Assembly (NCBI GenBank): GCA_016235865.1 | Contig: JACRIK010000026.1 | Span: 1 to 64,000, forward strand | DNA from: Planctomycetota bacterium | Lineage (GTDB): Bacteria > Planctomycetota > MHYJ01 > JACQXL01 | Direction of reading: 5' to 3' | DNA length: 64,000 nucleotides | Shown here: piece after piece, positions 1-64,000 of the stretch | How positions within the stretch are numbered: the first letter of the stretch is position 1 | How the letters are laid out: each line of letters opens with the position of its first letter | Made by a program: the position numbers and the translations under genes | The notes under the pieces: generated by a model | Databases searched by the model: none | What the model was told of the DNA's origin: nothing | What the model saw: the letters and a program-made list of their open reading frames with translations, nothing else

Positions 1-140
1 AAATAACCAGGAAAGTAGTCAGCGGAGAGAGAAAGCTGGCGATTACGACCAACTAAGTGGTTAGGCCGTAAAGTTTCTGTTAGTAAAATCACTGTTTACC
101 GCTTAGTGCGGTTCTGTAAAAGTGTTTTTGGACATGCTCC

Positions 141-331
141 AGACCACATATTTTGTAACCATTGATTTTGTTGGATTATAAGTCATCATGCTCTAAAATT
201 CGGCATTGTCAAAAACAGATTTAACAAGGCCTCATTTCCTATAAGCCCTGCCCTACAAGTCAGCAAAATAGCCATAAAGAAAATATGTGGTCTGTCCCCG
301 TCCCCTATGATTAGGGTTCAAATCAATGGTT
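141..331. repeat. Nested inverted repeats, probable mobile-element remnant
   Basis: Two separate inverted repeats are visible: 141-154 (AGACCACATATTTT) pairs with 280-293, and 157-168 (AACCATTGATTT) pairs with 320-331. The right arm runs into GTCCCCGTCCCC. The GGGGACAGACCAC-type motif resembles repeats I associate with transposase remnants in metagenomic genomes; that link is from memory. The right arm contains the stop codon of the neighbouring lipoprotein gene. Positions 1-140 hold no gene I can support. Confidence 0.5.
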
Positions 332-1195
332 TGTCCCGCTTACATCCGATAGGCCAAGGATATCTTTTACTTCTAGGGGTATTTGCAAATCGACATCCTT
401 ATCGTGGTCGTAAATTGTCATATTAATTTCCATAGTTCTAGACCACTTAGTTGGAGTTCCCTCTTTAGACGGAAATGTAGATTTATGCATGAGTATTCGT
501 TGTATCTTATAAATTTGACAGTCATCTTTGCCGAGCCAGAATTTATATGTTGCCGCGATTAATTTAACTTCAATCTCTTTCCCGGGCGTTTCCGATACTG
601 TTTCCCTTCCAACTATATCAAATACGTCATCCATATTTAAGACATCCTTAAAATTATCTTGGGAAACCACAGCTTTAACAACCCTGCATTCTACCCCGTT
701 AACCGATTCGTTGTCTCTGAATTTGGCATTCTTCAAGAATTCTCCGAGGTCAGCCGTCCGATAAAATGGAGTAAATACATGCTCAATAATACTATTCTTT
801 TCATCTTTATCATCAATTCCTTTTAATCCCTTATCCCATTGTTTTCCGCCGTCCTTTAACGCTATTTTATTGTTCTGACGGTATAGTTCAAATTCGTTGC
901 CAGCTTCTTCAAACTGTGGTATCTCTTTACATTTAAAATAGCAGAAATCTGGGCCTTTCCAGACGCCATTGGCTTTACAATTAGTATACGCATGTGCGTT
1001 ACCACCATAAAGATTAGAACCCAATCCAACATGAATCGGCATATCAAAGCGGTAGGTTTTGAGCTGTTCCAGTTTCTTGCACCCCAAAATAACCGCATCC
1101 TTGGCATTTATGTTATTAGGCACAGTTGCGTTCGGGTTTACGGTGCAACCATATAAAACAAGCACTGTAATTGTCACGGCAATATAATTTCTCAT
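323..1195 (-). CDS. Predicted lipoprotein of unknown function
   Basis: The 290-residue protein begins with a short charged stretch, a hydrophobic segment and a lipobox (LYGC, Cys17), so it should be exported and lipidated. I recognise no catalytic motif. Several cysteines around residues 70-90 could form disulfides. TAGGAG lies just upstream of the ATG and supports the start. The gene is AT-richer than the amino-acid genes that follow, and its stop codon lies inside an inverted repeat, so it may be recently acquired cargo. Function cannot be assigned. Confidence 0.75.
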   Translation of the reverse strand: MRNYIAVTITVLVLYGCTVNPNATVPNNINAKDAVILGCKKLEQLKTYRFDMPIHVGLGSNLYGGNAHAYTNCKANGVWKGPDFCYFKCKEIPQFEEAGNEFELYRQNNKIALKDGGKQWDKGLKGIDDKDEKNSIIEHVFTPFYRTADLGEFLKNAKFRDNESVNGVECRVVKAVVSQDNFKDVLNMDDVFDIVGRETVSETPGKEIEVKLIAATYKFWLGKDDCQIYKIQRILMHKSTFPSKEGTPTKWSRTMEINMTIYDHDKDVDLQIPLEVKDILGLSDVSGTNH

Positions 1196-1350
1196 GAATT
1201 ATCTCCTAAATCAGAGGACACAATGCTTAATGATTCTAGATTTCTTTGCTACGCTTTTGGTTTATTCTACCATTCTTCTATTTATCGGACAAGGATTTAT
1301 CAGCGCATCTTTTTATTGACTTTTGGGATAGGTTTGACATAAAATAGTTA

Positions 1351-1460
1351 ACACGAATAAGACGAATGGAACGAATCTCACGAACCCGAAGGGACCGTGC
1401 ATAGCGAAGAATGCATTAATTTATTCGTGTCATTCGTATTTATTTGTGTGATTCGTGTTC
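1351..1460. repeat. Palindromic intergenic repeat rich in ACGAAT/ATTCGT
   Basis: The left half carries ACACGAATAAGACGAATGG and the right half carries ATTCGTGT, CATTCGTATT and GATTCGTGTTC, so the halves can pair imperfectly. A related copy lies at 41904-42053. The rest of the 1196-1488 gap shows no gene. Confidence 0.55.
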
Positions 1461-1488
1461 GTATTTCTTATAGAAAGTGTAGTGATTT

Positions 1489-2676
1489 ATGAAGTTTGAG
1501 ACCAGGGCCATACATTCAGGCAACAAATCAGATAGCGCGACCGGCGCCATTACCACGCCCATCTACCAGACCTCGACCTTCCAGCAGGAGGCAGTGGGTA
1601 AGCACAAGGGGTTTGTCTATACGCGGACCGATAATCCGACCCGGCACGCCCTGGAGGATAATCTGGCCGCCTTGGAGAACGCCAAATACGGACTGTGTTT
1701 TGCCAGCGGGCTGGCCGCGGTCAATACCGTGATGAACCTGCTTAAGAGCGGCGACCACGTGGTCTCAGCCAATGATATTTACGGCGGGACCTACCGCATC
1801 TTTACCAAACTATTTACTAAATACGGAATGACCTTTGATTTGGTTGATGCTACTAATCTGGATAATGTCAGGCGGGTAATCAGGCCTAATACCAAGGTGC
1901 TCTGGCTGGAGACGCCCTCCAATCCCTTGCTCAAGATTACGGACCTGAAAGCCGCGATTGCACTGGCTCACAAGCACAGGATTCTGACCGTGGTGGATAA
2001 CACCTTTGCCACGCCGTATCTCCAGCAGCCCTTTGATTTCGGCGCTGATATCGTGCTCCACAGCACCACCAAGTATCTGGGCGGACATTCGGACATCCTG
2101 GGCGGCGCGCTTATTACCAATAATAAAGATTTATACGAACGGCTGAAATTCTTCCAGAATGCGGTCGGCGCGGTGCCCGGACCATTTGACTGCTTCCTGA
2201 CCCTGAGAGGCACTAAGACCCTGGCCTTGCGGATGGAGCGGCATTGCTCCAATGCCATGGCCATTGCCAGATTCCTGAGCCGGCATCCCAAGGTCAAGAA
2301 GGTGTTTTATCCGGGATTGCCGAATCATCCGGGCCATAAGATTGCCAAAAAGCAGATGACCCTGTCTGCGCCAAGCGGAGCGCGGCAGGCAGGCGGTTTC
2401 GGCGGGATGGTCTCGTTTGAGGTCAAGGGTAAGACCAACAGATTCGCTGCGCTCACTGCAAGGAAGATAGCCGCCTCGGCCAAACTATTCGCATTGGCCG
2501 AGAGTCTGGGCTGCGTGCGTTCCCTGATAAACCATCCGCCTTCCATGACCCACGCCTCGGTCGAGCCCGAGGTTAGGAAGAAGATAGGTATCAATGATAA
2601 TCTGATTCGCCTGTCCGTGGGTATAGAAAATGTCCAGGATTTGATAGAGGATTTGAAGAGGGCACTTAGGAAATGA
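1489..2676 (+). CDS. metB: Cystathionine gamma-synthase/lyase family PLP enzyme
   Basis: This 395-residue protein belongs to the Cys/Met-metabolism fold-type I PLP enzymes. The Schiff-base lysine is K195 in STTKYLGGHSD, the YTRTDNPT phosphate-binding motif is near residue 45, and SNPLL is near 144. The likely role is joining activated homoserine with cysteine to make cystathionine for methionine. The homoserine dehydrogenase gene 92 bp downstream supports a biosynthetic role. Cystathionine gamma- or beta-lyase activity cannot be excluded from sequence alone. The upstream Shine-Dalgarno signal is weak. Confidence 0.88.
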   Translation: MKFETRAIHSGNKSDSATGAITTPIYQTSTFQQEAVGKHKGFVYTRTDNPTRHALEDNLAALENAKYGLCFASGLAAVNTVMNLLKSGDHVVSANDIYGGTYRIFTKLFTKYGMTFDLVDATNLDNVRRVIRPNTKVLWLETPSNPLLKITDLKAAIALAHKHRILTVVDNTFATPYLQQPFDFGADIVLHSTTKYLGGHSDILGGALITNNKDLYERLKFFQNAVGAVPGPFDCFLTLRGTKTLALRMERHCSNAMAIARFLSRHPKVKKVFYPGLPNHPGHKIAKKQMTLSAPSGARQAGGFGGMVSFEVKGKTNRFAALTARKIAASAKLFALAESLGCVRSLINHPPSMTHASVEPEVRKKIGINDNLIRLSVGIENVQDLIEDLKRALRK

Positions 2677-2758
2677 CGAATGTCTAATGGCGAATGACGA
2701 ATTTAGTATTTGGGATTTAAGCATTTTTTCGTCATTAGGATTTCGGCATTAGTCATTA
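2672..2758. repeat. Imperfect inverted repeat between metB and hom
   Basis: The left arm (AATGACGAATGTCTAATGG onward) pairs imperfectly with the right arm, which ends in GGCATTAGTCATT. It begins at the metB stop codon and fills almost the whole spacer up to the ribosome binding site of hom. It may act as an attenuator or terminator, or it may simply be an inserted repeat. Confidence 0.45.
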
Positions 2759-2768
2759 AGAGGTAATT

Positions 2769-4061
2769 ATGAGCAAACAGATTAACATCGGCTTACTCGG
2801 TTGCGGACAGGTCGGGACCGGACTGGTTAAACTCCTTAACCAACAGTCGGACTTTATCCGCAGACGCACCGGTCTGGACCTGGTCATTAGTCACACTTTA
2901 GTGCGCAACACCGGCCGTAAGCGTGCGGTCAAGGCGCCGAATCTGACCACGGACATCAACCGGATTCTGCAGGATGATAGCATTGATATTGTGGTGGAAC
3001 TATTAGGCGGCCTGGAGCCGTCCCGGACTTACATCCTCAAGGCGTTGCGGGCCGGTAAGAACGTGGTCACGGCCAACAAGGCTGTTCTGGCGCATCATGG
3101 CCGGGAAATATTCGAGACGGCCCGGATGGTGAACTGTGAGGTTTATTACGAGGCCGCGGTCTGCGCCGGAATCCCCGTGATTCGTTCCATTAAAGAAGGT
3201 CTGCTGGCAAATCACATCAATCTCCTGATGGGGATTCTTAACGGCACGACTAATTATATGCTGACCCGGATGAGAGAGGATAAACTCTCGCTGGTTGATG
3301 CATTGAAACAGGCCCAGGCGCTCGGATTTGCCGAGCCGGACCCGACCATGGATGTCCAGGGACTTGATACCGCCCATAAACTGGCGATTCTGGCCGCGCT
3401 CTCATTCGGAATCAAGGTCAAGCCCAAGGATATCTATACCGAAGGTATTATGGGTATTGACCTTGAGGATATCAAGAACGCCGAGGAATTCGGCTATGTC
3501 ATAAAGTTGCTGGCTATAGCCCGTGAGGTTGAGGGGAATCGGGTGGAGTTAAAGGTCCATCCGGCCATGCTGCCCAAGGTCCATCCGCTGGCCTCGGTGC
3601 GCAACGAGTTTAATGCGCTCTATCTGAATGGTAGCGCGGTAGGGGATATGATGTTCTACGGCAAGGGCGCCGGGCCTCTGCCGACCGCCAGCGCTATACT
3701 GGCTGATATTATTGAACTGGGCAACCAGCCCCAGACACCGTCTGAAGCGCCGGATATCAGCACCTATAATTGGGGCAATAAGAAGATTGTGCCGATTGAC
3801 CAGACGGTCTCGGAGCACTACATCAGATTCCCGATTGCCGACAAGTCCGGCGTGATTGGCAAGATTGCCACTGTCCTGGGCCGGAATGATATCAGCATCT
3901 ACGGCGCCACGGCCTCGCTCATGCCGGTAAAGAAGGCGTTGGGTAATGTCCGGGTAGTGACCAAGAAGGTCAGGGAATCTCAAATCCAGAAAGCGCTGGC
4001 CGAGGTGAACAAACTCTCCATTATGCGCGGCAAGGCAGTGGTGGTCAGGATAGTGACGTAA
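2769..4061 (+). CDS. hom: Homoserine dehydrogenase with C-terminal ACT domain
   Basis: The enzyme reduces aspartate semialdehyde to homoserine, the branch point for threonine and methionine. The 430 residues are full length for the monofunctional ACT-containing form. A Rossmann motif GLLGCGQVGTG lies at residues 9-19, the family motif GILNGTTNYML is near residue 155, and an ACT regulatory domain fills about residues 350-430, suggesting threonine feedback. AAGAGG upstream supports the ATG. It follows metB on the same strand and converges with lysA, so three aspartate-family genes are grouped. Confidence 0.95.
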   Translation: MSKQINIGLLGCGQVGTGLVKLLNQQSDFIRRRTGLDLVISHTLVRNTGRKRAVKAPNLTTDINRILQDDSIDIVVELLGGLEPSRTYILKALRAGKNVVTANKAVLAHHGREIFETARMVNCEVYYEAAVCAGIPVIRSIKEGLLANHINLLMGILNGTTNYMLTRMREDKLSLVDALKQAQALGFAEPDPTMDVQGLDTAHKLAILAALSFGIKVKPKDIYTEGIMGIDLEDIKNAEEFGYVIKLLAIAREVEGNRVELKVHPAMLPKVHPLASVRNEFNALYLNGSAVGDMMFYGKGAGPLPTASAILADIIELGNQPQTPSEAPDISTYNWGNKKIVPIDQTVSEHYIRFPIADKSGVIGKIATVLGRNDISIYGATASLMPVKKALGNVRVVTKKVRESQIQKALAEVNKLSIMRGKAVVVRIVT

Positions 4062-4092
4062 GAGGCCCATTTTGTCATCCCCCGCCCCGTTT

Positions 4093-4162
4093 GTCATTCC
4101 GTGCTTGACACGGAATCCAGTGGCCTCCAAGATGTCTGGATTCCCGCCTGCGCGGGAATGAC
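4093..4162. repeat. Paired-hairpin repeat, family A, copy 1
   Basis: The element opens with GTCATTCC and closes with GGAATGAC. Each half folds into its own hairpin (GTCATTCC...GGAATCCA and TGGATTCC...GGAATGAC). It sits between the convergent hom and lysA genes and could terminate transcription from both sides. Other copies: 21496-21565, 22651-22708, 33014-33078. Confidence 0.85.
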
Positions 4163-4178
4163 AGGATGGAGGATAGTT

Positions 4179-5390
4179 CTATTTCACTCCCGGCAAATCA
4201 TTGAAACCCTCCCGGCGTCTGATGAGTCGGGCTTTGTTCCCTTTGACCATTACTTCAGCCGGTTTCGGCCGCATATTATACTGCATAGCCATTGAATAGC
4301 CATATGCGCCGGCATTCTTTATTGCCGCGATATCGCCTTCCTGGAATTTGGTGATTTCACGGCCGTGCGTGAACATATCGCCGCTCTCGCAGAGATTGCC
4401 GCAGACCGCCACGAATTGTTTGGGGCCTTTCAATCGGCTGGCGTTGACTATTTCGTGGTAGGCATTATAGAATGCATGGCGGATGAGATGGTTGAATCCG
4501 GAATCCGTTCCGACAAAGGTATGCTCCGGCGTCTCCTTGATATCGGTTACCGTGGTCAGGAGCGTGCCGGCCTCACAGACCGGATAGCGGCCGGGTTCAA
4601 GCATCAGTTGCAGTGGCTGGCCGTAATGGCGGCAGAAGGCGTTGAACCGCTCCGAGACCATCCGGCCGAATTTCCTGATGTCCAGGTTCTTCTGCCCGGG
4701 GCTGTAGGCCACGCCCAGGCCGCCGCCCAGATTGATGAATTCCAGTCCCTTAAAGTTGATGGCAATCTTAAGCATTATTTCCATGGCCGTGATAAAGGTC
4801 TCGGTCTCCAGGATGCCCGAGCCGATATGGTGGTGCAGTCCGATGATTTTCATCCGGTATTTGGCGGCAATCCTGAGCGCCTGGTCCAACTGGTAAACCC
4901 AGATGCCGAATTTGGAATCCGGTCCGCCGGTAATCACGTGCTCATGGTGGCCCTCGCCCACGTCCGGGTTGATGCGCAGGGACACGTCCAGCCCGGACCT
5001 GATTTTTCCGACCTTTTCCAGCTGGGAAAGCGAGTCAGCGCTGATATGCACGCCCTGTTTGACCACATAGGCCAGTTCGTCGGTCCGGCAGTTATTGCCG
5101 GTGAAGGATATCTCGTGCGGCCTGAAGCCGTTGCGCAGGGCGCAGTATATCTCGCCGGGCGAGACCGCGTCTATGCCGAATCCCTCCTGGCGCAGGATTT
5201 TCATAATGGCCGGATTGGTATTGGACTTGCAGGAATAGAGGAGTTTGGTGTTGGGATAAGTAATGGCCTGGCGCAGGGACCCGGCCCGTTGGCGGATGAT
5301 ATTCTCGTCATAGACGAATAGGGGGGTGCCGAAGCGCCTGGCTAAGTTGACGGCCGATAGTTTCCCGATGAGTAGTTGGTTGTTTGGCAT
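4179..5390 (-). CDS. lysA: Diaminopimelate decarboxylase
   Basis: This 403-residue enzyme removes CO2 from meso-diaminopimelate to give lysine. It is a fold-type III PLP enzyme: the PLP lysine is K55 (LLYSCKSN), HHHIGSG is near residue 190, the glycine-rich phosphate loop FINLGGGLG is near 220, and the CESGD substrate motif is near 335. A tyrosine of the GYSMAMQYN segment near the C-terminus fits the usual active site. The gene converges with hom across a family A repeat. The upstream Shine-Dalgarno signal is weak. Confidence 0.93.
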   Translation of the reverse strand: MPNNQLLIGKLSAVNLARRFGTPLFVYDENIIRQRAGSLRQAITYPNTKLLYSCKSNTNPAIMKILRQEGFGIDAVSPGEIYCALRNGFRPHEISFTGNNCRTDELAYVVKQGVHISADSLSQLEKVGKIRSGLDVSLRINPDVGEGHHEHVITGGPDSKFGIWVYQLDQALRIAAKYRMKIIGLHHHIGSGILETETFITAMEIMLKIAINFKGLEFINLGGGLGVAYSPGQKNLDIRKFGRMVSERFNAFCRHYGQPLQLMLEPGRYPVCEAGTLLTTVTDIKETPEHTFVGTDSGFNHLIRHAFYNAYHEIVNASRLKGPKQFVAVCGNLCESGDMFTHGREITKFQEGDIAAIKNAGAYGYSMAMQYNMRPKPAEVMVKGNKARLIRRREGFNDLPGVK

Positions 5391-5416
5391 AAATTTATTC
5401 TTTCTTCAATGTTGTA

Positions 5417-5478
5417 TATCCCGGCAAATACTGCCGGGATAAGAAACTGTAATTCACTTCGTTCATAACAGTTTCTAA
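5417..5478. repeat. Hairpin repeat, family D, copy abutting tRNA-Arg
   Basis: TATCCCGGC...GCCGGGATA forms one hairpin, followed by AAGAAACTGT...ACAGTTTCT forming a second. It touches the 3' end of the tRNA-Arg gene and may end its transcript. The same AAGAAACTGT/ACAGTTTCT pair occurs in the element at 6035-6099. Confidence 0.7.
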
Positions 5479-5552
5479 TACGCCCGAGTGGATTCGAACC
5501 ACTGGCCTGCGGTTTAGGAAACCGCCGCTCTATCCAACTGAGCTACGGGCGC
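5479..5552 (-). tRNA. tRNA-Arg (anticodon CCU)
   Basis: The minus strand folds as a complete 74-nt cloverleaf: acceptor GCGCCCG/CGGGCGT (first pair G-U), D arm TAGCTCAGTTGGATAGAG, anticodon arm GCGGT-TTCCTAA-ACCGC with anticodon CCU, and T arm AGTGG-TTCGAAT-CCACT. The discriminator is A and no CCA is encoded. The last codons of the upstream GIY-YIG gene overlap the tRNA 5' end. Its 5' half is present again, broken, at 5878-5905 and 6021-6113. Confidence 0.95.
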
Positions 5553-5556
5553 GTTG
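5526..5556 (-). repeat. 31-bp direct repeat, copy in tRNA-Arg
   Basis: This 31-bp stretch is the 5' half of tRNA-Arg plus four bases. It is repeated exactly and in the same orientation at 5879-5909, so the two copies bracket the GIY-YIG gene. The stop codon of that gene is the TAG of the tRNA sequence CCCGTAGCTC. Confidence 0.9.
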
Positions 5557-5839
5557 GCTTAACCTTAATACATCCTTCAGTAATAATTTGCTCGATAATC
5601 TTACGGCTTTTAAGCGGTTTTAACTTATATTCTATTTGTTTGGCTTCCTTAATAGTTTCATATTTCTGATAGAACGCTATAGTTAAAGGCCTGATATTAC
5701 GCGTTGCCTTTACAAAGCCGTTATTGTGTCTTTCTAACCTCTTTTCTAAATCCTGGGTGCTTCCGATATAATAAGTTCCGTTACGGTTGCTTTTTAGTAT
5801 ATAAACATAACCGTAACATTGTTTTGCCATTAAGTTCAT
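5543..5839 (-). CDS. Small GIY-YIG family nuclease
   Basis: The 98-residue protein is a stand-alone GIY-YIG domain: YGYVYILKS at residues 9-17, YYIG at 23-26, the conserved Arg in LEKRLERH near residue 34, and a Glu near 66-70. It should cut DNA, although many such small proteins are uncharacterised. ATG codons at 5839 or 5830 are possible starts and neither has a good Shine-Dalgarno. The gene lies between two exact 31-bp copies of the tRNA-Arg 5' half, and its final residues and stop are read from tRNA sequence. This looks like a mobile or homing-type insertion. Confidence 0.88.
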   Translation of the reverse strand: MNLMAKQCYGYVYILKSNRNGTYYIGSTQDLEKRLERHNNGFVKATRNIRPLTIAFYQKYETIKEAKQIEYKLKPLKSRKIIEQIITEGCIKVKPTRP

Positions 5840-5877
5840 TCAGTATAAACTTGCGGCCTCCCCGATGTAACATCGGG

Positions 5878-5909
5878 GCGCTCTATCCAACTGAGCTACG
5901 GGCGCGTTG
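5878..5909 (-). pseudogene. tRNA-Arg 5' fragment, copy 2
   Basis: It matches the tRNA-Arg acceptor and D-arm half and the following GTTG. On the minus strand the sequence then changes to CCCCGATGTTACATCGGGG, an 8-bp hairpin with a 3-nt loop, where the anticodon arm should be. There is no 3' half, so it cannot be a functional tRNA. It lies about 40 bp upstream of the GIY-YIG start codon. Confidence 0.85.
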
Positions 5910-5953
5910 CTCGCTGTTAGCTCCCCGATTACCATCAGGGGCGTTACTGCGAG

Positions 5954-5980
5954 TTATCCCGGCAGTATTTGTCGGGATAA
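5954..5980. repeat. Hairpin repeat, family D
   Basis: TTATCCCGGCAG...GTCGGGATAA forms a hairpin between the second and third tRNA fragments. It is the same TATCCCG.../...CGGGATA module that abuts the intact tRNA at 5417. Confidence 0.6.
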
Positions 5981-6020
5981 GTAATTTATACTTTCCTAAT
6001 TGACCGTTAAGCAGGTCGGG

Positions 6021-6113
6021 GCGCTCTATCCAACCCCCGACGTTACGTCGGGATAAGAAACTGTAACGTGGCGCCTTTGTCGCCACTAACAGTTTCTAAT
6101 GAGCTACGGGCGC
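6021..6113 (-). pseudogene. tRNA-Arg 5' fragment, copy 3, split by a 65-bp insertion
   Basis: GCGCTCTATCCAAC (6021-6034) and TGAGCTACGGGCGC (6100-6113) together rebuild the 28-base tRNA-Arg 5' half. A hairpin element at 6035-6099 separates them inside the D arm. No anticodon or 3' half follows. Confidence 0.85.
6035..6099. repeat. 65-bp hairpin element inserted in a tRNA fragment
   Basis: CCCCGACGTTACGTCGGG and AAGAAACTGT...ACAGTTTCT form two hairpins, with a third in the middle (GTGGCGCCTTTGTCGCCAC). Removing it restores the tRNA 5' half exactly, so its ends are precisely defined. It is a relative of the element at 5417-5478. Confidence 0.8.
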
Positions 6114-6127
6114 AGGGAAAATTATAA

Positions 6128-6217
6128 ACAACTGGATTAACAACCCCCTTTTATTCCCCCTTTGTTAAGGGGGACTGAGGGGGGTGTTACTCCGCTAAAT
6201 CAGTTTAATCCTGTTGT
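6128..6217. repeat. Palindromic repeat, family B (CCCCCTTTGTTAAGGGGG)
   Basis: A CCCCCTTTGTTAAGGGGG core hairpin lies within longer inverted flanks: AACAACTGGATTAACAACC on the left, and GTGTTACTCCGCTAAAT followed by ATCCTGTTGT on the right. Other family B copies: 37211-37297, 38555-38760, 39163-39281, 40191-40297, 47009-47116, 57245-57292. Confidence 0.85.
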
Positions 6218-6274
6218 CTATTTTCCTTGACGTGCCATCTTATATAAATTACCTTATTAGTTCAACAATTTACT

Positions 6275-7201
6275 ATGCAGATTAGATATATGAAGTTTCC
6301 GTTGATTCTGGTAACTCTCATATGGGCCGCCGTATTTATCGTTCCGCTTCGGGCCGAGGTCCAGGGCAGTATTTCATCCTATGTCTGGTCCAATGAGGGC
6401 GAATTCAATATGGGCGGCAGCCATCCCTCGGTTCAGAACCAATGGGATATCAAGCATCCGACCGATTCCATGATGCTGGGGGGCAATGCCTATCTTTTTG
6501 AACTGAAATACGACCAGATACTTTCGTTTGACCTGAACTATAACACCGGCGCCATCAACGACCAGCGACGGTCGTTCATCGTGCATGATAGTAACGGGTA
6601 TCTGACCGATCTGAGTTATGCGGATGTGGCCGGCCGGAGCCGGCTGACCAGTACCGGATTATTCTACCGCCTGATGGGGCAGGATGAATTGGCCATCTCT
6701 CGGCTGGATGTCGGCGCCGGCTATGTCGGCTACATTAATTCTGTTGGCTATAATAATGCCAGCGTTGTCCTGGACAGCGCCAATCCGGCCAATAATAACC
6801 AGACCTTTAATGAACGCTGGGAGGAATACGATATCTATTATCATGGAGTCGATGCCAGAATCAAGGGGGAGCTTTATCTGACCCCGGATATATCCGTCAA
6901 TGCCACGGTCGGCTATGCGCCCAAGTTATCAGCCCGGTATAAATACACCAAATTCACGGACCGTATCGCTTCGCAACAGCAGAAACAGACCATCAAGGCG
7001 GAAGGCTACGGCTGGCATTATGAAGCGGCCCTTAATTATCATTTGACCGAGCATTTCACCGTCATGGCCGGGTATAAATACGTATTGCTTAATGCAGAGG
7101 GTAAGAGTGACGACAATTTTTATCCGTTCTGGAGCGGCGCCGAGCATAACCTCAAGAACGAGATGGGCGGGTACATCTTTGGTGTTACCTACCATTTTTA
7201 G
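6275..7201 (+). CDS. Predicted outer-membrane beta-barrel protein
   Basis: The 308-residue protein has an N-terminal signal peptide (hydrophobic segment, probable cleavage after LRA near residue 27) and alternating polar/aromatic strands through its length. It ends in GVTYHF; a terminal Phe is typical of proteins inserted by the BAM complex. Paired YKYTKF and GYKYVLLN strands near the C-terminus fit a small barrel. No substrate can be inferred. Neither the ATG at 6275 nor that at 6290 has a clear ribosome binding site. It stands alone, ahead of the convergent glnA. Confidence 0.7.
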   Translation: MQIRYMKFPLILVTLIWAAVFIVPLRAEVQGSISSYVWSNEGEFNMGGSHPSVQNQWDIKHPTDSMMLGGNAYLFELKYDQILSFDLNYNTGAINDQRRSFIVHDSNGYLTDLSYADVAGRSRLTSTGLFYRLMGQDELAISRLDVGAGYVGYINSVGYNNASVVLDSANPANNNQTFNERWEEYDIYYHGVDARIKGELYLTPDISVNATVGYAPKLSARYKYTKFTDRIASQQQKQTIKAEGYGWHYEAALNYHLTEHFTVMAGYKYVLLNAEGKSDDNFYPFWSGAEHNLKNEMGGYIFGVTYHF

Positions 7202-7266
7202 AGTCAGTAGGAACCAAGTGACGTACTGTCTCTTATCCCGCACATAGAGTATGTATGGGGTTAATC

Positions 7267-8661
7267 TTACAGCACCGGAAGATACTTTTCCAATTCATAA
7301 GAGGTTACCTGGACCCGGTAACGTTCCCATTCAATCTTCTTATTCTGGATAAAGTGTTCAAAGACGTGCTGGCCCAGGGTCTTTTTGACCAGCGCGCTCT
7401 TTTCGGTCAACTGGAGCGCCTCAAGTAAACTGCCGGGCAGCGACTTGATGCCGCGCCGGGCGCGTTCCGGTTCGCTCATTTCATAAACATTGTCTTCCAC
7501 CGGTTCTGGGGCGATAAGTTTTTCCTCAATTCCGGCCAGGCCGGCGGCCAGCAGGACGGAAAATGCCAGATAGGGATTAGCGGCCGGATCCGGTGAACGG
7601 AATTCAACCCGGGTGGCCTTTTCCTTGCCCGGCTTGTACATTGGCACTCGAATCAGGTCAGAGCGGTTGCGCTGGGCCCAGGACAGATAGACCGGCGCTT
7701 CATAGCCCGGCACCAGGCGCTTGTAGGAATTTATCCACTGGTTGGTGACGGCCGTAAATTCCGGCGCGTATTTCAAGAGTCCGGCGATAAAACTCTTGGC
7801 CATCTGGGAGAGATGGTATTTGTCCTTGGGTTCAAAGAAACTGTTTCGGTCGTTCTTGAAGAGCGACATATGGACGTGCATGCCGGAGCCGTTCTGACCG
7901 AAGATGGGTTTGGGCATAAAGGATGCGTAGACCCCGTTTTTCTGGGCCACTTCCTTGACAATCAGCCGGTAGGTCATAACCGTATCGGCCATGGTCATGG
8001 CATCGGTATAGCGCAGGTCGATTTCGTGCTGGGACGGCGCCACCTCGTGGTGGGCGTATTCCACCGGTATGCCCATTGATTGCAGGGCCAGGATGGTCTC
8101 GCGGCGCAGGTCAATGGCCTCGTCGCGCGGCATCAGGTCAAAATAACCGCCTTCGTCCAGCCGTTCGGTGGTCTTGTCTGATTTGAAATAGAAGAATTCA
8201 AGTTCCGGGCCGACATTAAAGACCAGGCCGAGTTTAGCGGCGCGGGCTAGATTGGTCTTGAGGATATGGCGCGGGTCGCCTTCAAAGGCCGTGCCGTTCG
8301 GGTTGATTATGTCCGCAAACATCCGGGCCGTGCCGTCGTGGCCGTTGCGCCAGCTGACAATCCTGAATGTTTTCGGGTCAGGTACGGCCACCATATCGCT
8401 TTCGTCTATCCGGCAGAATCCTTCGATGGATGAACCGTCAAAACCCATGCCTTCGCTAAACGCGTTTTCAAGCTCGTCACGGGTTATGGTGAATGATTTG
8501 AGATAACCCAGAATGTCCGAGAACCAGAGATTGATGAATTTGATATTATGCTTGTCAACCTGGGCGATGACTGATTTGACTAATCCGGCGCGTTCCTTGT
8601 CCGGGGCGGTCGGTTTCTGGCCGGTGGCGCGTGGCTTGGCAGGCAGGGACAGTGTTTTCAT
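7267..8661 (-). CDS. glnA: Glutamine synthetase, type I
   Basis: The enzyme condenses glutamate and ammonium with ATP to give glutamine. The 464 residues contain GFDGSSIEGF near residue 75, the NGSGMHVHMS glutamate/ammonia-site motif near 260, and the RVEFRSPDP arginine loop near 350. I see no NLPPEE-type adenylylation tyrosine segment, which fits the alpha subgroup. An N-terminal extension of about 25 residues precedes the fold. AAGGAAA upstream supports the ATG. Confidence 0.93.
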   Translation of the reverse strand: MKTLSLPAKPRATGQKPTAPDKERAGLVKSVIAQVDKHNIKFINLWFSDILGYLKSFTITRDELENAFSEGMGFDGSSIEGFCRIDESDMVAVPDPKTFRIVSWRNGHDGTARMFADIINPNGTAFEGDPRHILKTNLARAAKLGLVFNVGPELEFFYFKSDKTTERLDEGGYFDLMPRDEAIDLRRETILALQSMGIPVEYAHHEVAPSQHEIDLRYTDAMTMADTVMTYRLIVKEVAQKNGVYASFMPKPIFGQNGSGMHVHMSLFKNDRNSFFEPKDKYHLSQMAKSFIAGLLKYAPEFTAVTNQWINSYKRLVPGYEAPVYLSWAQRNRSDLIRVPMYKPGKEKATRVEFRSPDPAANPYLAFSVLLAAGLAGIEEKLIAPEPVEDNVYEMSEPERARRGIKSLPGSLLEALQLTEKSALVKKTLGQHVFEHFIQNKKIEWERYRVQVTSYELEKYLPVL

Positions 8662-8706
8662 ACAGTTTTTCCTTTTCTTGAGAGTTGAATAAGTTAATGG
8701 AGTCGT

Positions 8707-8735
8707 TATTTACCAGATATAGCTCATCCTGTCAA
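8707..8735 (-). promoter_or_regulatory. Possible promoter of glnA
   Basis: On the minus strand TTGACA (8730-8735) is followed after 17 bases by TAAATA (8707-8712). The -35 box is consensus but the -10 box is poor. It lies about 45 bp upstream of the glnA start codon. Confidence 0.35.
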
Positions 8736-8830
8736 TATTTTGTCAGATAATTTAACAGGATGGGAAATATAAAATTAGCTGCGAAGACTCCCGGGGGAAT
8801 CCGCATAATGCGAATAGACCGAATCCCGCA

Positions 8831-11800
8831 TTAGGGCGGTAACTTCTCGGTCCGCTGACGCTGAATAACCGGCGGATTATCAAGCGTGAATACGTTCTTT
8901 ATCCGGTTCAGCAGGTCAAAGGTATCTTCTTCTGTGGTGTCAGCGTATATGATGAAGTGGTGGAACGGTTTGGCGCCGGCTACGCCGAATGAGATGGATA
9001 TACTGGAATCCTCCGGCGTGGTCTTGAGATAATGAGTCACGCCTTTTTCAGGAGTGATAGCGGCGATGGTCAGTCCCTTGACTATTCTTTGGGCCAGCCA
9101 GTGGGAATCATTGCTCTGGAGGTTGCCTATCGGATTGTCGGCCGGAATATTTCCACGAGTATAGTTTGAGGATAGGTATTCTGCGCCGGAGAAAACGGAC
9201 ATTTTATCTTTTAAGGCGGCTACAAGGTAGGATTGCGGAACCTGATACGAATTATGGAATTCCCGAATACGGCTGTCCGTAAACACCTCGCAGATAGGCA
9301 GATTTTCATAGAAGTTAAAGACGCACCCGTCGCCTTCTTCTGAAATGGCGCAAAAACTGGTTAGGAGCGGGCCATCGGTTTGTTTTTGTAATGACAATTT
9401 GTTCCCCGGACCGGTTTGAAGGATTACTCCAAATCCAGATTTGTTACTTGTCACTAAATTAAGGTTTGAGAATAATCCTGTAGAAAAGTCTCTGATTACC
9501 CACGAATTAATAAGAGACGGTAAGGGTGTATTATTTCTGGAGTAGGGCGAATTGATGCCGATCTTGAGCCGGGTATTCTTCAGCCAGTAACCTTTCTGGT
9601 CTGTGCCTGATGTTGACAGTCCTCCATAAGGATATTTTATGTTGTATTCAGGCGCCTGGCTTTTGATCGTATCAAAATACACGTAGAAGTATTTAACGGA
9701 TTTGGTTTCAATGGGCTTGCGGATTATCCAGACCAGATTGGCCTCGGCATTGAACCTTTCGTCAAAATGCCTAGTTTTACCTATCTGATAGGGAACCTCG
9801 TCAATCGGTGTGCCTTCCTTAGAGTATTCTATGACCCGGACAGATTGAAGGTCAATTTCCGTATGGACTATGTCAGATGAAGAGACGCCTGATTCCTTTA
9901 ATAATTCAGTGAAGTTGAGTTTTATCTCTACCGGGTAGGCAAAGGCTTCAGAGCCGGTGGCCGGCCGGGCAACCGTGTTTTTCATAGTAACCAGGACGCG
10001 GTAATGTAAACGTCGGTCCCACCAGGTGAATGTCTTGTTCATCTCTGGGCCGGGCGGATTGGGCGCAGGAGTGATCAGGCGTTGGGGCAGTTTGGCAAGA
10101 GAGATGCCGAGTTTATCAGGTGCGGTGAACTTGGCGTTCATAATAGATTCGGACAATTTATCCTTTTTATCCTGCCAGGTGGCCTTGGCTGTTTCAAAAC
10201 GTTCCATTGCCTTTATCTCAGTGGTATCATATCTCTGAGAAATAAGTTTCTGGTATTCTTCTTTCAGTGTATCAAATCCTTTAGATGTCTTATCAAAGAG
10301 TTCTTCGTAATCTTTTTTGATTGCCTGATAATCAGTTTTAATAGGGCCATATTCAAGTATATATCTTTTGTCATAAAGATTCTGATATTTGTTACTGATT
10401 TCCCTGGAAGTCAGGAAGCGTTCGGCAAATGCCAGCCACTTTTCGGCAGCATAGTGCCAGATGTCTAATGTCTCTTTAGACCGCTGTGCCTTTTTCTGTA
10501 GGGACGCTATTTTCTTTTGCGCTTCTTCCGAGATGGTTTTTATTTTCTTTAGAGAACCGTAGAAATTAGGCACATCTAAATAAATTTCGTTCTTGAAAGG
10601 ATCTGGGAATAGATGTTCAGATGTGACATTGCCTCTGATTAATTTGTTACAGGATGATAAAAGATTGGTGATCTCTGCGGCCTCGCTACCATTAATGCCG
10701 AATAGGGAATGGGTCAGACTATAGCTAAACTTGTCTGCGTCTGCGCGGTCCGGGATCCATCCGCATTCAGCGGTAAAGATAGTGGGTTCAACAATGTTTT
10801 CCGGAAAGGTGATGATTTCGCCTGGGGCGCTACAGAGCATCAGACCCATTATGCGGTGGTTATTCTCCAGGTGCCTCAAGCCGGCCTGGCCGGCCGTATA
10901 GATGTTTTTATGGATGGCCTGTATGTCGGGCAGGATATTACCAGGAACAGTTAACTGCGGACAAAGTACCTGGTCTAATCCCTCATTTCGGAACAACTCG
11001 ATCTGCTGAAAATAATCACTGAAAGTACGATTATTATCCTGCTCAAACGTATTCATGACAATAGTAGTTTTAGGCATCTTGGAGATGAAGAGTTGTTTCT
11101 TGAGAATTGAATCAATCCAGCCTAGCGGCTTTCTATCCAGATGCCCGCACCAGTCCTTGAGGCATATATGATGCGCATTGTTTAGCTTTATTGTTGAGAT
11201 ATTACCTATCAGGTTTATCTGGTATGCCGAGGCCTCTTTGGTTAATTCGGTAATCTGGTCGCCTGTCAATGAGGCGGTTTGGAGTGCCAGGATATTTATC
11301 TTGTAGTATGACAACAAATGGATGAGATTCTTGATATAGCCGGTTTTGTTGTTGCCAGGAAGGTTTATTTGCACGCCGCGGTAGTCGAATATGGGCCAGT
11401 CGTCAATCACAACCGGCGGCAGGATTATCTGGTCGGCCTTGTCCCTGGTTATCAGCTGTCTGAATGTTTGGGCGGCATAAAATAGTCCCTGGGAGGTATC
11501 GGCCAAAAGGAGTATCTTACCCGATCTTGGCCAGCCAGGCGTAATGGAAATCTTATAGCCCTGCGGATGTAAATCCCGATTAAGCGCAACTGCTTTTTTA
11601 GTGGCGATAGCATCAATCACTTTATCACGCTTGGGGACGCCCAGAATAATGGATTTTTCAGCGGCCGCCAGCGCCTTGTCATTAACCAGGGATGCTACCT
11701 TCAGCCCCCATATTTCACTGAGGTCTTTAGCGATGAGTTCGGCGGCCATGCGGGTGGTTTCGTCAGCCGTGCTTTCCACGAATATAGTCCATTCGTTATT

Positions 11801-11965
11801 CAGGACGCAGTGGGGAGATTTGGTATGAACAACCTGCCTGGGTTGTGGGATGACATTTATCCCAAAGGCGCCAGGCTGGTTATTATCCGCCCATTGGTAG
11901 CTAATGTAAAGGCAACACAAAATTGATATGGTTATTATGGCTGCTGTTCTAACGGTGTATCTCAT
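8831..11965 (-). CDS. Large exported GH20/GH84-like protein, probably non-catalytic
   Basis: The 1044-residue protein has an N-terminal membrane anchor or signal segment. It then has a domain like the N-terminal domain of beta-N-acetylhexosaminidases (VIPQPRQV near residue 38, GLFYAAQTFRQL near 185, VIDDWPIFDYRGV near 210). A TIM-barrel-like part follows, but the GH20 HWHLTDDQGW-type motif and Asp-Glu pair are not visible. Then come a helical coiled region (about 470-640) and a beta-rich C-terminal part. It may bind rather than hydrolyse amino-sugar glycans. It follows gspF by 34 bp on the same strand. Confidence 0.6.
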   Translation of the reverse strand: MRYTVRTAAIITISILCCLYISYQWADNNQPGAFGINVIPQPRQVVHTKSPHCVLNNEWTIFVESTADETTRMAAELIAKDLSEIWGLKVASLVNDKALAAAEKSIILGVPKRDKVIDAIATKKAVALNRDLHPQGYKISITPGWPRSGKILLLADTSQGLFYAAQTFRQLITRDKADQIILPPVVIDDWPIFDYRGVQINLPGNNKTGYIKNLIHLLSYYKINILALQTASLTGDQITELTKEASAYQINLIGNISTIKLNNAHHICLKDWCGHLDRKPLGWIDSILKKQLFISKMPKTTIVMNTFEQDNNRTFSDYFQQIELFRNEGLDQVLCPQLTVPGNILPDIQAIHKNIYTAGQAGLRHLENNHRIMGLMLCSAPGEIITFPENIVEPTIFTAECGWIPDRADADKFSYSLTHSLFGINGSEAAEITNLLSSCNKLIRGNVTSEHLFPDPFKNEIYLDVPNFYGSLKKIKTISEEAQKKIASLQKKAQRSKETLDIWHYAAEKWLAFAERFLTSREISNKYQNLYDKRYILEYGPIKTDYQAIKKDYEELFDKTSKGFDTLKEEYQKLISQRYDTTEIKAMERFETAKATWQDKKDKLSESIMNAKFTAPDKLGISLAKLPQRLITPAPNPPGPEMNKTFTWWDRRLHYRVLVTMKNTVARPATGSEAFAYPVEIKLNFTELLKESGVSSSDIVHTEIDLQSVRVIEYSKEGTPIDEVPYQIGKTRHFDERFNAEANLVWIIRKPIETKSVKYFYVYFDTIKSQAPEYNIKYPYGGLSTSGTDQKGYWLKNTRLKIGINSPYSRNNTPLPSLINSWVIRDFSTGLFSNLNLVTSNKSGFGVILQTGPGNKLSLQKQTDGPLLTSFCAISEEGDGCVFNFYENLPICEVFTDSRIREFHNSYQVPQSYLVAALKDKMSVFSGAEYLSSNYTRGNIPADNPIGNLQSNDSHWLAQRIVKGLTIAAITPEKGVTHYLKTTPEDSSISISFGVAGAKPFHHFIIYADTTEEDTFDLLNRIKNVFTLDNPPVIQRQRTEKLPP

Positions 11966-11999
11966 CTGTGTTTATCTGAGTGTATTTGGGGTTTCGCTT

Positions 12000-13208
12000 T
12001 TACTGCGCCATCACGCTTATTTGGAAAATAGGCAGAAGCATGCTCAAGACGATAAAGCCCACGACCAGGCCCATAACGAGTATCAGAATCGGTTCCAGCA
12101 GAGAGAGCCCGATTTTTATGGTCTCGCCGATTTCCCGTTCGTAGAATGATGAGACCTCGAGGAGCACCTCATCCAGCCGGCCGCCTTCCTCGCCGACCCG
12201 GATCATATTAGTCATAAAAGGGAAAAAATGCGGACTGTTCTGGAGTCCCTTGGACATTGAACCGCCCAGTTTAAGGTCATTGACCACTTTAGACAGGTCA
12301 TCCTTTATGATATCATTTGACAGCGTGGGGATGACGATTTCCAGCGAGGCCAGAATCGGGATACCGTTGGTGAGCAAGAGTGACAGAGAGCTGGCTAATT
12401 TGGCTGATTCGGTCTTCTTGATGAATTTACCGATGAAGGGCAGGGTGAGTTTCAGGCGGTCCAGTGCCTTACGCTCTATAAGCGTTACACCCTTAGTCAA
12501 TATCATCAACAGCAAGATGCCGCCCAGATACAAATACCAATAATTAGTGATACTGCTGCTGATGGCCAGTAAAATCTTGGTCGGCAGGGGCAGGTCTACT
12601 TTTAAGGTGACGAAAACCTTCTGGATTTGCGGGATTACTGCGGTCATCAGAAAGACGATAGAGCCCAGTCCAACCAGGGTTACGATGATAGGGTAAGCTA
12701 AGGCTGAGCGGATGTGCGATTTTATCTGTTCCACTTTTTCGCGGTGTTCGGCCACCCGGCGCAGAATGGTATCCAAGGCGCCGCTGTCCTCACCGGCCTT
12801 TATCATCGCCGTGTAGAGTTGGTTAAATATTTTGGGATATTTGCTCATGGCTGACGAAAGCATATCGCCGTGCTTGACGCTTTGGGCAATGTCGGCAATG
12901 ATATTCTTAAAATACTTGTTTTCGGTCTGCTCGGTGATGATAAACAATGCCGAAAGCAGGGGTAGGCCGGATTTAATCAGGGACGACAATTGATAGGTGA
13001 AAATATTAAGGTCCCGGACCGTTATTTTGCTGAACCAGGAACTTACCGTGATGGATTTATCCTTGACCTCGCCGATGAGTTCTATATTGATTGGGAAAAG
13101 GCCTTGGTTGGTCAACTTACTGGCGATTTCCTGCGGGCTCTCGCCTTCCATCACGCCGTCCGTGAAATCGCTGGGTCCCTTTTTGGCTTTATATTTGAAT
13201 AAGGGCAT
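12000..13208 (-). CDS. gspF: Type II secretion / type IV pilus inner-membrane protein GspF
   Basis: The 402-residue protein has the GspF/PilC layout: an N-terminal MPLFKYKAKKG start, two T2SSF domains, three strong membrane segments and the motif GEDSGALDTIL, echoed by GEEGGRLDEVL in the second domain. It organises the membrane platform for pseudopilus or pilus assembly. The ATG at 13208 is chosen because family members start at this point; the open frame extends further upstream only through a non-homologous TTG-initiated stretch. Two GspK-like proteins in the window may be substrates or partners. Confidence 0.88.
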   Translation of the reverse strand: MPLFKYKAKKGPSDFTDGVMEGESPQEIASKLTNQGLFPINIELIGEVKDKSITVSSWFSKITVRDLNIFTYQLSSLIKSGLPLLSALFIITEQTENKYFKNIIADIAQSVKHGDMLSSAMSKYPKIFNQLYTAMIKAGEDSGALDTILRRVAEHREKVEQIKSHIRSALAYPIIVTLVGLGSIVFLMTAVIPQIQKVFVTLKVDLPLPTKILLAISSSITNYWYLYLGGILLLMILTKGVTLIERKALDRLKLTLPFIGKFIKKTESAKLASSLSLLLTNGIPILASLEIVIPTLSNDIIKDDLSKVVNDLKLGGSMSKGLQNSPHFFPFMTNMIRVGEEGGRLDEVLLEVSSFYEREIGETIKIGLSLLEPILILVMGLVVGFIVLSMLLPIFQISVMAQ

Positions 13209-13233
13209 ATTGATTTTCCCGCCTAGCATCGCG

Positions 13234-13290
13234 TCCCGAATGCTTTCGGGATCGACATCCGGCAGACCCTGACCCCGAAAACATTCGGGG
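13234..13290. repeat. Two short CCCGAA/TTCGGG hairpins
   Basis: TCCCGAATGCTTTCGGGA (13234-13251) and CCCCGAAAACATTCGGGG (13273-13290) are separate hairpins in the 100-bp gap between cysK and gspF. They resemble the GGGGC-tipped palindromes elsewhere in the window, for example at 5860, 22081 and 26918. Confidence 0.55.
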
Positions 13291-13312
13291 CAGGGCGACA
13301 AAATAGAGTATG

Positions 13313-14215
13313 TTACTTAAACAGTCCGGTAGAGAAATAGCGTTCCATCCGGTCCGGGATAATAGCCACCACGTTCTTATGGGCCGGCATTTTCTTGGCG
13401 ACCTGGACCGCCGCATAGTAATTGGCGCCGGACGAAATGCCCACCGGCATTCCCAATTCCCGTATCAATCTTTTGGCCATTTTGATGGCATCGGAACTCT
13501 TGACCTTGACCACCTGGTCAATGATTTTGGTATCCACGATTTCCGGGATAAAGCCGTCGCCTATGCCCTGAATCGGGTGGCTGCACATCTCGGTTTCGCC
13601 TGAAAGTATGGCGGCTTCGGATGGTTCGACCGTTACGATCTTTGCCTTAATTCTGGCTTGTTTCAGCGCCGCGGCCACGCCCATCAGGGTTCCGCCCGTG
13701 CCGATACCGGCAACAAAAGCGTCGATTTTGCCGCCGGTTTGTCTGATAATTTCCTGTCCCGTAGTCAGACGGTGCACTTCAATATTGTCGATATTAGAAA
13801 ACTGGCAGGGTAGGAAGACCCGCTGGTCTTTGGCGGCCATGGTTTGGGTCACTTTAACCGGTTCAAGGAATCCGCCTTTCTCAGGCGTGAGAATTACCTT
13901 AGCGCCGAATGAACGCATTATTTTTATGCGTTCCTGGCTCATATGTTCGGGCATGACAACGATGACTTTATATCCCTTGGCCGCGCCAACCATGGAGAAG
14001 GCAATGCCGGTATTACCGCTGGTGGCCTCGACGATGATGGAATCTTTCTTTAGGATGCCGCGCTTCTCGGCCATTTCAATGATATATTTGGCAATCCGGT
14101 CCTTGACGCTGCCGGACGGATTAAAGAATTCCAGTTTGCCGTAGATGGTTGGCTTAGCCTTGATACCGGACAGCCGGATGGGGATAATTGGAGTGTTGCC
14201 TATGGTATCAAGCAT
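13313..14215 (-). CDS. cysK: Cysteine synthase (O-acetylserine sulfhydrylase) family
   Basis: This PLP fold-type II enzyme makes cysteine from O-acetylserine and sulfide. The PLP lysine is K38 in NPSGSVKDR. TSGNTGIAFS binds the substrate carboxylate, GTGGTLMG binds the PLP phosphate, and GISSGAN is near the C-terminus. The chosen ATG gives MLDTIGNTP, where the family normally begins; ATGs at 14254 and 14266 are possible. The 300 residues match the usual length. It lies inside a secretion/envelope block without obvious functional linkage. Confidence 0.9.
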   Translation of the reverse strand: MLDTIGNTPIIPIRLSGIKAKPTIYGKLEFFNPSGSVKDRIAKYIIEMAEKRGILKKDSIIVEATSGNTGIAFSMVGAAKGYKVIVVMPEHMSQERIKIMRSFGAKVILTPEKGGFLEPVKVTQTMAAKDQRVFLPCQFSNIDNIEVHRLTTGQEIIRQTGGKIDAFVAGIGTGGTLMGVAAALKQARIKAKIVTVEPSEAAILSGETEMCSHPIQGIGDGFIPEIVDTKIIDQVVKVKSSDAIKMAKRLIRELGMPVGISSGANYYAAVQVAKKMPAHKNVVAIIPDRMERYFSTGLFK

Positions 14216-14325
14216 GTCATCCAAGATACATAAACAACGATGTTTTTTAATCATAGATAAATTCATGGTATCATAAAGCAATGGAGATGCAAAGAAATTA
14301 ATCAGTTTTTTGCCTGGCGACAGGC

Positions 14326-15567
14326 CTAATATATTTCAGCGCTTAGTGCAGTTATCTTGTTGTGTAGGCTGGCGAGGAGGGTCTGAATCTCCTCAGGGTT
14401 TGCTGCTGAGGTCACTGCGGTGTTCCTGATTTTATCTTCTGGGGTATTAAGTTTATTGAGGAGTAATGAAAGTGTGTCAATCAGATCAGTCAAATCCTGA
14501 CTTTCTTTGAGGAAATGTTTATTAGGTGCCCTATAAAAAAGTCCCATCCGGTAATAATATTCCATTTCATTCTTCAGGGTAGTGCATAATCTGATGGATT
14601 CATTCCTGATTTTCGGCCATTGGGATTTATCCGGTGCGCTGCTTATGCAATTGCCATCCACATATTCCATCAGGGAAAGGGTGTCTTGGAACATCTTGGA
14701 GACGATCTCTTTTTCCATCATGGTCAGGATGTTATTTTTGTTATCAGTCGGGTTCAGTAATCCGGATCCGGTTTGGTTATATGCAATTTTTCTAGGCGAG
14801 CCCAATAACTGAAAGCGGTATTGGGCGTATTTTTCATACAGGCAGCCGGATAGATATGAGAGTTGCTCCTGGATTGAAATAAAATTGGCCAGCGAAGGAC
14901 GTGCCTGCAGAGAATCGGAAATGATTTCCAGTTTCCGGGTATAGTCTGGTTCCCATTCCCGCCATTTTTTTATCGCCAGTGCCATTGCTTCTTCAGGGTT
15001 GCTATATAAGCCGATAGCTTCCTGGATTTTTCGTTCCCAGCCGGTTTTGCCCTGTTTGATGTCTTCAATGTTGTTAATGAAGTCAGTTAGTTCTTTGTCC
15101 AGACTCCAGATGTCGGTGATGGTTTGGTGGAGGGAATGAATCTCCTGCTGGCGTTGCTTACAGGCAACCGGCGAAACTATGCTGACAAAATAACATGATG
15201 TGTTTTTAGCCTCGGCGCCAAATTCCAGCTTATAGGCTTCGGCCAGAAATGGCATATCCTGAGAGGGTCTTATTGCATACTGCCATCGGCCGTTCTGATC
15301 GATGACCGTGCGTCCGGTATTGAGTATCTCAAACCTGCCGCCGGCGAATGAACTTATCTTGGCCGACAGAATGATTTTGAGAGTCGTTCCGGCCGGCAGA
15401 TGGCTTCGGACTGAGATGGTAATGGGCGAGTCTATCGTGGCGTCATTTATAAATACGGCTGAGGAAGAGTCCATGAAATTTGATTCGTTCCTTTCTGCCC
15501 GGATGGATAAGGCGATGGCCAGTAACAGGCAGGCGAACAGGAAACTGCGGTTATTTACTATTGGCAT
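14326..15567 (-). CDS. Exported protein of unknown function
   Basis: A signal peptide (hydrophobic core FLFACLLLAIALS) is followed by a beta-rich domain of about 110 residues and then a long helical region with many charged residues (about 140-413). No known motif was recognised. Only one base separates its start from the stop of the GspK/LamG gene, so the two are surely co-transcribed and may work together at the envelope. Confidence 0.65.
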   Translation of the reverse strand: MPIVNNRSFLFACLLLAIALSIRAERNESNFMDSSSAVFINDATIDSPITISVRSHLPAGTTLKIILSAKISSFAGGRFEILNTGRTVIDQNGRWQYAIRPSQDMPFLAEAYKLEFGAEAKNTSCYFVSIVSPVACKQRQQEIHSLHQTITDIWSLDKELTDFINNIEDIKQGKTGWERKIQEAIGLYSNPEEAMALAIKKWREWEPDYTRKLEIISDSLQARPSLANFISIQEQLSYLSGCLYEKYAQYRFQLLGSPRKIAYNQTGSGLLNPTDNKNNILTMMEKEIVSKMFQDTLSLMEYVDGNCISSAPDKSQWPKIRNESIRLCTTLKNEMEYYYRMGLFYRAPNKHFLKESQDLTDLIDTLSLLLNKLNTPEDKIRNTAVTSAANPEEIQTLLASLHNKITALSAEIY

Positions 15568-15568
15568 A

Positions 15569-18500
15569 TTAATTCTCGATTACAAATTGCTCCATTATTT
15601 CAGGTTCATTCGTAAAGATAATCATAGTGATATCATCCAGGAACGGCGATTCCAGCAGCGGCTTGTTATGGCCATTTACCTGGGTGTCAAAAACAACCTT
15701 ATACTTGAAAGTCAGGTCCTGGTTTTTGCCTTTCGATAACTCAATAGCCGGGCCCTGTCTGTCATAGATAGCTGAAATCGGCTCATCCGAATTATTGAGC
15801 AACTGAATCAAAATATTTCTTGAGTCCTCGTCCCAGTCAGAGGGATAATAGGCGGTCCAGAAAGGGATGATTCTGGTTTTATAGTCAGGTCCAGTTTTAG
15901 TTACGGCGTGGCCCCGACCGGTTTTTATGATTATTGGTCCGGATGTGAAGATTCCCTGGTTTTTATAATATCGGCCGTTGGCGAATTCATCCTTGAATTG
16001 TTCCTCGGCAGATTTGACGCTGTCGGGTAGTCTGATCGTAACTTCGTCGATGGTGAAATCACCGGAGAAATTCCAGAAGGAACTGTCTATGCTCTCACCC
16101 AGGCGGATTGAATTGGCTGACGCGAAGTCGATCTGCTGGATAATTTCTGGTGGGAATAATTCCGGCTGCCGGCCGATATATTTTGATGGCGCGTCATCGC
16201 CGTTGATGCAAAAGGTGTAAACATCAGATGGATAGACTTTCACTTCCGAGGTTTCTCCGGTGCCGGCGCAGTGCCGGCAGTAGCCCTTGAGAAGCCAGGC
16301 TGGTTCCTGGCTGTTATTTGCCTCTCCGGTTTTCGGTATACAAGCCGGGCAGTGTTTGGCGATTCTGGTTGTTTTAGGATGCGTGTCCCAGGCAATGCCG
16401 ATGTGAATCCAGCGATGGTGGCTGTCATTAGCCGGATCGCTGTTGGCAAAGATATATGACTGGGGTTGGTTTCCCAAACTCTCGTCAAAATCCCAGAACC
16501 AGAGAAACTTGCCGGCTGGCGTGGTCCGGAGCGAATATGACAGGGTATCGGTATCGGATTTGTAAGGATATGCCCTGGGGAATGCTAATATTGAGAATAT
16601 ATGCTGTGTTGGCTGGTAATTGTATTTTGGATGCGGCGGGTTATTGGTGGCTTTATTCAAGGAAAAGATAGTGCGCGGCTTGACTGAGGTCTGGTAGTAA
16701 TTGGGTTTTAGCCAGAATGACACCGCGCCCCGAAACTGTTTTTTGCCGGAAACCCGTTCGTTGGCAATACCGTCGACGAAATTGTCCTCGGATTCATAAG
16801 CCGGACAGCCGCCGGAATCTGAATAAACGCCGTCCGGATATAAAGCACCGCCATTAAAGAGCGACTCGGTAGTCAGGCTATTTCCTTCCATCTCCATGGG
16901 CTGGGATTTACCGTTTGATGGACTAGCCTTAAGGGTTTTATTAAAGTGAAGTGCAAAGATTGGCTTGTTGTCTGGGGCGCGATTTTCCACATTGGCCAGG
17001 GCAATCTGACCGTCTTCATAACAGCCGTTCGGGAGATTGTTAATATCCGGTTGTGGATAGGTCTGCAGGGTTTCGCCGGCTTCTTTCGGCTGTTTGGAGA
17101 TACGTCCCTTGCTGAAATCAGATTGGTTGGTCTCGTTATAAATTTCATAGATTTTGGCCACGCCTCTGGTGAGATAACCAGCTTCCAGGAACATTTCACC
17201 GGAAATAGACGGACGTAGAACCATGCCTTCTGATTCCACTTCAAAATAGCCGCGCGGCGTGAAACAGAATTCAGTGGTATAGGTCACCAGGTCTGATTTA
17301 TCCAACCAGCGGTTGATGATGCGGTCCGGATTGAATTTATTCAGGAGCGTATTGGGATTGACATTGGCTTTTATCAGGTCCGCTTTGGCTTGGGCGAGTT
17401 CATAACCTTCGGGAGTGGAGATATCTCCGAAAAATTCCTCATGAATCAGAATATCGCAGAATTTGTTGAATGCTTGCCATTCCAGAAATGGGGATATGGT
17501 TCTTTCTTCAATAATTCTTTCGGCGATGTTTTCTATCAGGCGGGTGTTTTCAGGAATCCTCAGGTTAACGGCTTTAAGTTTACCGATACTTACACCAGGC
17601 GGTTCAACCTTGCCGTGTGGTTTTTCAAGCGTATTGCTGAAAACATTCTTGATATCATCGGCTGAAGCTATTTCATCATCGTTGAGCCCCTGATGGAGAT
17701 AAATGCCTTCCAGGTTTGCCAGGGCGGCCATCAGGACTGGTTTGGCAGCGGTGTTTATGTTGATGGGGTGGCGTTCCTCGCATACCAGGTCATCAGGAGT
17801 TATCTGCTTCCAGGAAAATATCTCGGTTCCTTCTTTCATCTGCCGGCGGGGCGGTTTGATTACTTTATTATCTGCCTGCCCATACAGGGTGACATAAGGC
17901 CTTATTTTTTCATAGACCGGTTTGGGCAGAATACCGGCCAGTTCTTCCTTGACCGTAAACCGGCCGGATGGCTTCATGTTTCTTTTCTTAAATATATAGT
18001 TGCCTAATGCTTCGTCAGGAATATCGGATGAAATACGAAGAATCACGCCGAGATTATTCAAGAGCTGTTTTGTGCCGTCATCATCTCCGTTGACATAAAT
18101 CTGGCTGTGGCAGTCCGTGATTTTCAGAGTATAAATATCATTGCCGTCGACGTAGGTTTTGGTCAGTTCGCCTGAATAGCCCATCCGCGCGCCGTTGGCG
18201 AAACGGATAAACATCGGTGTGCCATTCCGGTCCGTCAGCGTAAAAGACGGTTTTAAGGCGTCTTTTAAGGGACAGGTTTCCACGTCAAGGGTACGGTTGT
18301 TGTTCTGGTCTTCGCCCCGGCTTAACAAGCCGTTATTGTCAAGGTCTTCGCCGTAATAATACCAGCTGCTGTTGTGCCTTGGTTTATTCGTTATTTGGTC
18401 AAAATTAAGCGTCTTTAACTCGTCAAAGGCGTTTGTCAGTCCCTGGTGGGCCAGCATCTTGGCGCGAATTTTGTCAAGATGGCAATGCGTTAATTCCAGT

Positions 18501-18598
18501 TGTATCTGGTTATAGGCGTTCAGGGCAATGCCCAGCAATACAATAATGGCGCAGATGACCAAGAGCGTTGCCAGCGTTACATTGCCGTGATTATTCAT
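15569..18598 (-). CDS. GspK-like pseudopilin with LamG-type domain
   Basis: The 1009-residue protein starts with a pilin-like N-terminus: a short MNNHGNVTLA stretch, then a hydrophobic helix. Next come an EF-hand-like Asp/Asn-rich loop near residue 60-80, a GspK-type region containing the INTAAKPVL motif, and a C-terminal concanavalin/LamG-like domain. The LamG part is interrupted by a segment with CPAC and CRHCAGTG, a possible zinc knuckle. The ATG at 18598 is chosen because it places the hydrophobic helix at the N-terminus; it lies 5 bp after the ABC transporter stop. A larger relative is encoded at 33101-37180. Confidence 0.72.
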   Translation of the reverse strand: MNNHGNVTLATLLVICAIIVLLGIALNAYNQIQLELTHCHLDKIRAKMLAHQGLTNAFDELKTLNFDQITNKPRHNSSWYYYGEDLDNNGLLSRGEDQNNNRTLDVETCPLKDALKPSFTLTDRNGTPMFIRFANGARMGYSGELTKTYVDGNDIYTLKITDCHSQIYVNGDDDGTKQLLNNLGVILRISSDIPDEALGNYIFKKRNMKPSGRFTVKEELAGILPKPVYEKIRPYVTLYGQADNKVIKPPRRQMKEGTEIFSWKQITPDDLVCEERHPININTAAKPVLMAALANLEGIYLHQGLNDDEIASADDIKNVFSNTLEKPHGKVEPPGVSIGKLKAVNLRIPENTRLIENIAERIIEERTISPFLEWQAFNKFCDILIHEEFFGDISTPEGYELAQAKADLIKANVNPNTLLNKFNPDRIINRWLDKSDLVTYTTEFCFTPRGYFEVESEGMVLRPSISGEMFLEAGYLTRGVAKIYEIYNETNQSDFSKGRISKQPKEAGETLQTYPQPDINNLPNGCYEDGQIALANVENRAPDNKPIFALHFNKTLKASPSNGKSQPMEMEGNSLTTESLFNGGALYPDGVYSDSGGCPAYESEDNFVDGIANERVSGKKQFRGAVSFWLKPNYYQTSVKPRTIFSLNKATNNPPHPKYNYQPTQHIFSILAFPRAYPYKSDTDTLSYSLRTTPAGKFLWFWDFDESLGNQPQSYIFANSDPANDSHHRWIHIGIAWDTHPKTTRIAKHCPACIPKTGEANNSQEPAWLLKGYCRHCAGTGETSEVKVYPSDVYTFCINGDDAPSKYIGRQPELFPPEIIQQIDFASANSIRLGESIDSSFWNFSGDFTIDEVTIRLPDSVKSAEEQFKDEFANGRYYKNQGIFTSGPIIIKTGRGHAVTKTGPDYKTRIIPFWTAYYPSDWDEDSRNILIQLLNNSDEPISAIYDRQGPAIELSKGKNQDLTFKYKVVFDTQVNGHNKPLLESPFLDDITMIIFTNEPEIMEQFVIEN

Positions 18599-18602
18599 AT
18601 AG

Positions 18603-20474
18603 TTAATCTGTCGGTATTGATTGCAGGGTTCCGGACAGTCGGCTGTATAACCCGCCCCTTTTGGCCAATTCTTCGTGTTTTCCCTGCTCCACGATTCGGC
18701 CGTCTTCCAGGACGATAATCCGGTCCGCATGCTGGACCGTAGACAGCCGATGGGCGATGATAAAGGTGGTCCGGTTCTTCATCAGGTTATTGATGGCGGC
18801 CTGGACTATCTTCTCGCTGGTCGAATCAAGCGCCGAGGTGGCTTCATCCAGAAGCAGGATTTTAGGATTCTTTAGCAGGGCCCGGGCAATAGCCAGCCGT
18901 TGTCGCTCGCCGCCCGAGAGTTTCACGCCCCGTTCGCCGGTGACGGTGTCGTATCCCTGGGGCAATCCTTCGATAAAATCCGCAATATAGGCAGCCCGCG
19001 ACGCCTCTTTTATTTCCTCCAGGGTGGCTTCGGGCTTGCCGTAACTGATATTATTGCGGATGGTGTCGTTGAACAGGAAGGTTTCCTGGCTGACAATGGC
19101 AATCTGTTTTAATAGCGAACTCCGCCTGATTTTCTTCAGGTCAAATCCGTCTATCTCGATGCTGCCTTCAGTCGGGTCGTAAAAACGGCAGAGCAAATCC
19201 AGCAGGGTGGATTTACCAGATCCGGTCGGCCCGACAATGGCAATAGTTTCACCGGCCTGGACCGCCAGGTTGATGTTACTCAAGGCCGGCTTGCGGATGG
19301 TGTCGGACGAATCCTCATTATAGGTAAATGACATATTCTTAAAACTGATTTCCCGTTTGAAGTCGGATAACGTAATGGAGTCAGGCGCGTCTATGATATC
19401 AGGTTTTTGGTGCATCAGCTCAAACACCCGTTCCGCGCCTCCTAATGATTCCTGGAAAGCATTGTAGCCGCTGGTGAGCACCCTGATTGGTTTAAGGAAA
19501 GTCATCAGGTAAATACAGAAAGTAATCGCCAACGGGATGTCTAATTGACCGTGTTTTATGAGATAGACCGCGCCTAAAACAACGAACAAAACTATTACGG
19601 TTCCAATAATTTCTATCAAACTCAGACCCAGTGCCTTGGCCCGGACGATGCCCATTGATTTCATGAGGAATGATTTGTTTTCTTTCTCCAGTTCCCTGAT
19701 TTCCGCGTGTTCCATCTGGAATGATTTGACAATCCGGACGCCCGAGAACATCTGGTGGATCGATTCGGTCACGTCGCCTAATTTGACCAGGCTGGTCTTG
19801 CGCGCCTTTCTGATGCGTTTGCCCAATAATAATATCGGTATCGCCAGGATCGGCATTAAAACAATTACCATTAGCGTCAGCTGCCAATCCAGCATAAACA
19901 TAAAGGCAAAGCCCATCAGTACCATTAAGGGTTGCCTGATGATGTCGCCAAACAGGAAACTGATAGAGTTTTGGATGATACCGATATCATTGGTCAGACG
20001 CGATAGCAGGTCGCCGGTCTTTTTCTCATTGAAGAAGCGCAGAGACATGGTCAGCAGATGGGCGCACAGCCGGTTGCGGATATCAACGATTATTTTCAGC
20101 GAGACCAGTCCTTGCAAATAATCGGTTATATAGTTTAACAGTGCCGTGATAAAACTCAAAACCAGGATAATCCACCCGATATTAATCAGTGATTGTCTGA
20201 TAGTGTCGCCTTCAACCCATCTTTCTATCGGGACCATTATTTTTCGGCCTAATTCTCCGCCGACACTGGGAATCTGGTTGAGAGGGGTGCTTAAGTTATG
20301 AGCGCCGGTTAATGTTTCGCAGTATTTTGTTAATGGCTGTACGAAGACTATTCTGCTCTGAAAAACAAAGGTATAAACAGAGTTTAATGCGATAATTAGC
20401 ACGATTAAGCCCAGATAGCGTCGGGCATATTGGAATAACTGTGATGCCAGATGCACAAATGAGGACGATTTCAT
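18603..20474 (-). CDS. MsbA-like ABC exporter (fused permease and ATPase)
   Basis: The 623-residue half-transporter has about six membrane segments in residues 20-320 and an ATPase domain after about 370. Walker A is GPTGSGKST, the signature is LSGGERQRLAIARAL, Walker B is ILLLDEATSAL, and the switch His is in IAHRLSTV. It probably flips lipids or lipid A precursors across the inner membrane as a homodimer, but drug or peptide export is possible. The ATG at 20474 is preferred over an upstream TTG. It leads the minus-strand block that includes the GspK-like gene. Confidence 0.85.
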   Translation of the reverse strand: MKSSSFVHLASQLFQYARRYLGLIVLIIALNSVYTFVFQSRIVFVQPLTKYCETLTGAHNLSTPLNQIPSVGGELGRKIMVPIERWVEGDTIRQSLINIGWIILVLSFITALLNYITDYLQGLVSLKIIVDIRNRLCAHLLTMSLRFFNEKKTGDLLSRLTNDIGIIQNSISFLFGDIIRQPLMVLMGFAFMFMLDWQLTLMVIVLMPILAIPILLLGKRIRKARKTSLVKLGDVTESIHQMFSGVRIVKSFQMEHAEIRELEKENKSFLMKSMGIVRAKALGLSLIEIIGTVIVLFVVLGAVYLIKHGQLDIPLAITFCIYLMTFLKPIRVLTSGYNAFQESLGGAERVFELMHQKPDIIDAPDSITLSDFKREISFKNMSFTYNEDSSDTIRKPALSNINLAVQAGETIAIVGPTGSGKSTLLDLLCRFYDPTEGSIEIDGFDLKKIRRSSLLKQIAIVSQETFLFNDTIRNNISYGKPEATLEEIKEASRAAYIADFIEGLPQGYDTVTGERGVKLSGGERQRLAIARALLKNPKILLLDEATSALDSTSEKIVQAAINNLMKNRTTFIIAHRLSTVQHADRIIVLEDGRIVEQGKHEELAKRGGLYSRLSGTLQSIPTD

Positions 20475-20593
20475 AATAGGGCTTAATTTACCAGTTAGAT
20501 TGATAAAGTCAAGCAAATCTTTACACGCATTGAAGATATGTTAAAATCCATAATTAAGTGAGCCGGCAGGCTACTTTATTCGTTTATATATAC

Positions 20594-21481
20594 ATGAAAT
20601 ACATCGTTATTCCTACGGAACTTTCATTGATAAGAATCCCGGTAGTGGTTGCTACGCTTTTTCTGGTGCTGGCCTTGTGGGGACTAACTTTAAACAGCGA
20701 GCCCGCAAAGCCGGTTGACCTGCCGGATAAGCCGGCAAATGCCAAAGGCAGTGAAACGCCAACGCCGGCCATACCCGAATCGCAGGTAATCACTATGTCC
20801 CAGGGAGAAAAGGTTTATTACAAGTCTGGCCTGGTGGAGAAGATAGAGATTGAGGGCGCCATCGCCAATCCGACCATGCCCCTGGAATTCGTGGCCTGCG
20901 CAGACGGTGGCAAGGCCTACGAATCGCTGGTGGTGCTTAAATGCAAGCCCTGGAATGTCCAACTGGCCTTGATTTTGGCCGGCCTTAAGGAAGGCGGCGG
21001 CCCGAAATCTTTCGGCGATGCCGCAAAACCCACCGGCGACTTGGTGCTGGTCTTTATTGCCTGGGAAAAGGATGGCAAGGCCGTCTCTTACCGTGTGGAG
21101 GACCTGCTGATTGACAGCGGCACCAAAAAGACCCTGGATTTGGTGGGCTGGTCATTCAGCGGTTCTATGTTTGTGGACGAGATGGATTACGATACCGGCA
21201 AACCCACCGGCAAGAAGATATACCTGGCTGATATCGAGAAGAATATCATCGCGGCCTGGCACGACCCGGCGGCAATCCTTAATATCCCCACCCAGGGTAA
21301 TCTCTACCTGCCTTACAAGGAACTCCTGCCGTCGGCCGGCACAAAGATTGTGATGACCATCCGGCCGCCGAATCCCAAGGAGCTGGAGGAACTCAAGAAG
21401 GTCAATGCCCAGGTGACGGAGAGAGAGAAGAAACTCAAAGAAGAACAGGACAAGAAGGAAAAGCAGGAAGACCGTAAATAA
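20594..21481 (+). CDS. YdjY-like domain protein, membrane-anchored
   Basis: The 295-residue protein has one N-terminal membrane helix, a Pro/Ala-rich linker and a domain matching the YdjY type (FVACADGGKAYESLVVL near residue 110, then a segment starting KPWNVQLALILAGL). A charged Lys/Glu-rich helix closes it. The domain's function is not established. The ATG at 20594 gives a signal-anchor; a GTG at 20558 is an alternative. It is probably transcribed divergently from the ABC transporter. Confidence 0.65.
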   Translation: MKYIVIPTELSLIRIPVVVATLFLVLALWGLTLNSEPAKPVDLPDKPANAKGSETPTPAIPESQVITMSQGEKVYYKSGLVEKIEIEGAIANPTMPLEFVACADGGKAYESLVVLKCKPWNVQLALILAGLKEGGGPKSFGDAAKPTGDLVLVFIAWEKDGKAVSYRVEDLLIDSGTKKTLDLVGWSFSGSMFVDEMDYDTGKPTGKKIYLADIEKNIIAAWHDPAAILNIPTQGNLYLPYKELLPSAGTKIVMTIRPPNPKELEELKKVNAQVTEREKKLKEEQDKKEKQEDRK

Positions 21482-21495
21482 ATTAACTCGAATGT

Positions 21496-21565
21496 GTCAT
21501 TCCTGCGAAAGCAGGAATCCAGAGCCGTTGGAAATTACTGGATTCCGTGTCAAGCACGGAATGAC
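21496..21565. repeat. Paired-hairpin repeat, family A, copy 2
   Basis: GTCATTCC at the left, GGAATGAC at the right, and inner GGAATCCAG and CTGGATTCC. The right hairpin (ATTCCGTGTCAAGCACGGAAT) is the mirror of the left hairpin of copy 1, so the element occurs in both orientations. Confidence 0.85.
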
Positions 21566-21598
21566 AGATTGCGTGTTTCGTAATGTTCAGTAAGTTAT

Positions 21599-22618
21599 AT
21601 GAATAGCCAGTCATTTAATTTCCTTAAAAGAATCAGCCGGCATCTCTGGCGCCTGGTTATTATTGATAATTCATTCAAGGCCGGTTCTTATCTGTTGGTT
21701 GTTTCGGCGGTTCTCCTCCTGGCGGCCCGGGTCTTTGGCATTTCATTCCTGTCCGAATCATATCTGTTATTCCTGAGCCCGGTGATTGGTCTGCTTATCG
21801 GCGCGGCCATCGGGTTGTTTAACAAGCCCTCAATGGCTGATGTGGCCTTAGTGGTTGACCGCAAATCCGGCTCCGATAATTTTTTCTCCACGGCCTATGA
21901 GTGTTCAATCAAATCATCCCCTAATCCGGTGGAGGACGCGCTGGCAAAGGATATAACCGGGCCGGCCGGCAAAGCGGCCCGGGATTTCGCATTCAGGTAT
22001 AACCGGCGCTATTTTTACCTGTTCCTGATATTATCAGGGATGATGCTGATTATCTGGTTCACGCCTGTAACGCAGCGAAATCCCGATGTCCATCGGGGCG
22101 TAGCCGCTTCGGTGTTTGAATCAGATATCATCACCATTTCACAGGGTCTGTCCGGGATCAAGCAGAACCAGGCAAATCCGCAGGAGATAACGGAAATCAT
22201 CCGGCAAGTTGAGGCATTGATACAGAAAATCAGAGACAACCGGCCGGATAAGACCTTGGTTCTGGAAACCATAGACGGTTTTATCCGGAAATTATCAGAT
22301 GCGCCAGCGTCGCCTGCAGAATCAGCTAAGTTGCAATCCCTGCTGTCCCAGTTAAAGTCGCTTGTTGGGGGCAGTGTAGCTGTTTCGCCTGGCGCTCAGC
22401 AGGATGGCACCGGCAGGGAAGACGGATTTTCCGTGTATCAGCCGCAGCCGCGCTCGGCCACGCCTCAAACAGGCCCGGCGCCGGAAAAATATCTTGATAA
22501 AAAAGTGGAAATCAGCGTTGGTATTGTGGTAAAATCCAGAGAGGAAGCCATAAATAATCCTTATCTGCCCGGGGAGTATAAGGAGATTGTTAAGAAGTAT
22601 TTTGAACAACGGGATTGA
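21599..22618 (+). CDS. Membrane protein of unknown function
   Basis: The 339-residue protein has two adjacent membrane helices near residues 25-75, a cytoplasmic stretch containing KPSMADVALVVDRKSG, a third helix near 140-158 and a long soluble tail with a coiled helix. The arrangement resembles uncharacterised envelope proteins of planctomycetes; that is recollection. A TCCCGATGTCCATCGGGG palindrome at 22081 lies inside the reading frame and stays open. No enzyme motif is visible. Confidence 0.6.
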   Translation: MNSQSFNFLKRISRHLWRLVIIDNSFKAGSYLLVVSAVLLLAARVFGISFLSESYLLFLSPVIGLLIGAAIGLFNKPSMADVALVVDRKSGSDNFFSTAYECSIKSSPNPVEDALAKDITGPAGKAARDFAFRYNRRYFYLFLILSGMMLIIWFTPVTQRNPDVHRGVAASVFESDIITISQGLSGIKQNQANPQEITEIIRQVEALIQKIRDNRPDKTLVLETIDGFIRKLSDAPASPAESAKLQSLLSQLKSLVGGSVAVSPGAQQDGTGREDGFSVYQPQPRSATPQTGPAPEKYLDKKVEISVGIVVKSREEAINNPYLPGEYKEIVKKYFEQRD

Positions 22619-22650
22619 ACGGATTTAATTTAAACTGTACCTCTAAATGC

Positions 22651-22708
22651 GTCATACCTGCGAAAGCAGGTATCCAGGATTCTGGATTCCCGCCTGCGCG
22701 GGAATGAC
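22651..22708. repeat. Paired-hairpin repeat, family A, copy 3
   Basis: The left hairpin is GTCATACC...GGTATCC and the right is GGATTCC...GGAATGAC. An open frame enters from the repeat and would add the false N-terminus SRYPGFWIPACAGMT to the next protein; the true start is 22743. Confidence 0.85.
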
Positions 22709-22742
22709 AGAGAGGGTGAACAATTTAGCAAGGAGTGATAAT

Positions 22743-24095
22743 ATGAGAAACAATATCTTGTTGGTCGGCCTATTGATTGTAGTTGCCGGGGTGATTGTGG
22801 CGCTTTCGTTCATTATGACGCCTATGCCCAAGGACGCCAATGTCCAAAAGCCGGCTGAAGGCCAGGCCCAGGTTACGCCGCCAACTAGTGGCGCCGAAGC
22901 GCCATGGCGCCCTGATGGCGCTCACCAGCCCATACCGCCTCCGGTATCGCCGACGGCCGTAGTGGCGCCTCCGTTACCGACGGAAAGTGTTAGTGTAGTC
23001 AAATCGGAATTGGAGCAGGCATTTGACCGGGGACTGAGTTGGCTGATGTCCAAACAACTGCCTTCGGGCGCGTTCCCGGATTTAGCTAATAAAGATGACG
23101 TGGCGTTTACCTCGATGGCGTTGATTATCCTCGGCGACGCGCCTGAGCCAACCCGGCTGAAATATAAGGACGCCATTGATAAGGCGCTGGCTTACCTGTT
23201 AAAGAACGCCCAGGCCACTGGCGCTATTATGGATACCGGCAAGGTCCCGTCCTTTGATATCTACAAAACCTCGCTGGCCATCGTGGCCTTCAAGGCCATC
23301 CTGCCGGCCCGGTCACAGGACGAACAAAAGAAGATAGAAGCGGTTATTACCATTGCCATGGCCTATCTCCAGAAATCGCAATACGGCCCGGAATCGTCCG
23401 ACAAGGACATGGGCGGCTGGGGCTATCAGGAAAAGGGCACGGAAAAGACGCCTAATCCAAATCTCTCGACCACTTCCTACGTGGTTGACGCGCTCTACAA
23501 GGCCGGTCTGGCCAAGGACAGCGAGACCTATAAGCGGGCCGTGGATTTCCTGATGAAACTCCAGGACAGCACCGAGCATAACACCGGACGCATTACCGGC
23601 AACAGCGGCGGATTCGTCTATTCACCGACCGAAAGCAAGGCCGGTGAAACCACCACCGCGGATGGCCAGAAGATGTTGAAACCCTACGGCAGTATGACCT
23701 ATGCCGGTCTGTTGAGTTTTATCTATGCCTATGTGGACAAGAACGACCCGCGGGTCCAGTCCGCCTACAACTGGATTCGGGCGAATTATACGCTGGAAGA
23801 AAACCCTGGCTTGAGAACCGATGCCGCGCCCAATCTGGGCAAGCAGGGCTTGTTCTATTATTATCACACCTTTGCCAAGGCCCTGAGCGCCTACGGCGAA
23901 AAGAGTATCACTACTACTGATAATACGCAACACCTCTGGGCCAATGAACTGGTGGCCAAACTGGCGGCCATCCAGAAACCGGACGGCTCCTGGTCCAACG
24001 AGGTCTCCAGATGGTGGGAGGACCTGCCCATTTTGGCAACATCGTATTCCCTGATGTCGCTCAACCTCTGCCGTAAATCGGTTTACCCTGAGTAG
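22743..24095 (+). CDS. Squalene-cyclase/prenyltransferase-repeat protein
   Basis: The 450-residue protein has an N-terminal membrane anchor, a Pro-rich linker to about residue 80, and an alpha-alpha barrel-like domain with terpene-cyclase repeats (KDVAFTSMALIIL, LSTTSYVVDAL, YGSMTYAGLLS, QKPDGSWSNE). The catalytic DXDD motif of hopene cyclases is not seen, so it is probably not a cyclase. AAGGAG seven bases upstream fixes the ATG at 22743. It may form an envelope unit with the two preceding genes. Confidence 0.75.
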   Translation: MRNNILLVGLLIVVAGVIVALSFIMTPMPKDANVQKPAEGQAQVTPPTSGAEAPWRPDGAHQPIPPPVSPTAVVAPPLPTESVSVVKSELEQAFDRGLSWLMSKQLPSGAFPDLANKDDVAFTSMALIILGDAPEPTRLKYKDAIDKALAYLLKNAQATGAIMDTGKVPSFDIYKTSLAIVAFKAILPARSQDEQKKIEAVITIAMAYLQKSQYGPESSDKDMGGWGYQEKGTEKTPNPNLSTTSYVVDALYKAGLAKDSETYKRAVDFLMKLQDSTEHNTGRITGNSGGFVYSPTESKAGETTTADGQKMLKPYGSMTYAGLLSFIYAYVDKNDPRVQSAYNWIRANYTLEENPGLRTDAAPNLGKQGLFYYYHTFAKALSAYGEKSITTTDNTQHLWANELVAKLAAIQKPDGSWSNEVSRWWEDLPILATSYSLMSLNLCRKSVYPE

Positions 24096-24175
24096 AACAC
24101 GAAGGGTGGAGTAAGGGCGGGTCGGGCGGCTTGCCCAGCACATTCCTTTTGTGTTGGGGGGCGGGGGTATATAAG

Positions 24176-24697
24176 ATGATAAAATATTTAGTATTAATTG
24201 TTGTTTTCTGTATTTTGCTAATCGGTTGTTCGTATTATAAGCCGATTACTGCCGGAATGACAACTAACAGTATTATTAAGGAACGGGGTCAACCTGATTA
24301 TAAAAAGATAGTATTGGATTATGAGATTTGGTTGTATAAAATTCGTGAGCCTGATTTAAAGCATGATGGTCTGAATGATGCTTGTTTGATTAAATCTGAT
24401 AAAGTAGTCATTAGCAGAAGCCTTAGCTATGGCTTGCAAGGACTTAAGGATCTACTTGATGGGTGGGTATTGCATACTTCTGAAGCGGACCTGCGCAAAG
24501 ATTTAGATTGCATACATGCTGGAAAAATCCGTAGGGGGATGAATTCTACAGCGGTTTTACTTAGTTTAGGACAACCGAAAGAGATTGGCAATTGGCATTC
24601 TGTAGGATTCTCCTTTTTATACGTAGACAAGAACGTAGATTTTGACGAGGCCGGTAAAGTAGATAATGTTAGTGATAGCAGTATTTTAATACATTAA
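24176..24697 (+). CDS. Lipoprotein with two BamE/SmpA-like motifs
   Basis: The 173-residue protein has a signal peptide with lipobox LIGC (Cys18). It carries two copies of the BamE-type turn: ITAGMTTNSIIKERGQPDY near residue 24 and IRRGMNSTAVLLSLGQP near 120. In BamE-like folds this GM...xLGxP turn joins the helices to the sheet. A role in outer-membrane assembly or lipoprotein interaction is possible. The gene is clearly AT-richer than the genes around it, which suggests transfer. ATG 24176 is chosen to place the signal peptide. Confidence 0.6.
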   Translation: MIKYLVLIVVFCILLIGCSYYKPITAGMTTNSIIKERGQPDYKKIVLDYEIWLYKIREPDLKHDGLNDACLIKSDKVVISRSLSYGLQGLKDLLDGWVLHTSEADLRKDLDCIHAGKIRRGMNSTAVLLSLGQPKEIGNWHSVGFSFLYVDKNVDFDEAGKVDNVSDSSILIH

Positions 24698-24807
24698 ATT
24701 CTGGTGACTTATACTAATTTTTTCGGGCCGGGCGGGTGGACGGCCGGTGGCTGGGGGAAGGTTTTTGGAGTGTCCACGGATGTTCCGGGGACATATCCAG
24801 AAGATTC

Positions 24808-24867
24808 GGAGTTCGGGGGACATCTTACTGAATTATGGAGTTCGGGGGACATCTTACTGAATTATGG
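24808..24867. repeat. 29-bp tandem duplication with GGGGGACATC motif
   Basis: GGAGTTCGGGGGACATCTTA and the following nine bases occur twice in a row (24808-24836, 24837-24865). A related CCGGGGACATATCC lies just upstream at 24785. I see no gene in 24698-24982. Confidence 0.8.
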
Positions 24868-24982
24868 CGCTTATGGGCAGGCCCGCCTGCGGTAGGCCGG
24901 GGGCGGGGAACGGTTCACTCATGCTATTTTTGTGAAAGGGGCTTCATTACCGGCATCTTAGGCCGTCATCATTACCGGAGAT

Positions 24983-25180
24983 AAATGTCAGGACTATTAC
25001 TGACGAATGTCATCACCTGCATTGATGGATGTCGTCACCTGCATTGATGGATGTCATTACCTGTATTGATGAATGTCGTCACTTGCATTGACGAATGTCA
25101 TTGCCTGCATTGACGAATGTCATCGCCTGCATTGATGAATGTCATCGCCTGCATTAATGAATATTAGGACTGCTACTGAT
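24983..25180. repeat. Tandem array 1: nine units of 22 bp
   Basis: Nine contiguous 22-bp units fill the interval without insertions or deletions. The seven central units follow GAATGTCATC-ACCTGCATTGAT. The first and last units share a different core (AGGACTATTACTGA / AGGACTGCTACTGA). There are no spacers, so it is not a CRISPR. The units contain TGA, so it is not coding. It ends about 260 bp before a transposase-type HTH gene. The region 25181-25439 holds short palindromes such as TAGGGTATCCCTA but no gene. Confidence 0.9.
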
Positions 25181-25439
25181 GAAGCATAATACCGGCGCTA
25201 TCGGATGCCCAGACCAGCCGAGAGGAATGACTATTCTGGCAGGGCGGGTGGTATACTCCACCATTAGATAGGGTATCCCTACCCCCTAACCTGTATTTTT
25301 GGGGCAGAAATCGCCTTTTTTGGACAGGCCAATCGGGAATTTCGCATGGTTTTTTGCCGTATAAGGTTGACTTTTAGGCGGAAAGTGGAAAAATAAGTTG
25401 ACAATTACGATTTCTAATCGACTGAATGAAAGGGCATCA

Positions 25440-25883
25440 ATGCCTAAAAAACACCTTTTTATAACCCTAAGCCCATCAGAATTAATCGCACTGGAAGATT
25501 TTATGCGGCTGATGGCTTTCCAGCATAAATACCGGGCGCGGCTGCGCGGCAATGCGATTTGGATGTCTTCCCAACAGCATAAAACCGTGGAGCAGATTGC
25601 CAAATCACTCAACAAATCCAAGCGGACTATTTATTCGTGGTTTAAACAATACATGGAAAAACGGATTGACGGGTTAAAGGACGACGATTCCAAATTGACC
25701 CCGGAACAAATCAGCCGGATGATGGAAATCAGTTACCGGTCAAAACCGCTCAAACACGGTCGGGAGCGTAAGATAAGATGGAGTTATCGTAAGATTGCCA
25801 AATGGGTCAAGGAACAATGGGGCATCACTATTTCGCACGAACGGCTTAGGCAGATTATCAGGAAGAGATTATTGAATATATAA
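25440..25883 (+). CDS. Stand-alone HTH protein related to IS630-type transposase N-terminus
   Basis: The 147 residues carry two consecutive helix-turn-helix regions: QHKTVEQIAKSLNKSKRTIY near residue 45-65, and a winged part near 110-140 with WGITISHERLRQII. This matches the DNA-binding half of IS630/Tc1-like transposases. No DDE catalytic domain follows; the frame stops and a convergent gene begins 2 bp later. It is either a truncated transposase or a domesticated DNA-binding protein. AAGGG upstream supports the ATG at 25440. Confidence 0.7.
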   Translation: MPKKHLFITLSPSELIALEDFMRLMAFQHKYRARLRGNAIWMSSQQHKTVEQIAKSLNKSKRTIYSWFKQYMEKRIDGLKDDDSKLTPEQISRMMEISYRSKPLKHGRERKIRWSYRKIAKWVKEQWGITISHERLRQIIRKRLLNI

Positions 25884-25884
25884 T

Positions 25885-26553
25885 TTAACTCACATCTTCT
25901 ATAGTATGCGGTAACTCGCCAAGTGGACACTGCTCACACAGCGGCTTGGTCTTTTTGCAATAGGTCTTGCCTAATCGCACTATCAGGGCATGATATTCAT
26001 TAAATAGTTTGGCGTCCCGGGGCAGGGCGTCCTCAAACAGGGCTTTCAATTCGTCATATCCGGTCTCTTCCGATATCATCCGGTGCCTTAAGCATATCCG
26101 GTAGGTATAGGCATCGCAGACAAAGGTGGGCTGGCCCGCGGCATATAACACGATAGAATCAGCCGTTTCCGGGCCGATGCCCTTGACGCTGAGCAGGGCT
26201 TCCCTTAAGGTGGATGTTTCTTTGTCAAAGAGTATGTTCAGGTCGCCTTCGTAGTTTTCAAACAGCCAGTTGATGAAACTCTTCAGGCGCTTGGCCTTGA
26301 TATTAAAATAGCCGGAGGGTTTTATCAATTCGGCCAGGCGGGGCAGGGGGCATTTGTGCAAACCCTCAGCAGAAAGCAGTCCGGCTGATTTCAGGTTATT
26401 AATGGCCTTTTCCACGTTGGACCAGTTGGTGTTTTGGGTGAGAATCGCGCCGATAACCACCTCAAATGGCGTCTCACCTGGCCACCAGTGCTGTTTGCCG
26501 AAGTGAGCCAGTAATTTGTCGTAGATTTCTTTCAGTGTCTTGGCAGTTGGCAT
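25885..26553 (-). CDS. Endonuclease III-related DNA glycosylase
   Basis: The 222-residue protein has the HhH-GPD fold: a helix-hairpin-helix at LLSVKGIGPETADS (residues 121-133) and the catalytic Asp at D147 (CDAYT). The position of the lyase Lys of EndoIII is Glu129, so it should be a monofunctional glycosylase, as in the COG2231/MagIII-like branch. C199, C206 and C209 follow the C-x6-C-x2-C pattern, but the fourth cluster Cys is Pro215, so a normal 4Fe-4S cluster is doubtful. Substrate is unknown, perhaps alkylated purine. Confidence 0.82.
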   Translation of the reverse strand: MPTAKTLKEIYDKLLAHFGKQHWWPGETPFEVVIGAILTQNTNWSNVEKAINNLKSAGLLSAEGLHKCPLPRLAELIKPSGYFNIKAKRLKSFINWLFENYEGDLNILFDKETSTLREALLSVKGIGPETADSIVLYAAGQPTFVCDAYTYRICLRHRMISEETGYDELKALFEDALPRDAKLFNEYHALIVRLGKTYCKKTKPLCEQCPLGELPHTIEDVS

Positions 26554-26561
26554 TGTTTGGT

Positions 26562-26662
26562 AAGTTGATAAGATGATAAGTAAATAAGTTGATAAGAAGA
26601 TGCCGAAACGAGTTCGGCATGACCGGGTGCACTTATCAACCTATCATCTTATTTACTTATCA
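26562..26662. repeat. Large inverted repeat (GATAAG-rich stem)
   Basis: AAGTTGATAAGATGATAAG on the left pairs with CTTATCATC/CTTATCAACC-type sequence on the right. A smaller hairpin GATGCCGAAAC...GTTCGGCATGA sits in the middle. It fills the gap between two minus-strand genes and may terminate the upstream one. Confidence 0.65.
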
Positions 26663-26670
26663 GCTGTTTT

Positions 26671-27228
26671 CTACTCGTGTCCCTTGACCTTTTGTATCAG
26701 GAAATTGATATTACCTCTGACCTTGTCTGCCTCGGGGCTGTCCGGGTAAAAGTGGATGATTTCGTTGGCCTTCTGGAGCGCCATCAGCCAACTCTCCAGT
26801 TTGATGAAGTTCTTGACGTCTTCCATCAGGGCTTTTAGGTCCGGTTTTTCCCTGGTTGGATAGGTTATTGAACCATGTTCCCTGGGTTTCTGGGCCGGTG
26901 GCTCTTGGTAGCGCCCCGAAGTCATCGGGACTCCGCTCACGCTGCGCGGGGCAGTCACCACCATTCCCTGAGATGCCATTGGCTGGGGTATCTTGCGTTG
27001 GGCCGGGGTTTTGAAGGGAGATGGTTTGGGTTTCTGGGCCGGTTCTTCCGCCTTATTGGCCTTGTTTGCAAACAGCAGGTTGATTCCGGCCATGCCGCAG
27101 AAGATAAATAACGCCACCAGTAAAATCCACTCGCGGCGGGCGATATTGGTGGTCTCTACGACATTGATATAAACGAATGGCAGGACAATGCCGGCTATCA
27201 GATAGAGTGTGGCGAGGAAGTATTTCAT
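26671..27228 (-). CDS. Two-helix membrane protein with C-terminal helical repeat
   Basis: The 185-residue protein has two N-terminal membrane segments (about 4-22 and 34-53) and a Pro/Lys-rich linker. A C-terminal helical pair resembles a single TPR (SWLMALQKANEIIHFYPDSP). The linker includes residues encoded by a GCCCCGAAGTCATCGGG palindrome at about 26910-26960, which appears to be a repeat inserted in frame. Function unknown. Confidence 0.55.
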   Translation of the reverse strand: MKYFLATLYLIAGIVLPFVYINVVETTNIARREWILLVALFIFCGMAGINLLFANKANKAEEPAQKPKPSPFKTPAQRKIPQPMASQGMVVTAPRSVSGVPMTSGRYQEPPAQKPREHGSITYPTREKPDLKALMEDVKNFIKLESWLMALQKANEIIHFYPDSPEADKVRGNINFLIQKVKGHE

Positions 27229-27252
27229 AGTTAATAATGATATCCTGTTTGT

Positions 27253-27308
27253 GAGATTGCTGCGCTATCGCTCGCAATGACACGCGAGGGACCACGCTCG
27301 CAATGACA
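27253..27308. repeat. GCAATGAC-type intergenic repeat
   Basis: GAGATTGCTGCGCTATCGC is followed by CTCGCAATGACACGCGAGG and a second CTCGCAATGACAC. A related GTCATTGCGAGGGAG lies at about 46950. It occupies the gap upstream of the membrane protein gene. Confidence 0.5.
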
Positions 27309-27336
27309 CTTTTGGGACATCCCGTTACGCGTACTA

Positions 27337-28443
27337 TTATCTCCGGCCGAAGGGTGACCCTAAATTGTCTCCCTTAGAGCTCAAGGGTGAGAAATAGCCG
27401 AAATCACCTGCGCCCGAGGATAATTCGTCCTGAAAAAGCGCTACGGGTGTATTTTCGTCAACCTCAAATGGCACCAGGGTTTTGAATGACGCCGGATAAC
27501 GTTTATAAGAACGATCCGGGATATTGAACTTATATTCTATGTGTCCGGAGCCGGCCACGACCACGACCTGGGCGGCCGGGTCGTTAACGGATTTGAGGTA
27601 ATTGGCGATGGCCTCGGCAAAGGTTTCGTCCCACATGCATTGCTTCAAATACATCTTTTCTATCATGCCCTTCATCATATCTTTTGTCCGCGGGTCGTTC
27701 AGCATTCCGCTGAATTGCTTCATCACGAATTCCTTGTGTTTCGCGTTGGATGTGTCCACATCCCTGGCAATGAGTTTCTGCTCTTCGGGCGAGAGTTTAT
27801 CCCAGCCCATTTCAGCCATTTTGCTCTTGATGGTTTTCTCTACGTTCAGGCCGATGAGTTTGATTTTATTGGCATGGGCATAGCGAATCATTGCCAAATA
27901 ATAGTGGTACCATTCGCTGAAACCGAAGGTGTTGGTTTTGTCAAATTCCTCTTCGGTAATCTTGCCGGCAATATAATTGTCAATTGAATCCTGCTTTGAA
28001 CGGTAGAGGAATTCCATGGCCAGTGCGGTCTTGGGGTTTTTCTGCGACAGCGACTTCAGGATATCCCCCTGTAACTTATGATGCGCCTCGTTGGTATGGG
28101 ATTCAGCCACATAGACCACCTGGATATTTTTGAGCCGGCTTATCATGGTGTCATAGTCCATGATTTCCATGGTGGCCAGGTCAACGTATTTATTGTAGAG
28201 GTCGGGTAGTTTCAATGACATCAATGTCGCGGTGGCCTTGGAGATGGCCGCCTGGCGTTCGGCGCTGGCTTTTTCCTGGGGCATAATCACCGGCGGTATA
28301 TCCGGATGCGGTTTATCCGGCGATGTCGCGTTGGGGTTTTGCTTGGGCGTATTAGAATTGTTGGTTTTTGGTGTGCCCGAGGCGCAGGACAGATATAATC
28401 CTCCGAATAAAATGGCTCCTGATATCAATATTGTCTTGTACAT
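27337..28443 (-). CDS. ChaN-family (DUF399) lipoprotein
   Basis: The 368-residue protein has a lipobox (LSCAS, Cys20), a Pro/Asn-rich linker and a domain with ChaN/Tiki-superfamily features: VYVAESHTNEAHH near residue 132, AMEFLYRS near 165, EWYHYYLAMIRYA near 198 and a VVVVAGSGHIEY strand-His motif near 310. Campylobacter ChaN binds heme; Tiki relatives are metalloproteases. Substrate is therefore open. AAAGGAG upstream supports the start. Confidence 0.78.
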   Translation of the reverse strand: MYKTILISGAILFGGLYLSCASGTPKTNNSNTPKQNPNATSPDKPHPDIPPVIMPQEKASAERQAAISKATATLMSLKLPDLYNKYVDLATMEIMDYDTMISRLKNIQVVYVAESHTNEAHHKLQGDILKSLSQKNPKTALAMEFLYRSKQDSIDNYIAGKITEEEFDKTNTFGFSEWYHYYLAMIRYAHANKIKLIGLNVEKTIKSKMAEMGWDKLSPEEQKLIARDVDTSNAKHKEFVMKQFSGMLNDPRTKDMMKGMIEKMYLKQCMWDETFAEAIANYLKSVNDPAAQVVVVAGSGHIEYKFNIPDRSYKRYPASFKTLVPFEVDENTPVALFQDELSSGAGDFGYFSPLSSKGDNLGSPFGRR

Positions 28444-28481
28444 ACGTTGCTGACTCCTTTCAGGCTAAACTATTACGAGTT

Positions 28482-29036
28482 TTATTTATTTTTAGTATAT
28501 CTTTCGGAAAATTTACGCCCCTCATCAAGCGCCGCGGTATTGATGGAGGCGAGTTCGGCGCTTAGTTTGGAGAAAACCGCGGATAATGAATCTCTGACAC
28601 TGCCGATTTGCACCACTTTCATTCGCCCGATGTATGCCCCGATGATGACCATATTGGCATACCGCGCTGCCCCGAGTTTTTCCGCTATTTCATTTGCCGG
28701 AACCGGAATAACTTCCACGTCGGTCCGGGACGGCGGATTGGGAATGAGCGAAGAGTTATAAATTAGCAGCCCGCCGCTCCGAAGGCGCGGCTCAAATTTA
28801 GTCAGCGAAGGCGCGTTCATTACGATAATCGTATCCGGCTGGTTGATTATCGGCGAGGCGATTTCCTCTTGCGATATAATCACCGAGCAATTGGTGGTTC
28901 CGCCCCTCATTTCAGCGCCATAAGACGGGAAGTGCGTGCAGTACTTATTTTCCAGCATGGCCGCGTTTGCCAGCAGGACACCGGCCTTGACCACTCCCTG
29001 GCCGCCGAACCCGGCGATAATCAGCGCTTGTCTCAT
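28482..29036 (-). CDS. korC: 2-oxoacid:ferredoxin oxidoreductase, gamma subunit
   Basis: The 184-residue subunit starts with IAGFGGQGVVKAG and contains the SYGAEMRGGTTNC motif typical of the gamma domain. It is the last gene of a four-gene minus-strand operon encoding a CoA-dependent, TPP-dependent oxidoreductase that reduces ferredoxin. Five bases separate it from the beta gene. Substrate (2-oxoglutarate or a branched 2-oxoacid) cannot be fixed from sequence. Confidence 0.9.
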   Translation of the reverse strand: MRQALIIAGFGGQGVVKAGVLLANAAMLENKYCTHFPSYGAEMRGGTTNCSVIISQEEIASPIINQPDTIIVMNAPSLTKFEPRLRSGGLLIYNSSLIPNPPSRTDVEVIPVPANEIAEKLGAARYANMVIIGAYIGRMKVVQIGSVRDSLSAVFSKLSAELASINTAALDEGRKFSERYTKNK

Positions 29037-29041
29037 TTTTA

Positions 29042-29848
29042 CTAAAGTCCTATATTTTTATTCTCTACCGGTTCTTCATCTGGGATTTCTTTAGGAGCCG
29101 AAACCTCTGTCTTTGGCTGTGATATGTCTTTATACACGCCCAGCGGATAATACGGGATCATTGTTTTCTCCATGTATTCGCACGCCTTTAAAGGAGTCAG
29201 TCCCCATCCGGTGGGGCAGGGGGATACTACTTCAACCAATGAAAAACCCAGGCCGTCATTCTGGATTTTAAACGCCTTTTTAATGGCCCGTTTTGCCTTA
29301 AGGACATTGGCCACGTTGTGCACCGAAACCCTTTCGATATAGGCCGGGCCGTCCATGGTGGCCAGCATCTCGCAAACCTTTATCGGGTAACCGGCTAATT
29401 TAGGGTCCCGGCCGGTCGGGTTGGTGGTCGTTTTCTGACCCGGCATGGTAGTCGGCGCCTGTTGCCCGCCGGTCATGCCGTAGATGGCGTTATTAATGAA
29501 TATAACGGTGAAGTTTTCGCCCCGGGCGGCCGCATGAACGGTTTCGGCCGTTCCGATGGCCGCTAAATCGCCGTCTCCCTGGTAGGTAAATACGGTTGTC
29601 CCGGGGCAACTCCGTTTCAGTCCCGTAGCCACGGCCGGGGCCCGGCCATGGGCGGCCTGGAGCGCATCGCAGTCAAAATATTCGTCCAGGAAAACAGCGC
29701 AGCCCACCGGCACCACCGCCACTGTTTTTTCCCTTAACCCCATTTCGTCGATTACCTCGGCCACCAATCTGTGAACAATACCGTGCCCGCACCCCGGGCA
29801 ATAACGCATGGGGATTTTTGTCAAACTGGTCGGTTTCTTAAATATCAT
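29042..29848 (-). CDS. korB: 2-oxoacid:ferredoxin oxidoreductase, beta (TPP) subunit
   Basis: The 268 residues include the CPGCGHG cysteine pair (residues 17-23), the TPP/Mg motif GDGDLAAIG near residue 94 and NNAIYGMTGGQ near 123. It binds thiamine diphosphate and carries out the decarboxylation and electron transfer steps. Its start overlaps the alpha gene by 11 bp, indicating translational coupling. Confidence 0.92.
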   Translation of the reverse strand: MIFKKPTSLTKIPMRYCPGCGHGIVHRLVAEVIDEMGLREKTVAVVPVGCAVFLDEYFDCDALQAAHGRAPAVATGLKRSCPGTTVFTYQGDGDLAAIGTAETVHAAARGENFTVIFINNAIYGMTGGQQAPTTMPGQKTTTNPTGRDPKLAGYPIKVCEMLATMDGPAYIERVSVHNVANVLKAKRAIKKAFKIQNDGLGFSLVEVVSPCPTGWGLTPLKACEYMEKTMIPYYPLGVYKDISQPKTEVSAPKEIPDEEPVENKNIGL

Positions 29849-30959
29849 TTAAACAGCACACCTCTCCTATTGTGGCTTTATTTTTTAGCGCCGTTTTGAT
29901 GGCCGCCAGAACTCCATCCCCGGTCGGCACTGTTCCGCCGGGACTGCCGTAAAAATAAATCTCAGCCTGGCCGTTGGAAAACATCAGGACATCTTCAACC
30001 ATCTGCCCGGTATTCATTTCTACAGCCAGAAGCTTGCCGGTCTTTTTGGCATATTTGGATACTATTTCTTTTGGGAACGGCCACAATGTTATCGGCCGGA
30101 TCAGGCCGATTTTCAGTCCCTCCTGCCGGCCTTTCATAATGGCGTCAACGGCCACCCGGGCCGAAGTGCCGTAGGCAACTATAATAATTTCAGCGTCTTC
30201 GGTATATCTTTCTTCAAATCTGACCTCATTGGCCTCTATTTCCTTGTATTTCTTATAAAGATGCCAATTGAGGCGCTCAAGAACATTTACATCCAGATGA
30301 AGCGTGTTAATTACCCTCCGGTCCCTGCCTTTGCATCCGGTCAGGACATAATCTTTGGGTGGAAGCTTATTTATATTAACCGTCTCAAACTCAAACTTCA
30401 TGGGTTCCATCATCTGGCCTAACAACCCGTCAGCCAGTATCATACTGGGGTTCCGGTATTTTTCAGCCAGTTCATAGGCCAGTTTCGGGAAGTTGCCCAT
30501 TTCATTAACGCAGTTCGGGGCCAGCACGATCACCCGGTAATCCCCGTGTCCGCCGCCGCGCGTCGCCTGCCAATAGTCGCATTGGCTGGGGGAAATATTG
30601 CCCAGCCCGGGTCCGCCCCGGACCACATTGGCATAAAAAATCGGGAGTTCGGCTGCCGCGCTGTATGATATGCCTTCCTGTTTCAGGCTTATTCCGCAAC
30701 TGGAGGAGGATGTCATGGCCCTGGTCCCGCAGGCCGCCGCCCCGTAAATCATATTAATGGCGCTGACCTCGGATTCGGCTTGGATAAAAGTGCCGCCGAC
30801 TTCAAACAGGCGCCACGATAAATATTCCGGAATCTCGTTTTGCGGGGTAATCGGGTAGCCGGAAAAAAACCGGCATCCGGCCCGAACGGCGCCTTCAGCC
30901 AGCGCTTCGTTTCCCTTCATTAATATCTTCTGGCCGATTTTATATTTTTCTGTGCTCAT
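29838..30959 (-). CDS. korA: 2-oxoacid:ferredoxin oxidoreductase, alpha subunit
   Basis: The 373-residue subunit has MKGNEALAEGAVRAGCRFF and YPITPQNEIPEYL at the N-terminus, TSSSSCGISLKQEG near residue 80 and a C-terminal transketolase-like domain. It forms the catalytic core with the beta subunit. The start overlaps the ferredoxin subunit gene by 4 bp (ATGA). The gamma and delta subunits are separate genes, as in KorABCD-type enzymes. Confidence 0.92.
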   Translation of the reverse strand: MSTEKYKIGQKILMKGNEALAEGAVRAGCRFFSGYPITPQNEIPEYLSWRLFEVGGTFIQAESEVSAINMIYGAAACGTRAMTSSSSCGISLKQEGISYSAAAELPIFYANVVRGGPGLGNISPSQCDYWQATRGGGHGDYRVIVLAPNCVNEMGNFPKLAYELAEKYRNPSMILADGLLGQMMEPMKFEFETVNINKLPPKDYVLTGCKGRDRRVINTLHLDVNVLERLNWHLYKKYKEIEANEVRFEERYTEDAEIIIVAYGTSARVAVDAIMKGRQEGLKIGLIRPITLWPFPKEIVSKYAKKTGKLLAVEMNTGQMVEDVLMFSNGQAEIYFYGSPGGTVPTGDGVLAAIKTALKNKATIGEVCCLNDI

Positions 30960-31198
30960 CGTTCACGAATTACCTCAATGGCTATTTCCGGGCAGATTTG
31001 GTAGCAGAGCGCGCAGCCGGTGCATTCTTCCTTCTTGATGCAATGGACCGGATGGAAACCGCTCTCGTTAAGATCGGCGGCTAGTTCCAGTATCTTTTTG
31101 GGACAAGCCCCGATGCAATAGCCGCAGGATTTGCAGAGTGATTTGTTAACGGATACTTCTATTTTCCGAGCCTCTTTTTTAGCGCGTAAGTTAGTCAT
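30956..31198 (-). CDS. korD: 2-oxoacid:ferredoxin oxidoreductase, delta (ferredoxin) subunit
   Basis: The 80-residue protein has two 4Fe-4S motifs, CKSCGYCIGACP and CTGCALCYQICP. It carries electrons from the TPP subunit to ferredoxin. ATG 31198 is chosen because the upstream in-frame ATG at 31300 would add 34 residues unlike ferredoxins and overlap the divergent ybeY start region. It is the first gene of the operon; the 107-bp gap to ybeY should contain promoters for both. Confidence 0.85.
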   Translation of the reverse strand: MTNLRAKKEARKIEVSVNKSLCKSCGYCIGACPKKILELAADLNESGFHPVHCIKKEECTGCALCYQICPEIAIEVIRER

Positions 31199-31305
31199 GG
31201 CATCTAATACATTGTTGAATATCTGACGCAGTTTAAAGTAAGGGACCCATAAAGTCAAGAAAAACTTGTGAAATATTAGCAGGGAATTAAGATATAGCAT
31301 TGACT

Positions 31306-31734
31306 ATGCATAAGATTAATATTTACGACAGCCAGCCGGCGGTTCCGGTCCGGATAAACCCGGCGCGTTTAAAGAATATCCTTAAATATATCCTCAAGAA
31401 AGAATGCCAGCCGCCGGGGATATTCAACTTCATCTTCGTGGACAACCGGCAGATTCGCAGGTTGAACCGGGCATACCTGGGTATGCGCAATGTTACGGAT
31501 GTCATTGCATTCCCGTTAGCGGATAACCGCGATAGCGTCAGGGGCGAGGTGGTGGTTTCGGTCGAGGAGGCAGCGCGCCAGAGCCGCAAGTTGGGCATCC
31601 CGCTAAACCGAGAAATCGCGCTCTATTGTATCCACGGATTACTGCATCTGATTGGTTATGATGATTTGAGCAAGTCCAGACGCATTAAGATGGAGCGGAA
31701 GCAGGCGGAATACCTGAAGATGGCCAATCCCTGA
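31306..31734 (+). CDS. ybeY: YbeY endoribonuclease, with a variant metal site
   Basis: YbeY is needed for 16S rRNA 3' processing and ribosome quality control. The 142-residue protein has the expected layout, with NVTDVIAFP near residue 62 and the HGLLHLIGYDD zinc motif at residues 110-120. The usual motif is H-x3-H-x5-H; here the third ligand is Asp120 instead of His. Asp can bind zinc, so activity may remain. No clear ribosome binding site; a TTG two codons upstream is possible. Confidence 0.87.
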   Translation: MHKINIYDSQPAVPVRINPARLKNILKYILKKECQPPGIFNFIFVDNRQIRRLNRAYLGMRNVTDVIAFPLADNRDSVRGEVVVSVEEAARQSRKLGIPLNREIALYCIHGLLHLIGYDDLSKSRRIKMERKQAEYLKMANP

Positions 31735-31748
31735 ACACGGCGGCCGGA

Positions 31749-32963
31749 TTATTTCTTATTCAGGTCGGCCCGGAGCGAATAGAGGAGTTCCCCGATATTC
31801 TTCTGGAGTTCTGTCAGTTTCTTGTCCAGCGCTTCGGTCTTGTCGCCGTTGATTTTCTTGCCGTAGATGCCCTTGATTTCCAAGGCCACCTTGCGCGAGT
31901 CGCCCACCTTGCCGATATGTTTCTTCCAGATATCGGCCAGGGTCGGTTTGAATCCGGCGATAAAGATATCTGATTTGCCGCAATAATCATCGCAGACGGA
32001 CTCCTGGGACTGCCAGTCCTTGGCCGCGTCCGGTGAATCCTTGGCGGCATTGTAGGCTTCAACCGTGTCCTCAACCAGGGCATAGTAGAACCAATCCAGG
32101 TCCAGGAGCGTCTCCTTGGTCAGAAATACCCTGATATCTGATATCAGACGGGGTACCTGGCTGTTTATCGTAAATGTGAAATTGGCGTCTTTTTTCTTGT
32201 TTGCATCTATCACCGCGTCGCTGAACTGTTTCAATTGGGGCTGTAGGAGTCCGGTAAGTTTGTGGAGCGTCGAAAACGAATCGGTATAAAATGTGATATA
32301 ACCCTGTTTGCGCATCAGAACGGCGATTTCCCGGTCAATTTCCGCGACTTTGACGGCGGCTTTCTTCTGCCATTGCTGGAAATCAACGTCGTCCGCCGGC
32401 GGTTTCTTTTCTTCCTTGCTCTTGTCGATAATCTTCTTTGCCTCTTTATAGATAGTATCCAGTTCGTCCACGTATTTTGAGGCGGTCTGGCATTCCTGTT
32501 TCATGAATTCCAGCCGTTCGGCCACCGTGCCGATCATCACGAATTTACTGGCGCTCAGGCGGTATTTGTCCTCGTTGGAGAAGGCCAGGGTTTTGTTCTT
32601 TTGGATGATCGAGGGCGTTACGGAAAGAAAATACCGTCCGGGCGGAAGGGTCAGATTGGGCGAAATCTTATCGCTGAATTTCTTGTCCTTTATCTCGGCG
32701 GACTCCTTGGCTACCTGGAGGTTCTTTTGGCCGGAAAGGTCTTCGACGATTGCGGCCAGCAGGAAATCCAGGACCGTGGCCGGCTTGAATCCGGACTTGG
32801 CGCTGAACGAGATGGAACTGGTAACCTTGCGCTCTCCGGTACCGTCGCGCGCCACCTTGACCTGGGTGATTTCCGGCGGTTCCATCGCGGCTTCCTTGGC
32901 CGGCGTCTGGCCGTAGATAAACAGGGACGAGAATACAATCGGGGCTATGTAGAGTAATCGCAT
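31749..32963 (-). CDS. Exported protein of unknown function
   Basis: The 404-residue protein has a signal peptide (cleavage likely near residue 19-23), a beta-rich N-terminal third and a long charged helical region (about 150-404) rich in Lys and Asp. No known domain was recognised. AAGGAG upstream fixes the ATG. It ends 15 bp from the convergent ybeY gene. Family A and B repeats separate it from the upstream GspK-like gene. Confidence 0.65.
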   Translation of the reverse strand: MRLLYIAPIVFSSLFIYGQTPAKEAAMEPPEITQVKVARDGTGERKVTSSISFSAKSGFKPATVLDFLLAAIVEDLSGQKNLQVAKESAEIKDKKFSDKISPNLTLPPGRYFLSVTPSIIQKNKTLAFSNEDKYRLSASKFVMIGTVAERLEFMKQECQTASKYVDELDTIYKEAKKIIDKSKEEKKPPADDVDFQQWQKKAAVKVAEIDREIAVLMRKQGYITFYTDSFSTLHKLTGLLQPQLKQFSDAVIDANKKKDANFTFTINSQVPRLISDIRVFLTKETLLDLDWFYYALVEDTVEAYNAAKDSPDAAKDWQSQESVCDDYCGKSDIFIAGFKPTLADIWKKHIGKVGDSRKVALEIKGIYGKKINGDKTEALDKKLTELQKNIGELLYSLRADLNKK

Positions 32964-33013
32964 TCAATATCTCCTTTACAGTTATGTTATAGCGCGATAT
33001 TTCATTCTCTAAT

Positions 33014-33078
33014 GTCATTCCCGCGTAGGCGGGAATCCAGACAGCCGTTTCCTGGATTCCTGCTTTCGCAGGAATGAC
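33014..33078. repeat. Paired-hairpin repeat, family A, copy 4
   Basis: GTCATTCCCGCGTAGGCGGG with its following AATCCAG, then CTGGATTCCTGC...GCAGGAATGAC. It lies between the stop of the GspK-like gene and the downstream minus-strand gene, where it could act as a terminator. Confidence 0.85.
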
Positions 33079-33100
33079 AAGAAAGACGATGGCTTAGCAT

Positions 33101-36100
33101 TTATTGCTCATACCTCCAACTGACTATCTTGGGCGTAGAGTAATAATAGAAAGTAATATCGTCAAATATTATCGTATCAATTGCCGCCTGGGTTCCTGTA
33201 ATATTGGGTCTAAACTGCAGCGTGTAGCTCATCTGGTTGTTGCTGGGTTTCAGCGGTTCGCCGGTTGTGGTCGGAGAAACCGCGGCTCCATTGGTGTTCA
33301 TGGTTAAGGTATTGCCGCTTAAATCAACGTTTACCTGTCCATTCGGCATAGTACCGTCAGGCGTGGGTGTGCCGTATACGGTCCAGTGGACCATAAAGAC
33401 GTTGACCTGTTCCGGCGTTTCAGAGCCGGTGGTCCCGATGCCCTGTATTTTGTTAATGTCAATCACGCTTGAGGTGAAATTGGCATCATTACCGGTGTAA
33501 TACCTGCCAACGTTAGTATAGATATTCTGGATGTTTGGAGGTACAGCTGCCGGTGGTCCAGACGGTGCCTCTCCGTTTCCACTTCCACCGGATCCTGAAC
33601 CAGAGCCAGAGCCGGTTCCTGAGCCTGAACCAGAGCCGTTGCCCGGCGGTATTCCTCCTGGAGGTGTCTCCCCTCCCGGTGGTATTCCTCCTGGCGGTGT
33701 CCCCCCTCCCGGCGGTGGCGGCGTAGATGGGGGAGTCGGCGTGGATGGCGTAGGCGGCGTGGATGGCGTAGTCGGCGGTACTGGCGTAGTCGGCGGTGGC
33801 GGCGGAGTCGGTGTAGTAGGCGGAGCCGGGGGTGTCGGCGGTGTCGATGGCGGTGGCGGCATCGGCGGCGGTATCGGACCAGGAGGCGGCGGTGTAGACG
33901 GCGGCGCCGGCATACGATGCGGGCAGGCCGCCCAGATTATTTTCTCCTTGTTTATATAGGTTACCTTGGTATCCTTCAAACTGGCCAGTTTTACGCCTTC
34001 ATCAAAGATAAATGCCGATTCACGGTTCGGCGATGAGGGAGCAGAACCGCTTCCGGGTCCGCTCCCTGAGCCACCGCCACCTGGAGCAGATGGGGTGATT
34101 TCCGGATTACCTGGAGGCCCACCAGGAGGGCCACCAGGCGTTTGTGTCAACTCAAAAATCATGACCTCATCAAAGGTGGCATCAGGCGAGCAATTTAATC
34201 TCGGTGCATCCGACGCCTCGCCTAATCTCAGGTTAGAAGTATAGTTGCCTATCAGGCCATTAGTCTGGTCCTGGAACGGTCCGCCTACCCAGGCATCTCC
34301 ATTAATATACAGCTGGTCATAAGTTCCTTGCCAGGCTGGTGTAGTTCCGGTGTTGCTTGCGGGTCCAGAACCGGTTCCCGGAGTAGCCGGAGGCGGTGCA
34401 GCCGGTGGCGCCGGAGGCGGTGCAGCTGGTGGCGCCGGTGGAGCCGGTGGCGCCGGAGGAGGAGCTGGTGGCGCAGGAGGCGGGGCACCCGGTGGCGGGG
34501 CAACCGGTGGCGCAGGAGGCGGGGCAACCGGTGGCGCCGGAGGCGGTGCAGCCGGTGGCGCAGGAGGAGCCGGTGGCGCAGGAGGAGGAGCCGGTGGCGC
34601 CGGAGGAGGAGCCGGTGGCGCAGGGGGTGGGGCCGGTGGCGCAGCCGGTGGTGCCGGTGGCGGAACCGGAGGAGCCGGAGGCGGTGTCTGCGGCGGCATC
34701 GGTTGGCCCCGGCCCGGGCAGGCCGCCAGGTCAAATACCTCGCGCTGATAACTGCTCCCGTCCGGGAATACATATAACTTATTGTTCACCAGGGCATATT
34801 TGACATTGGTATCATATATGGAAGCTTCGCCACTTCCGGAACCACCAGTACCACCTGAAGCCGGGTCATTGACCCTTCTTACCCACATAACATGCATCCA
34901 TTTTCCGGCCCGGAATTTGCTGGTGTTCCAGGGCGCCCCGGAGGATAACCCGTTGCAACTGTGGCCTGTTTCGACATGGTTGAGGCAGGGCGTGCCGGCT
35001 CCGGTAAACGGGATTGGGTTGTTGGTGCCGTAGCCGCCGGCCAGGAAACTGTTGCGGGACCACACGCCAGGTATTATTGCCCCTGGGGTTCGGGCAATGC
35101 TGTAGATGCCAAACGGAGCGCCATTGCCGCTGTTGGCAGCCGGGTTCATCCAGGAAAAATAGCATCTTATCTTCCCGGTTTCCTCGGGATAGAATTGCGG
35201 CTTAATCCACATTGATACCAGTATTCGCTGGTTGCTGTTAGGAAGTGGCCGCGGTGTAAAATCATATGCCGGAACCGACTTGCTGTCCGAATATACGCCG
35301 TCAACATAGAGGCGGCCGTCCAGGTCTGATAATTTTGCTTTCCCTTTTTCAGGCATTATTACGCCGGCCTTAGGCGGGTCACGCAATATTCCGAATCCTT
35401 TTACTTCCTCGCCGGTATTGGCGTTGATGCCGGTATCAAAACCGGCCCTGAATCTGAGGGGATTATTATCGATATCCTGTCGGGAGAATTCGGTGGTGGC
35501 CAGGGTGATATAGCCGTCATAATCGGCGTTAATGCCATAGTTATCTGTAGCGTTACGGGCGAGATTGATTCTTTCCGGCAGGATTTGGAGCGATAAATCA
35601 TTGTTGGTGTCAGTGGCGCTGCTGATGATATTCGACCGGCTGGAAAGATCAGCCAGGAATTGCTCCTCGGTGGTCTCGCGGTAGATGTCAAAGAGTTTGA
35701 CTACGGTCTTGATTTCCGACTGGGCCATAATCTTGTTGTTCTTGCTGAGCACCCGGCCCAGGGAGGTGATTTCATAATGGCCGGTCGGGTAGAAGGTGAA
35801 TTCCGTGGTAAAATAGGTCAGGTCGGTCTTGTCCACCCGGAGCAGGCGGTTGTAATCCGGGTTAAAGTCGTTGAGATTGGTATTGGGATTGAAATTGGCC
35901 TTGAGCACATCGGCCTGCTCTTTGGTGAATGTCCCTGATTGTCCATATACTGTTGCGCCGATCAGGCCATCGCAGAAACTGTTAAATTGTTCCCAGCTCC
36001 TAAATGGGCCCTGGTTGGGGTCATTTACCCGGCGTATTATTCCGTCGGCGACCATTCCGGCTGCCTCCTTGCTTAACGCCGCTGTTTCCCTTAACCTGAA

Positions 36101-37180
36101 GGTGGTCAGCGGTGAGAATTGTGTGAATTGCTGTAATGCGGAATTTGCCGGCCAATCGTTATCACGCATGTAATTCTCATTCTGGTTTTTTTGGTCAATC
36201 GACTCAAGATAATATCCTTTAAGTCCCCGGATCAGGGCGACCATGACCGGCCTCAGGGCGGTATTGATATTGACCGGCGCCCGGCCATTCTTATTTCCCG
36301 TGGGGAAGGTAATGGCCTCGGTGATGCGCATCTCGCTCCATGATTCTATCTCGCCGCCTAAGACTGGCGCTACTCCGTTCCGTCCCAGCCGCTGTGATAA
36401 CGGGGTCGGGCTGACCACGGTCTCATCGAGCCAAGAATAAAAGGAAATATAGGGTTCCAGTGTCTTGGTCTGGTCATCGGTTAGTTTAACCCGGGATTTA
36501 AGGTCGTCCATGGAGCTGTAGGCCCCTTTGCCGGCCTTTTCATCGTATATGTTGGTGCCGATATTCCGGCTCAAGCCGGGTATTTCCTCGGTCAGGTTCT
36601 CCAGGATAGTCTTGAGGTTTGGGTGGTCTTCCATATTGACAAAGAGCCGGCTGGACAGGTCGTCTATCTTGAGGGCGAAATAGTCGTCCTCCTTATTGTA
36701 TTGGGAGGGTACCCGGCCGGACACGCCGACCTGGTAATTCTTACCCTTTTTAATCTCGATCATGTCTTTGGCGTCAAATAGAGGTTTGCCATCTTTATCC
36801 TTATCATCAATCCGGTTCTTCATCAAAGAGGGGCGCGGGGCGCGGTCCAGGGGGCAGTCAAAGGTCTGCAAGGTGCCGTCGCCGTTGGCGTCCTCTCCGT
36901 CATCTAATATGCCGTTTCCATTCAGGTCCTCGCCGTAATACCTGAGTTCGTCTATCTTATCAGGCGTCAGGTATGCCCGGGCCGTGGAGAGGGCGGCCTG
37001 GATGCCGCTCTGGGCCACCAGCTTGGCCTGGACATTATCCACGTAACTCTTTGAGGCGGACCGCTCAAAGGTGGTAATCATGGAAAAGAGCGTGCCCAAT
37101 ATGACCAGTAAGGTCAGGACGCCCAGGATGACAATCAGGATGATGCCTTTTTCATTATTGCGGGACAGGTTCTTTTTCAT
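33101..37180 (-). CDS. Giant GspK-like pseudopilin with LamG domain and two proline-rich tracts
   Basis: The 1359-residue protein starts with a basic stretch and a hydrophobic helix (residues 13-33), as in pseudopilin-like GspK. It then has an EF-hand-like loop (DLNGNGILDDGEDANGDG), a GspK region with PVNINTALRPV, and a LamG-type domain. The C-terminal third holds two low-complexity tracts: a Pro/Ala tract (about 34350-34725) and a Pro/Thr then Gly/Ser tract (about 33560-33930). Each follows an AACPxR segment. AAGGAGGA fixes ATG 37180. Long polyproline runs would need EF-P. It lies behind the sigma/anti-sigma pair. Confidence 0.75.
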   Translation of the reverse strand: MKKNLSRNNEKGIILIVILGVLTLLVILGTLFSMITTFERSASKSYVDNVQAKLVAQSGIQAALSTARAYLTPDKIDELRYYGEDLNGNGILDDGEDANGDGTLQTFDCPLDRAPRPSLMKNRIDDKDKDGKPLFDAKDMIEIKKGKNYQVGVSGRVPSQYNKEDDYFALKIDDLSSRLFVNMEDHPNLKTILENLTEEIPGLSRNIGTNIYDEKAGKGAYSSMDDLKSRVKLTDDQTKTLEPYISFYSWLDETVVSPTPLSQRLGRNGVAPVLGGEIESWSEMRITEAITFPTGNKNGRAPVNINTALRPVMVALIRGLKGYYLESIDQKNQNENYMRDNDWPANSALQQFTQFSPLTTFRLRETAALSKEAAGMVADGIIRRVNDPNQGPFRSWEQFNSFCDGLIGATVYGQSGTFTKEQADVLKANFNPNTNLNDFNPDYNRLLRVDKTDLTYFTTEFTFYPTGHYEITSLGRVLSKNNKIMAQSEIKTVVKLFDIYRETTEEQFLADLSSRSNIISSATDTNNDLSLQILPERINLARNATDNYGINADYDGYITLATTEFSRQDIDNNPLRFRAGFDTGINANTGEEVKGFGILRDPPKAGVIMPEKGKAKLSDLDGRLYVDGVYSDSKSVPAYDFTPRPLPNSNQRILVSMWIKPQFYPEETGKIRCYFSWMNPAANSGNGAPFGIYSIARTPGAIIPGVWSRNSFLAGGYGTNNPIPFTGAGTPCLNHVETGHSCNGLSSGAPWNTSKFRAGKWMHVMWVRRVNDPASGGTGGSGSGEASIYDTNVKYALVNNKLYVFPDGSSYQREVFDLAACPGRGQPMPPQTPPPAPPVPPPAPPAAPPAPPPAPPAPPPAPPAPPPAPPAPPAPPAAPPPAPPVAPPPAPPVAPPPGAPPPAPPAPPPAPPAPPAPPAAPPPAPPAAPPPATPGTGSGPASNTGTTPAWQGTYDQLYINGDAWVGGPFQDQTNGLIGNYTSNLRLGEASDAPRLNCSPDATFDEVMIFELTQTPGGPPGGPPGNPEITPSAPGGGGSGSGPGSGSAPSSPNRESAFIFDEGVKLASLKDTKVTYINKEKIIWAACPHRMPAPPSTPPPPGPIPPPMPPPPSTPPTPPAPPTTPTPPPPPTTPVPPTTPSTPPTPSTPTPPSTPPPPGGGTPPGGIPPGGETPPGGIPPGNGSGSGSGTGSGSGSGSGGSGNGEAPSGPPAAVPPNIQNIYTNVGRYYTGNDANFTSSVIDINKIQGIGTTGSETPEQVNVFMVHWTVYGTPTPDGTMPNGQVNVDLSGNTLTMNTNGAAVSPTTTGEPLKPSNNQMSYTLQFRPNITGTQAAIDTIIFDDITFYYYSTPKIVSWRYEQ
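33531..33935. repeat. Low-complexity tract encoding Pro/Thr and Gly/Ser
   Basis: Short GGCGGTGTCG- and GGAGTCGGCG-like units repeat imperfectly on the plus strand. The minus-strand gene reads them as Pro/Thr-rich and then GSGSGS-rich protein. Long plus-strand open frames here are by-products of the composition. Confidence 0.75.
34350..34725. repeat. Low-complexity tract encoding Pro/Ala repeats
   Basis: Units of 9 to 18 bp such as GCCGGTGGCGCAGGAGGA repeat over about 375 bp. They encode about 110 residues of APPAPPPAPP on the minus strand. All three plus-strand frames are also open here; none is a credible gene. Confidence 0.8.
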
Positions 37181-37210
37181 ATAGTCCTCCTTATATACGG
37201 GGTTTTCAGG

Positions 37211-37297
37211 AATAACAACAGGGTTAAACAACCCCCTTTTATTCCCCCTTTGTTAAGGGGGACGGAGGGGGTTGTTACTCCGTTAAATACTGTTATT
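37211..37297. repeat. Palindromic repeat, family B
   Basis: AATAACAACAGGG...CCCCCTTTGTTAAGGGGG...CTCCGTTAAATACTGTTATT is an almost complete inverted repeat. It was placed between the anti-sigma gene and the ribosome binding site of the GspK-like gene and could attenuate read-through. Confidence 0.85.
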
Positions 37298-37299
37298 TA

Positions 37300-37980
37300 T
37301 CAATTCTTACACACCAGCGGGGCTGAGGAATCCTCGGCGTAGAGCGTCTCGCCGTCCTTGCCCAGGGCATCGCCCATGGTGGTGGTCAACCGGACTTCTC
37401 CTTTGGCTACATATATTAATACCGAGGTCTTTATCTTAAGCGGCTCGACCTCTTCTTCCTTGACGCTGACCGAGAACTCGGTCCCGTGGACCAGGATGGT
37501 GCCGGCCGAGGTAATCAGCTGGAACGGCTGGCCGTGGTCTTTGGATACGGTGACGTGTAGCTTGCCGCTTTCCTTGAGGATGACCTGGCGGCCGGATTCA
37601 TTGATGATCAGGTCGGAATCCGGCGAGGCGATGATGCTGGTTCCGTCCGCGGCGTATAAGCTTTGGGCGTCGCCGGCCGGCCCGGTCAACAGATAAAAGA
37701 TTGATGCGGCCGCCAGCAGGACCGCCGCAACGCCGGACAGGGCCAGCACCAGCCGGTTTAATCTGGCCGGCTTGCGGCCGGCTGATAATTTCTCCAGCTG
37801 CGGCGTTGGGATCGGCAGCGCCTTGAACTCGTCGGAAATCATCCGGGCGAACGCCTGCTCCGATTCGTAATACGCGTGGCAGTCCGCGCAGCCCATGATG
37901 TGCTCACTCACCTCCACGGGCAGGGTGGATTTCCCGATGATGCTTTGTTCGATTTCGTTTCTAATCTCTGAACAGTTCAT
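37300..37980 (-). CDS. FecR-type anti-sigma factor
   Basis: The 226-residue protein has an N-terminal zinc-finger anti-sigma domain (HIMGCADCH, residues 27-35), one membrane helix at about 77-98 and a periplasmic FecR-like domain (about 105-215). It should hold the ECF sigma factor at the membrane and release it after an envelope signal. Its start overlaps the sigma gene by 4 bp (ATGA). The next gene on the strand is the giant GspK-like protein, a likely regulon member. Confidence 0.85.
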   Translation of the reverse strand: MNCSEIRNEIEQSIIGKSTLPVEVSEHIMGCADCHAYYESEQAFARMISDEFKALPIPTPQLEKLSAGRKPARLNRLVLALSGVAAVLLAAASIFYLLTGPAGDAQSLYAADGTSIIASPDSDLIINESGRQVILKESGKLHVTVSKDHGQPFQLITSAGTILVHGTEFSVSVKEEEVEPLKIKTSVLIYVAKGEVRLTTTMGDALGKDGETLYAEDSSAPLVCKN

Positions 37981-38489
37981 TTTAGTTTCTCCCTTAGAGC
38001 CCGGTAGGCCCGGGTCAGCCGGCTCGTCACCGAGCCCTCCGGTTCTTTTAAATGCCTGGCGATTTCCGCGCAGGTCATATCCTTATAAAATCTCAGTATC
38101 AGGACCAGCCGAAAATCCTCGGGCAGCGAATTCAGGACGTCCCGGAGCATTAACTTATCCGCCGATTGGGCGGATTTGTCGTCCGCCAGCTCGATGGTAA
38201 TCGTTTGTTCCTTGACAATCTTGCGGCCCCGGTGCCGCTCTTTTATCAGCTGGCTGACCAGGCCGTAAAACCATACCGGGAACTTGTCTTTATCCTCCAG
38301 TTTTTCCAGGTACTTCTGAACCTTGACAAACGCCTCCTGGGTGATATCCTCTGATTCCGCGTGGTTCTTGGTCCACTGGTAACAAAGCTGGTAGGCCATC
38401 GGCCAGTACTTGGTCACCAGTTGGTTGAAAGAACCCGCGTCACCCTCCAGCGTTTTATCTATCAGGATAACATCGTCCGGATTTTTCAC
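37977..38489 (-). CDS. ECF-type RNA polymerase sigma factor
   Basis: The 170 residues contain region 2 (the -10-binding helix near DITQEAFVKVQKYL, residues 50-63) and region 4 with the HTH TCAEIARHLKEPEGSVTSRL. No region 3 is present. The start codon is GTG. It probably directs transcription of its own operon and of surface-appendage genes under control of the downstream anti-sigma factor. Confidence 0.9.
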   Translation of the reverse strand: MKNPDDVILIDKTLEGDAGSFNQLVTKYWPMAYQLCYQWTKNHAESEDITQEAFVKVQKYLEKLEDKDKFPVWFYGLVSQLIKERHRGRKIVKEQTITIELADDKSAQSADKLMLRDVLNSLPEDFRLVLILRFYKDMTCAEIARHLKEPEGSVTSRLTRAYRALREKLK

Positions 38490-38554
38490 TGTTATTCTCT
38501 ATATATATGAATGTTTGAGACACCCAAAAAACTGCATGGGGTTGAAAAATATTT

Positions 38555-38760
38555 TAACAACCCCCTTAATCCCCCTTTTTTAAGGGGGACTTAAATTTTC
38601 TTGTTACTTCCCGTTTCCTACTCCCCCTTAGTAGGGGGGCTTATTCCCCCTTAGCAAAGTGGGATACTTTATACTCCCCTTTAGTAGGGGGGATTATTCC
38701 CCTTTAGCAAAGTGGGATACTTTATACTCCCCTTTAGTAAAGGGGGCAGGGGGTTGTTAC
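38555..38760. repeat. Family B repeat cluster, downstream side of the DUF559 gene
   Basis: At least four CCCCCTT...AAGGGGG-type hairpins lie in a row, including a 53-bp unit present twice (38640-38692, 38693-38746; core TTAGCAAAGTGGGATACTTT). The last part, 38726-38760, is a direct repeat of 39246-39281 and contains the stop codon of the DUF559 gene. Confidence 0.85.
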
Positions 38761-39137
38761 CCTTTTTCTTTAAAGGTTGTCAAGGGGTTGTTCTCAATCC
38801 ATCCCCCAATCGCCCTCAAGACATTTTTTATATCCTTCTTTATTTCCAAATCATTAAATCTCAGTATTGTTAAACTGAGCGATTCCAGAAATCGTTGTCT
38901 CTTCATGTCGATATGGAACTTCCCTTCATGGCTTATTCCGTCAATCTCGATTATCAGATTAAGACTGCTGCAATAGAAATCCACAATATAATTACCTATT
39001 GGTTTTTGTCTTGAAAATTGATAACCATACATTCTGCGCGATTTTAGTTCGTTCCAGAGCAATACTTCGGCAAGCGTGCTGCTACTTCTTAGTTTTCTTG
39101 AGAGCGCTTTTAACTTAGGGTTGTAACAAATCTTCAT
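38757..39137 (-). CDS. DUF559 endonuclease-like protein
   Basis: The 126-residue protein is a DUF559 domain, related to very-short-patch-repair type nucleases. LAEVLLWNELKSRRMYGYQF is followed by the PD-(D/E)xK core: D53 (YIVDFYC), E64 and D66 (IIEIDG). Its biological role is unknown. ATG 39137 is chosen; 39149 is possible. The gene is embedded in family B palindromes on both sides and bracketed by 35/36-bp direct repeats. Its stop codon lies in the left repeat at the same place where the neighbouring glycosyltransferase stops in the right repeat. Confidence 0.85.
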   Translation of the reverse strand: MKICYNPKLKALSRKLRSSSTLAEVLLWNELKSRRMYGYQFSRQKPIGNYIVDFYCSSLNLIIEIDGISHEGKFHIDMKRQRFLESLSLTILRFNDLEIKKDIKNVLRAIGGWIENNPLTTFKEKG

Positions 39138-39162
39138 AACAACCACCATTGTTAGGGGAGAT

Positions 39163-39281
39163 TATAACCCCCTTTTTCCCCTTTTAATAAAGGGGACTAC
39201 AACCCCCTTCGTCCCCCTTTGTTAAGGGGGAATTACGACTCTCTTACTCCCCCTTAGTAAAGGGGGCAGGGGGGTTGTTAC
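39163..39281. repeat. Family B repeat cluster, upstream side of the DUF559 gene
   Basis: Three CCCC(C)TT...AAGGGG(G) hairpins follow each other. The right-most, 39246-39281, matches 38726-38760 with one substitution and one inserted base. It provides the stop codon of the glycosyltransferase gene at 39278. Confidence 0.85.
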
Positions 39282-40159
39282 TCATACCTCCCCATTCTCC
39301 CTATTATCCCGTGCCCGGCGCCGGTTATAATAGAAAAGAACTTCTTAAGCACGTCTTTTTCGTATAAAATAATCTTGAGCATCTGTCTGGCCAGATTGGC
39401 CATATCCCGGCTGACCCAGCCCGGCCGGGACAGGCAATGCCGTTTCCAGAGGACAATCCGGTTCCGGGTGCCGTAATATACCCGCAACGGGCTGTGATGG
39501 GTGATTAATATGTCCTGCCACAAAAACCGGTGCTGGGTTGATTGGCCGGCGGCGTGGTGCAGGATGGCCGATTGGGCTTCAATTATCCTGAATCCGCGGG
39601 ATAAACAGCGCAGGCAGAATTCCACATCCACGAAGTCAATGAAGAAATCCTCGCTGAACAGCCCGACCTTTGGGAAGATGCGGGCCGGGAGCAGGTTCCC
39701 GGAGGTCATGGTCGCCTCGATTTCCACAAACGGTTGGGCCGGGTCGGTCCGGCAATTCCCGAAAGACAGGTGCTTGCCGGTGACCGGATTGCAATAGACC
39801 GGTGAAATGACGGCCACCGCATCCTTGTAATCGCATGATTGGTAAGCGGCCAGCATGGTGTTGATGAATCCGGGTGTGACCCGGCTGTCCTGGTCAAAGG
39901 TGGCAATCCAGTCGCAGCCGGCCTCCAGGGCGTATCTGATTCCGATATTCAGGGCCGCGGCGATTCCCAGATTGGCGCGGTTATAAATCACCTGCACGTC
40001 TTCTGTTTTACCGGCCGCGTCCAGCAGGTTGCGCGATGCGCCGGACGAGCCGTTGTCCACGATGATTACCCGGCCCACCTGCTCCTTCAGGGCCGTTATG
40101 TTGGCGGGCAGGTAATCGCCCGGATTATACGCCACAATTATTGCGCAGACGCTTTTCAT
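39278..40159 (-). CDS. Glycosyltransferase family 2, rhamnosyltransferase-like
   Basis: The 293-residue GT-A enzyme has IIVAYNPGDYL at the N-terminus, IIVDNGSSG near residue 32 and the metal-binding DQDS motif in IATFDQDSRV near 95. It resembles dTDP-rhamnosyltransferases of O-antigen synthesis. The acceptor is unknown. The final codons and stop are read from a family B repeat, so the original C-terminus may have been altered by the insertion. Confidence 0.82.
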   Translation of the reverse strand: MKSVCAIIVAYNPGDYLPANITALKEQVGRVIIVDNGSSGASRNLLDAAGKTEDVQVIYNRANLGIAAALNIGIRYALEAGCDWIATFDQDSRVTPGFINTMLAAYQSCDYKDAVAVISPVYCNPVTGKHLSFGNCRTDPAQPFVEIEATMTSGNLLPARIFPKVGLFSEDFFIDFVDVEFCLRCLSRGFRIIEAQSAILHHAAGQSTQHRFLWQDILITHHSPLRVYYGTRNRIVLWKRHCLSRPGWVSRDMANLARQMLKIILYEKDVLKKFFSIITGAGHGIIGRMGRYE

Positions 40160-40190
40160 AAGATGGAATCGTAATATATTAGCCGAAGGA

Positions 40191-40297
40191 AGTCCCCCTT
40201 ATTAAAGGGGGTCGGGGGGTTGTTATCACTACTGGATCCTATTATAAAATCCCGTAAGGGACAACCCCCTTCATCCCCCTTTCGTAAGGGGGACTTC
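40191..40297. repeat. Composite family B element, copy 1
   Basis: CCCCCTTATTAAAGGGGG and CCCCCTTTCGTAAGGGGG hairpins enclose an AT-rich centre with ATCCCGTAAGGGACAACCC. A copy with the same order and orientation lies at 47009-47116. Confidence 0.85.
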
Positions 40298-40336
40298 AGG
40301 CGGCCAAATAACTAACTTCATAAAAGTGCCGGCGCA

Positions 40337-41815
40337 TCAGGCCGGCCTTTCCTTCCTGAGTTTCCTGAGCCGGAGCATGGCCCGGACGGTTTTGACCAGC
40401 ACGCCCTTGAATTGGGTCGCGCCGACGTAAATCATCCGCCACGGATGCCGGAGATTGTCCTTGATAAAATAATACAGGTTTATCGGCAGGATGACCTTGA
40501 ACCGGGCGATGAGATAGAGTTCTTCGAACTTAGATTTGGGCATATCGGCGTAATTTATCTGTGGCGTTTCCGGGTCGCCGATGCTGTCCCAGTCCAGAAT
40601 CTGTTTGCCCTCGGCCTTGAGTTGGTTGTAGACGGCCGAGCCGGGCAGGGGCATAAAGAGATTGAACCCGATATTATGGGGCTTGGTCTTCTTAAGGAAA
40701 TCTATGGTCTGGCGGAAATCGTCCTCTCTCTCTCCGGGATAACCGGCGATGATATTGCCCTGGAAACGCAGTCCGACCTCCTTGGTCAGCTTGACGGCCG
40801 CCAGATTCTTGGCCACCGTGGTCTTTTTGTTCATCAAATCCAGTATCCGCTGCGAGCCGGATTCAAATCCGTATTCCACGTGGACGCATCCGGCTTCCTT
40901 CATCAGTTCCAGATATTCCTTATCAACGATACTGGTGCTCAACTGGGCCATCCACTTGATTTTCTTATTGATGCCCCTGGCGATGAACAGGGACAGCACC
41001 TCCTTGGCCCGTTTCTTATTGGCCAGGAACATATCCTCGGCAAAATAGAGCGCCTCGATGGAATACTCGGAAATCAGGTGCTCGATTTCGCTGGCCACCC
41101 TTTGGGGCGAATGGTATCTGACCTTGCCGCTGAAGCTGATCGGACCGGCGCAGTAGTGGCAGCGGAACGGGCATCCGCGCGCGGTAAAGATGTGGGTGGT
41201 GCGCAGGCTCAGGTTTCGGCTGGTGAACCGGCTCGGCCGTAAGTATGATGACATCTTGAGCAGGTGCCGGGCCGGCAAAGGCAGGTCATCCAGGTTTTCG
41301 ATTAACTCCCGGTCCGGGTTTGAGACGATTTCCCGGTTCGCATCCCGGTAGTTGATGCCGGCGACCTCAGGCAGTGCGCGTCCGTTGGCCAGTTCCAGCA
41401 TGGTATTCTCGCCCTCGCCGCGCGCCAGGATATCTATGGACGGGCATTTCTCCAGGGTCAGGATGGGCTCGCCGATGCAGTGCGGCCCGCCGATGGCCGT
41501 GGTCGTGCCCGGGAATTCCTTCTTGACCATGGTGGCCATGTAACTGGCGTCGCTGACATTGGGCGTGGTCACGCTGAAACCCACGATGCCCGGCTTGAAC
41601 GAGGCGATTAAATCCAGGGTGTCCTTATCGGTCTTTTGGAAGTCCAGGTGGTTCTCTTTCAGGAGCAGGTCCCGGTCGATAATCAGGGCCTTGTGCCCGT
41701 GCTTTTCCAGGACCGCGGCAATATAGGCCAGCCCGAGCGGCGGCCAGAACTGCTTGTTCTCATCGACCTTGCTTCTCTTGGCGGACACCAGCGGATATAT
41801 CAGGCAGACATTCAT
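40337..41815 (-). CDS. B12-binding-domain radical SAM protein
   Basis: The 492-residue protein has an N-terminal Rossmann-like cobalamin-binding-type domain (about 1-150), without the DxHxxG motif. A radical SAM barrel follows with the 4Fe-4S motif CPFRCHYC (C215, C219, C222). Such proteins methylate or rearrange lipids and sugars; the surrounding glycan genes suggest a sugar or lipid substrate, which is inference. No close partner gene; repeats lie on both sides. Confidence 0.85.
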   Translation of the reverse strand: MNVCLIYPLVSAKRSKVDENKQFWPPLGLAYIAAVLEKHGHKALIIDRDLLLKENHLDFQKTDKDTLDLIASFKPGIVGFSVTTPNVSDASYMATMVKKEFPGTTTAIGGPHCIGEPILTLEKCPSIDILARGEGENTMLELANGRALPEVAGINYRDANREIVSNPDRELIENLDDLPLPARHLLKMSSYLRPSRFTSRNLSLRTTHIFTARGCPFRCHYCAGPISFSGKVRYHSPQRVASEIEHLISEYSIEALYFAEDMFLANKKRAKEVLSLFIARGINKKIKWMAQLSTSIVDKEYLELMKEAGCVHVEYGFESGSQRILDLMNKKTTVAKNLAAVKLTKEVGLRFQGNIIAGYPGEREDDFRQTIDFLKKTKPHNIGFNLFMPLPGSAVYNQLKAEGKQILDWDSIGDPETPQINYADMPKSKFEELYLIARFKVILPINLYYFIKDNLRHPWRMIYVGATQFKGVLVKTVRAMLRLRKLRKERPA

Positions 41816-41903
41816 TGTTCCGATTCCTTCAACTATTTAGTTGGTAAGCCCCGGGTTATTTTTACAGTATAGGAAATTATACCCTACGGGCACAAGTAAA
41901 AAT

Positions 41904-42053
41904 GCAACCACGAATTAACACAAATATACACGAAAAATACCAGATATAAAATCCCAATTATTAGTGTTCGCTATCTCTACGGGACTCTTATTAATGAGAA
42001 CACCGTTAGGGGTCGCGTTCATTTCGTGGTCATTCGTGTCCATTCGTGGTTGC
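41904..42053. repeat. Palindromic intergenic repeat (GCAACCACGAATT...)
   Basis: GCAACCACGAATTAACAC at the left pairs with GTGTCCATTCGTGGTTGC at the right, about 110 bp apart. It resembles the copy at 1351-1460. It occupies most of the gap between two minus-strand genes. Confidence 0.7.
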
Positions 42054-42081
42054 GAAGTTTTTCTGATATTTTCCCAATGGT

Positions 42082-42861
42082 TCAAGTTTTAATCCTGCGC
42101 CATAACGACTGCAGTCCGGATTTCTGCCAGAGGTATCTTATCCCGATTGAGGTCAGCGCGGCCTTGATTGACCGGTTAATCCGCTGCAGCAATAAAGGGG
42201 CCGAGGCGCTCCAGGTGCCGGTAGTGGAATAAATCCGCCTGACATCCCGGTGTTTATCAAGCACCTTGGCCAGGGTCCGGAAATAAGACGCGGACAGCAC
42301 GCCGATGGATTTATGCCAGATGAACATCGGGATGACATAGGCGTCGAATCCCGATTTCCGGGCGGACAGGCAATAATCCACGGCATACAGGTGCCAGTCG
42401 TCGCAGATGGTTTCGTCGAACCGGAGTTTGTTGAATACCGGCCTCGGGACGATAATCAGGCATTCATCGAGCGTCTGGACCTTCTGTGGGGCGGTGATAT
42501 CGGTGAATCCGATACCGCGGCTGGGCGGGATGCCGTGCTTGATATTGGTCCAGACAAACCCTTTCCCGTCGGCTACCCCGGCCAGGCCGGCGATTGCGGT
42601 CTCCGGCAGTGAGCGGGCTATCTTTTCCGCCTCGGCCAGCCAGGTGTTTGACGACAGGTCCACATCCTGGTGGACGAACATCAGGTATTCACCGGTTGCC
42701 TGGCTTGCCCCGTGATTCAGGGCCGCGGCCGCGGACCTGAACCGGTTGCCTGTATTGTCAATGGCGATTAGCTCGTATTGGGCGGTCTGGTTCCGCAGAT
42801 TCTTCATCAGTCCGTCGTCCAGGATTTGCTTATTGTTGTAAACGCAGATAATGGAAATCAT
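42082..42861 (-). CDS. Glycosyltransferase family 2-like protein
   Basis: The 259-residue protein starts with ISIICVYNNKQ and has FVHQDVDL near residue 62, the likely metal/nucleotide-binding acidic motif. An EChallenge-free middle region leads to CDDWHLYAVDYCL near 155, typical of small GT2-like enzymes. It should transfer a sugar in surface-glycan assembly; donor and acceptor are unknown. It stands between an intergenic palindrome and the zinc-ribbon regulator gene. Confidence 0.75.
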   Translation of the reverse strand: MISIICVYNNKQILDDGLMKNLRNQTAQYELIAIDNTGNRFRSAAAALNHGASQATGEYLMFVHQDVDLSSNTWLAEAEKIARSLPETAIAGLAGVADGKGFVWTNIKHGIPPSRGIGFTDITAPQKVQTLDECLIIVPRPVFNKLRFDETICDDWHLYAVDYCLSARKSGFDAYVIPMFIWHKSIGVLSASYFRTLAKVLDKHRDVRRIYSTTGTWSASAPLLLQRINRSIKAALTSIGIRYLWQKSGLQSLWRRIKT

Positions 42862-42928
42862 AATATTATCAGGCAGTAAAGCATATTTCCGGCGCAGTTC
42901 AATAATATTCGGTCATATATGTCAAGGC

Positions 42929-43825
42929 TTATATCCTGAACCGGGACCAATACTCGTATTCCCCGGCTGGCAGTTCGCCGTAGTCCAGCTGGCTGATGGA
43001 AACAGCCGGATGCCCGTCCTTGGTCACCACCTTGCGGAAATGCACGTCATAAAAGGCAATCCGGCCCAGCGGGGCAGTGTGCCGGACGCCCTTGCCAAGC
43101 AAGGTCAGCAGTCCCTGCATATAGTTGTAGTCCTCCTTGGAGCCGACCCAGCCCTGGTACGCCTCTTCCTGGATGTAATACTTGGTTTTATCCTTGCGGT
43201 ATTTATCCAGCACCTCAGGCCGGAAGGAGATGCTCTCTTCGGTTGCGATTGTGCCGTAGCGGTTCAGGCGCGAGGTGAAATATTTCTGGAGGTCTTCGGG
43301 CCTGAAACGCCACTGGCCGCCGATTTTCGAGGCCGATAACGACCCGGCGGCAATCAGCCGGTAAATCGTCCGGCGGCTCAGGCCCAGGTAACCAATCACC
43401 TCTTTTAGAGACATCAGATAGACCAGGTCTTTGTTCTGTTGGCCGGAGATTTTGTCCAGCAGGAGCCGGCACCATAACGGCTCCTTATTTATTTTCTTGT
43501 GGAGATGTTGGGCTGTGTTGCGGTGGAGATTTAGTTTATGCGCCGCTTCTGTCGCGGTCAGGTGCAGCTCCAGGAAATAATATATGGCTGCAAGCCACTG
43601 GCTTAGAGACAGGCGGCTGTCCTGGAGAACCGTGCCGGTAAAATCGCTCCACCAGATGTTGCACTTGTCGCAGTGATAGCGAAAGTTTTTACTGCTGGTA
43701 TAAATCTTGTTCTGTACCCGGTGACATTTGATGCATCGGATGCCATTGGGCCAGCGAAAGGCGTGGAAGATTCTCTGGCAATCCTTGTCGCTCAATCCTG
43801 ATATGACCAATCCAAAATCTGACAT
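42929..43825 (-). CDS. Zinc-ribbon plus excisionase-type HTH DNA-binding protein
   Basis: The 298-residue protein has three parts: a zinc ribbon (C31, C34, C52, C55) followed by a helical segment (about 67-113) as in IS1595-type transposases; an excisionase-like HTH (SLKEVIGYLGLSRRTIYRLI, about 139-185); and a C-terminal domain of about 100 residues that I do not recognise. No DDE catalytic domain is present, so it is a DNA-binding factor made from transposase parts. Its promoter region has four ATCTGTGC boxes, and a 19 x 22 bp array lies 250 bp upstream. Confidence 0.7.
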   Translation of the reverse strand: MSDFGLVISGLSDKDCQRIFHAFRWPNGIRCIKCHRVQNKIYTSSKNFRYHCDKCNIWWSDFTGTVLQDSRLSLSQWLAAIYYFLELHLTATEAAHKLNLHRNTAQHLHKKINKEPLWCRLLLDKISGQQNKDLVYLMSLKEVIGYLGLSRRTIYRLIAAGSLSASKIGGQWRFRPEDLQKYFTSRLNRYGTIATEESISFRPEVLDKYRKDKTKYYIQEEAYQGWVGSKEDYNYMQGLLTLLGKGVRHTAPLGRIAFYDVHFRKVVTKDGHPAVSISQLDYGELPAGEYEYWSRFRI

Positions 43826-43831
43826 ATTTTA

Positions 43832-43995
43832 GCACAGATGACGGCAGTGAAAATATACCCGTCCTGCTGACATCTGTGCGCATTTTACCAAAAACGCAAG
43901 ATTAGTCAAGTAGTTTTTGCCATTATCTGTGCATTTTGTAATTTTATAACTAAATAGTTTACTTGATGTTGTATCTGTCGAACTGTTATCTGTGC
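43832..43995. promoter_or_regulatory. Four ATCTGTGC boxes, putative operator sites
   Basis: ATCTGTGC occurs at 43872-43879, 43925-43932 and 43988-43995, and inverted (GCACAGAT) at 43832-43839, only a few bases before the start codon of the zinc-ribbon gene. TCAAGTA (43906-43912) and TACTTGA (43960-43966) form an additional inverted pair. The clustering around one promoter suggests autoregulation. Confidence 0.6.
43882..43909 (-). promoter_or_regulatory. Promoter of the zinc-ribbon/HTH gene
   Basis: On the minus strand TTGACT (43904-43909) and TAAAAT (43882-43887) are separated by 16 bases; each matches consensus at five of six positions. An ATCTGTGC box lies directly downstream and another upstream, so a bound protein would block it. 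Confidence 0.6.
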
Positions 43996-44072
43996 ATAAA
44001 TATGACAGGATATGTCAAAATATGGTGATAGGGGGGTATGCCACCTCCCCCCGGGGTTACCTACACCTCCAC

Positions 44073-44490
44073 TACCCTTGTATCACAGATCCGGTACCCT
44101 TGTATCACAGGCCCGGTATCCTTGTGTCACAGGCCTGGTACCTTTGTGTCATAGACCCGGTACCCTTGTGTCACAGACCCGGTACCCTTGTATCACAGAC
44201 CCGGTACCCTTGTGTCACAGACCCGGTACCCTTGTATCACAGGCCCGGTACCCTTGTGTCGCAGGCCCGGTACCCTTGTGTCGCAGGCCCGGTACCCTTG
44301 TGTCGCAGGCCCGGTACCCTTGTGTCACAGGCCCGGTACCCTTGTGTCACAGGCCCGGTACCCTTGTGCCACAGGCCCGGTACCCTTGTGCCACAGACCC
44401 GGTACCCTTGTATCACAGGCCCGGTATCCTTGTGTCACAGATCAGGTACCCTTGTATCACAGACCCGGTATCCTTGTGTCATAGGCCTGC
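44073..44490. repeat. Tandem array 2: nineteen units of 22 bp
   Basis: Nineteen contiguous units, exactly 418 bp, follow the consensus TACCCTTGTG-TCACAGGCCCGG with a few substitutions and no indels. Each unit contains TGTGTCACA, and each junction contains GGTACC; both are palindromes. There are no spacers. The plus-strand unit lacks stop codons in every frame, so long meaningless open frames run through it. The preceding 43996-44072 contains a GGGGGGTATGCCACCTCCCCCC hairpin. No gene is supported in 43996-44675. Confidence 0.95.
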
Positions 44491-44530
44491 TGTCTATGAT
44501 ATATACCTCCATTGGATAGAATAGATGAAA

Positions 44531-44546
44531 TGTGCGACGTCGTACA
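44531..44546. promoter_or_regulatory. 16-bp near-perfect palindrome beside array 2
   Basis: TGTGCGACGTCGTACA is self-complementary except for one base pair. It lies 40 bp after the last array unit and could be a protein-binding site linked to the array. Confidence 0.4.
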
Positions 44547-44549
44547 TTA

Positions 44550-44610
44550 GAGCCAGTTATCCCGCAGGGAGTTACTGGCTCTTATCCCGACAGTTTTTGT
44601 CGGGGTTAAG
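44550..44610. repeat. Hairpin repeat, family D type
   Basis: GAGCCAGT...ACTGGCTC forms one hairpin, followed by TTATCCCGACAG...TGTCGGGG forming a second. It shares the TTATCCCGAC/GTCGGG module with the tRNA-Arg locus near 5.4-6.1 kb. Confidence 0.6.
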
Positions 44611-44675
44611 ATTCTGTTAGGAATGTTGGACGTCAAACAACCTATTTATAATAATTCAGTATGTTGTTACTGAAA

Positions 44676-45422
44676 CTATCGCCCAGAGGCAGCATAATCC
44701 GCTTGAATATCCCCGGCACTGCGGACGTAGTTGTGGACTTTAGCATCGTATATGAATCCTCTGAATGGCAAGTCGTTACGGTAGCCAATACGAAATGGCT
44801 TACTGTTTAAAATAGTAGCATTCAGGTTATTTTGCTGGATGTTAAAAGACCGCAGGGTGCCGTCAATGTATATTTTGACACCGGTTGCGTTGCCAGACCC
44901 ATCATAAGTGGCAACTACATGATGCCAGGCGTTGTCTATTAAATTGGCATCGGCGTATCCTTCAATCCCATTTATGCCGCTGCCGGTATTTAAAATCTGA
45001 AAGTTTAGTTTACCGTCGTTTCTGACAAACATAGAATAGCCGCGGTAATTATTTGAAGTGTCCTGTTTTGAAAATACGTTCTGCCAGGCGGCATAATCAG
45101 TCTTGATCCATGCTCCCAGGGAGAACGATTCCGTTCTTTCAAAGCCCAAAACATTGCCAAAATCCACATAGTCATTCACCCCATCAAAGTATAGCGCGCT
45201 GTCGGACCAGGTGGCGCCATAGACCGTGCCGTTATTAGTGCCGGAAGAATCAGTGGCGGTAATTCCTGACGTCTCATCAAATTTCCACCAGCTATTAGTG
45301 TTATCCGGGGCGCTGCTGCCTGAATCATTTGGTTTGGCGCATCCGTTTTGGGCTGAGATGCTGAATGATAACATCGCTAATAATAAGAGGACCGCTACTA
45401 TTAAGTAATGTCTTTTACTCAT
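44676..45422 (-). CDS. Exported LamG-domain protein
   Basis: The 248-residue protein has a signal peptide and then a single concanavalin A-like LamG domain: WWKFDETSG near residue 45, ALYFDGVNDYVDFG near 78, SFSLGAWIKTD near 100, NAWHHVVATYDGSG near 165. Such domains bind glycans or proteins outside the cell. AAAGGAG upstream fixes ATG 45422. The C-terminus ends soon after the last LamG strand. Confidence 0.85.
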   Translation of the reverse strand: MSKRHYLIVAVLLLLAMLSFSISAQNGCAKPNDSGSSAPDNTNSWWKFDETSGITATDSSGTNNGTVYGATWSDSALYFDGVNDYVDFGNVLGFERTESFSLGAWIKTDYAAWQNVFSKQDTSNNYRGYSMFVRNDGKLNFQILNTGSGINGIEGYADANLIDNAWHHVVATYDGSGNATGVKIYIDGTLRSFNIQQNNLNATILNSKPFRIGYRNDLPFRGFIYDAKVHNYVRSAGDIQADYAASGR

Positions 45423-45543
45423 ACTGATTGCTCCTTTCGGAATTATTATCACAAGATGCTCATCTTACAGGCAGTTTTAAACTGTAATAAATATAACCAT
45501 TAGTCCTGGTTTGTCAAGTTAAATCTGATAAAAACCTGGTGTT

Positions 45544-46914
45544 TTACCTATGGGCGAGAATATCCTGATAAAGCCTTATAATCTCATCCGTGTGGGCTTT
45601 TATGGTCTTCCAGGGCTGGATGTTCTTCTGCATCTCGGCAATCAGAGCCGGGTTCTGGATAAACAGGTCCATCTTTGCGGCCAGTTGCTGGGCATCTCCG
45701 GGCTGGGCCAGGAATCCGTTTTCTCCATCCTTTAGCCAGTCCGGAATCCCGCCGATTCTGCTGCCGATGACCGGGAGCCGGGCGGTCAGGAATTCCACGC
45801 CGACCAGGCCGAACATCTCTTCCCAGATGGATGGCATCAGCCCGACGTCTATCTCGTGGAGCATCTGATTCAACGGCGTCGGGCCGTAGGACCTTCTCAG
45901 TTCTATATTGAGTTTGTCGCTTAACCGGCCCGGTTGGCCCGGGTGGTAGATAATCAGTTTGGCCTTGGACTGGTCAAGTTTTGAGAACGCCTCTATTAAT
46001 ACGTTGTATCCCTTATGTGCCCACTTGCCGCCCAGGTATCCGAAGACCACCGGGTAATTACTGTGGCGCAACGGCTTGGGCGTGATGGTCTCGATGCTCT
46101 TGGCCGAGTGCGAAATGACCCGGGTCTTGGCCTTTGAGACGCCGTAATTGTTGAAAATCTCGGCTGAACGGCGGGTGGAACAGTGGACCACATCCAGTTT
46201 ATTCAATTGCTCAACAAAGAACCTTCGGCGGTTGAGAAACTGTTGGGCGTTATACGGGTTGGTATGCGGCTGGGGTAGGGCATTTCCCTGGGTGTCTTTG
46301 CCGGCAACTGCCTTTTTCATCAGGCGGTAGGCGTTAATTATGGGCTTGGGAATAATCGGAGCCAGCGCCCATTTTAACCTGTTTTTGTATGATGAGTCAG
46401 ACAGGGGCCGGTTGGCCAGGCATTCCACGCAGTCAGCGCCGTTATGGAAATCAGTGCAGATGTCTTTTTCCCTGAACATCAGGTCCCGTTGGGGGCAGAG
46501 GTCGTAATAGTTGTGCATCGATTTGATAACCGGTATCCGGCTTTTGGCGATTAGGTCGATAACAGACGCCGGGTGCAGTTGGAGTTCGTGGATATGGATG
46601 ATATCGGGCCTTTCCTGGGCCAATACTTGGGCGGTGAGTTCTTCAATCGCGGGCTCGGAGCATTGGATATCCGGATTAACCAGGTATCCGGCCGGGGCCA
46701 GGGGCGGATTATAAATCTCTATGATTTTGGTGGCGCTTTTGCGCCAGGTTTTCAGGGATGGTTTTTGGCTCAGGGAATATCGCGGTATGACAAAGAAGGC
46801 CGTGGTATCCCAGCCCTGGGCGCTGACTGCCTCCATTATGGATTCCTGGTAATTGATGGCGCCGCCTTTGCTGAAGGGCGAAAGCCCGAAACCGATGTAT
46901 AAAACCTTGGGCAT
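45544..46914 (-). CDS. Glycosyltransferase family 4
   Basis: The 456-residue GT-B enzyme has the N-terminal SKGGAINYQESI loop, DIIHIHELQLHPASVI near residue 105, and the donor-site segment GLMPSIWEEMFGLVGVEFL with its E-x7-E-like spacing near 355-375. It probably adds a sugar to a lipid-linked surface glycan. A Cys-rich loop (CTDFHNGADCVEC) near residue 155 is found in some GT4 enzymes. The heptose operon lies directly upstream, beyond a family B element. Confidence 0.87.
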   Translation of the reverse strand: MPKVLYIGFGLSPFSKGGAINYQESIMEAVSAQGWDTTAFFVIPRYSLSQKPSLKTWRKSATKIIEIYNPPLAPAGYLVNPDIQCSEPAIEELTAQVLAQERPDIIHIHELQLHPASVIDLIAKSRIPVIKSMHNYYDLCPQRDLMFREKDICTDFHNGADCVECLANRPLSDSSYKNRLKWALAPIIPKPIINAYRLMKKAVAGKDTQGNALPQPHTNPYNAQQFLNRRRFFVEQLNKLDVVHCSTRRSAEIFNNYGVSKAKTRVISHSAKSIETITPKPLRHSNYPVVFGYLGGKWAHKGYNVLIEAFSKLDQSKAKLIIYHPGQPGRLSDKLNIELRRSYGPTPLNQMLHEIDVGLMPSIWEEMFGLVGVEFLTARLPVIGSRIGGIPDWLKDGENGFLAQPGDAQQLAAKMDLFIQNPALIAEMQKNIQPWKTIKAHTDEIIRLYQDILAHR

Positions 46915-47008
46915 ATTATTATGTTATCCTTTGATGTTTACTCCGCCCGTGTCATTGCGAGGGAGTCCCCGCCGTTGGCGGGGATAAATTCCACTGGGGC
47001 TCTTTATA

Positions 47009-47116
47009 CTCCCCCTTATTAAAGGGGGGCGGGGGGTTATTATTCTTTCACCGTATTCTACAATAATATCCCGTATGGGACAACCCCCTTTATCCCCCTT
47101 TTTTAAGGGGGACTTC
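47009..47116. repeat. Composite family B element, copy 2
   Basis: The same two hairpins and AT-rich centre as 40191-40297, in the same orientation, with ATCCCGTATGGGACAACCC in the middle. The following ACTCCGCTAAAT provides the TAG stop of the histidine phosphatase gene. A GTCATTGCGAGGGAG repeat lies just before it at about 46950. Confidence 0.85.
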
Positions 47117-47122
47117 ACTCCG

Positions 47123-47728
47123 CTAAATAATTACTCGTTTTCTGATACCGGATTTACCGTTACCATATAATTTCAACTCGAAGACCGAGGTGTTGGGCAC
47201 ATCAATCTTCTTGTAATCATTAAGATGCCTGTGGGTAAAGTATAGGATGAGGCACCTGATTATGGCCACATGGGTGAGCGCGATGATTTTTCCGCCCGGA
47301 TGCGCCCGGGCCAGTTTTCTGATTAGTTTAACAGCCCGGTTCTGGACCCGGCTGATGGTCTCCCGGCCTGGCATCCGCAGTTCGGCCGGCCGGGTGTTCC
47401 AGAGCGCGAATTCCTTGGGGAACTGCCGGGCGATGGCCAGCTCTGACATGCCTTGCCAGATGCCCAGTCCCATTTCCCGTAAATCCTTTTCTATGATTAT
47501 CTTGGTGTGGAGTCGGGCACTTATCAGCCGGGCGGTCTGTTTTGCCCGGGCTATCGGGCTGGTATAGATGGTTGAGATGCATTTACTTGCCAGTTTCATC
47601 CCCAGCGCTTTTGCCTGCCTTACGCCGTCCGCATCCAGGCCCTCTTTACTGGCGCCCATATAGATTTTGGCCTTGTTGGATTTGGTCACCCCGTGGCGGA
47701 CTAAATAAATAGTCGGGTAATCCATCAT
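47123..47728 (-). CDS. Histidine phosphatase family protein
   Basis: The 201-residue protein has the catalytic YLVRHGVTKSN motif near residue 8, a second His in IALTHVAII near 150 and the Glu-containing LREMGLGIWQG near 85. It is a phosphomonoesterase of the phosphoglycerate mutase type. Its start overlaps gmhA by 4 bp. In the GDP-heptose route a phosphatase is needed after the kinase (normally the HAD enzyme GmhB), and no GmhB is present here, so this enzyme may fill the step. That is inference. Confidence 0.82.
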   Translation of the reverse strand: MMDYPTIYLVRHGVTKSNKAKIYMGASKEGLDADGVRQAKALGMKLASKCISTIYTSPIARAKQTARLISARLHTKIIIEKDLREMGLGIWQGMSELAIARQFPKEFALWNTRPAELRMPGRETISRVQNRAVKLIRKLARAHPGGKIIALTHVAIIRCLILYFTHRHLNDYKKIDVPNTSVFELKLYGNGKSGIRKRVII

Positions 47729-48294
47729 AGTTTATTCCTGAAATATACGGCGATGGCATGGGCCAGGATTAAATGAACGTCCTCGGTTTGTTCGTAATTC
47801 TTGTTGGCCACCACGATGTATTCCTTGGATATATTCCGGGCCTTGCCGCCGTCGAATCCGAGCAGGGAAACGGTGGTGGCGCCCCGGGAATTGGCGTATT
47901 CGATGGCCCGGAGGATGTTCGGGGAATTACCCGATGCGCTGATGCAGATGACGATGTCGTCTTTCTGGACCAGGTTCATCAGCTGCTCGGCGAATATTTT
48001 GTCGTAGCCCAGGTCGTTGGCCAGGGCGGTTATCAGGGGCGTATTGTCGTTCAGGCTGATTATCCGGAACCTGGGTTTGCCGGCCTTGACCGAGCCCTTG
48101 CCCAGGTCGCAGACGAAATGGGAAGCGGTGGCGGCGCTGCCGCCGTTGCCCATGACGAATATCTGCTTGTTGTTGAGATAGGCCTGGTAAATCAGCTCGG
48201 AGATGGCGGTGATTTTGTCCGCCGGGATTTCATCCAGGCTTTTCCTCAGGCCGGCCAGGTAGTTGGCGAAGAAGTTGTCGTTTTTATTGCTCAT
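47725..48294 (-). CDS. gmhA: Sedoheptulose-7-phosphate isomerase
   Basis: The 189-residue SIS-domain enzyme has FVMGNGGSAATASHFVCDL near residue 46 and ICISASGNSPNI near 115, typical of GmhA. It converts sedoheptulose 7-phosphate to D-glycero-D-manno-heptose 7-phosphate. It overlaps the kinase gene by 11 bp and the phosphatase gene by 4 bp, a coupled pathway operon. Confidence 0.92.
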   Translation of the reverse strand: MSNKNDNFFANYLAGLRKSLDEIPADKITAISELIYQAYLNNKQIFVMGNGGSAATASHFVCDLGKGSVKAGKPRFRIISLNDNTPLITALANDLGYDKIFAEQLMNLVQKDDIVICISASGNSPNILRAIEYANSRGATTVSLLGFDGGKARNISKEYIVVANKNYEQTEDVHLILAHAIAVYFRNKL

Positions 48295-49303
48295 GGTTTT
48301 CTCCTCCTATTACGGTGGTTACGCCTTTAGTATCGAATTTGAAATCGAGTATGCGCAGTCCGCCATGTTTCATGGCGTTCTGGAATTCCTTTTCCCGGCC
48401 CTGGGCGCAATAGAACAGGAAATAGCCGCTGCCGCCGGCGCCGGTCAGCTTGCCGCCCAGCGCGCCGTGCTCCAGGGCCAGTGCGTATATTTTCTCCAAA
48501 TGCTCGTTGGAGATGTTGGCGTTCATCTTCTTCTTGTCCGACCAGCCCTTGTTCAGGAGCAGGCCGAATTGGTCCAAGTCGCCTTTGACCAATAGTTCTT
48601 TCATTTTATAGGCGTTGGCTTTTATGGCGGTCATCGATTCTATGACCTTGGGGTTTTCGGCCTTGGCCTGGGCGTCCTGCTGGCTGAGGATGACGGCCGC
48701 GGCCCGGGTCTGGCCGGTAAAGACCAGGAACAAGCCCTTTTCCAGCCGGTCTTTTATGGCCGGCTTGATGGACAGCGGTTCGACCTTGACGCCGTCTTTA
48801 CTGAACTCGAACAGATTGAATCCGCCGAAACTGGAGGCGTATTCGTCCTGCTTGCCGATGGGCATCTTGAGGATTTCCTTCTGGACGTAATAGGCCTGCT
48901 CGGCGATTTGCTGCTTGTCAATCTTTTTATTCAGGAAGGCGGCGCATAATTGGGTCATATTGACGGCCACGGCGCCGGACGAGCCCAGGCCGCTGCCGGG
49001 CGGGACCTCCGAGGCCATAAACAGGTCGAACCCGGCCTGGATGTCAAAATGCTTCATGACCGCATTGGGGATGTCAAATCCCTCCCCGAATTTAAGGTTG
49101 TAGAAATCATCGACCGTCAGGGTGGACTGCAGGTCCGAGGAAATCATCTGGATTTTGCCGTCCTCCCTGAGGTTAAATACGCTGTAGAAGTATTTGTTGA
49201 TGGTGGTGCTGACCACGGCGCCGCCGTGCTTAAGATAGAAGGCGTCCATGTCCGTGCCGCCGCCGGCAAAACTGATTCGAACCGGTGCTTTGGTGATAAT
49301 CAT
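48284..49303 (-). CDS. hddA: D-glycero-alpha-D-manno-heptose-7-phosphate kinase
   Basis: The 339-residue GHMP kinase begins APVRISFAGGGTDMDAFY and has the ATP loop PPGSGLGSSGAVAVN near residue 103 and the C-terminal GGKLTGAGGSGYF motif near 305. Its place between gmhA and hddC indicates phosphorylation of heptose 7-phosphate at C1. The start overlaps hddC by 4 bp. Confidence 0.9.
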   Translation of the reverse strand: MIITKAPVRISFAGGGTDMDAFYLKHGGAVVSTTINKYFYSVFNLREDGKIQMISSDLQSTLTVDDFYNLKFGEGFDIPNAVMKHFDIQAGFDLFMASEVPPGSGLGSSGAVAVNMTQLCAAFLNKKIDKQQIAEQAYYVQKEILKMPIGKQDEYASSFGGFNLFEFSKDGVKVEPLSIKPAIKDRLEKGLFLVFTGQTRAAAVILSQQDAQAKAENPKVIESMTAIKANAYKMKELLVKGDLDQFGLLLNKGWSDKKKMNANISNEHLEKIYALALEHGALGGKLTGAGGSGYFLFYCAQGREKEFQNAMKHGGLRILDFKFDTKGVTTVIGGENHEQ

Positions 49304-50040
49304 GTCTTTTCTCCGTTGTAAATAAGGTTTTTATATAGTGCCTGGTTTTGGGCCAGGAACCGCCTGAAGTTCCTGATTCCGGTAAAGGTCCCGATGTCGT
49401 AGAACCGGTTTTTGCAGATGTAGCCCTTGAGCTGCCGTTGTTTTATCAGCCGGGGGAAGATATCGATTTCCAGCGAGACTTTTTCCCTTTTCGGGAACAG
49501 GCCCAATATCTTTTTCTTCAGCACCAGCACGCCGGATTCGACGTACTGCAAATCCCGGCCGGGCGATATCTTGTCGTATCTGGTTATGGCGCGACCGGCA
49601 TCGAGGGCGATGTTGTTTTTGACTTTGGTATTATCTTTGTTGTCATAAACGGCAATCAGGCCGGATTTTCCGTATGCCCGGAATTTCGCCTGCAGGCCGG
49701 AATAGTTTACGGGTAGGAAGGAATCGCCGTAAAGCAGGATGAAACTGTTCTGCAGGAGGCGGCGGGCCTTTTTCAGTCCGCCTCCGGTGCCCAGCGGCTT
49801 GTTCTCCGAGGAATACCTGATATTCAGTCCGTATTTCCGGCCGGTGCCGAAATATTCCTTTATCTGATGGCCCAGATGCCCGATGCAGAGCAGGATATCC
49901 GTAATTTTGTACTTCTTGAGGTACATGAGCTGGTAATACAAGTAGGGTTTACCGGCTATTTCCACCATCGGCTTGGGGATGGTCAGGGTCAACGGCCTCA
50001 ATCGCGTTCCCAATCCGCCGGCTAATATGACTGCTTGCAT
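49300..50040 (-). CDS. hddC: Nucleotidyltransferase, probable heptose-1-phosphate guanylyltransferase
   Basis: The 246-residue protein starts with LAGGLGTRLRPLT and IPKPMVEIAGKPYL, the sugar-nucleotidyltransferase signature. In this operon it most likely makes GDP-D-glycero-alpha-D-manno-heptose for surface glycans. Nucleotide preference cannot be read from the sequence. Confidence 0.86.
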   Translation of the reverse strand: MQAVILAGGLGTRLRPLTLTIPKPMVEIAGKPYLYYQLMYLKKYKITDILLCIGHLGHQIKEYFGTGRKYGLNIRYSSENKPLGTGGGLKKARRLLQNSFILLYGDSFLPVNYSGLQAKFRAYGKSGLIAVYDNKDNTKVKNNIALDAGRAITRYDKISPGRDLQYVESGVLVLKKKILGLFPKREKVSLEIDIFPRLIKQRQLKGYICKNRFYDIGTFTGIRNFRRFLAQNQALYKNLIYNGEKT

Positions 50041-50061
50041 ATCTTTGTTTTTCCTTTGACT

Positions 50062-51174
50062 TTAGGCGCCTCCATTATCAGCGGGGCGCTTAAGTAATTT
50101 CTGCTTCCTTCTTTTGGATCTCAAGCCCAGGACCATCTTTATAAAAGGCGGGAACCAGTTCTCGAAACTCCATCCGGTGGCCCAGGCATTGGAGCAGCCG
50201 CGGCAGTTGTCGACCACGGCCCGGGCTTTCTTGGCCTGTTGACCGGTCCAGAATTTATCGGGCGTCAGGGACCTGATATTCCCGGCGCAGACATGGCTGT
50301 AACCCAGGCAGGGAGCGATATCGCCGTTGCATTTCAGCAGGAAGAATTTGCGCATCCCGGCGCACTGGTATTTTAATTTGTGCGTCAGCGCCGTCAGGAG
50401 CATTTCATTATGGAAGGAGGGCGGCAATTCCTTGATTTCGCTGATTAAGCCGCGGTTGTCCGATTGCTGGTAGTTTTCAATCTTATCGCCTTTTTCCGCG
50501 TCAATATTGTGATAGAAGGTGAATTGTTCATAGAGCTGGGTCAGGCAGTTCACCTTTACCCCCCGGGCGTATTCCAGGACTCCTTTGAGCGTCCCGGCGG
50601 TCAGGCTGGACAGGGTATGGCCGGCCACGACGATGCCCATTTTCTCTTTGTATTGCTCTTTTAATTTGAGGCATTCCTTAATCAGGTAATCGGCTTTCTG
50701 GAAATTGCCTTTTACGCCCCGGATGGCGTCGTGCTGCTCGCCCACCGCGTCGAGCGATATCCCGACCGACAGGCAGATGCCGTTATTGATGGCGTCCTTG
50801 ATGGTTTCCAGCGCCTTGTCCGGCAGCAGGGCATTGGTGCTGAGCGTGATTTTGGCCTGCGGCAGGGCCTTATGGATGGCCCGGATGACTTCTTTTATGT
50901 CGTGGCGCGTCATGGCCTCGCCGCCGGTGACCAGGACGATTTTTACGTTCCGGAAAAACGGGGTGGAGAATATCCGCTCGATTTCCTCGGGCTGGAGCAT
51001 GTCTTTGGTCGGCTTATTCTGCCAGATGTTGCAATGATGGCACCGGGAATTGCAGGCGTCAGTGACTTCATAAACGATGTAATCCGGCCGGGGGATTTTG
51101 CCGATGGCCCTGGAAAGCAGGTTGCCAGCCGAGCTCCTGAGTATCCGGGCCGCGTAGGAAAAATACCGCATCAT
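50062..51174 (-). CDS. Radical SAM protein with SPASM-like C-terminus
   Basis: The 370-residue protein has the radical SAM motif CNSRCHHC (C41, C45, C48), VLVTGGEAM near residue 80, and a C-terminal Cys cluster (CNGDIAPC, CAGN, CRGC) resembling SPASM auxiliary cluster sites. It follows the methyltransferase gene by one base and leads into the heptose operon by 21 bp. It may modify a sugar or a peptide linked to the glycan; the substrate is unknown. Confidence 0.82.
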   Translation of the reverse strand: MMRYFSYAARILRSSAGNLLSRAIGKIPRPDYIVYEVTDACNSRCHHCNIWQNKPTKDMLQPEEIERIFSTPFFRNVKIVLVTGGEAMTRHDIKEVIRAIHKALPQAKITLSTNALLPDKALETIKDAINNGICLSVGISLDAVGEQHDAIRGVKGNFQKADYLIKECLKLKEQYKEKMGIVVAGHTLSSLTAGTLKGVLEYARGVKVNCLTQLYEQFTFYHNIDAEKGDKIENYQQSDNRGLISEIKELPPSFHNEMLLTALTHKLKYQCAGMRKFFLLKCNGDIAPCLGYSHVCAGNIRSLTPDKFWTGQQAKKARAVVDNCRGCSNAWATGWSFENWFPPFIKMVLGLRSKRRKQKLLKRPADNGGA

Positions 51175-51175
51175 A

Positions 51176-52603
51176 TTAACCGCCTTTCAGTTGTCTTATT
51201 TTTTCTCTTAGTTTCCAGAGCAGGGCCCTGGTGGGTGAATAATTTTCGGCCAGGCGGTCCGGCAGTTTATCGGCCGGTGCCGTGGTTTTCCGCAGGATGA
51301 AGACCAGATCCGCATCGCCCTGGCGGTAATAGTGGTCAACCAGCGTAAATGTGGCGCCTAATTTATGCCCGGCGTAATTGAGCAGTGCCAATATGCTTTC
51401 CGCCACCCAGACATGGAAGTGGATGGTGTATTTTTTCTCGACCAGTTCGGCCAGCTCGATGCGGGCCGGGGCCGGACGTTTCAGCTCGACCAGCCTGAAC
51501 CATTCCTCATAATGCGAGATATCATCTGTTTCTTTGGCGCCTTTTCGGAAGTCTTCTATCACGTGCGCCAGGGGCGTGACCGGCCGCTCAACGTCAAAGG
51601 TGAACCGCTTGTCCGGTATGCCCAGATAGAGTATGCCGCCGGGTTTCAATACCCGGTGGAATTCCTTCAGCGCCTTGAGCGGATTGGGCAGGTGCTCGAG
51701 CACGTGGCTGAAGATGACGAAATCGACACTGTTATCTGCCAGCATATGCAGGTCCTGGGCGTTGCCGACGATGTCCGGCTGTCTGATTTTGCGGCCGGAA
51801 ACGGCCTTATTGTATGATTTGAGGGTTTCTTCATCCTGATAGTCCACATACCGGACGCGGCATTGTTGGCGGTTGACCTCCAGCGGCTTATCCAGGGCGC
51901 CGATTTCTATGCCTTGGCCGGCTAAGTGCTTTGTCAGGTCGTGCTTATTGAAAAGAGTCAGGCCGGAATCCTGTTTCTTTAAGTCCTTAACGCAGAATAA
52001 CTGAAAGGCGATATAAGGCAGATGGCGGATAATTGGGAGCGTTATTCTTAACATGAATTCGCCCACTGAATTTTTGTATCTGTGATGCGGGTGGAAAACC
52101 TTGCATCCGCCCAGGCCATAAACCGCAAATCCCAGGTTTTTCAGCTCGTTAACCCCCCAGCCTGAGATGTGCTTTTCGTCCGGATTGTCTTCCGGGCCCG
52201 GCGGCAGCAGGAGTAGCCCGTTGGGCGTGGTGAGAACTATTTTATCTTTGGATACGCGCTCCATCTCCCCGATCATCATTAGCCCGTCCTGCTTGTTTAA
52301 GTGCTCGAGCACTTCCACGGATACGACGCTGTCGAATGACTTGGCGCGGAAGGGCATCCGGCGGATGTCGCCCTGGACATAGGCGTTATGAATGGATTTG
52401 GCCCGGCTTTTTAATATGTAGGGCTTGTAAAACTCTATGCCGACCAGGCAAAGGTCGGTGTCCTTATTGATGCCGCGGATGGACGAAAGGCGTCCGGACC
52501 CGGCATCGAGAATGATACGGCTGCCGCGCACCTGCTCCTTTATTAACGAGAGCAATGGCTTGGCCAATAGTTTTCTGAAGTAATCCAGATTGACTTTTAA
52601 CAT
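51176..52603 (-). CDS. Protein with two fused SAM-dependent methyltransferase domains
   Basis: The 475 residues hold two class I methyltransferase-like domains. The first (about 25-190) has ILDAGSGR at residues 31-38 and VSVEVLEHL near 112. The second (about 225-440) has IEIGALDKPLEV and FVIFSHVLEHLPNP near 310. The second motif I is degenerate, so one domain may be structural. It is the first gene of the heptose operon and probably methylates glycan sugars. Confidence 0.8.
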   Translation of the reverse strand: MLKVNLDYFRKLLAKPLLSLIKEQVRGSRIILDAGSGRLSSIRGINKDTDLCLVGIEFYKPYILKSRAKSIHNAYVQGDIRRMPFRAKSFDSVVSVEVLEHLNKQDGLMMIGEMERVSKDKIVLTTPNGLLLLPPGPEDNPDEKHISGWGVNELKNLGFAVYGLGGCKVFHPHHRYKNSVGEFMLRITLPIIRHLPYIAFQLFCVKDLKKQDSGLTLFNKHDLTKHLAGQGIEIGALDKPLEVNRQQCRVRYVDYQDEETLKSYNKAVSGRKIRQPDIVGNAQDLHMLADNSVDFVIFSHVLEHLPNPLKALKEFHRVLKPGGILYLGIPDKRFTFDVERPVTPLAHVIEDFRKGAKETDDISHYEEWFRLVELKRPAPARIELAELVEKKYTIHFHVWVAESILALLNYAGHKLGATFTLVDHYYRQGDADLVFILRKTTAPADKLPDRLAENYSPTRALLWKLREKIRQLKGG

Positions 52604-52650
52604 ATTGTTATCTGCTGAACTTTATTGCTAATCGCTGAATGACGGGAAGT

Positions 52651-53568
52651 CTATCTTTCAAGTAATAAATTTGGTGCTCGGTTAAGGATATTTGCTACCT
52701 CGCAAAATTTTTCGATTTTCTCTATCGGCTCCAGCGATTGTTTCTTTTCGTCGATAAATTGTATTTTAAACCCGTATTTTCTTAGTTTATGTAATAACTT
52801 TACAGGGTCCGTTCCCAGATTTTTAAGCGCGTATGGCCAAAATTCTATAAGAATTTTCGGATTGCTGTTTGTTAATATCTTGTTAGCCCCATCTAATGCA
52901 AGTTCTTCCGCTCCTTCAATATTTATTTTTAGAATGTCTATCCTTGTGTTTTTTATCACGTTCATATAATATTCGTCTAGAGTTACCGCTTCTACTTCAA
53001 CGGAATTAATCTGATCATCCAAGTTTTTCAAGGAATTTAAGCGAGTGTTCATGGAAAATGAATGTCCTGCCATTTCGGCATCGCTAACATAGAGTTTAAG
53101 TTTTTCCTGCTTATTAGAAAGTGCTTTCTGAAGAGGAACCACATTTAGATAGCCGCTTGCCCTGATATTTTTGCAGAGGAGTTTATAATTGTTTGGGGCA
53201 GGCTCAAATGCGTATACAATACCGTTCTTACCCACTAGCCTAGCAGCGATTAAGGTATAATATCCGATGTTTGCCCCGATATCGGCTATAACCATACCCT
53301 TTTTGACTATCTGCGTGAAAACCTTTATTTTATATTGTTCCACTTGCAAGGTACCATAGCGTAGCAACATTGGAATAAAACCTATGTCAGCAGTATTTAC
53401 ATACATCTTGTTTTTAAAACCATTAATATTAATTAAAAGAATACATCTAGGGTTAAGCTTGGAATATACGCAGTTATAGAATCTGCCGGCTCCAGGAATT
53501 TTTCCCAGTCCGGTTACGCTAATGAGCCGCCAACTTTTTATGAAAAGCAGGAATAGTAATTTACGCAT
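52651..53568 (-). CDS. FkbM family methyltransferase
   Basis: The 305-residue protein has VIADIGANIGYYTLIAARL near residue 95 (SAM site), VYAFEPAPNNYKLL near 120 and DILKINIEGAEELAL near 215, the FkbM hallmarks. It methylates hydroxyl groups, commonly of sugars. With the flippase gene upstream it is AT-richer than the heptose operon, suggesting separate acquisition of this pair. Confidence 0.87.
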   Translation of the reverse strand: MRKLLFLLFIKSWRLISVTGLGKIPGAGRFYNCVYSKLNPRCILLININGFKNKMYVNTADIGFIPMLLRYGTLQVEQYKIKVFTQIVKKGMVIADIGANIGYYTLIAARLVGKNGIVYAFEPAPNNYKLLCKNIRASGYLNVVPLQKALSNKQEKLKLYVSDAEMAGHSFSMNTRLNSLKNLDDQINSVEVEAVTLDEYYMNVIKNTRIDILKINIEGAEELALDGANKILTNSNPKILIEFWPYALKNLGTDPVKLLHKLRKYGFKIQFIDEKKQSLEPIEKIEKFCEVANILNRAPNLLLER

Positions 53569-53609
53569 CGTCTATTTCCTTGTCAGGTTTTGTGATTAGA
53601 TTTTTTTCA

Positions 53610-55211
53610 TTACTTGCTTCTTCCGTTGATTTGTTGCGCAATGTTTTCACTACGGAATTTCAGTATTAAAGGTTTTAAAAACGATAATTTATCTTTGAGT
53701 AATGTCATGTCAATGTTATCTAAAGGTTTCAGATAGGATAGCACCGTTAAATAAACAGCGAAAAACATCAACGCGTTGATAACTAAAATAATTAAGCTTG
53801 CAATTCGCGTATGTTCAAATAAAACACCTTGAAATATGCTCGTTAACCTCCAAAGGGGTAGCCCAATGCAGATACATATAATGGTAGTTTTCAGAATGGT
53901 TATCTTTATGAAATGCCAAACAGGTAAATGAAGTAGCTGCTGGAATTTTATAAAAATATATATGGCCGCTATAAACAAGCTGAGAGATGTGCCTATTGCA
54001 ACACCCATAAAGCCGAATTGAACAATAAAGATGATACTTAACGGGATATTCAGGATTGCTACAAGTAATCCTGCTTTCATTTCAAATTCTGGTTTCGCAA
54101 TTGCTTGCACGATCACCGCCCTCATTCCGGATAAAACCGCGAATAACCAACCCACGCAAAGGACTTGAATAATCCCGGTAGATTTTTCATAACCTGGTCC
54201 CATCCAGGCCATCATTATGTGGTGGGCAGAGATAATGATAAAGGTAAATAAAGGGATTGCTATCAGCCCTAGGTATTTTGTCCCTCGGGTGTAACCTTCA
54301 ATTAGTTTTTCTCTTTCGCCTCTGGCATCTATTTCTGAAAAGGCTGGTATTAAAGCAGTAAGAAATAAAAGAACAAGCGACTTGGCTTTCTCCACTATGG
54401 TGCTTCCTAGTTGGAAGTAAGCCACTAGTCCGATTGATAGAAAATAAGTAATTAACAGTTTATCAATTTGAACGGATGTTATTGAAGAAATCTTCGCGAT
54501 TTGTAATTTATACCCAAACCCGAATAGTTTCTTGAACATTTCTTTAGTGAGTAAGAAAGGGTTGAGTCGTAATTCTGGCAGTATTTTGAAGGCAATGACG
54601 ATATTGACAATACTGCTTATTATTAGGATGAGTGCATTATTGACCATTAGTCCGGGTAATCCATACCCTAATTTCAGAAAAATGATTGTTCCGATAACCT
54701 GAGGGACAGAGATAGCAATCGCCACTTTATTGGAGATATCCATTCGTTGTAACCCGCCTTGAATTGCCCCGAATGAACTGAAGGCGTTAAAAATACAAAA
54801 GATGATAATACCCAGCGAAAACGCAAATCGTGCCTCGCCATATAATTCTACAGGGATACTAAGTAAACGTAAAATAGGGTTAATGAGCACGAAGCCAATG
54901 CTGATAATAATAACCGCAAAGATACAATAAAAGGTAACCCCGGTGTTTATAATCTGATTTATTTTCACATAATCTTTTTTTGTATAGAATTCGGAGATAT
55001 ATTTGACGAAGGATGTGCTAATCCCGAAATCTAATAAGCCGAAATAACCCGTTAGTATACCGACTACTGCCCAGATACCAAATCTGTCCACTCCGATATG
55101 CTTGATGATATATGGGGTCAGGAATATTGCAATTAATATTCCCCATCCATTTCCGATAATATTAAAGATAGTATTGCGAACTATTTTATGCGACAGGGTT
55201 TTTTCTTCCAT
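53610..55211 (-). CDS. Polysaccharide flippase (Wzx/MATE-like)
   Basis: The 533-residue protein is almost entirely hydrophobic, with about 14 membrane helices, and begins with a basic KIVRNTIFNIIGNGWGI segment typical of polysaccharide flippases. It should move lipid-linked oligosaccharide across the inner membrane. It lies between the FkbM and metallo-hydrolase genes and is AT-rich. Confidence 0.87.
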   Translation of the reverse strand: MEEKTLSHKIVRNTIFNIIGNGWGILIAIFLTPYIIKHIGVDRFGIWAVVGILTGYFGLLDFGISTSFVKYISEFYTKKDYVKINQIINTGVTFYCIFAVIIISIGFVLINPILRLLSIPVELYGEARFAFSLGIIIFCIFNAFSSFGAIQGGLQRMDISNKVAIAISVPQVIGTIIFLKLGYGLPGLMVNNALILIISSIVNIVIAFKILPELRLNPFLLTKEMFKKLFGFGYKLQIAKISSITSVQIDKLLITYFLSIGLVAYFQLGSTIVEKAKSLVLLFLTALIPAFSEIDARGEREKLIEGYTRGTKYLGLIAIPLFTFIIISAHHIMMAWMGPGYEKSTGIIQVLCVGWLFAVLSGMRAVIVQAIAKPEFEMKAGLLVAILNIPLSIIFIVQFGFMGVAIGTSLSLFIAAIYIFIKFQQLLHLPVWHFIKITILKTTIICICIGLPLWRLTSIFQGVLFEHTRIASLIILVINALMFFAVYLTVLSYLKPLDNIDMTLLKDKLSFLKPLILKFRSENIAQQINGRSK

Positions 55212-55221
55212 AAGTTGATAT

Positions 55222-55968
55222 CTAAACCGTAATCGTCAGATTGTCTGACGCTTCAATTACATTAGAGAATGTTTCTTTGGCCTGGCGCCGGGCGGTCCGG
55301 CGGTCCTTTAACGCCGGATATATGGCCGCGTCAAAATGGGTCAGGATGAGTTTCCTGGCCTTGGCTTCTTTGGCTAATTTTGCGGCCCGGTCCGGATTCA
55401 GGTGCGGCCATTGGGGTAATTCCTGCCCCCGCTTGAACGCGCATTCGGTAATGAGCAGGTCGGCACTCCTGGCCAATTTGACGGCATTGGCGCAATAGCC
55501 GGTATCGGTGCAGTAGGTGATTGTTTTACCGCCGATATTAAGTCGGTATCCTAAAGTGGGGACCGGATGATTTAATGGTTGACATTCAAATGGAATAGGC
55601 GATTTATAACCGCCTTTCTTGGCCTCAAATACCCTGGTCGGGTAGGGGAGTTTGGTAAACGGGAAGGTGTATGGTTTTTGGACAATGGTATGGAGCATCT
55701 TTTTCAGGCCCCTGGGGCCGGTAATATGTAATCCTTCCCTGAAGTTGAATTTGTTCAGGGTGTGTAATCCGATAATATGGTCTAAATGATAATGTGACAG
55801 GAATAAATAAACCGGCTGGTTAAAGGTGAGGTGCCGGCCGATCTTGGCGAATCCGTTGCCGGCATCAAGGATAATGTCATAGCGCGGATGCTGTATCAGG
55901 ACCGAAACCGTATTGCCGGTTTTCGTGTCATACCAGCCGTTGGTGCCGAGGAAGGTTATTTTTATCAT
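55222..55968 (-). CDS. Metallo-beta-lactamase fold hydrolase, RNase Z-like
   Basis: The 248-residue protein has the two-metal motif SHYHLDHIIGLH near residue 60, a His in QPLNHPVPTLGYR near 137, CTDTGY near 155 and LTHFDA near 215. It resembles the RNase Z/phosphodiesterase branch; a tRNA-processing or nucleotide-cleaving role is possible. ATG 55968 is chosen; an upstream frame would read part of a repeat. It is 10 bp from the flippase gene. Confidence 0.82.
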   Translation of the reverse strand: MIKITFLGTNGWYDTKTGNTVSVLIQHPRYDIILDAGNGFAKIGRHLTFNQPVYLFLSHYHLDHIIGLHTLNKFNFREGLHITGPRGLKKMLHTIVQKPYTFPFTKLPYPTRVFEAKKGGYKSPIPFECQPLNHPVPTLGYRLNIGGKTITYCTDTGYCANAVKLARSADLLITECAFKRGQELPQWPHLNPDRAAKLAKEAKARKLILTHFDAAIYPALKDRRTARRQAKETFSNVIEASDNLTITV

Positions 55969-55986
55969 AAGACAATAAATACTTTT

Positions 55987-56158
55987 AACAGGGACTTTAA
56001 CGAGACATTTATGAGACGAATTCACCGTTTTCTGGTCTCTTAACGGTCTTTTAAGAGTCCCTGTTGAGAATTCGCAATTTGACAGGGACTTATACGAGAC
56101 ATTTATGAGACAAATCCCCTGTTTTTGGGTCTCTTACCGGTCTCTTAAGAGTCCCTGT
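55987..56158. repeat. Two tandem family C palindromes
   Basis: 55987-56065 and 56082-56158 each start with ACAGGGACTT and end with AAGAGTCCCTGT. The inner part has GAGACATTTATGAGAC on the left and two GTCTC/GTCTT stretches on the right, so each can form a branched hairpin. The right end of the second copy recurs at 56625-56648. Confidence 0.88.
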
Positions 56159-56180
56159 TAATGAGTATTTTAAGGGGCTT

Positions 56181-56594
56181 TTAGTCCAATTTTAGTCCTT
56201 GTTTCTCCAATTCATAAAAGTTATCAAACCTCCTGAAGTCCAATTCTTTCTTGGCAAAATTAACTAAAAACCCGATTAATATTCCACTAACCCTTAATTG
56301 TGATATAATTTGTGCCTTATGATTTTCATCTAATTCATTTACGGCTTTGATTTCTATGATTATTTTGCCTTCCACTAAAATATCCGGTATATACTTACCC
56401 ACTTCTTGGTTTTCGTACAGAATCGGGAAAGATTTCTCACTTTCTACATTAGTAAAATGTTTTTTTAACTCTATCAAAAGTGCTTTATGGTATGCCTCTT
56501 CTAAAAATCCCGGTCCAAGTGTATCATGAACCTTATAGAAAGATTTAATAATTTTATCGGTTATTTCTCTATATTCTGAATCATTCCATTTCAT
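56181..56594 (-). CDS. GxxExxY family protein, nuclease-like
   Basis: The 137-residue protein has the family motif GFLEEAY (residues 29-35) and a PD-(D/E)xK-like core: D71 (IPDILVEG), E81 and K83 (IIEIKAV). Its function is not established, but the core suggests a nuclease. GAGGAG lies seven bases before the ATG at 56594 and only one base before the in-frame ATG at 56600, so 56594 is preferred. The gene is bracketed by an exact 24-bp direct repeat taken from the family C palindrome. Confidence 0.83.
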   Translation of the reverse strand: MKWNDSEYREITDKIIKSFYKVHDTLGPGFLEEAYHKALLIELKKHFTNVESEKSFPILYENQEVGKYIPDILVEGKIIIEIKAVNELDENHKAQIISQLRVSGILIGFLVNFAKKELDFRRFDNFYELEKQGLKLD

Positions 56595-56616
56595 ATTCAT
56601 TCTCCTCTATTAATAT

Positions 56617-56648
56617 CTCGTATAGGTCTCTTAAGAGTCCCTGTTAAT
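56617..56648. repeat. Family C right-end copy, 24-bp direct repeat
   Basis: GGTCTCTTAAGAGTCCCTGT and the next four bases at 56625-56648 are identical to 56139-56162. The preceding CTCGTATA is a remnant of the inner part. It lies just upstream of the GxxExxY ribosome binding site. Confidence 0.88.
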
Positions 56649-56651
56649 AAT

Positions 56652-57119
56652 TTATATTTTTTCAGGCAGCATGGTTATTAACATCGTAACTGTTTGATAT
56701 ATCTTCTTGAGGTTATTCAGCCGTTGCTGGTAAAATTCCTTTTTGCCTGCGTCTTCAACATTTCCGATTCGCGTCTCTATCTCTCCCAGATTGGCTGATG
56801 CTTTATTCATCCGGCTATTTATGCCGCTTTTGACTTTCTTCAAGGCGATTTCCATGATGTTGGGGTTAACTTCGTAATAGTCCCGGCGCGAGCCCTTGAC
56901 AAAGATATTCTTGACCGCATCCCAGCTCTCCAGAATCCGGATATTCTGGCTGACCGTGCTTTTGCTTAGGTGCAGTTTGGCCGAGATTTCATCCAGCGAT
57001 AGGGCAGAGGGTGATATATATAGAAGGGCATATATCTGGGCCGATACAGAACTGATGCCGAAGCTACTCGCAAATTCACTGGCTGTCTTAACTACATTGT
57101 CTATAAAGGCATCTGACAT
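56652..57119 (-). CDS. GbsR/MarR-like transcriptional regulator
   Basis: The 155-residue protein has a winged HTH (LSLDEISAKLHLSKSTVSQNI near residue 46, RRDYYEV in the wing near 84) followed by a long helical dimerisation region (about 95-150). This matches the GbsR family. AAAGG upstream supports ATG 57119. A strong promoter with a palindrome at its start site lies directly upstream, suggesting autorepression. The effector is unknown; Gram-negative relatives often control transport or osmolyte genes. Confidence 0.82.
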   Translation of the reverse strand: MSDAFIDNVVKTASEFASSFGISSVSAQIYALLYISPSALSLDEISAKLHLSKSTVSQNIRILESWDAVKNIFVKGSRRDYYEVNPNIMEIALKKVKSGINSRMNKASANLGEIETRIGNVEDAGKKEFYQQRLNNLKKIYQTVTMLITMLPEKI

Positions 57120-57142
57120 ATAATATACCTTTCGGAACATTC

Positions 57143-57152
57143 AGAACGTTCT
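57143..57152. promoter_or_regulatory. Palindromic operator AGAACGTTCT
   Basis: A perfect 10-bp palindrome, with a half-like GGAACATTC next to it (57134-57142), lies a few bases downstream of the -10 box, at the expected transcription start. It is a good candidate for the binding site of the GbsR-like regulator. Confidence 0.6.
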
Positions 57153-57158
57153 AAACGT

Positions 57159-57187
57159 AATATATACTATATCGGATATTATGTCAA
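57159..57187 (-). promoter_or_regulatory. Promoter of the GbsR-like gene
   Basis: TTGACA (57182-57187) and TATATT (57159-57164) on the minus strand are separated by exactly 17 bases. This is the closest match to a housekeeping promoter that I found in the window. Confidence 0.75.
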
Positions 57188-57244
57188 GTAAAATAATAAT
57201 ATTTATGAAAAATACTTCACCACAAAGACTATTAAGGTGGTAAT

Positions 57245-57292
57245 ACAACCCCCTTAGTCCCCCTTAACAAAGGGGGAATAAAAGGGGGTTGT
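57245..57292. repeat. Palindromic repeat, family B
   Basis: ACAACCCCCTTAGTCCCCCTT...AAGGGGGTTGT-type inverted repeat with a CCCCCTTAACAAAGGGGG core. It separates the divergent regulator and recO genes. Confidence 0.8.
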
Positions 57293-57357
57293 CTGCTTCT
57301 GACAGAAGTTATGAAGTTTTCTTGACTTTAACATTAATATTATATTGTATACGCAAA

Positions 57358-58140
57358 ATGAATTTCCGCAAGACCGAGGCAATTACCATCGGGCAGAGGG
57401 ACTACAGCGATACCAGCCAGATTCTCACTTTTTACACTAACGACTACGGTAAGCTAACGGCTTTGGCGCGCGGCATCAAAAGGCCCAAGCACCGGCTCCT
57501 GAATCCGCCCGACATTTTCAGTTACAGCGAAATAATATTTATCAGTAAGTCGCCTCAGGGCTTGAACCTTCTGACCGAGATAACCGTCCGGGATAACTTT
57601 CCTTTACTCAGAATAAATCTGGCCCGCCTGCGCATGGCTTTTTATGTGGCGCGATTCCTGGACGAGTTGACCGAGCCGGACGAACCGAATCCGCCGCTGT
57701 TTAATCTTGCCTTACGGACGCTCCAACAGCTCGCGTCTGTTCGGCCGGTTTCGGCCCGGATCAAAAAGGCGCGAAAGATAACCGATAATTCTTGCAGTGA
57801 TATGGAAAAAATGATTATCTTTGCCTTCGAGGCCCAGGCGCTGAAATTCCTGGGTTATATGCCCAATACCCAGAGTTGCCCGGTTTGTAAGAAAACGCTT
57901 GCTAAGAGCCGGAAAGTGGTTTTTAGTTTTTATAACGGCAGTATTCTTTGCCCGGCTTGCCGGGGCCGGCAGGCCAGGAAGGACGATTTGATAGAAGTAT
58001 CGGCCGGCGTGATGAAACTGGTTGACGTGCTGAGCAACCCGTTTCTGCCGGACCTGGAGCGCCTGAAGATTACCGGCCCGATGCGGGCGGAGCTGAGGGG
58101 CTTTATAAATAAATATATTACTTATATTGCGAATACCTAA
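57358..58140 (+). CDS. recO: DNA repair protein RecO
   Basis: RecO loads RecA with RecR in gap repair and anneals DNA. The 260-residue protein has the N-terminal OB fold (TEAITIGQRDYSDTSQILTF) and the C-terminal zinc site (CPVC near residue 180, CPAC near 202). ATG 57358 matches the family start. It is the first gene of a tightly packed plus-strand block; the stop is one base before the next gene. Confidence 0.92.
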   Translation: MNFRKTEAITIGQRDYSDTSQILTFYTNDYGKLTALARGIKRPKHRLLNPPDIFSYSEIIFISKSPQGLNLLTEITVRDNFPLLRINLARLRMAFYVARFLDELTEPDEPNPPLFNLALRTLQQLASVRPVSARIKKARKITDNSCSDMEKMIIFAFEAQALKFLGYMPNTQSCPVCKKTLAKSRKVVFSFYNGSILCPACRGRQARKDDLIEVSAGVMKLVDVLSNPFLPDLERLKITGPMRAELRGFINKYITYIANT

Positions 58141-58141
58141 A

Positions 58142-59077
58142 ATGAAATACATATTCCTTGCGCTTTTGTCTTTAACCGGATTGTTCTTTATCGGCTGTTC
58201 TTCGGCTCCGGAAGCGGCTGCTCCGGAAAAGGAATACCCGGTGTCTCCTGAAGCGGAGGCGAAATACCAGGACGCCGAAAAGGAGATGGCGGGTAATAAT
58301 TATAATGCGGCCCGGGGATTGCTCAACGAGGCATTGGAGTTAACCAAAAACCGCGGCCAGCGGGAGAAAATCTCGTTCCTCGTCGGGGAAAGCCTGTTCC
58401 GGGCGGAATATTACAATAATGCCTACAAGTGGTTTCAGAAATTCCTGCTCGAATTTCCCAAGACAGAGAGGTTAAATGACGTTATCAACCGTGAGCTGGA
58501 GATTGGATTCAAATTCATCAACGGCGCCAAGCGCAGCTTGTGGGGCTTTTACATAGTTCCTTCGTATGATTTGGGCGTAAAGATTGTCCGCGAGACGTTG
58601 AAGAGTTATCCCTATACCGAACATTCCGAGGAATACCATTTCATGCTGGCCGGCCATCTTTTCGGATTGGAGTATTATGACGAAGCGCGCACTGAATACG
58701 AGAGTTTTATCCGGGTGTATCCTAAAAGCAAGCTTGTTCCCGAGGCAGAATACCGCATGGCCCGGTGCTATGTCCTGATGTATCTGGGGTATGCCTATGA
58801 GGTTACGCCGCTGGCCGAGGCATATAAAATTACCGGCAAATTTACCGAGAAGTATCCGGACAGCCCGCTTAACGCCGATGTCAAGAAATTGCACGAGCAG
58901 ATTACCGGCTCCTTTGCCCAGCGGGATTATGAGGTGGCGATGTTTTATGCCAGGACGGACAAGCCAAAGTCAGCCCGGATTTATCTCGAAAGTGTGATTA
59001 AAAATTACCCTGAAACCAAATGGGCCAAGGACGCCGCCGCCGCCCTGAGCGAATTGCCGGATAAGGAACAGAAGTGA
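58142..59077 (+). CDS. BamD-like TPR lipoprotein
   Basis: The 311-residue protein has a lipobox (FIGC, Cys19) and a series of TPR-like helical pairs, with YNNAYKWFQKFLLEFPKTERL and YDEARTEYESFIRVYPKSKL-type repeats typical of BamD/YfiO outer-membrane assembly lipoproteins. It may assist beta-barrel insertion. It is longer than usual BamD (about 245), with an extra central segment. It is followed two bases later by lptE. Confidence 0.78.
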   Translation: MKYIFLALLSLTGLFFIGCSSAPEAAAPEKEYPVSPEAEAKYQDAEKEMAGNNYNAARGLLNEALELTKNRGQREKISFLVGESLFRAEYYNNAYKWFQKFLLEFPKTERLNDVINRELEIGFKFINGAKRSLWGFYIVPSYDLGVKIVRETLKSYPYTEHSEEYHFMLAGHLFGLEYYDEARTEYESFIRVYPKSKLVPEAEYRMARCYVLMYLGYAYEVTPLAEAYKITGKFTEKYPDSPLNADVKKLHEQITGSFAQRDYEVAMFYARTDKPKSARIYLESVIKNYPETKWAKDAAAALSELPDKEQK

Positions 59078-59078
59078 T

Positions 59079-59582
59079 ATGCTTAGCACTGTACTTCGCG
59101 CGAGCGTGTGGTTCATGTTTCTATTGGTAGCCGGCTGCGGTTATCAGCCCAATCTGTATTTGAAAGAGGTGACCGCGGTAGCCGTTCCCATCTTTGATAA
59201 CAAGACCGCCTGGCGCGAGATGGAGTTTGAATTGACTAACTTGGTTCAGCGCGAAATTAAGGCCAGAACGCCTTTCCGGTTGGTCAGCCATCCCGAGGAT
59301 GCGGATATCATAATCCAGGGCGAAATCACCGATTATCGAAAGCCGGCGATGGTGGAAGATGTCCAGGATAATGTGATTGTCGCCGGTTCGGTGATGGTCC
59401 TTAAGGTCAGCATAAAAGAACAGAAGACCGGCAAAGAAATACTGACAAAAAGCCAGACCGCCCAGAGCGAATTTATCCGGGGGGCCAGCGAGGCCGCCAC
59501 CGATGCCGAATACCGCGGGCGACAGCAAACATTAGAACAACTCAGCCGCTGGGTGGTATCTTTATTAGAGGAGTCGCAATGA
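59079..59582 (+). CDS. lptE: LptE-like lipoprotein (LPS assembly)
   Basis: The 167-residue protein has a lipobox (VAGC, Cys20) followed by GYQP, the LptE family start, then VAVPIFDNKT near residue 35. It should plug the LptD barrel and help place LPS in the outer membrane. Its stop overlaps the ftsH start (ATGA). Its presence shows an LPS-type outer membrane. Confidence 0.85.
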   Translation: MLSTVLRASVWFMFLLVAGCGYQPNLYLKEVTAVAVPIFDNKTAWREMEFELTNLVQREIKARTPFRLVSHPEDADIIIQGEITDYRKPAMVEDVQDNVIVAGSVMVLKVSIKEQKTGKEILTKSQTAQSEFIRGASEAATDAEYRGRQQTLEQLSRWVVSLLEESQ

Positions 59583-61480
59583 GAAATGCTTTGTTGATAA
59601 TTCTGTTGGGTTTATTCCTGATCACCGCAGTTTTTTTCGCCTATAATTCCTATAGCGAAAAAAGGGCGAATGTCACCTTTTCCCAGTTTCTGATTGAAGC
59701 CAAAGAGAAGAAACTCAAGACCATTCATATTAAGGGGACTAAAATAGATGGCGAATACCTTCCGGGCGGGCAATATAAATATTATTACCTTACGGATAAT
59801 GTTCCGCCAAATTATATGGGCGATGGCGATCATCTCAAGGAACTACAGTCCTTAGTTGACCCGAAGGAATTTTCCTACGACACCGGAGAGAGCATGTGGA
59901 CCCAGATATTCATCGCCATCCTGCCGATTTTGTTGCTTATCGGCGTCATCTGGTATTTTGCGGTCCGGCAGGTCAAGAATATCGGCGGGTCGGGCGGGCC
60001 GCTTTCCTTCGGCCGGAGCCGCGCCAAACTGGTCACCAAGGACAAACGGAAAACCACCTTTGATGACGTGGCCGGGATTGAAGAAGCCAAAGATGAAGTT
60101 AATGAGATAATAAATTTTCTCAAAGACCCGGGTAAATTCAGGAAATTAGGCGCCCGAATCCCGCGTGGCGTTCTGCTGGTCGGGCCTCCGGGCTCCGGCA
60201 AGACACTGCTGGCCAAGGCAATTGCCGGCGAAGCCGATGTTCCGTTCTTTACCATGTCCGGCTCTGATTTTGTGGAGATGTTTGTCGGCGTCGGCGCCTC
60301 CCGGGTTCGGGATTTATTCAATACCGCCAAGGAAAATTCGCCCTGCATCATCTTCCTTGATGAAATAGATGCGGTGGGCCGGCAGCGCGGCACCGGTTTG
60401 GGCGGCGGGCATGATGAACGCGAACAAACGCTTAACGCCATTCTGGTTGAGATGGATGGTTTTGATACCGATAGCAGTGTTATTATAATGGCTGCCACCA
60501 ATCGGCCGGACGTCCTTGACTCGGCTTTATTGCGCCCGGGCAGGTTTGACCGCCAGATTGTTATTGATATGCCTGATGTAAAAGGCCGGGAGGCGATTCT
60601 GAAAGTCCACGCCCGTAAAATTAAATTAAACCCGCAGGTCGACCTGTCATTGTTAGCCAAGACCACGCCGATGTTTTCCGGCGCTGATTTGGAGGCGATT
60701 ATCAACGAGTCGGCCTTGTTAGCCGTGATGAAGAATAAAACCATGGTAGGTCAGGAAGAGTTGGAAGAATCGCGGGATAAGGTCCGCTGGGGCAGGGAAA
60801 AACGCAGCCGCGATATAGATGAAGCCGACCGGAAAATCACGGCCTATCATGAATCAGGCCACGCCTTAGCCGCTTATCTGCTGCCTGAGGTGGAAAACGT
60901 CCATAAGGTCACGATTATTTCCCGGGGTAATTATTTGGGCGCGACTATGCGCCTGCCTGAAAAAGACCGGTACCATATGCAGAAGAAATACGTCTTGGGT
61001 AATATCACGGTTTTTTACAGCGGCCGGGTGGCCGAAGAATTATTCTGCAGTGATGTCTCGGCCGGCGCGCGTTCGGATATCCAGGAAGCCACCCGTTTGG
61101 CCCGGCTGATGGTGTGCGAGTGGGGCATGAGCGAAAAATTAGGCCCGATCAGTTATTCGGAAGGCGAGGAGCATCTATTCCTGGGGCGGGAAATCACCAA
61201 GACCAAGACTCATAGCGATGTCACCTCCAATGAAATTGATATGGAAATCAAGGATATTCTGATTTCCTGCTATAACCGCGCCAAGGAATTGATTACCCAG
61301 AATAAGGACGCCTGTGACCGGCTGGCCAAGGCATTGCTTAAGCATGAGGTGCTTAATGGGCAGGATGTGGAAAATGTTATCAAGGGTATGGAAATCGAAC
61401 CGAAGCAAAATAATAATTCCGGAATAAAGGACGATGCTGAAAAGAAGACCGCCGCCGATTCTGATACCAAAACTGCGTAA
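59579..61480 (+). CDS. ftsH: ATP-dependent membrane protease FtsH
   Basis: The 633-residue protein has two membrane helices (about 4-22 and 108-128) around a periplasmic domain, an AAA domain with Walker A GPPGSGKT (203-210), Walker B IIFLDEID (257-264) and a second region of homology with GRFDRQ, and the zinc protease motif HESGH (424-428). It degrades membrane and regulatory proteins. The C-terminal Asn/Asp/Lys-rich tail overlaps the frame of folP. Confidence 0.95.
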
Positions 61481-62324
61481 TTTGGGTTTCAAAAATAGCC
61501 AGCCGCTGGCCTCATTAAAATTGGACTGCACGTATATTGTCGGCGTATTAAATGTTACCCCGGACTCGTTTTCCGACGGCAATAGATTCCATAAGCTGAC
61601 TGAGTCTATCCCGCACGCCCTGGAGATGATAGAGCAGGGCGCTGATATCATCGATATCGGAGGCGAATCAACCAGGCCGGGTGCCAAGCCGCTTCCGCTG
61701 GATGCGGAGTTAAACAGGGTAATTCCGGTCATAGAGAATCTGGTTCGTATCCGGCCGGATATTATCATTTCAATCGACACCTACAAGGCCCGGGTGGCCG
61801 AAGCGGCCATCAAAGCCGGGGCGCGGATTGTCAATGATATTTCAGCGCTTGGTTTCGATCCCGGGATGGCTGCTGTGGTGGCGCGCTATAAGGTGCCTGT
61901 GATATTGATGCATATCAAGGGGACGCCGCAAATGATGCAGGTAAACCCGGTCTATAAAAACATTAAACAGGAGATATTTAGCTACTTTATAAAACGGATT
62001 AGCTATGCCGTAAAAAATGGTATAAAAAGAAGTCAAATAATTGTTGACCCCGGATTAGGATTTGGTAAAAGATCATATGACAATTATAGGATTCTTGGTT
62101 GGTTGGATGATCTGCATAGCTTAGGTCAGCCGATAATGTTCGGGCCTTCAAGGAAATCATTTATCGGAAAGATTTTAGACCTACCGCCTGAGGATAGGTT
62201 GGAAGGCACAGCCGCGGTGGTGGCCCATGCGGTTTTTAAAGGCGTTCAATTTGTCAGGGTGCACGATGTCAGGCAGATGAAAAGGGTAATAATAGTTTCC
62301 GAGATCATAAATAAATATGACTGA
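61434..62324 (+). CDS. folP: Dihydropteroate synthase
   Basis: The enzyme joins 4-aminobenzoate to dihydropterin pyrophosphate in folate synthesis. VGVLNVTPDSFSDGN lies near residue 36, DIIDIGGESTRPGA near 64, and IVDPGLGFGK near 202. ATG 61434 lies inside ftsH with AAAGGA just before it and gives about 20 extra N-terminal residues. A TTG at 61482 would give a more typical length, so the start is uncertain. It overlaps the next gene by 8 bp. Confidence 0.93.
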   Translation: MLKRRPPPILIPKLRNLGFKNSQPLASLKLDCTYIVGVLNVTPDSFSDGNRFHKLTESIPHALEMIEQGADIIDIGGESTRPGAKPLPLDAELNRVIPVIENLVRIRPDIIISIDTYKARVAEAAIKAGARIVNDISALGFDPGMAAVVARYKVPVILMHIKGTPQMMQVNPVYKNIKQEIFSYFIKRISYAVKNGIKRSQIIVDPGLGFGKRSYDNYRILGWLDDLHSLGQPIMFGPSRKSFIGKILDLPPEDRLEGTAAVVAHAVFKGVQFVRVHDVRQMKRVIIVSEIINKYD

Positions 62325-63075
62325 TAAGATTAAAATCGCAGTTGAAATCGGAATATTTTTTTTCTTTTTCTATGCGTTGCTGTTAAGTTTTAAGGGTACG
62401 CGCGGCGCAGGTATTTTTAAGGGCGTCATTTTTATATCGTTTGCAACGTTCTTTCTGATAGGCGCCGGGGCTAATTATTTTGAATTGAGCAATATATCGT
62501 TCGCTTTGTTCCAGTGGTTGTTGCCTTTGTTCGCCTTAGCGCTGATTATCGTGTTCCAGCCGGAATTACGAAGGGTGCTGATGGATTTGGGACAGTCGTC
62601 GCGCCTGTTTAATGCGGTATCCACCTCTGTCGGTGCAGAGATGATTGACTCTGTGGCTTCGGCTGCGGTTAATCTGTCCGGCCGGAAGCACGGCGCCTTA
62701 ATCGCGTTGGAAAAGGAAATTGGTCTAAAGCCATATATTGAGGGCGGAATCAAAATGGACAGCCAGGTGACCAAGGAATTGATCGAGACCATCTTTTATC
62801 CCGGTTCTGAATTGCACGATGGCGGTCTGGTGATTAAGGATGAACGCATCATCGCGGCCGGTTGCGTATTCCCCCTGACTGAAAATCCGAACATTCCCAA
62901 GTCCCTGGGTACCAGGCACCGCGCGGCCATCGGCCTGACCGAAGAAAGCGATGCCATTACTGTTGTGGTTTCCGAGGAGACCGGCAAGATATCCGTTTCT
63001 ATCCACGGGCAGATAGAAAGTGATTTGGACAAGGAAAAACTGGTAAGGTTTATTAACGAGAATTACCGTAAGTAA
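62317..63075 (+). CDS. cdaA: Diadenylate cyclase CdaA
   Basis: CdaA makes c-di-AMP from two ATP. The 252-residue protein has three membrane helices (about 10-85) and a DAC domain with HDGGLVIKD (residues 167-175) and GTRHRAAIG (198-206). The usual DGA motif reads DGG here; the RHR motif is intact. It is followed by a YbbR/CdaR-like gene, its usual partner. Confidence 0.9.
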   Translation: MTDKIKIAVEIGIFFFFFYALLLSFKGTRGAGIFKGVIFISFATFFLIGAGANYFELSNISFALFQWLLPLFALALIIVFQPELRRVLMDLGQSSRLFNAVSTSVGAEMIDSVASAAVNLSGRKHGALIALEKEIGLKPYIEGGIKMDSQVTKELIETIFYPGSELHDGGLVIKDERIIAAGCVFPLTENPNIPKSLGTRHRAAIGLTEESDAITVVVSEETGKISVSIHGQIESDLDKEKLVRFINENYRK

Positions 63076-63078
63076 ATT

Positions 63079-64000
63079 ATGATTTCGTTTGTCAGGGGAT
63101 TGTTTCTGAATAACCTGGGTAACAAGATTATAGCCTTGATACTGGCAGTGATATGCTGGTTTTATATCCATAATGTTCGTATAGAGCCGGCAAACAATCA
63201 GTCGGTTCCGTTGATTATAGAGACGCCCGGGCAGATTATCAGCCGGGTTGAAAAGGATGGCGAGATTATCAAGAATGTTAAGGTTGACATTGAATACCCC
63301 AAGGGCGCGTCGTTTGATGGGTTGGTCTGCAGGCATAAGATAAAGGCGGTGCCCGAATCATTGCCCCAGACTATTATTGTGGAACTGACCTCGTCCGACT
63401 TTAATCTCAAGCAGGGGATGACCATAAAGAATTTTTTACCGGACAACAGGATTTCGGTGCTCCTGATGAGAGAAACGGTCAGCCAGATGAAACTCAAGAC
63501 CGAGGGCGCTATCAAAGGCACGCCGCAAAAGGGCTACCGGGTTACTTTAGTGCAGGCAAAACCGACCGATATACCCATCAAAGGACCCAAGAATATCCTA
63601 GATAAGTATAACGAGATTCAGATTGCCAAGATAGACGTAACCAACCGCAATAGTGATTTTTCCATTCCCGGACGAATTGAGACCGTGGAAAATGCGGAAC
63701 TTACGCCGATGGAATCTTTCGAAGTAGATGTGAGAATTGGAGAGGATATTATTGAGGACGTCCGGACCGTAAAGATAAATCTGCTCCTGCCGCCTGATTT
63801 TCCACACTTCCCGATTCAGATAAAACCGCAGGAAAAGGCATTAAAATTCAGGGGGCCGGCTTCGAAAATCAGGGATCTCAAGCCCAGCCATATTAATCTC
63901 TTTGTGAATGTCGGTGAGTTATGCCCCAATCCGGCCGAGGTGAAACCTCCGATGACCTTTGCTCCCAAGCTGGAACTTCGTTTTACGCCGGATCTGCCCA
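63079..64000 (+). CDS. cdaR: YbbR-domain protein CdaR-like (5' part, cut by the window end)
   Basis: The frame opens with an ATG three bases after the cdaA stop and runs off the window with no stop, 307 codons so far. A cytoplasmic N-terminus and one membrane helix (IIALILAVICWFYI) are followed by at least three YbbR-type beta domains (for example KGTPQKGYRVTLVQAKPTDI near residue 148). CdaR binds CdaA at the membrane and tunes c-di-AMP synthesis. Confidence 0.85.
   Translation, partial: MISFVRGLFLNNLGNKIIALILAVICWFYIHNVRIEPANNQSVPLIIETPGQIISRVEKDGEIIKNVKVDIEYPKGASFDGLVCRHKIKAVPESLPQTIIVELTSSDFNLKQGMTIKNFLPDNRISVLLMRETVSQMKLKTEGAIKGTPQKGYRVTLVQAKPTDIPIKGPKNILDKYNEIQIAKIDVTNRNSDFSIPGRIETVENAELTPMESFEVDVRIGEDIIEDVRTVKINLLLPPDFPHFPIQIKPQEKALKFRGPASKIRDLKPSHINLFVNVGELCPNPAEVKPPMTFAPKLELRFTPDLP

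Follow-up and report, generated by a model that had tools for sequence, protein, structure and literature searches.

A GIY-YIG nuclease gene lies between broken copies of a tRNA-Arg(CCU) and the intact gene in the window (the whole 64,000-nt stretch of DNA that was analysed). Its recurrence on many tRNAs and in RNase P RNA loops, in at least two distant phyla, suggests that a family of tiny mobile elements lodging in hairpins has been overlooked. On balance, and with little more than even confidence, we read the unit as a single-gene selfish element whose SLX1-like nuclease would favour hairpin DNA and whose insertion, with duplication, would leave one working tRNA. The layout, its recurrence, the strand bias, the empty sites, the inverted-repeat flanks, the nesting in RNase P RNA and the conserved active site were each observed directly.

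On the minus strand, from 6113 to 5417, the locus comprised copy A, copy B, the GIY-YIG gene, the complete tRNA-Arg(CCU) and a palindromic repeat, followed by a gene that, from its protein, we take to be diaminopimelate-decarboxylase-like. The features are as follows:

6100 to 6113, minus strand: broken copy A, tRNA bases 1-14
6035 to 6099, minus strand: double-hairpin palindromic repeat of 65 nt in the D-loop of copy A, between A14 and G15
6022 to 6034, minus strand: broken copy A, tRNA bases 15-27
5923 to 6021, minus strand: palindrome CCCCGA...TCGGGG at the anticodon-arm position of copy A, split by a palindromic repeat at 5955-5984
5879 to 5905, minus strand: broken copy B, tRNA bases 1-27, 100% identical to the intact tRNA
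5860 to 5878, minus strand: palindrome CCCCGATGTTACATCGGGG with a 9-bp stem, where the anticodon arm of copy B should be (from the sequence)
5855 to 5859, minus strand: AGGCC, remnant of the copy B variable loop, after the hairpin (from the sequence)
5543 to 5839, minus strand: GIY-YIG nuclease ORF, 98 aa (Pfam PF01541, E 2.2e-16)
5553 to 5556, minus strand: CAAC, immediately 5' of the intact tRNA, with a second copy at 5906-5909; start of the 31-nt direct repeat
5479 to 5552, minus strand: complete tRNA-Arg(CCU) (ARAGORN; Rfam RF00005, 69.8 bits)
5417 to 5478, minus strand: double-hairpin palindromic repeat touching the 3' end of the intact tRNA

In the window, both ARAGORN and Rfam scored the complete tRNA alone and left the broken copies uncalled. 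Together with Pfam and the direct repeat, these searches confirmed what a sequence-only reading of this DNA had described, namely a complete tRNA-Arg(CCU) accompanied by a GIY-YIG gene and two partial tRNA copies. The direct repeat is exact over 31 nt (5526-5556 and 5879-5909) and consists of tRNA bases 1-27 plus the four upstream bases. The nuclease frame does end inside the tRNA, as that reading had said: its stop TAG (5543-5545) corresponds to bases 8-10 of the intact tRNA (5479-5552), and its final codons, ACG CGC CCG TAG, are bases of the tRNA. The statement that the copies end at the anticodon arm holds approximately. Both break at tRNA base 27, but copy B regains its variable loop, and in copy A the D-loop is also interrupted by the 65-nt insert and a palindrome fills the anticodon-arm position. 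Replacement of the copy B anticodon arm by a hairpin was borne out, with a stem of 9 bp and not 8 bp. The tRNA-like fold of leader B was not exceptionally stable (z −1.2). Elsewhere in the 2.67-Mb genome, near-exact copies of the 5' half of tRNA-Arg(CCU) were found only as whole tRNA genes; this lack of other such fragments, and the recurrence at dozens of loci elsewhere, excludes a chance origin of the layout. The two broken copies suggest two rounds of insertion.

Two kinds of unit were distinguished. Class I consists of a tRNA 5' part, the gene and an intact tRNA, and class II of an intact tRNA, the gene and a tRNA 3' part. For the clearest cases of either class, gene and tRNA join near positions 45-61. 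In class II (L085, L087, L070, L008), the gene takes its last codons from the T-arm (GGGTTC), after which come T-loop palindromes and then the tRNA 3' end. Class I palindromes occupy the D-loop or the anticodon arm, with clean insertions at L051 (between 36 and 39) and L187 (at 32). Among the class I pairs of gene and tRNA, 30 had a 5' fragment 10 nt or more in length, L002 being counted twice (tRNA-Ala and tRNA-Val). The stop codon fell inside the downstream tRNA in 17 of the 30 pairs, and at least 3 bases directly upstream of the tRNA 5' end were repeated in 12 of the 30. A palindrome (stem of at least 6 bp) was present in 22 of the 30 leaders, compared with 15 of 60 control stretches. A shared stretch of at least 9 nt was found in 39/53 class I and 18/37 class II pairs, some of them by chance, so not every tRNA-adjacent gene has a recognisable tRNA fragment. 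The duplication was variable in size: at most loci it reached 0-6 nt upstream of the tRNA, and L113 and L117 had 24 to 74 nt or more, a spread that no single cut geometry explains.

Within the window genome, a second unit (L002) closely parallels copy B: 26 exact bases of tRNA-Ala(CGC) are followed by the hairpin CCCGATGTCACATCGGG, which stands where the anticodon arm would be, and then by AGTCAGGGGTT (the beginning of the T-arm), the GIY-YIG gene and the intact tRNA-Ala(CGC). At L003 (tRNA-Lys), a D-loop palindrome sits between bases 14 and 15, matching copy A, and L030 is interrupted at this site too. The palindrome sequences are unrelated to each other, which makes their tie to the nuclease circumstantial, and the control stretches were also palindrome-rich.

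Linkage of the nuclease gene to tRNA genes extended well beyond the window. The window genome, placed in class Brocadiia on the basis of its relatives, encoded nine GIY-YIG relatives, including the window gene, and six of these were less than 150 bp from a tRNA (P 4e-11). Across nine Brocadiia genomes of the same order, a tRNA lay within 300 bp of 28 of 43 GIY-YIG genes, and in the set related to a Patescibacteria genome, 32 of 72 had one within that distance (P below 1e-17), with distance limits and thresholds chosen during exploration and with queries that started from a tRNA-linked gene, which biases the near-tRNA fraction upward and leaves the strand bias unaffected. In both sets, the tRNA and the adjacent gene were on the same strand in every case. 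The loci come mostly from metagenome assemblies (MAGs), and the genome sets were assigned to groups only via their named loci, which in the order set include Candidatus Brocadiia DeMMO3_52 and a Hainich Brocadiaceae bin. Genomes carried 9-13 copies of the gene, and the affected targets amounted to 18 tRNA isotypes, RNase P and intergenic hairpins. A profile built from close relatives gave three matches outside the order, L103 (Blackburnbacteria), L105 (Patescibacteria) and L107 (bacterium), all adjoining a tRNA. The class I layout is direct in L103 and L107, and pseudo-tRNA pieces surround the gene in L105. A search of 50,697 phage records returned a single weak match, and a phage origin was rejected on this basis. 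At L155 (3655-4028, minus strand), a GIY-YIG gene follows a tmRNA gene of the same strand at a distance of about 140 bp.

Comparison of related genomes revealed empty and filled versions of one site. Between tRNA-Lys(CUU) and tRNA-Arg(UCU), the window genome is empty (L024), whereas genome G002, of the same family, has a class I unit (L072). The two align over 195 contiguous nt (91.8% identity) that take in tRNA-Lys, the spacer and the first 31 nt of tRNA-Arg(UCU), and the intact tRNA-Arg(UCU) of L072 is displaced by about 296 nt relative to L024. This alignment places the broken 5' part at the ancestral tRNA position. The counterpart of the window tRNA in G002 (L080) is a different tRNA-Arg(CCU), itself intact, and behind it comes a 3' pseudo-tRNA in which the anticodon arm is swapped for the same 19-nt hairpin as in copy B. 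The same tRNA was thus hit in both lineages, with different outcomes.

The earlier proposal of repeated insertion at the same tRNA position was therefore upheld in one part. The nuclease gene, the fragments and the intact tRNA do form one unit, and an insertion history is correct, given the recurrence of this unit at many tRNAs in two phyla and the empty sites in relatives. A single position at the anticodon boundary did not survive. Palindromes enter at positions 12-16 (D-loop), at 24-39 (anticodon arm) or in the T-loop, and the nuclease gene itself meets the tRNA at about 45-61 in the clearest cases, so that the anticodon boundary is not the usual point of entry. That reading had also held that tRNA fragments in relatives lacking any nuclease history would count against it. 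Superficially, such fragments do occur, without a nuclease, at L080, L030 and L027, but all three are at tRNA loci in genomes that carry the nuclease family.

The GIY-YIG genes were also found away from tRNAs. Strong flanking inverted repeats surrounded 19 of 56 tRNA-distant genes compared with 7 of 503 shuffled pairs. At L052 (G002, RNase P RNA gene at 1168-1876), an intact ORF occupies the apical loop of P12 in an RNase P RNA that is otherwise full-length (244 bits), and this insert carries a search-detected 17-bp inverted repeat; P12 is short in the RNase P RNA of the window genome and of G001. At L125 (G072, a 0.70-Mb single contig; RNase P RNA gene at ~1459-2388), an intact ORF lies between the P3 strands, inside P1, as read by eye, and at L241 (G085, RNase P RNA gene at 1501-2270) a decayed GIY-YIG ORF lies in the P12 loop. 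These nested genes come from two phyla, and the proteins of L052 and L125 are sisters (SH-aLRT 89). An apical-loop ORF with terminal inverted repeats, the arrangement of rRNA-type intervening sequences, was seen at L052, L125 and L241; it was not seen at the window locus, where the intact tRNA is uninterrupted. Another GIY-YIG subclade lies inside GTCATTCTGAG-type dispersed palindromes and is possibly the autonomous form of the GTCATTCTGAG / GTCATTCCCG-type repeats. Genes in the loops of such palindromes were noted at L156 (near 5098-5376), L159, L160, L191, L101, L144, L073 and L118.

The Pfam GIY-YIG domain spans residues 9-79 of the 98-residue protein. Nine residues were invariant in 25 aligned relatives, including Y13, G26, R34, H38 and E70, and the tyrosine, arginine and glutamate that mark the GIY-YIG superfamily are all among them. 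SLX1 is a structure-specific endonuclease, and the closest solved structures, by sequence and by predicted fold, were UPF0213 (1zg2, 1ywl) and SLX1. The predicted structure is a single compact domain (mean pLDDT 86), and neither Pfam nor the predicted fold gave a separate DNA-recognition domain in the 98-aa protein. Judged by these comparisons, the nuclease is a member of the UPF0213/SLX1-like group with a predicted intact active site. We favour recognition of DNA shape rather than sequence, as the protein has no added DNA-recognition domain and its varied targets have the hairpin in common. The protein tree, built on few columns, was poorly resolved and gave no support for a class II clade (78/500 shuffles as low). 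Clustering by tRNA isotype was weak (46 changes vs. a shuffled mean of 50.1; 9/500 as low), and strong isotype specificity was rejected.

We propose that an element of about 280-340 bp inserted in the tRNA-Arg(CCU) gene and duplicated the tRNA 5' part. Of the two copies, the upstream one would now be a broken leader 5' of the nuclease gene and the downstream one the working tRNA. The nuclease would recognise branched or hairpin DNA (tRNA-gene cruciforms, terminators, palindromes, RNA-gene stems) and not a long sequence, and would nick at loops and at the stem base. Repair of the break could then copy the element in, with a target duplication ranging from short to long. Selection would retain events that leave one intact tRNA, with either the 5' part (class I) or the 3' part (class II) duplicated, and would also tolerate insertion in permissive loops such as RNase P P3/P12 and intergenic palindromes. 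The short palindromes that dead copies carry in their D-, anticodon and T-loops may have accumulated afterwards, either as non-autonomous relatives of the element or as products of repair in the same process. That this nuclease mobilises the element, that its nicking is structure-specific and that selection acts in this way we infer from sequence.

A broader reading, which we offer tentatively and rather doubt, takes in the hairpin loops of tRNA arms, of RNase P helices and of dispersed palindromes alike. It would make these units a new class of minimal mobile element, a structure-specific GIY-YIG gene inserting by DNA shape, with common short palindromic repeats, the GTCATTCTGAG-type among them, as its non-autonomous derivatives. 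If these units are indeed selfish elements, essential single-copy RNA genes would be recurrent homes of the smallest selfish genes, the host surviving through tRNA-regenerating duplication or a tolerant RNase P loop. There would also be a testable driver for the palindromic repeats scattered in many bacterial genomes, whose mover has so far been unclear.

Alternatively, a classical free-standing homing endonuclease could cut a specific tRNA sequence and be copied by homologous recombination via the duplicated arms. SegB, a GIY-YIG homing endonuclease between tRNA genes, is a precedent (PMC2988022), the catalytic site is intact, and the duplicated arms offer ready homology. Some protein clades have an isotype in common across genomes (Ser, Pro, Val), and the weak isotype clustering is equally compatible with sequence-specific homing. 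We nevertheless consider such homing unlikely, albeit a serious contender, as the protein is a catalytic domain only, the targets range over so many isotypes, RNase P and intergenic hairpins, and the clustering by isotype is no more than weak. Tandem duplication by slippage could also have come first, with the dead tRNA copies, being tolerant, later gathering mobile palindromes and passenger nuclease genes. The broken copies without a nuclease (L027, L030, L080) and the palindromes that adjoin intact tRNAs as well are consistent with this order of events. However, many loci have the gene placed exactly between the fragment and the intact copy, always on the tRNA strand, the unit size is near-constant, and the fragments end at the T-arm. 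Independent decay would not yield this precision of placement, strand and size, which makes the duplication-first order improbable.

A host function, in which a tRNA-operon gene (e.g., for tRNA quality control) is regulated by a tRNA-like leader, would account for the same-strand linkage, the stop codon overlapping the tRNA and the structured leader. We give it little credence in view of the many unrelated tRNAs linked, the close relatives without the gene at the same tRNAs, the 9-13 copies per genome, the decayed copies (L046, L241) and the nesting in RNase P RNA and intergenic palindromes. MAG data naturally raise the concern of chimeric joins at repeated tRNA sequence, since repeats are difficult to assemble. 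Such an artefact is nonetheless scarcely credible here, as the layout recurs in independent assemblies of different phyla, including the single-contig G072, and open reading frames and conserved residues are retained.

Set against known systems, the proposed selfish element shares traits with several. Integrative elements insert into tRNA genes and regenerate an intact gene. The present units likewise have a partial-tRNA direct repeat at both ends and a restored tRNA (31 nt in the window; 30 class I pairs), but no integrase or recombinase, the GIY-YIG ORF being the sole gene in the unit. Double-hairpin elements of Allomyces have been linked with a GIY-YIG gene. They are mobile palindromic double hairpins of mitochondria (cited in PMC7218506), similar to the repeats here in form and different in being organellar. 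T4 SegB, encoded among tRNA genes, promotes inheritance of the T4 tRNA region, and with other free-standing GIY-YIG homing endonucleases it resembles our units in being a gene among tRNA genes without an intron (PMC2988022). Empty alleles exist here (L024 vs. L072). Unlike SegB, the present elements are chromosomal, have no DNA-recognition domain, are flanked by pieces of the adjoining tRNA and occur at many tRNAs and hairpins. A group I intron with an endonuclease was rejected, as no catalytic core was found and the only Rfam match in the window was the tRNA. Dada transposons of eukaryotes also target tRNA and small RNA genes but have a DDE transposase, target duplications of 6-7 bp and a length of several kb (PMC3706591).

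Intervening sequences of 23S rRNA (e.g., in Coxiella) have an ORF in place of an RNA apical loop, set in an extended hairpin that is bounded by terminal inverted repeats (PMC4990558), which resembles the RNase P P12 case. Theirs is an S23 protein ORF with demonstrated RNase III excision (PMC4990558), whereas the ORF here is a nuclease hosted by RNase P RNA or by a redundant tRNA copy. The nearest published case, ahead of T4 SegB and the 23S rRNA intervening sequences and in the same host group, is that of the rRNA genes of CPR (Patescibacteria), where GIY-YIG ORFs occur in sparse inserts unlike group I/II introns, at poorly conserved sites, and were judged by the authors to be outside homing; the majority of rRNA inserts there are placed at the top or base of a stem-loop (PMC11270868). 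That report does not deal with tRNA genes, RNase P RNA, palindromes or Planctomycetota, and the words 'tRNA' and 'RNase P' are absent from it (PMC11270868). Our literature search, with subscription journals and preprints mostly outside its coverage, found no paper that connects GIY-YIG genes with tRNA genes in Patescibacteria, and none that connects them with inserts in RNase P RNA. Nor did it yield an earlier description of tRNA or RNase P RNA as hosts of GIY-YIG inserts, those in rRNA genes being already known (PMC11270868).

Several smaller features of these loci were also recorded. Many predicted GIY-YIG proteins bear false C-termini translated from tRNA genes; in those of L067, L072 and L085, the C-terminal tails (e.g., PVAQLDRATDF) are translated downstream tRNA, which is a trap for annotation. 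Double-hairpin repeats (TTA-stem-TTA-loop-TTA-stem-TTATCCCG..CGGGA) abut the 3' end of intact tRNAs, or the 5' end when inverted, at window positions 5417-5478 and at L008, L017, L019, L025, L030 and L044, with a stem sequence that differs in each copy. A pseudo-tRNA-Ala at L047 (~1855-1935) has palindromes in its D-, anticodon and T-arms and keeps the linking tRNA segments. L111 (1452-1861 on the gene strand) holds a split pseudo-tRNA-Ile whose acceptor stem differs; its 5' and 3' parts overlap in sequence and lie around the nuclease gene and an intact tRNA-Ile, and it looks as if one tRNA had been replaced by another.
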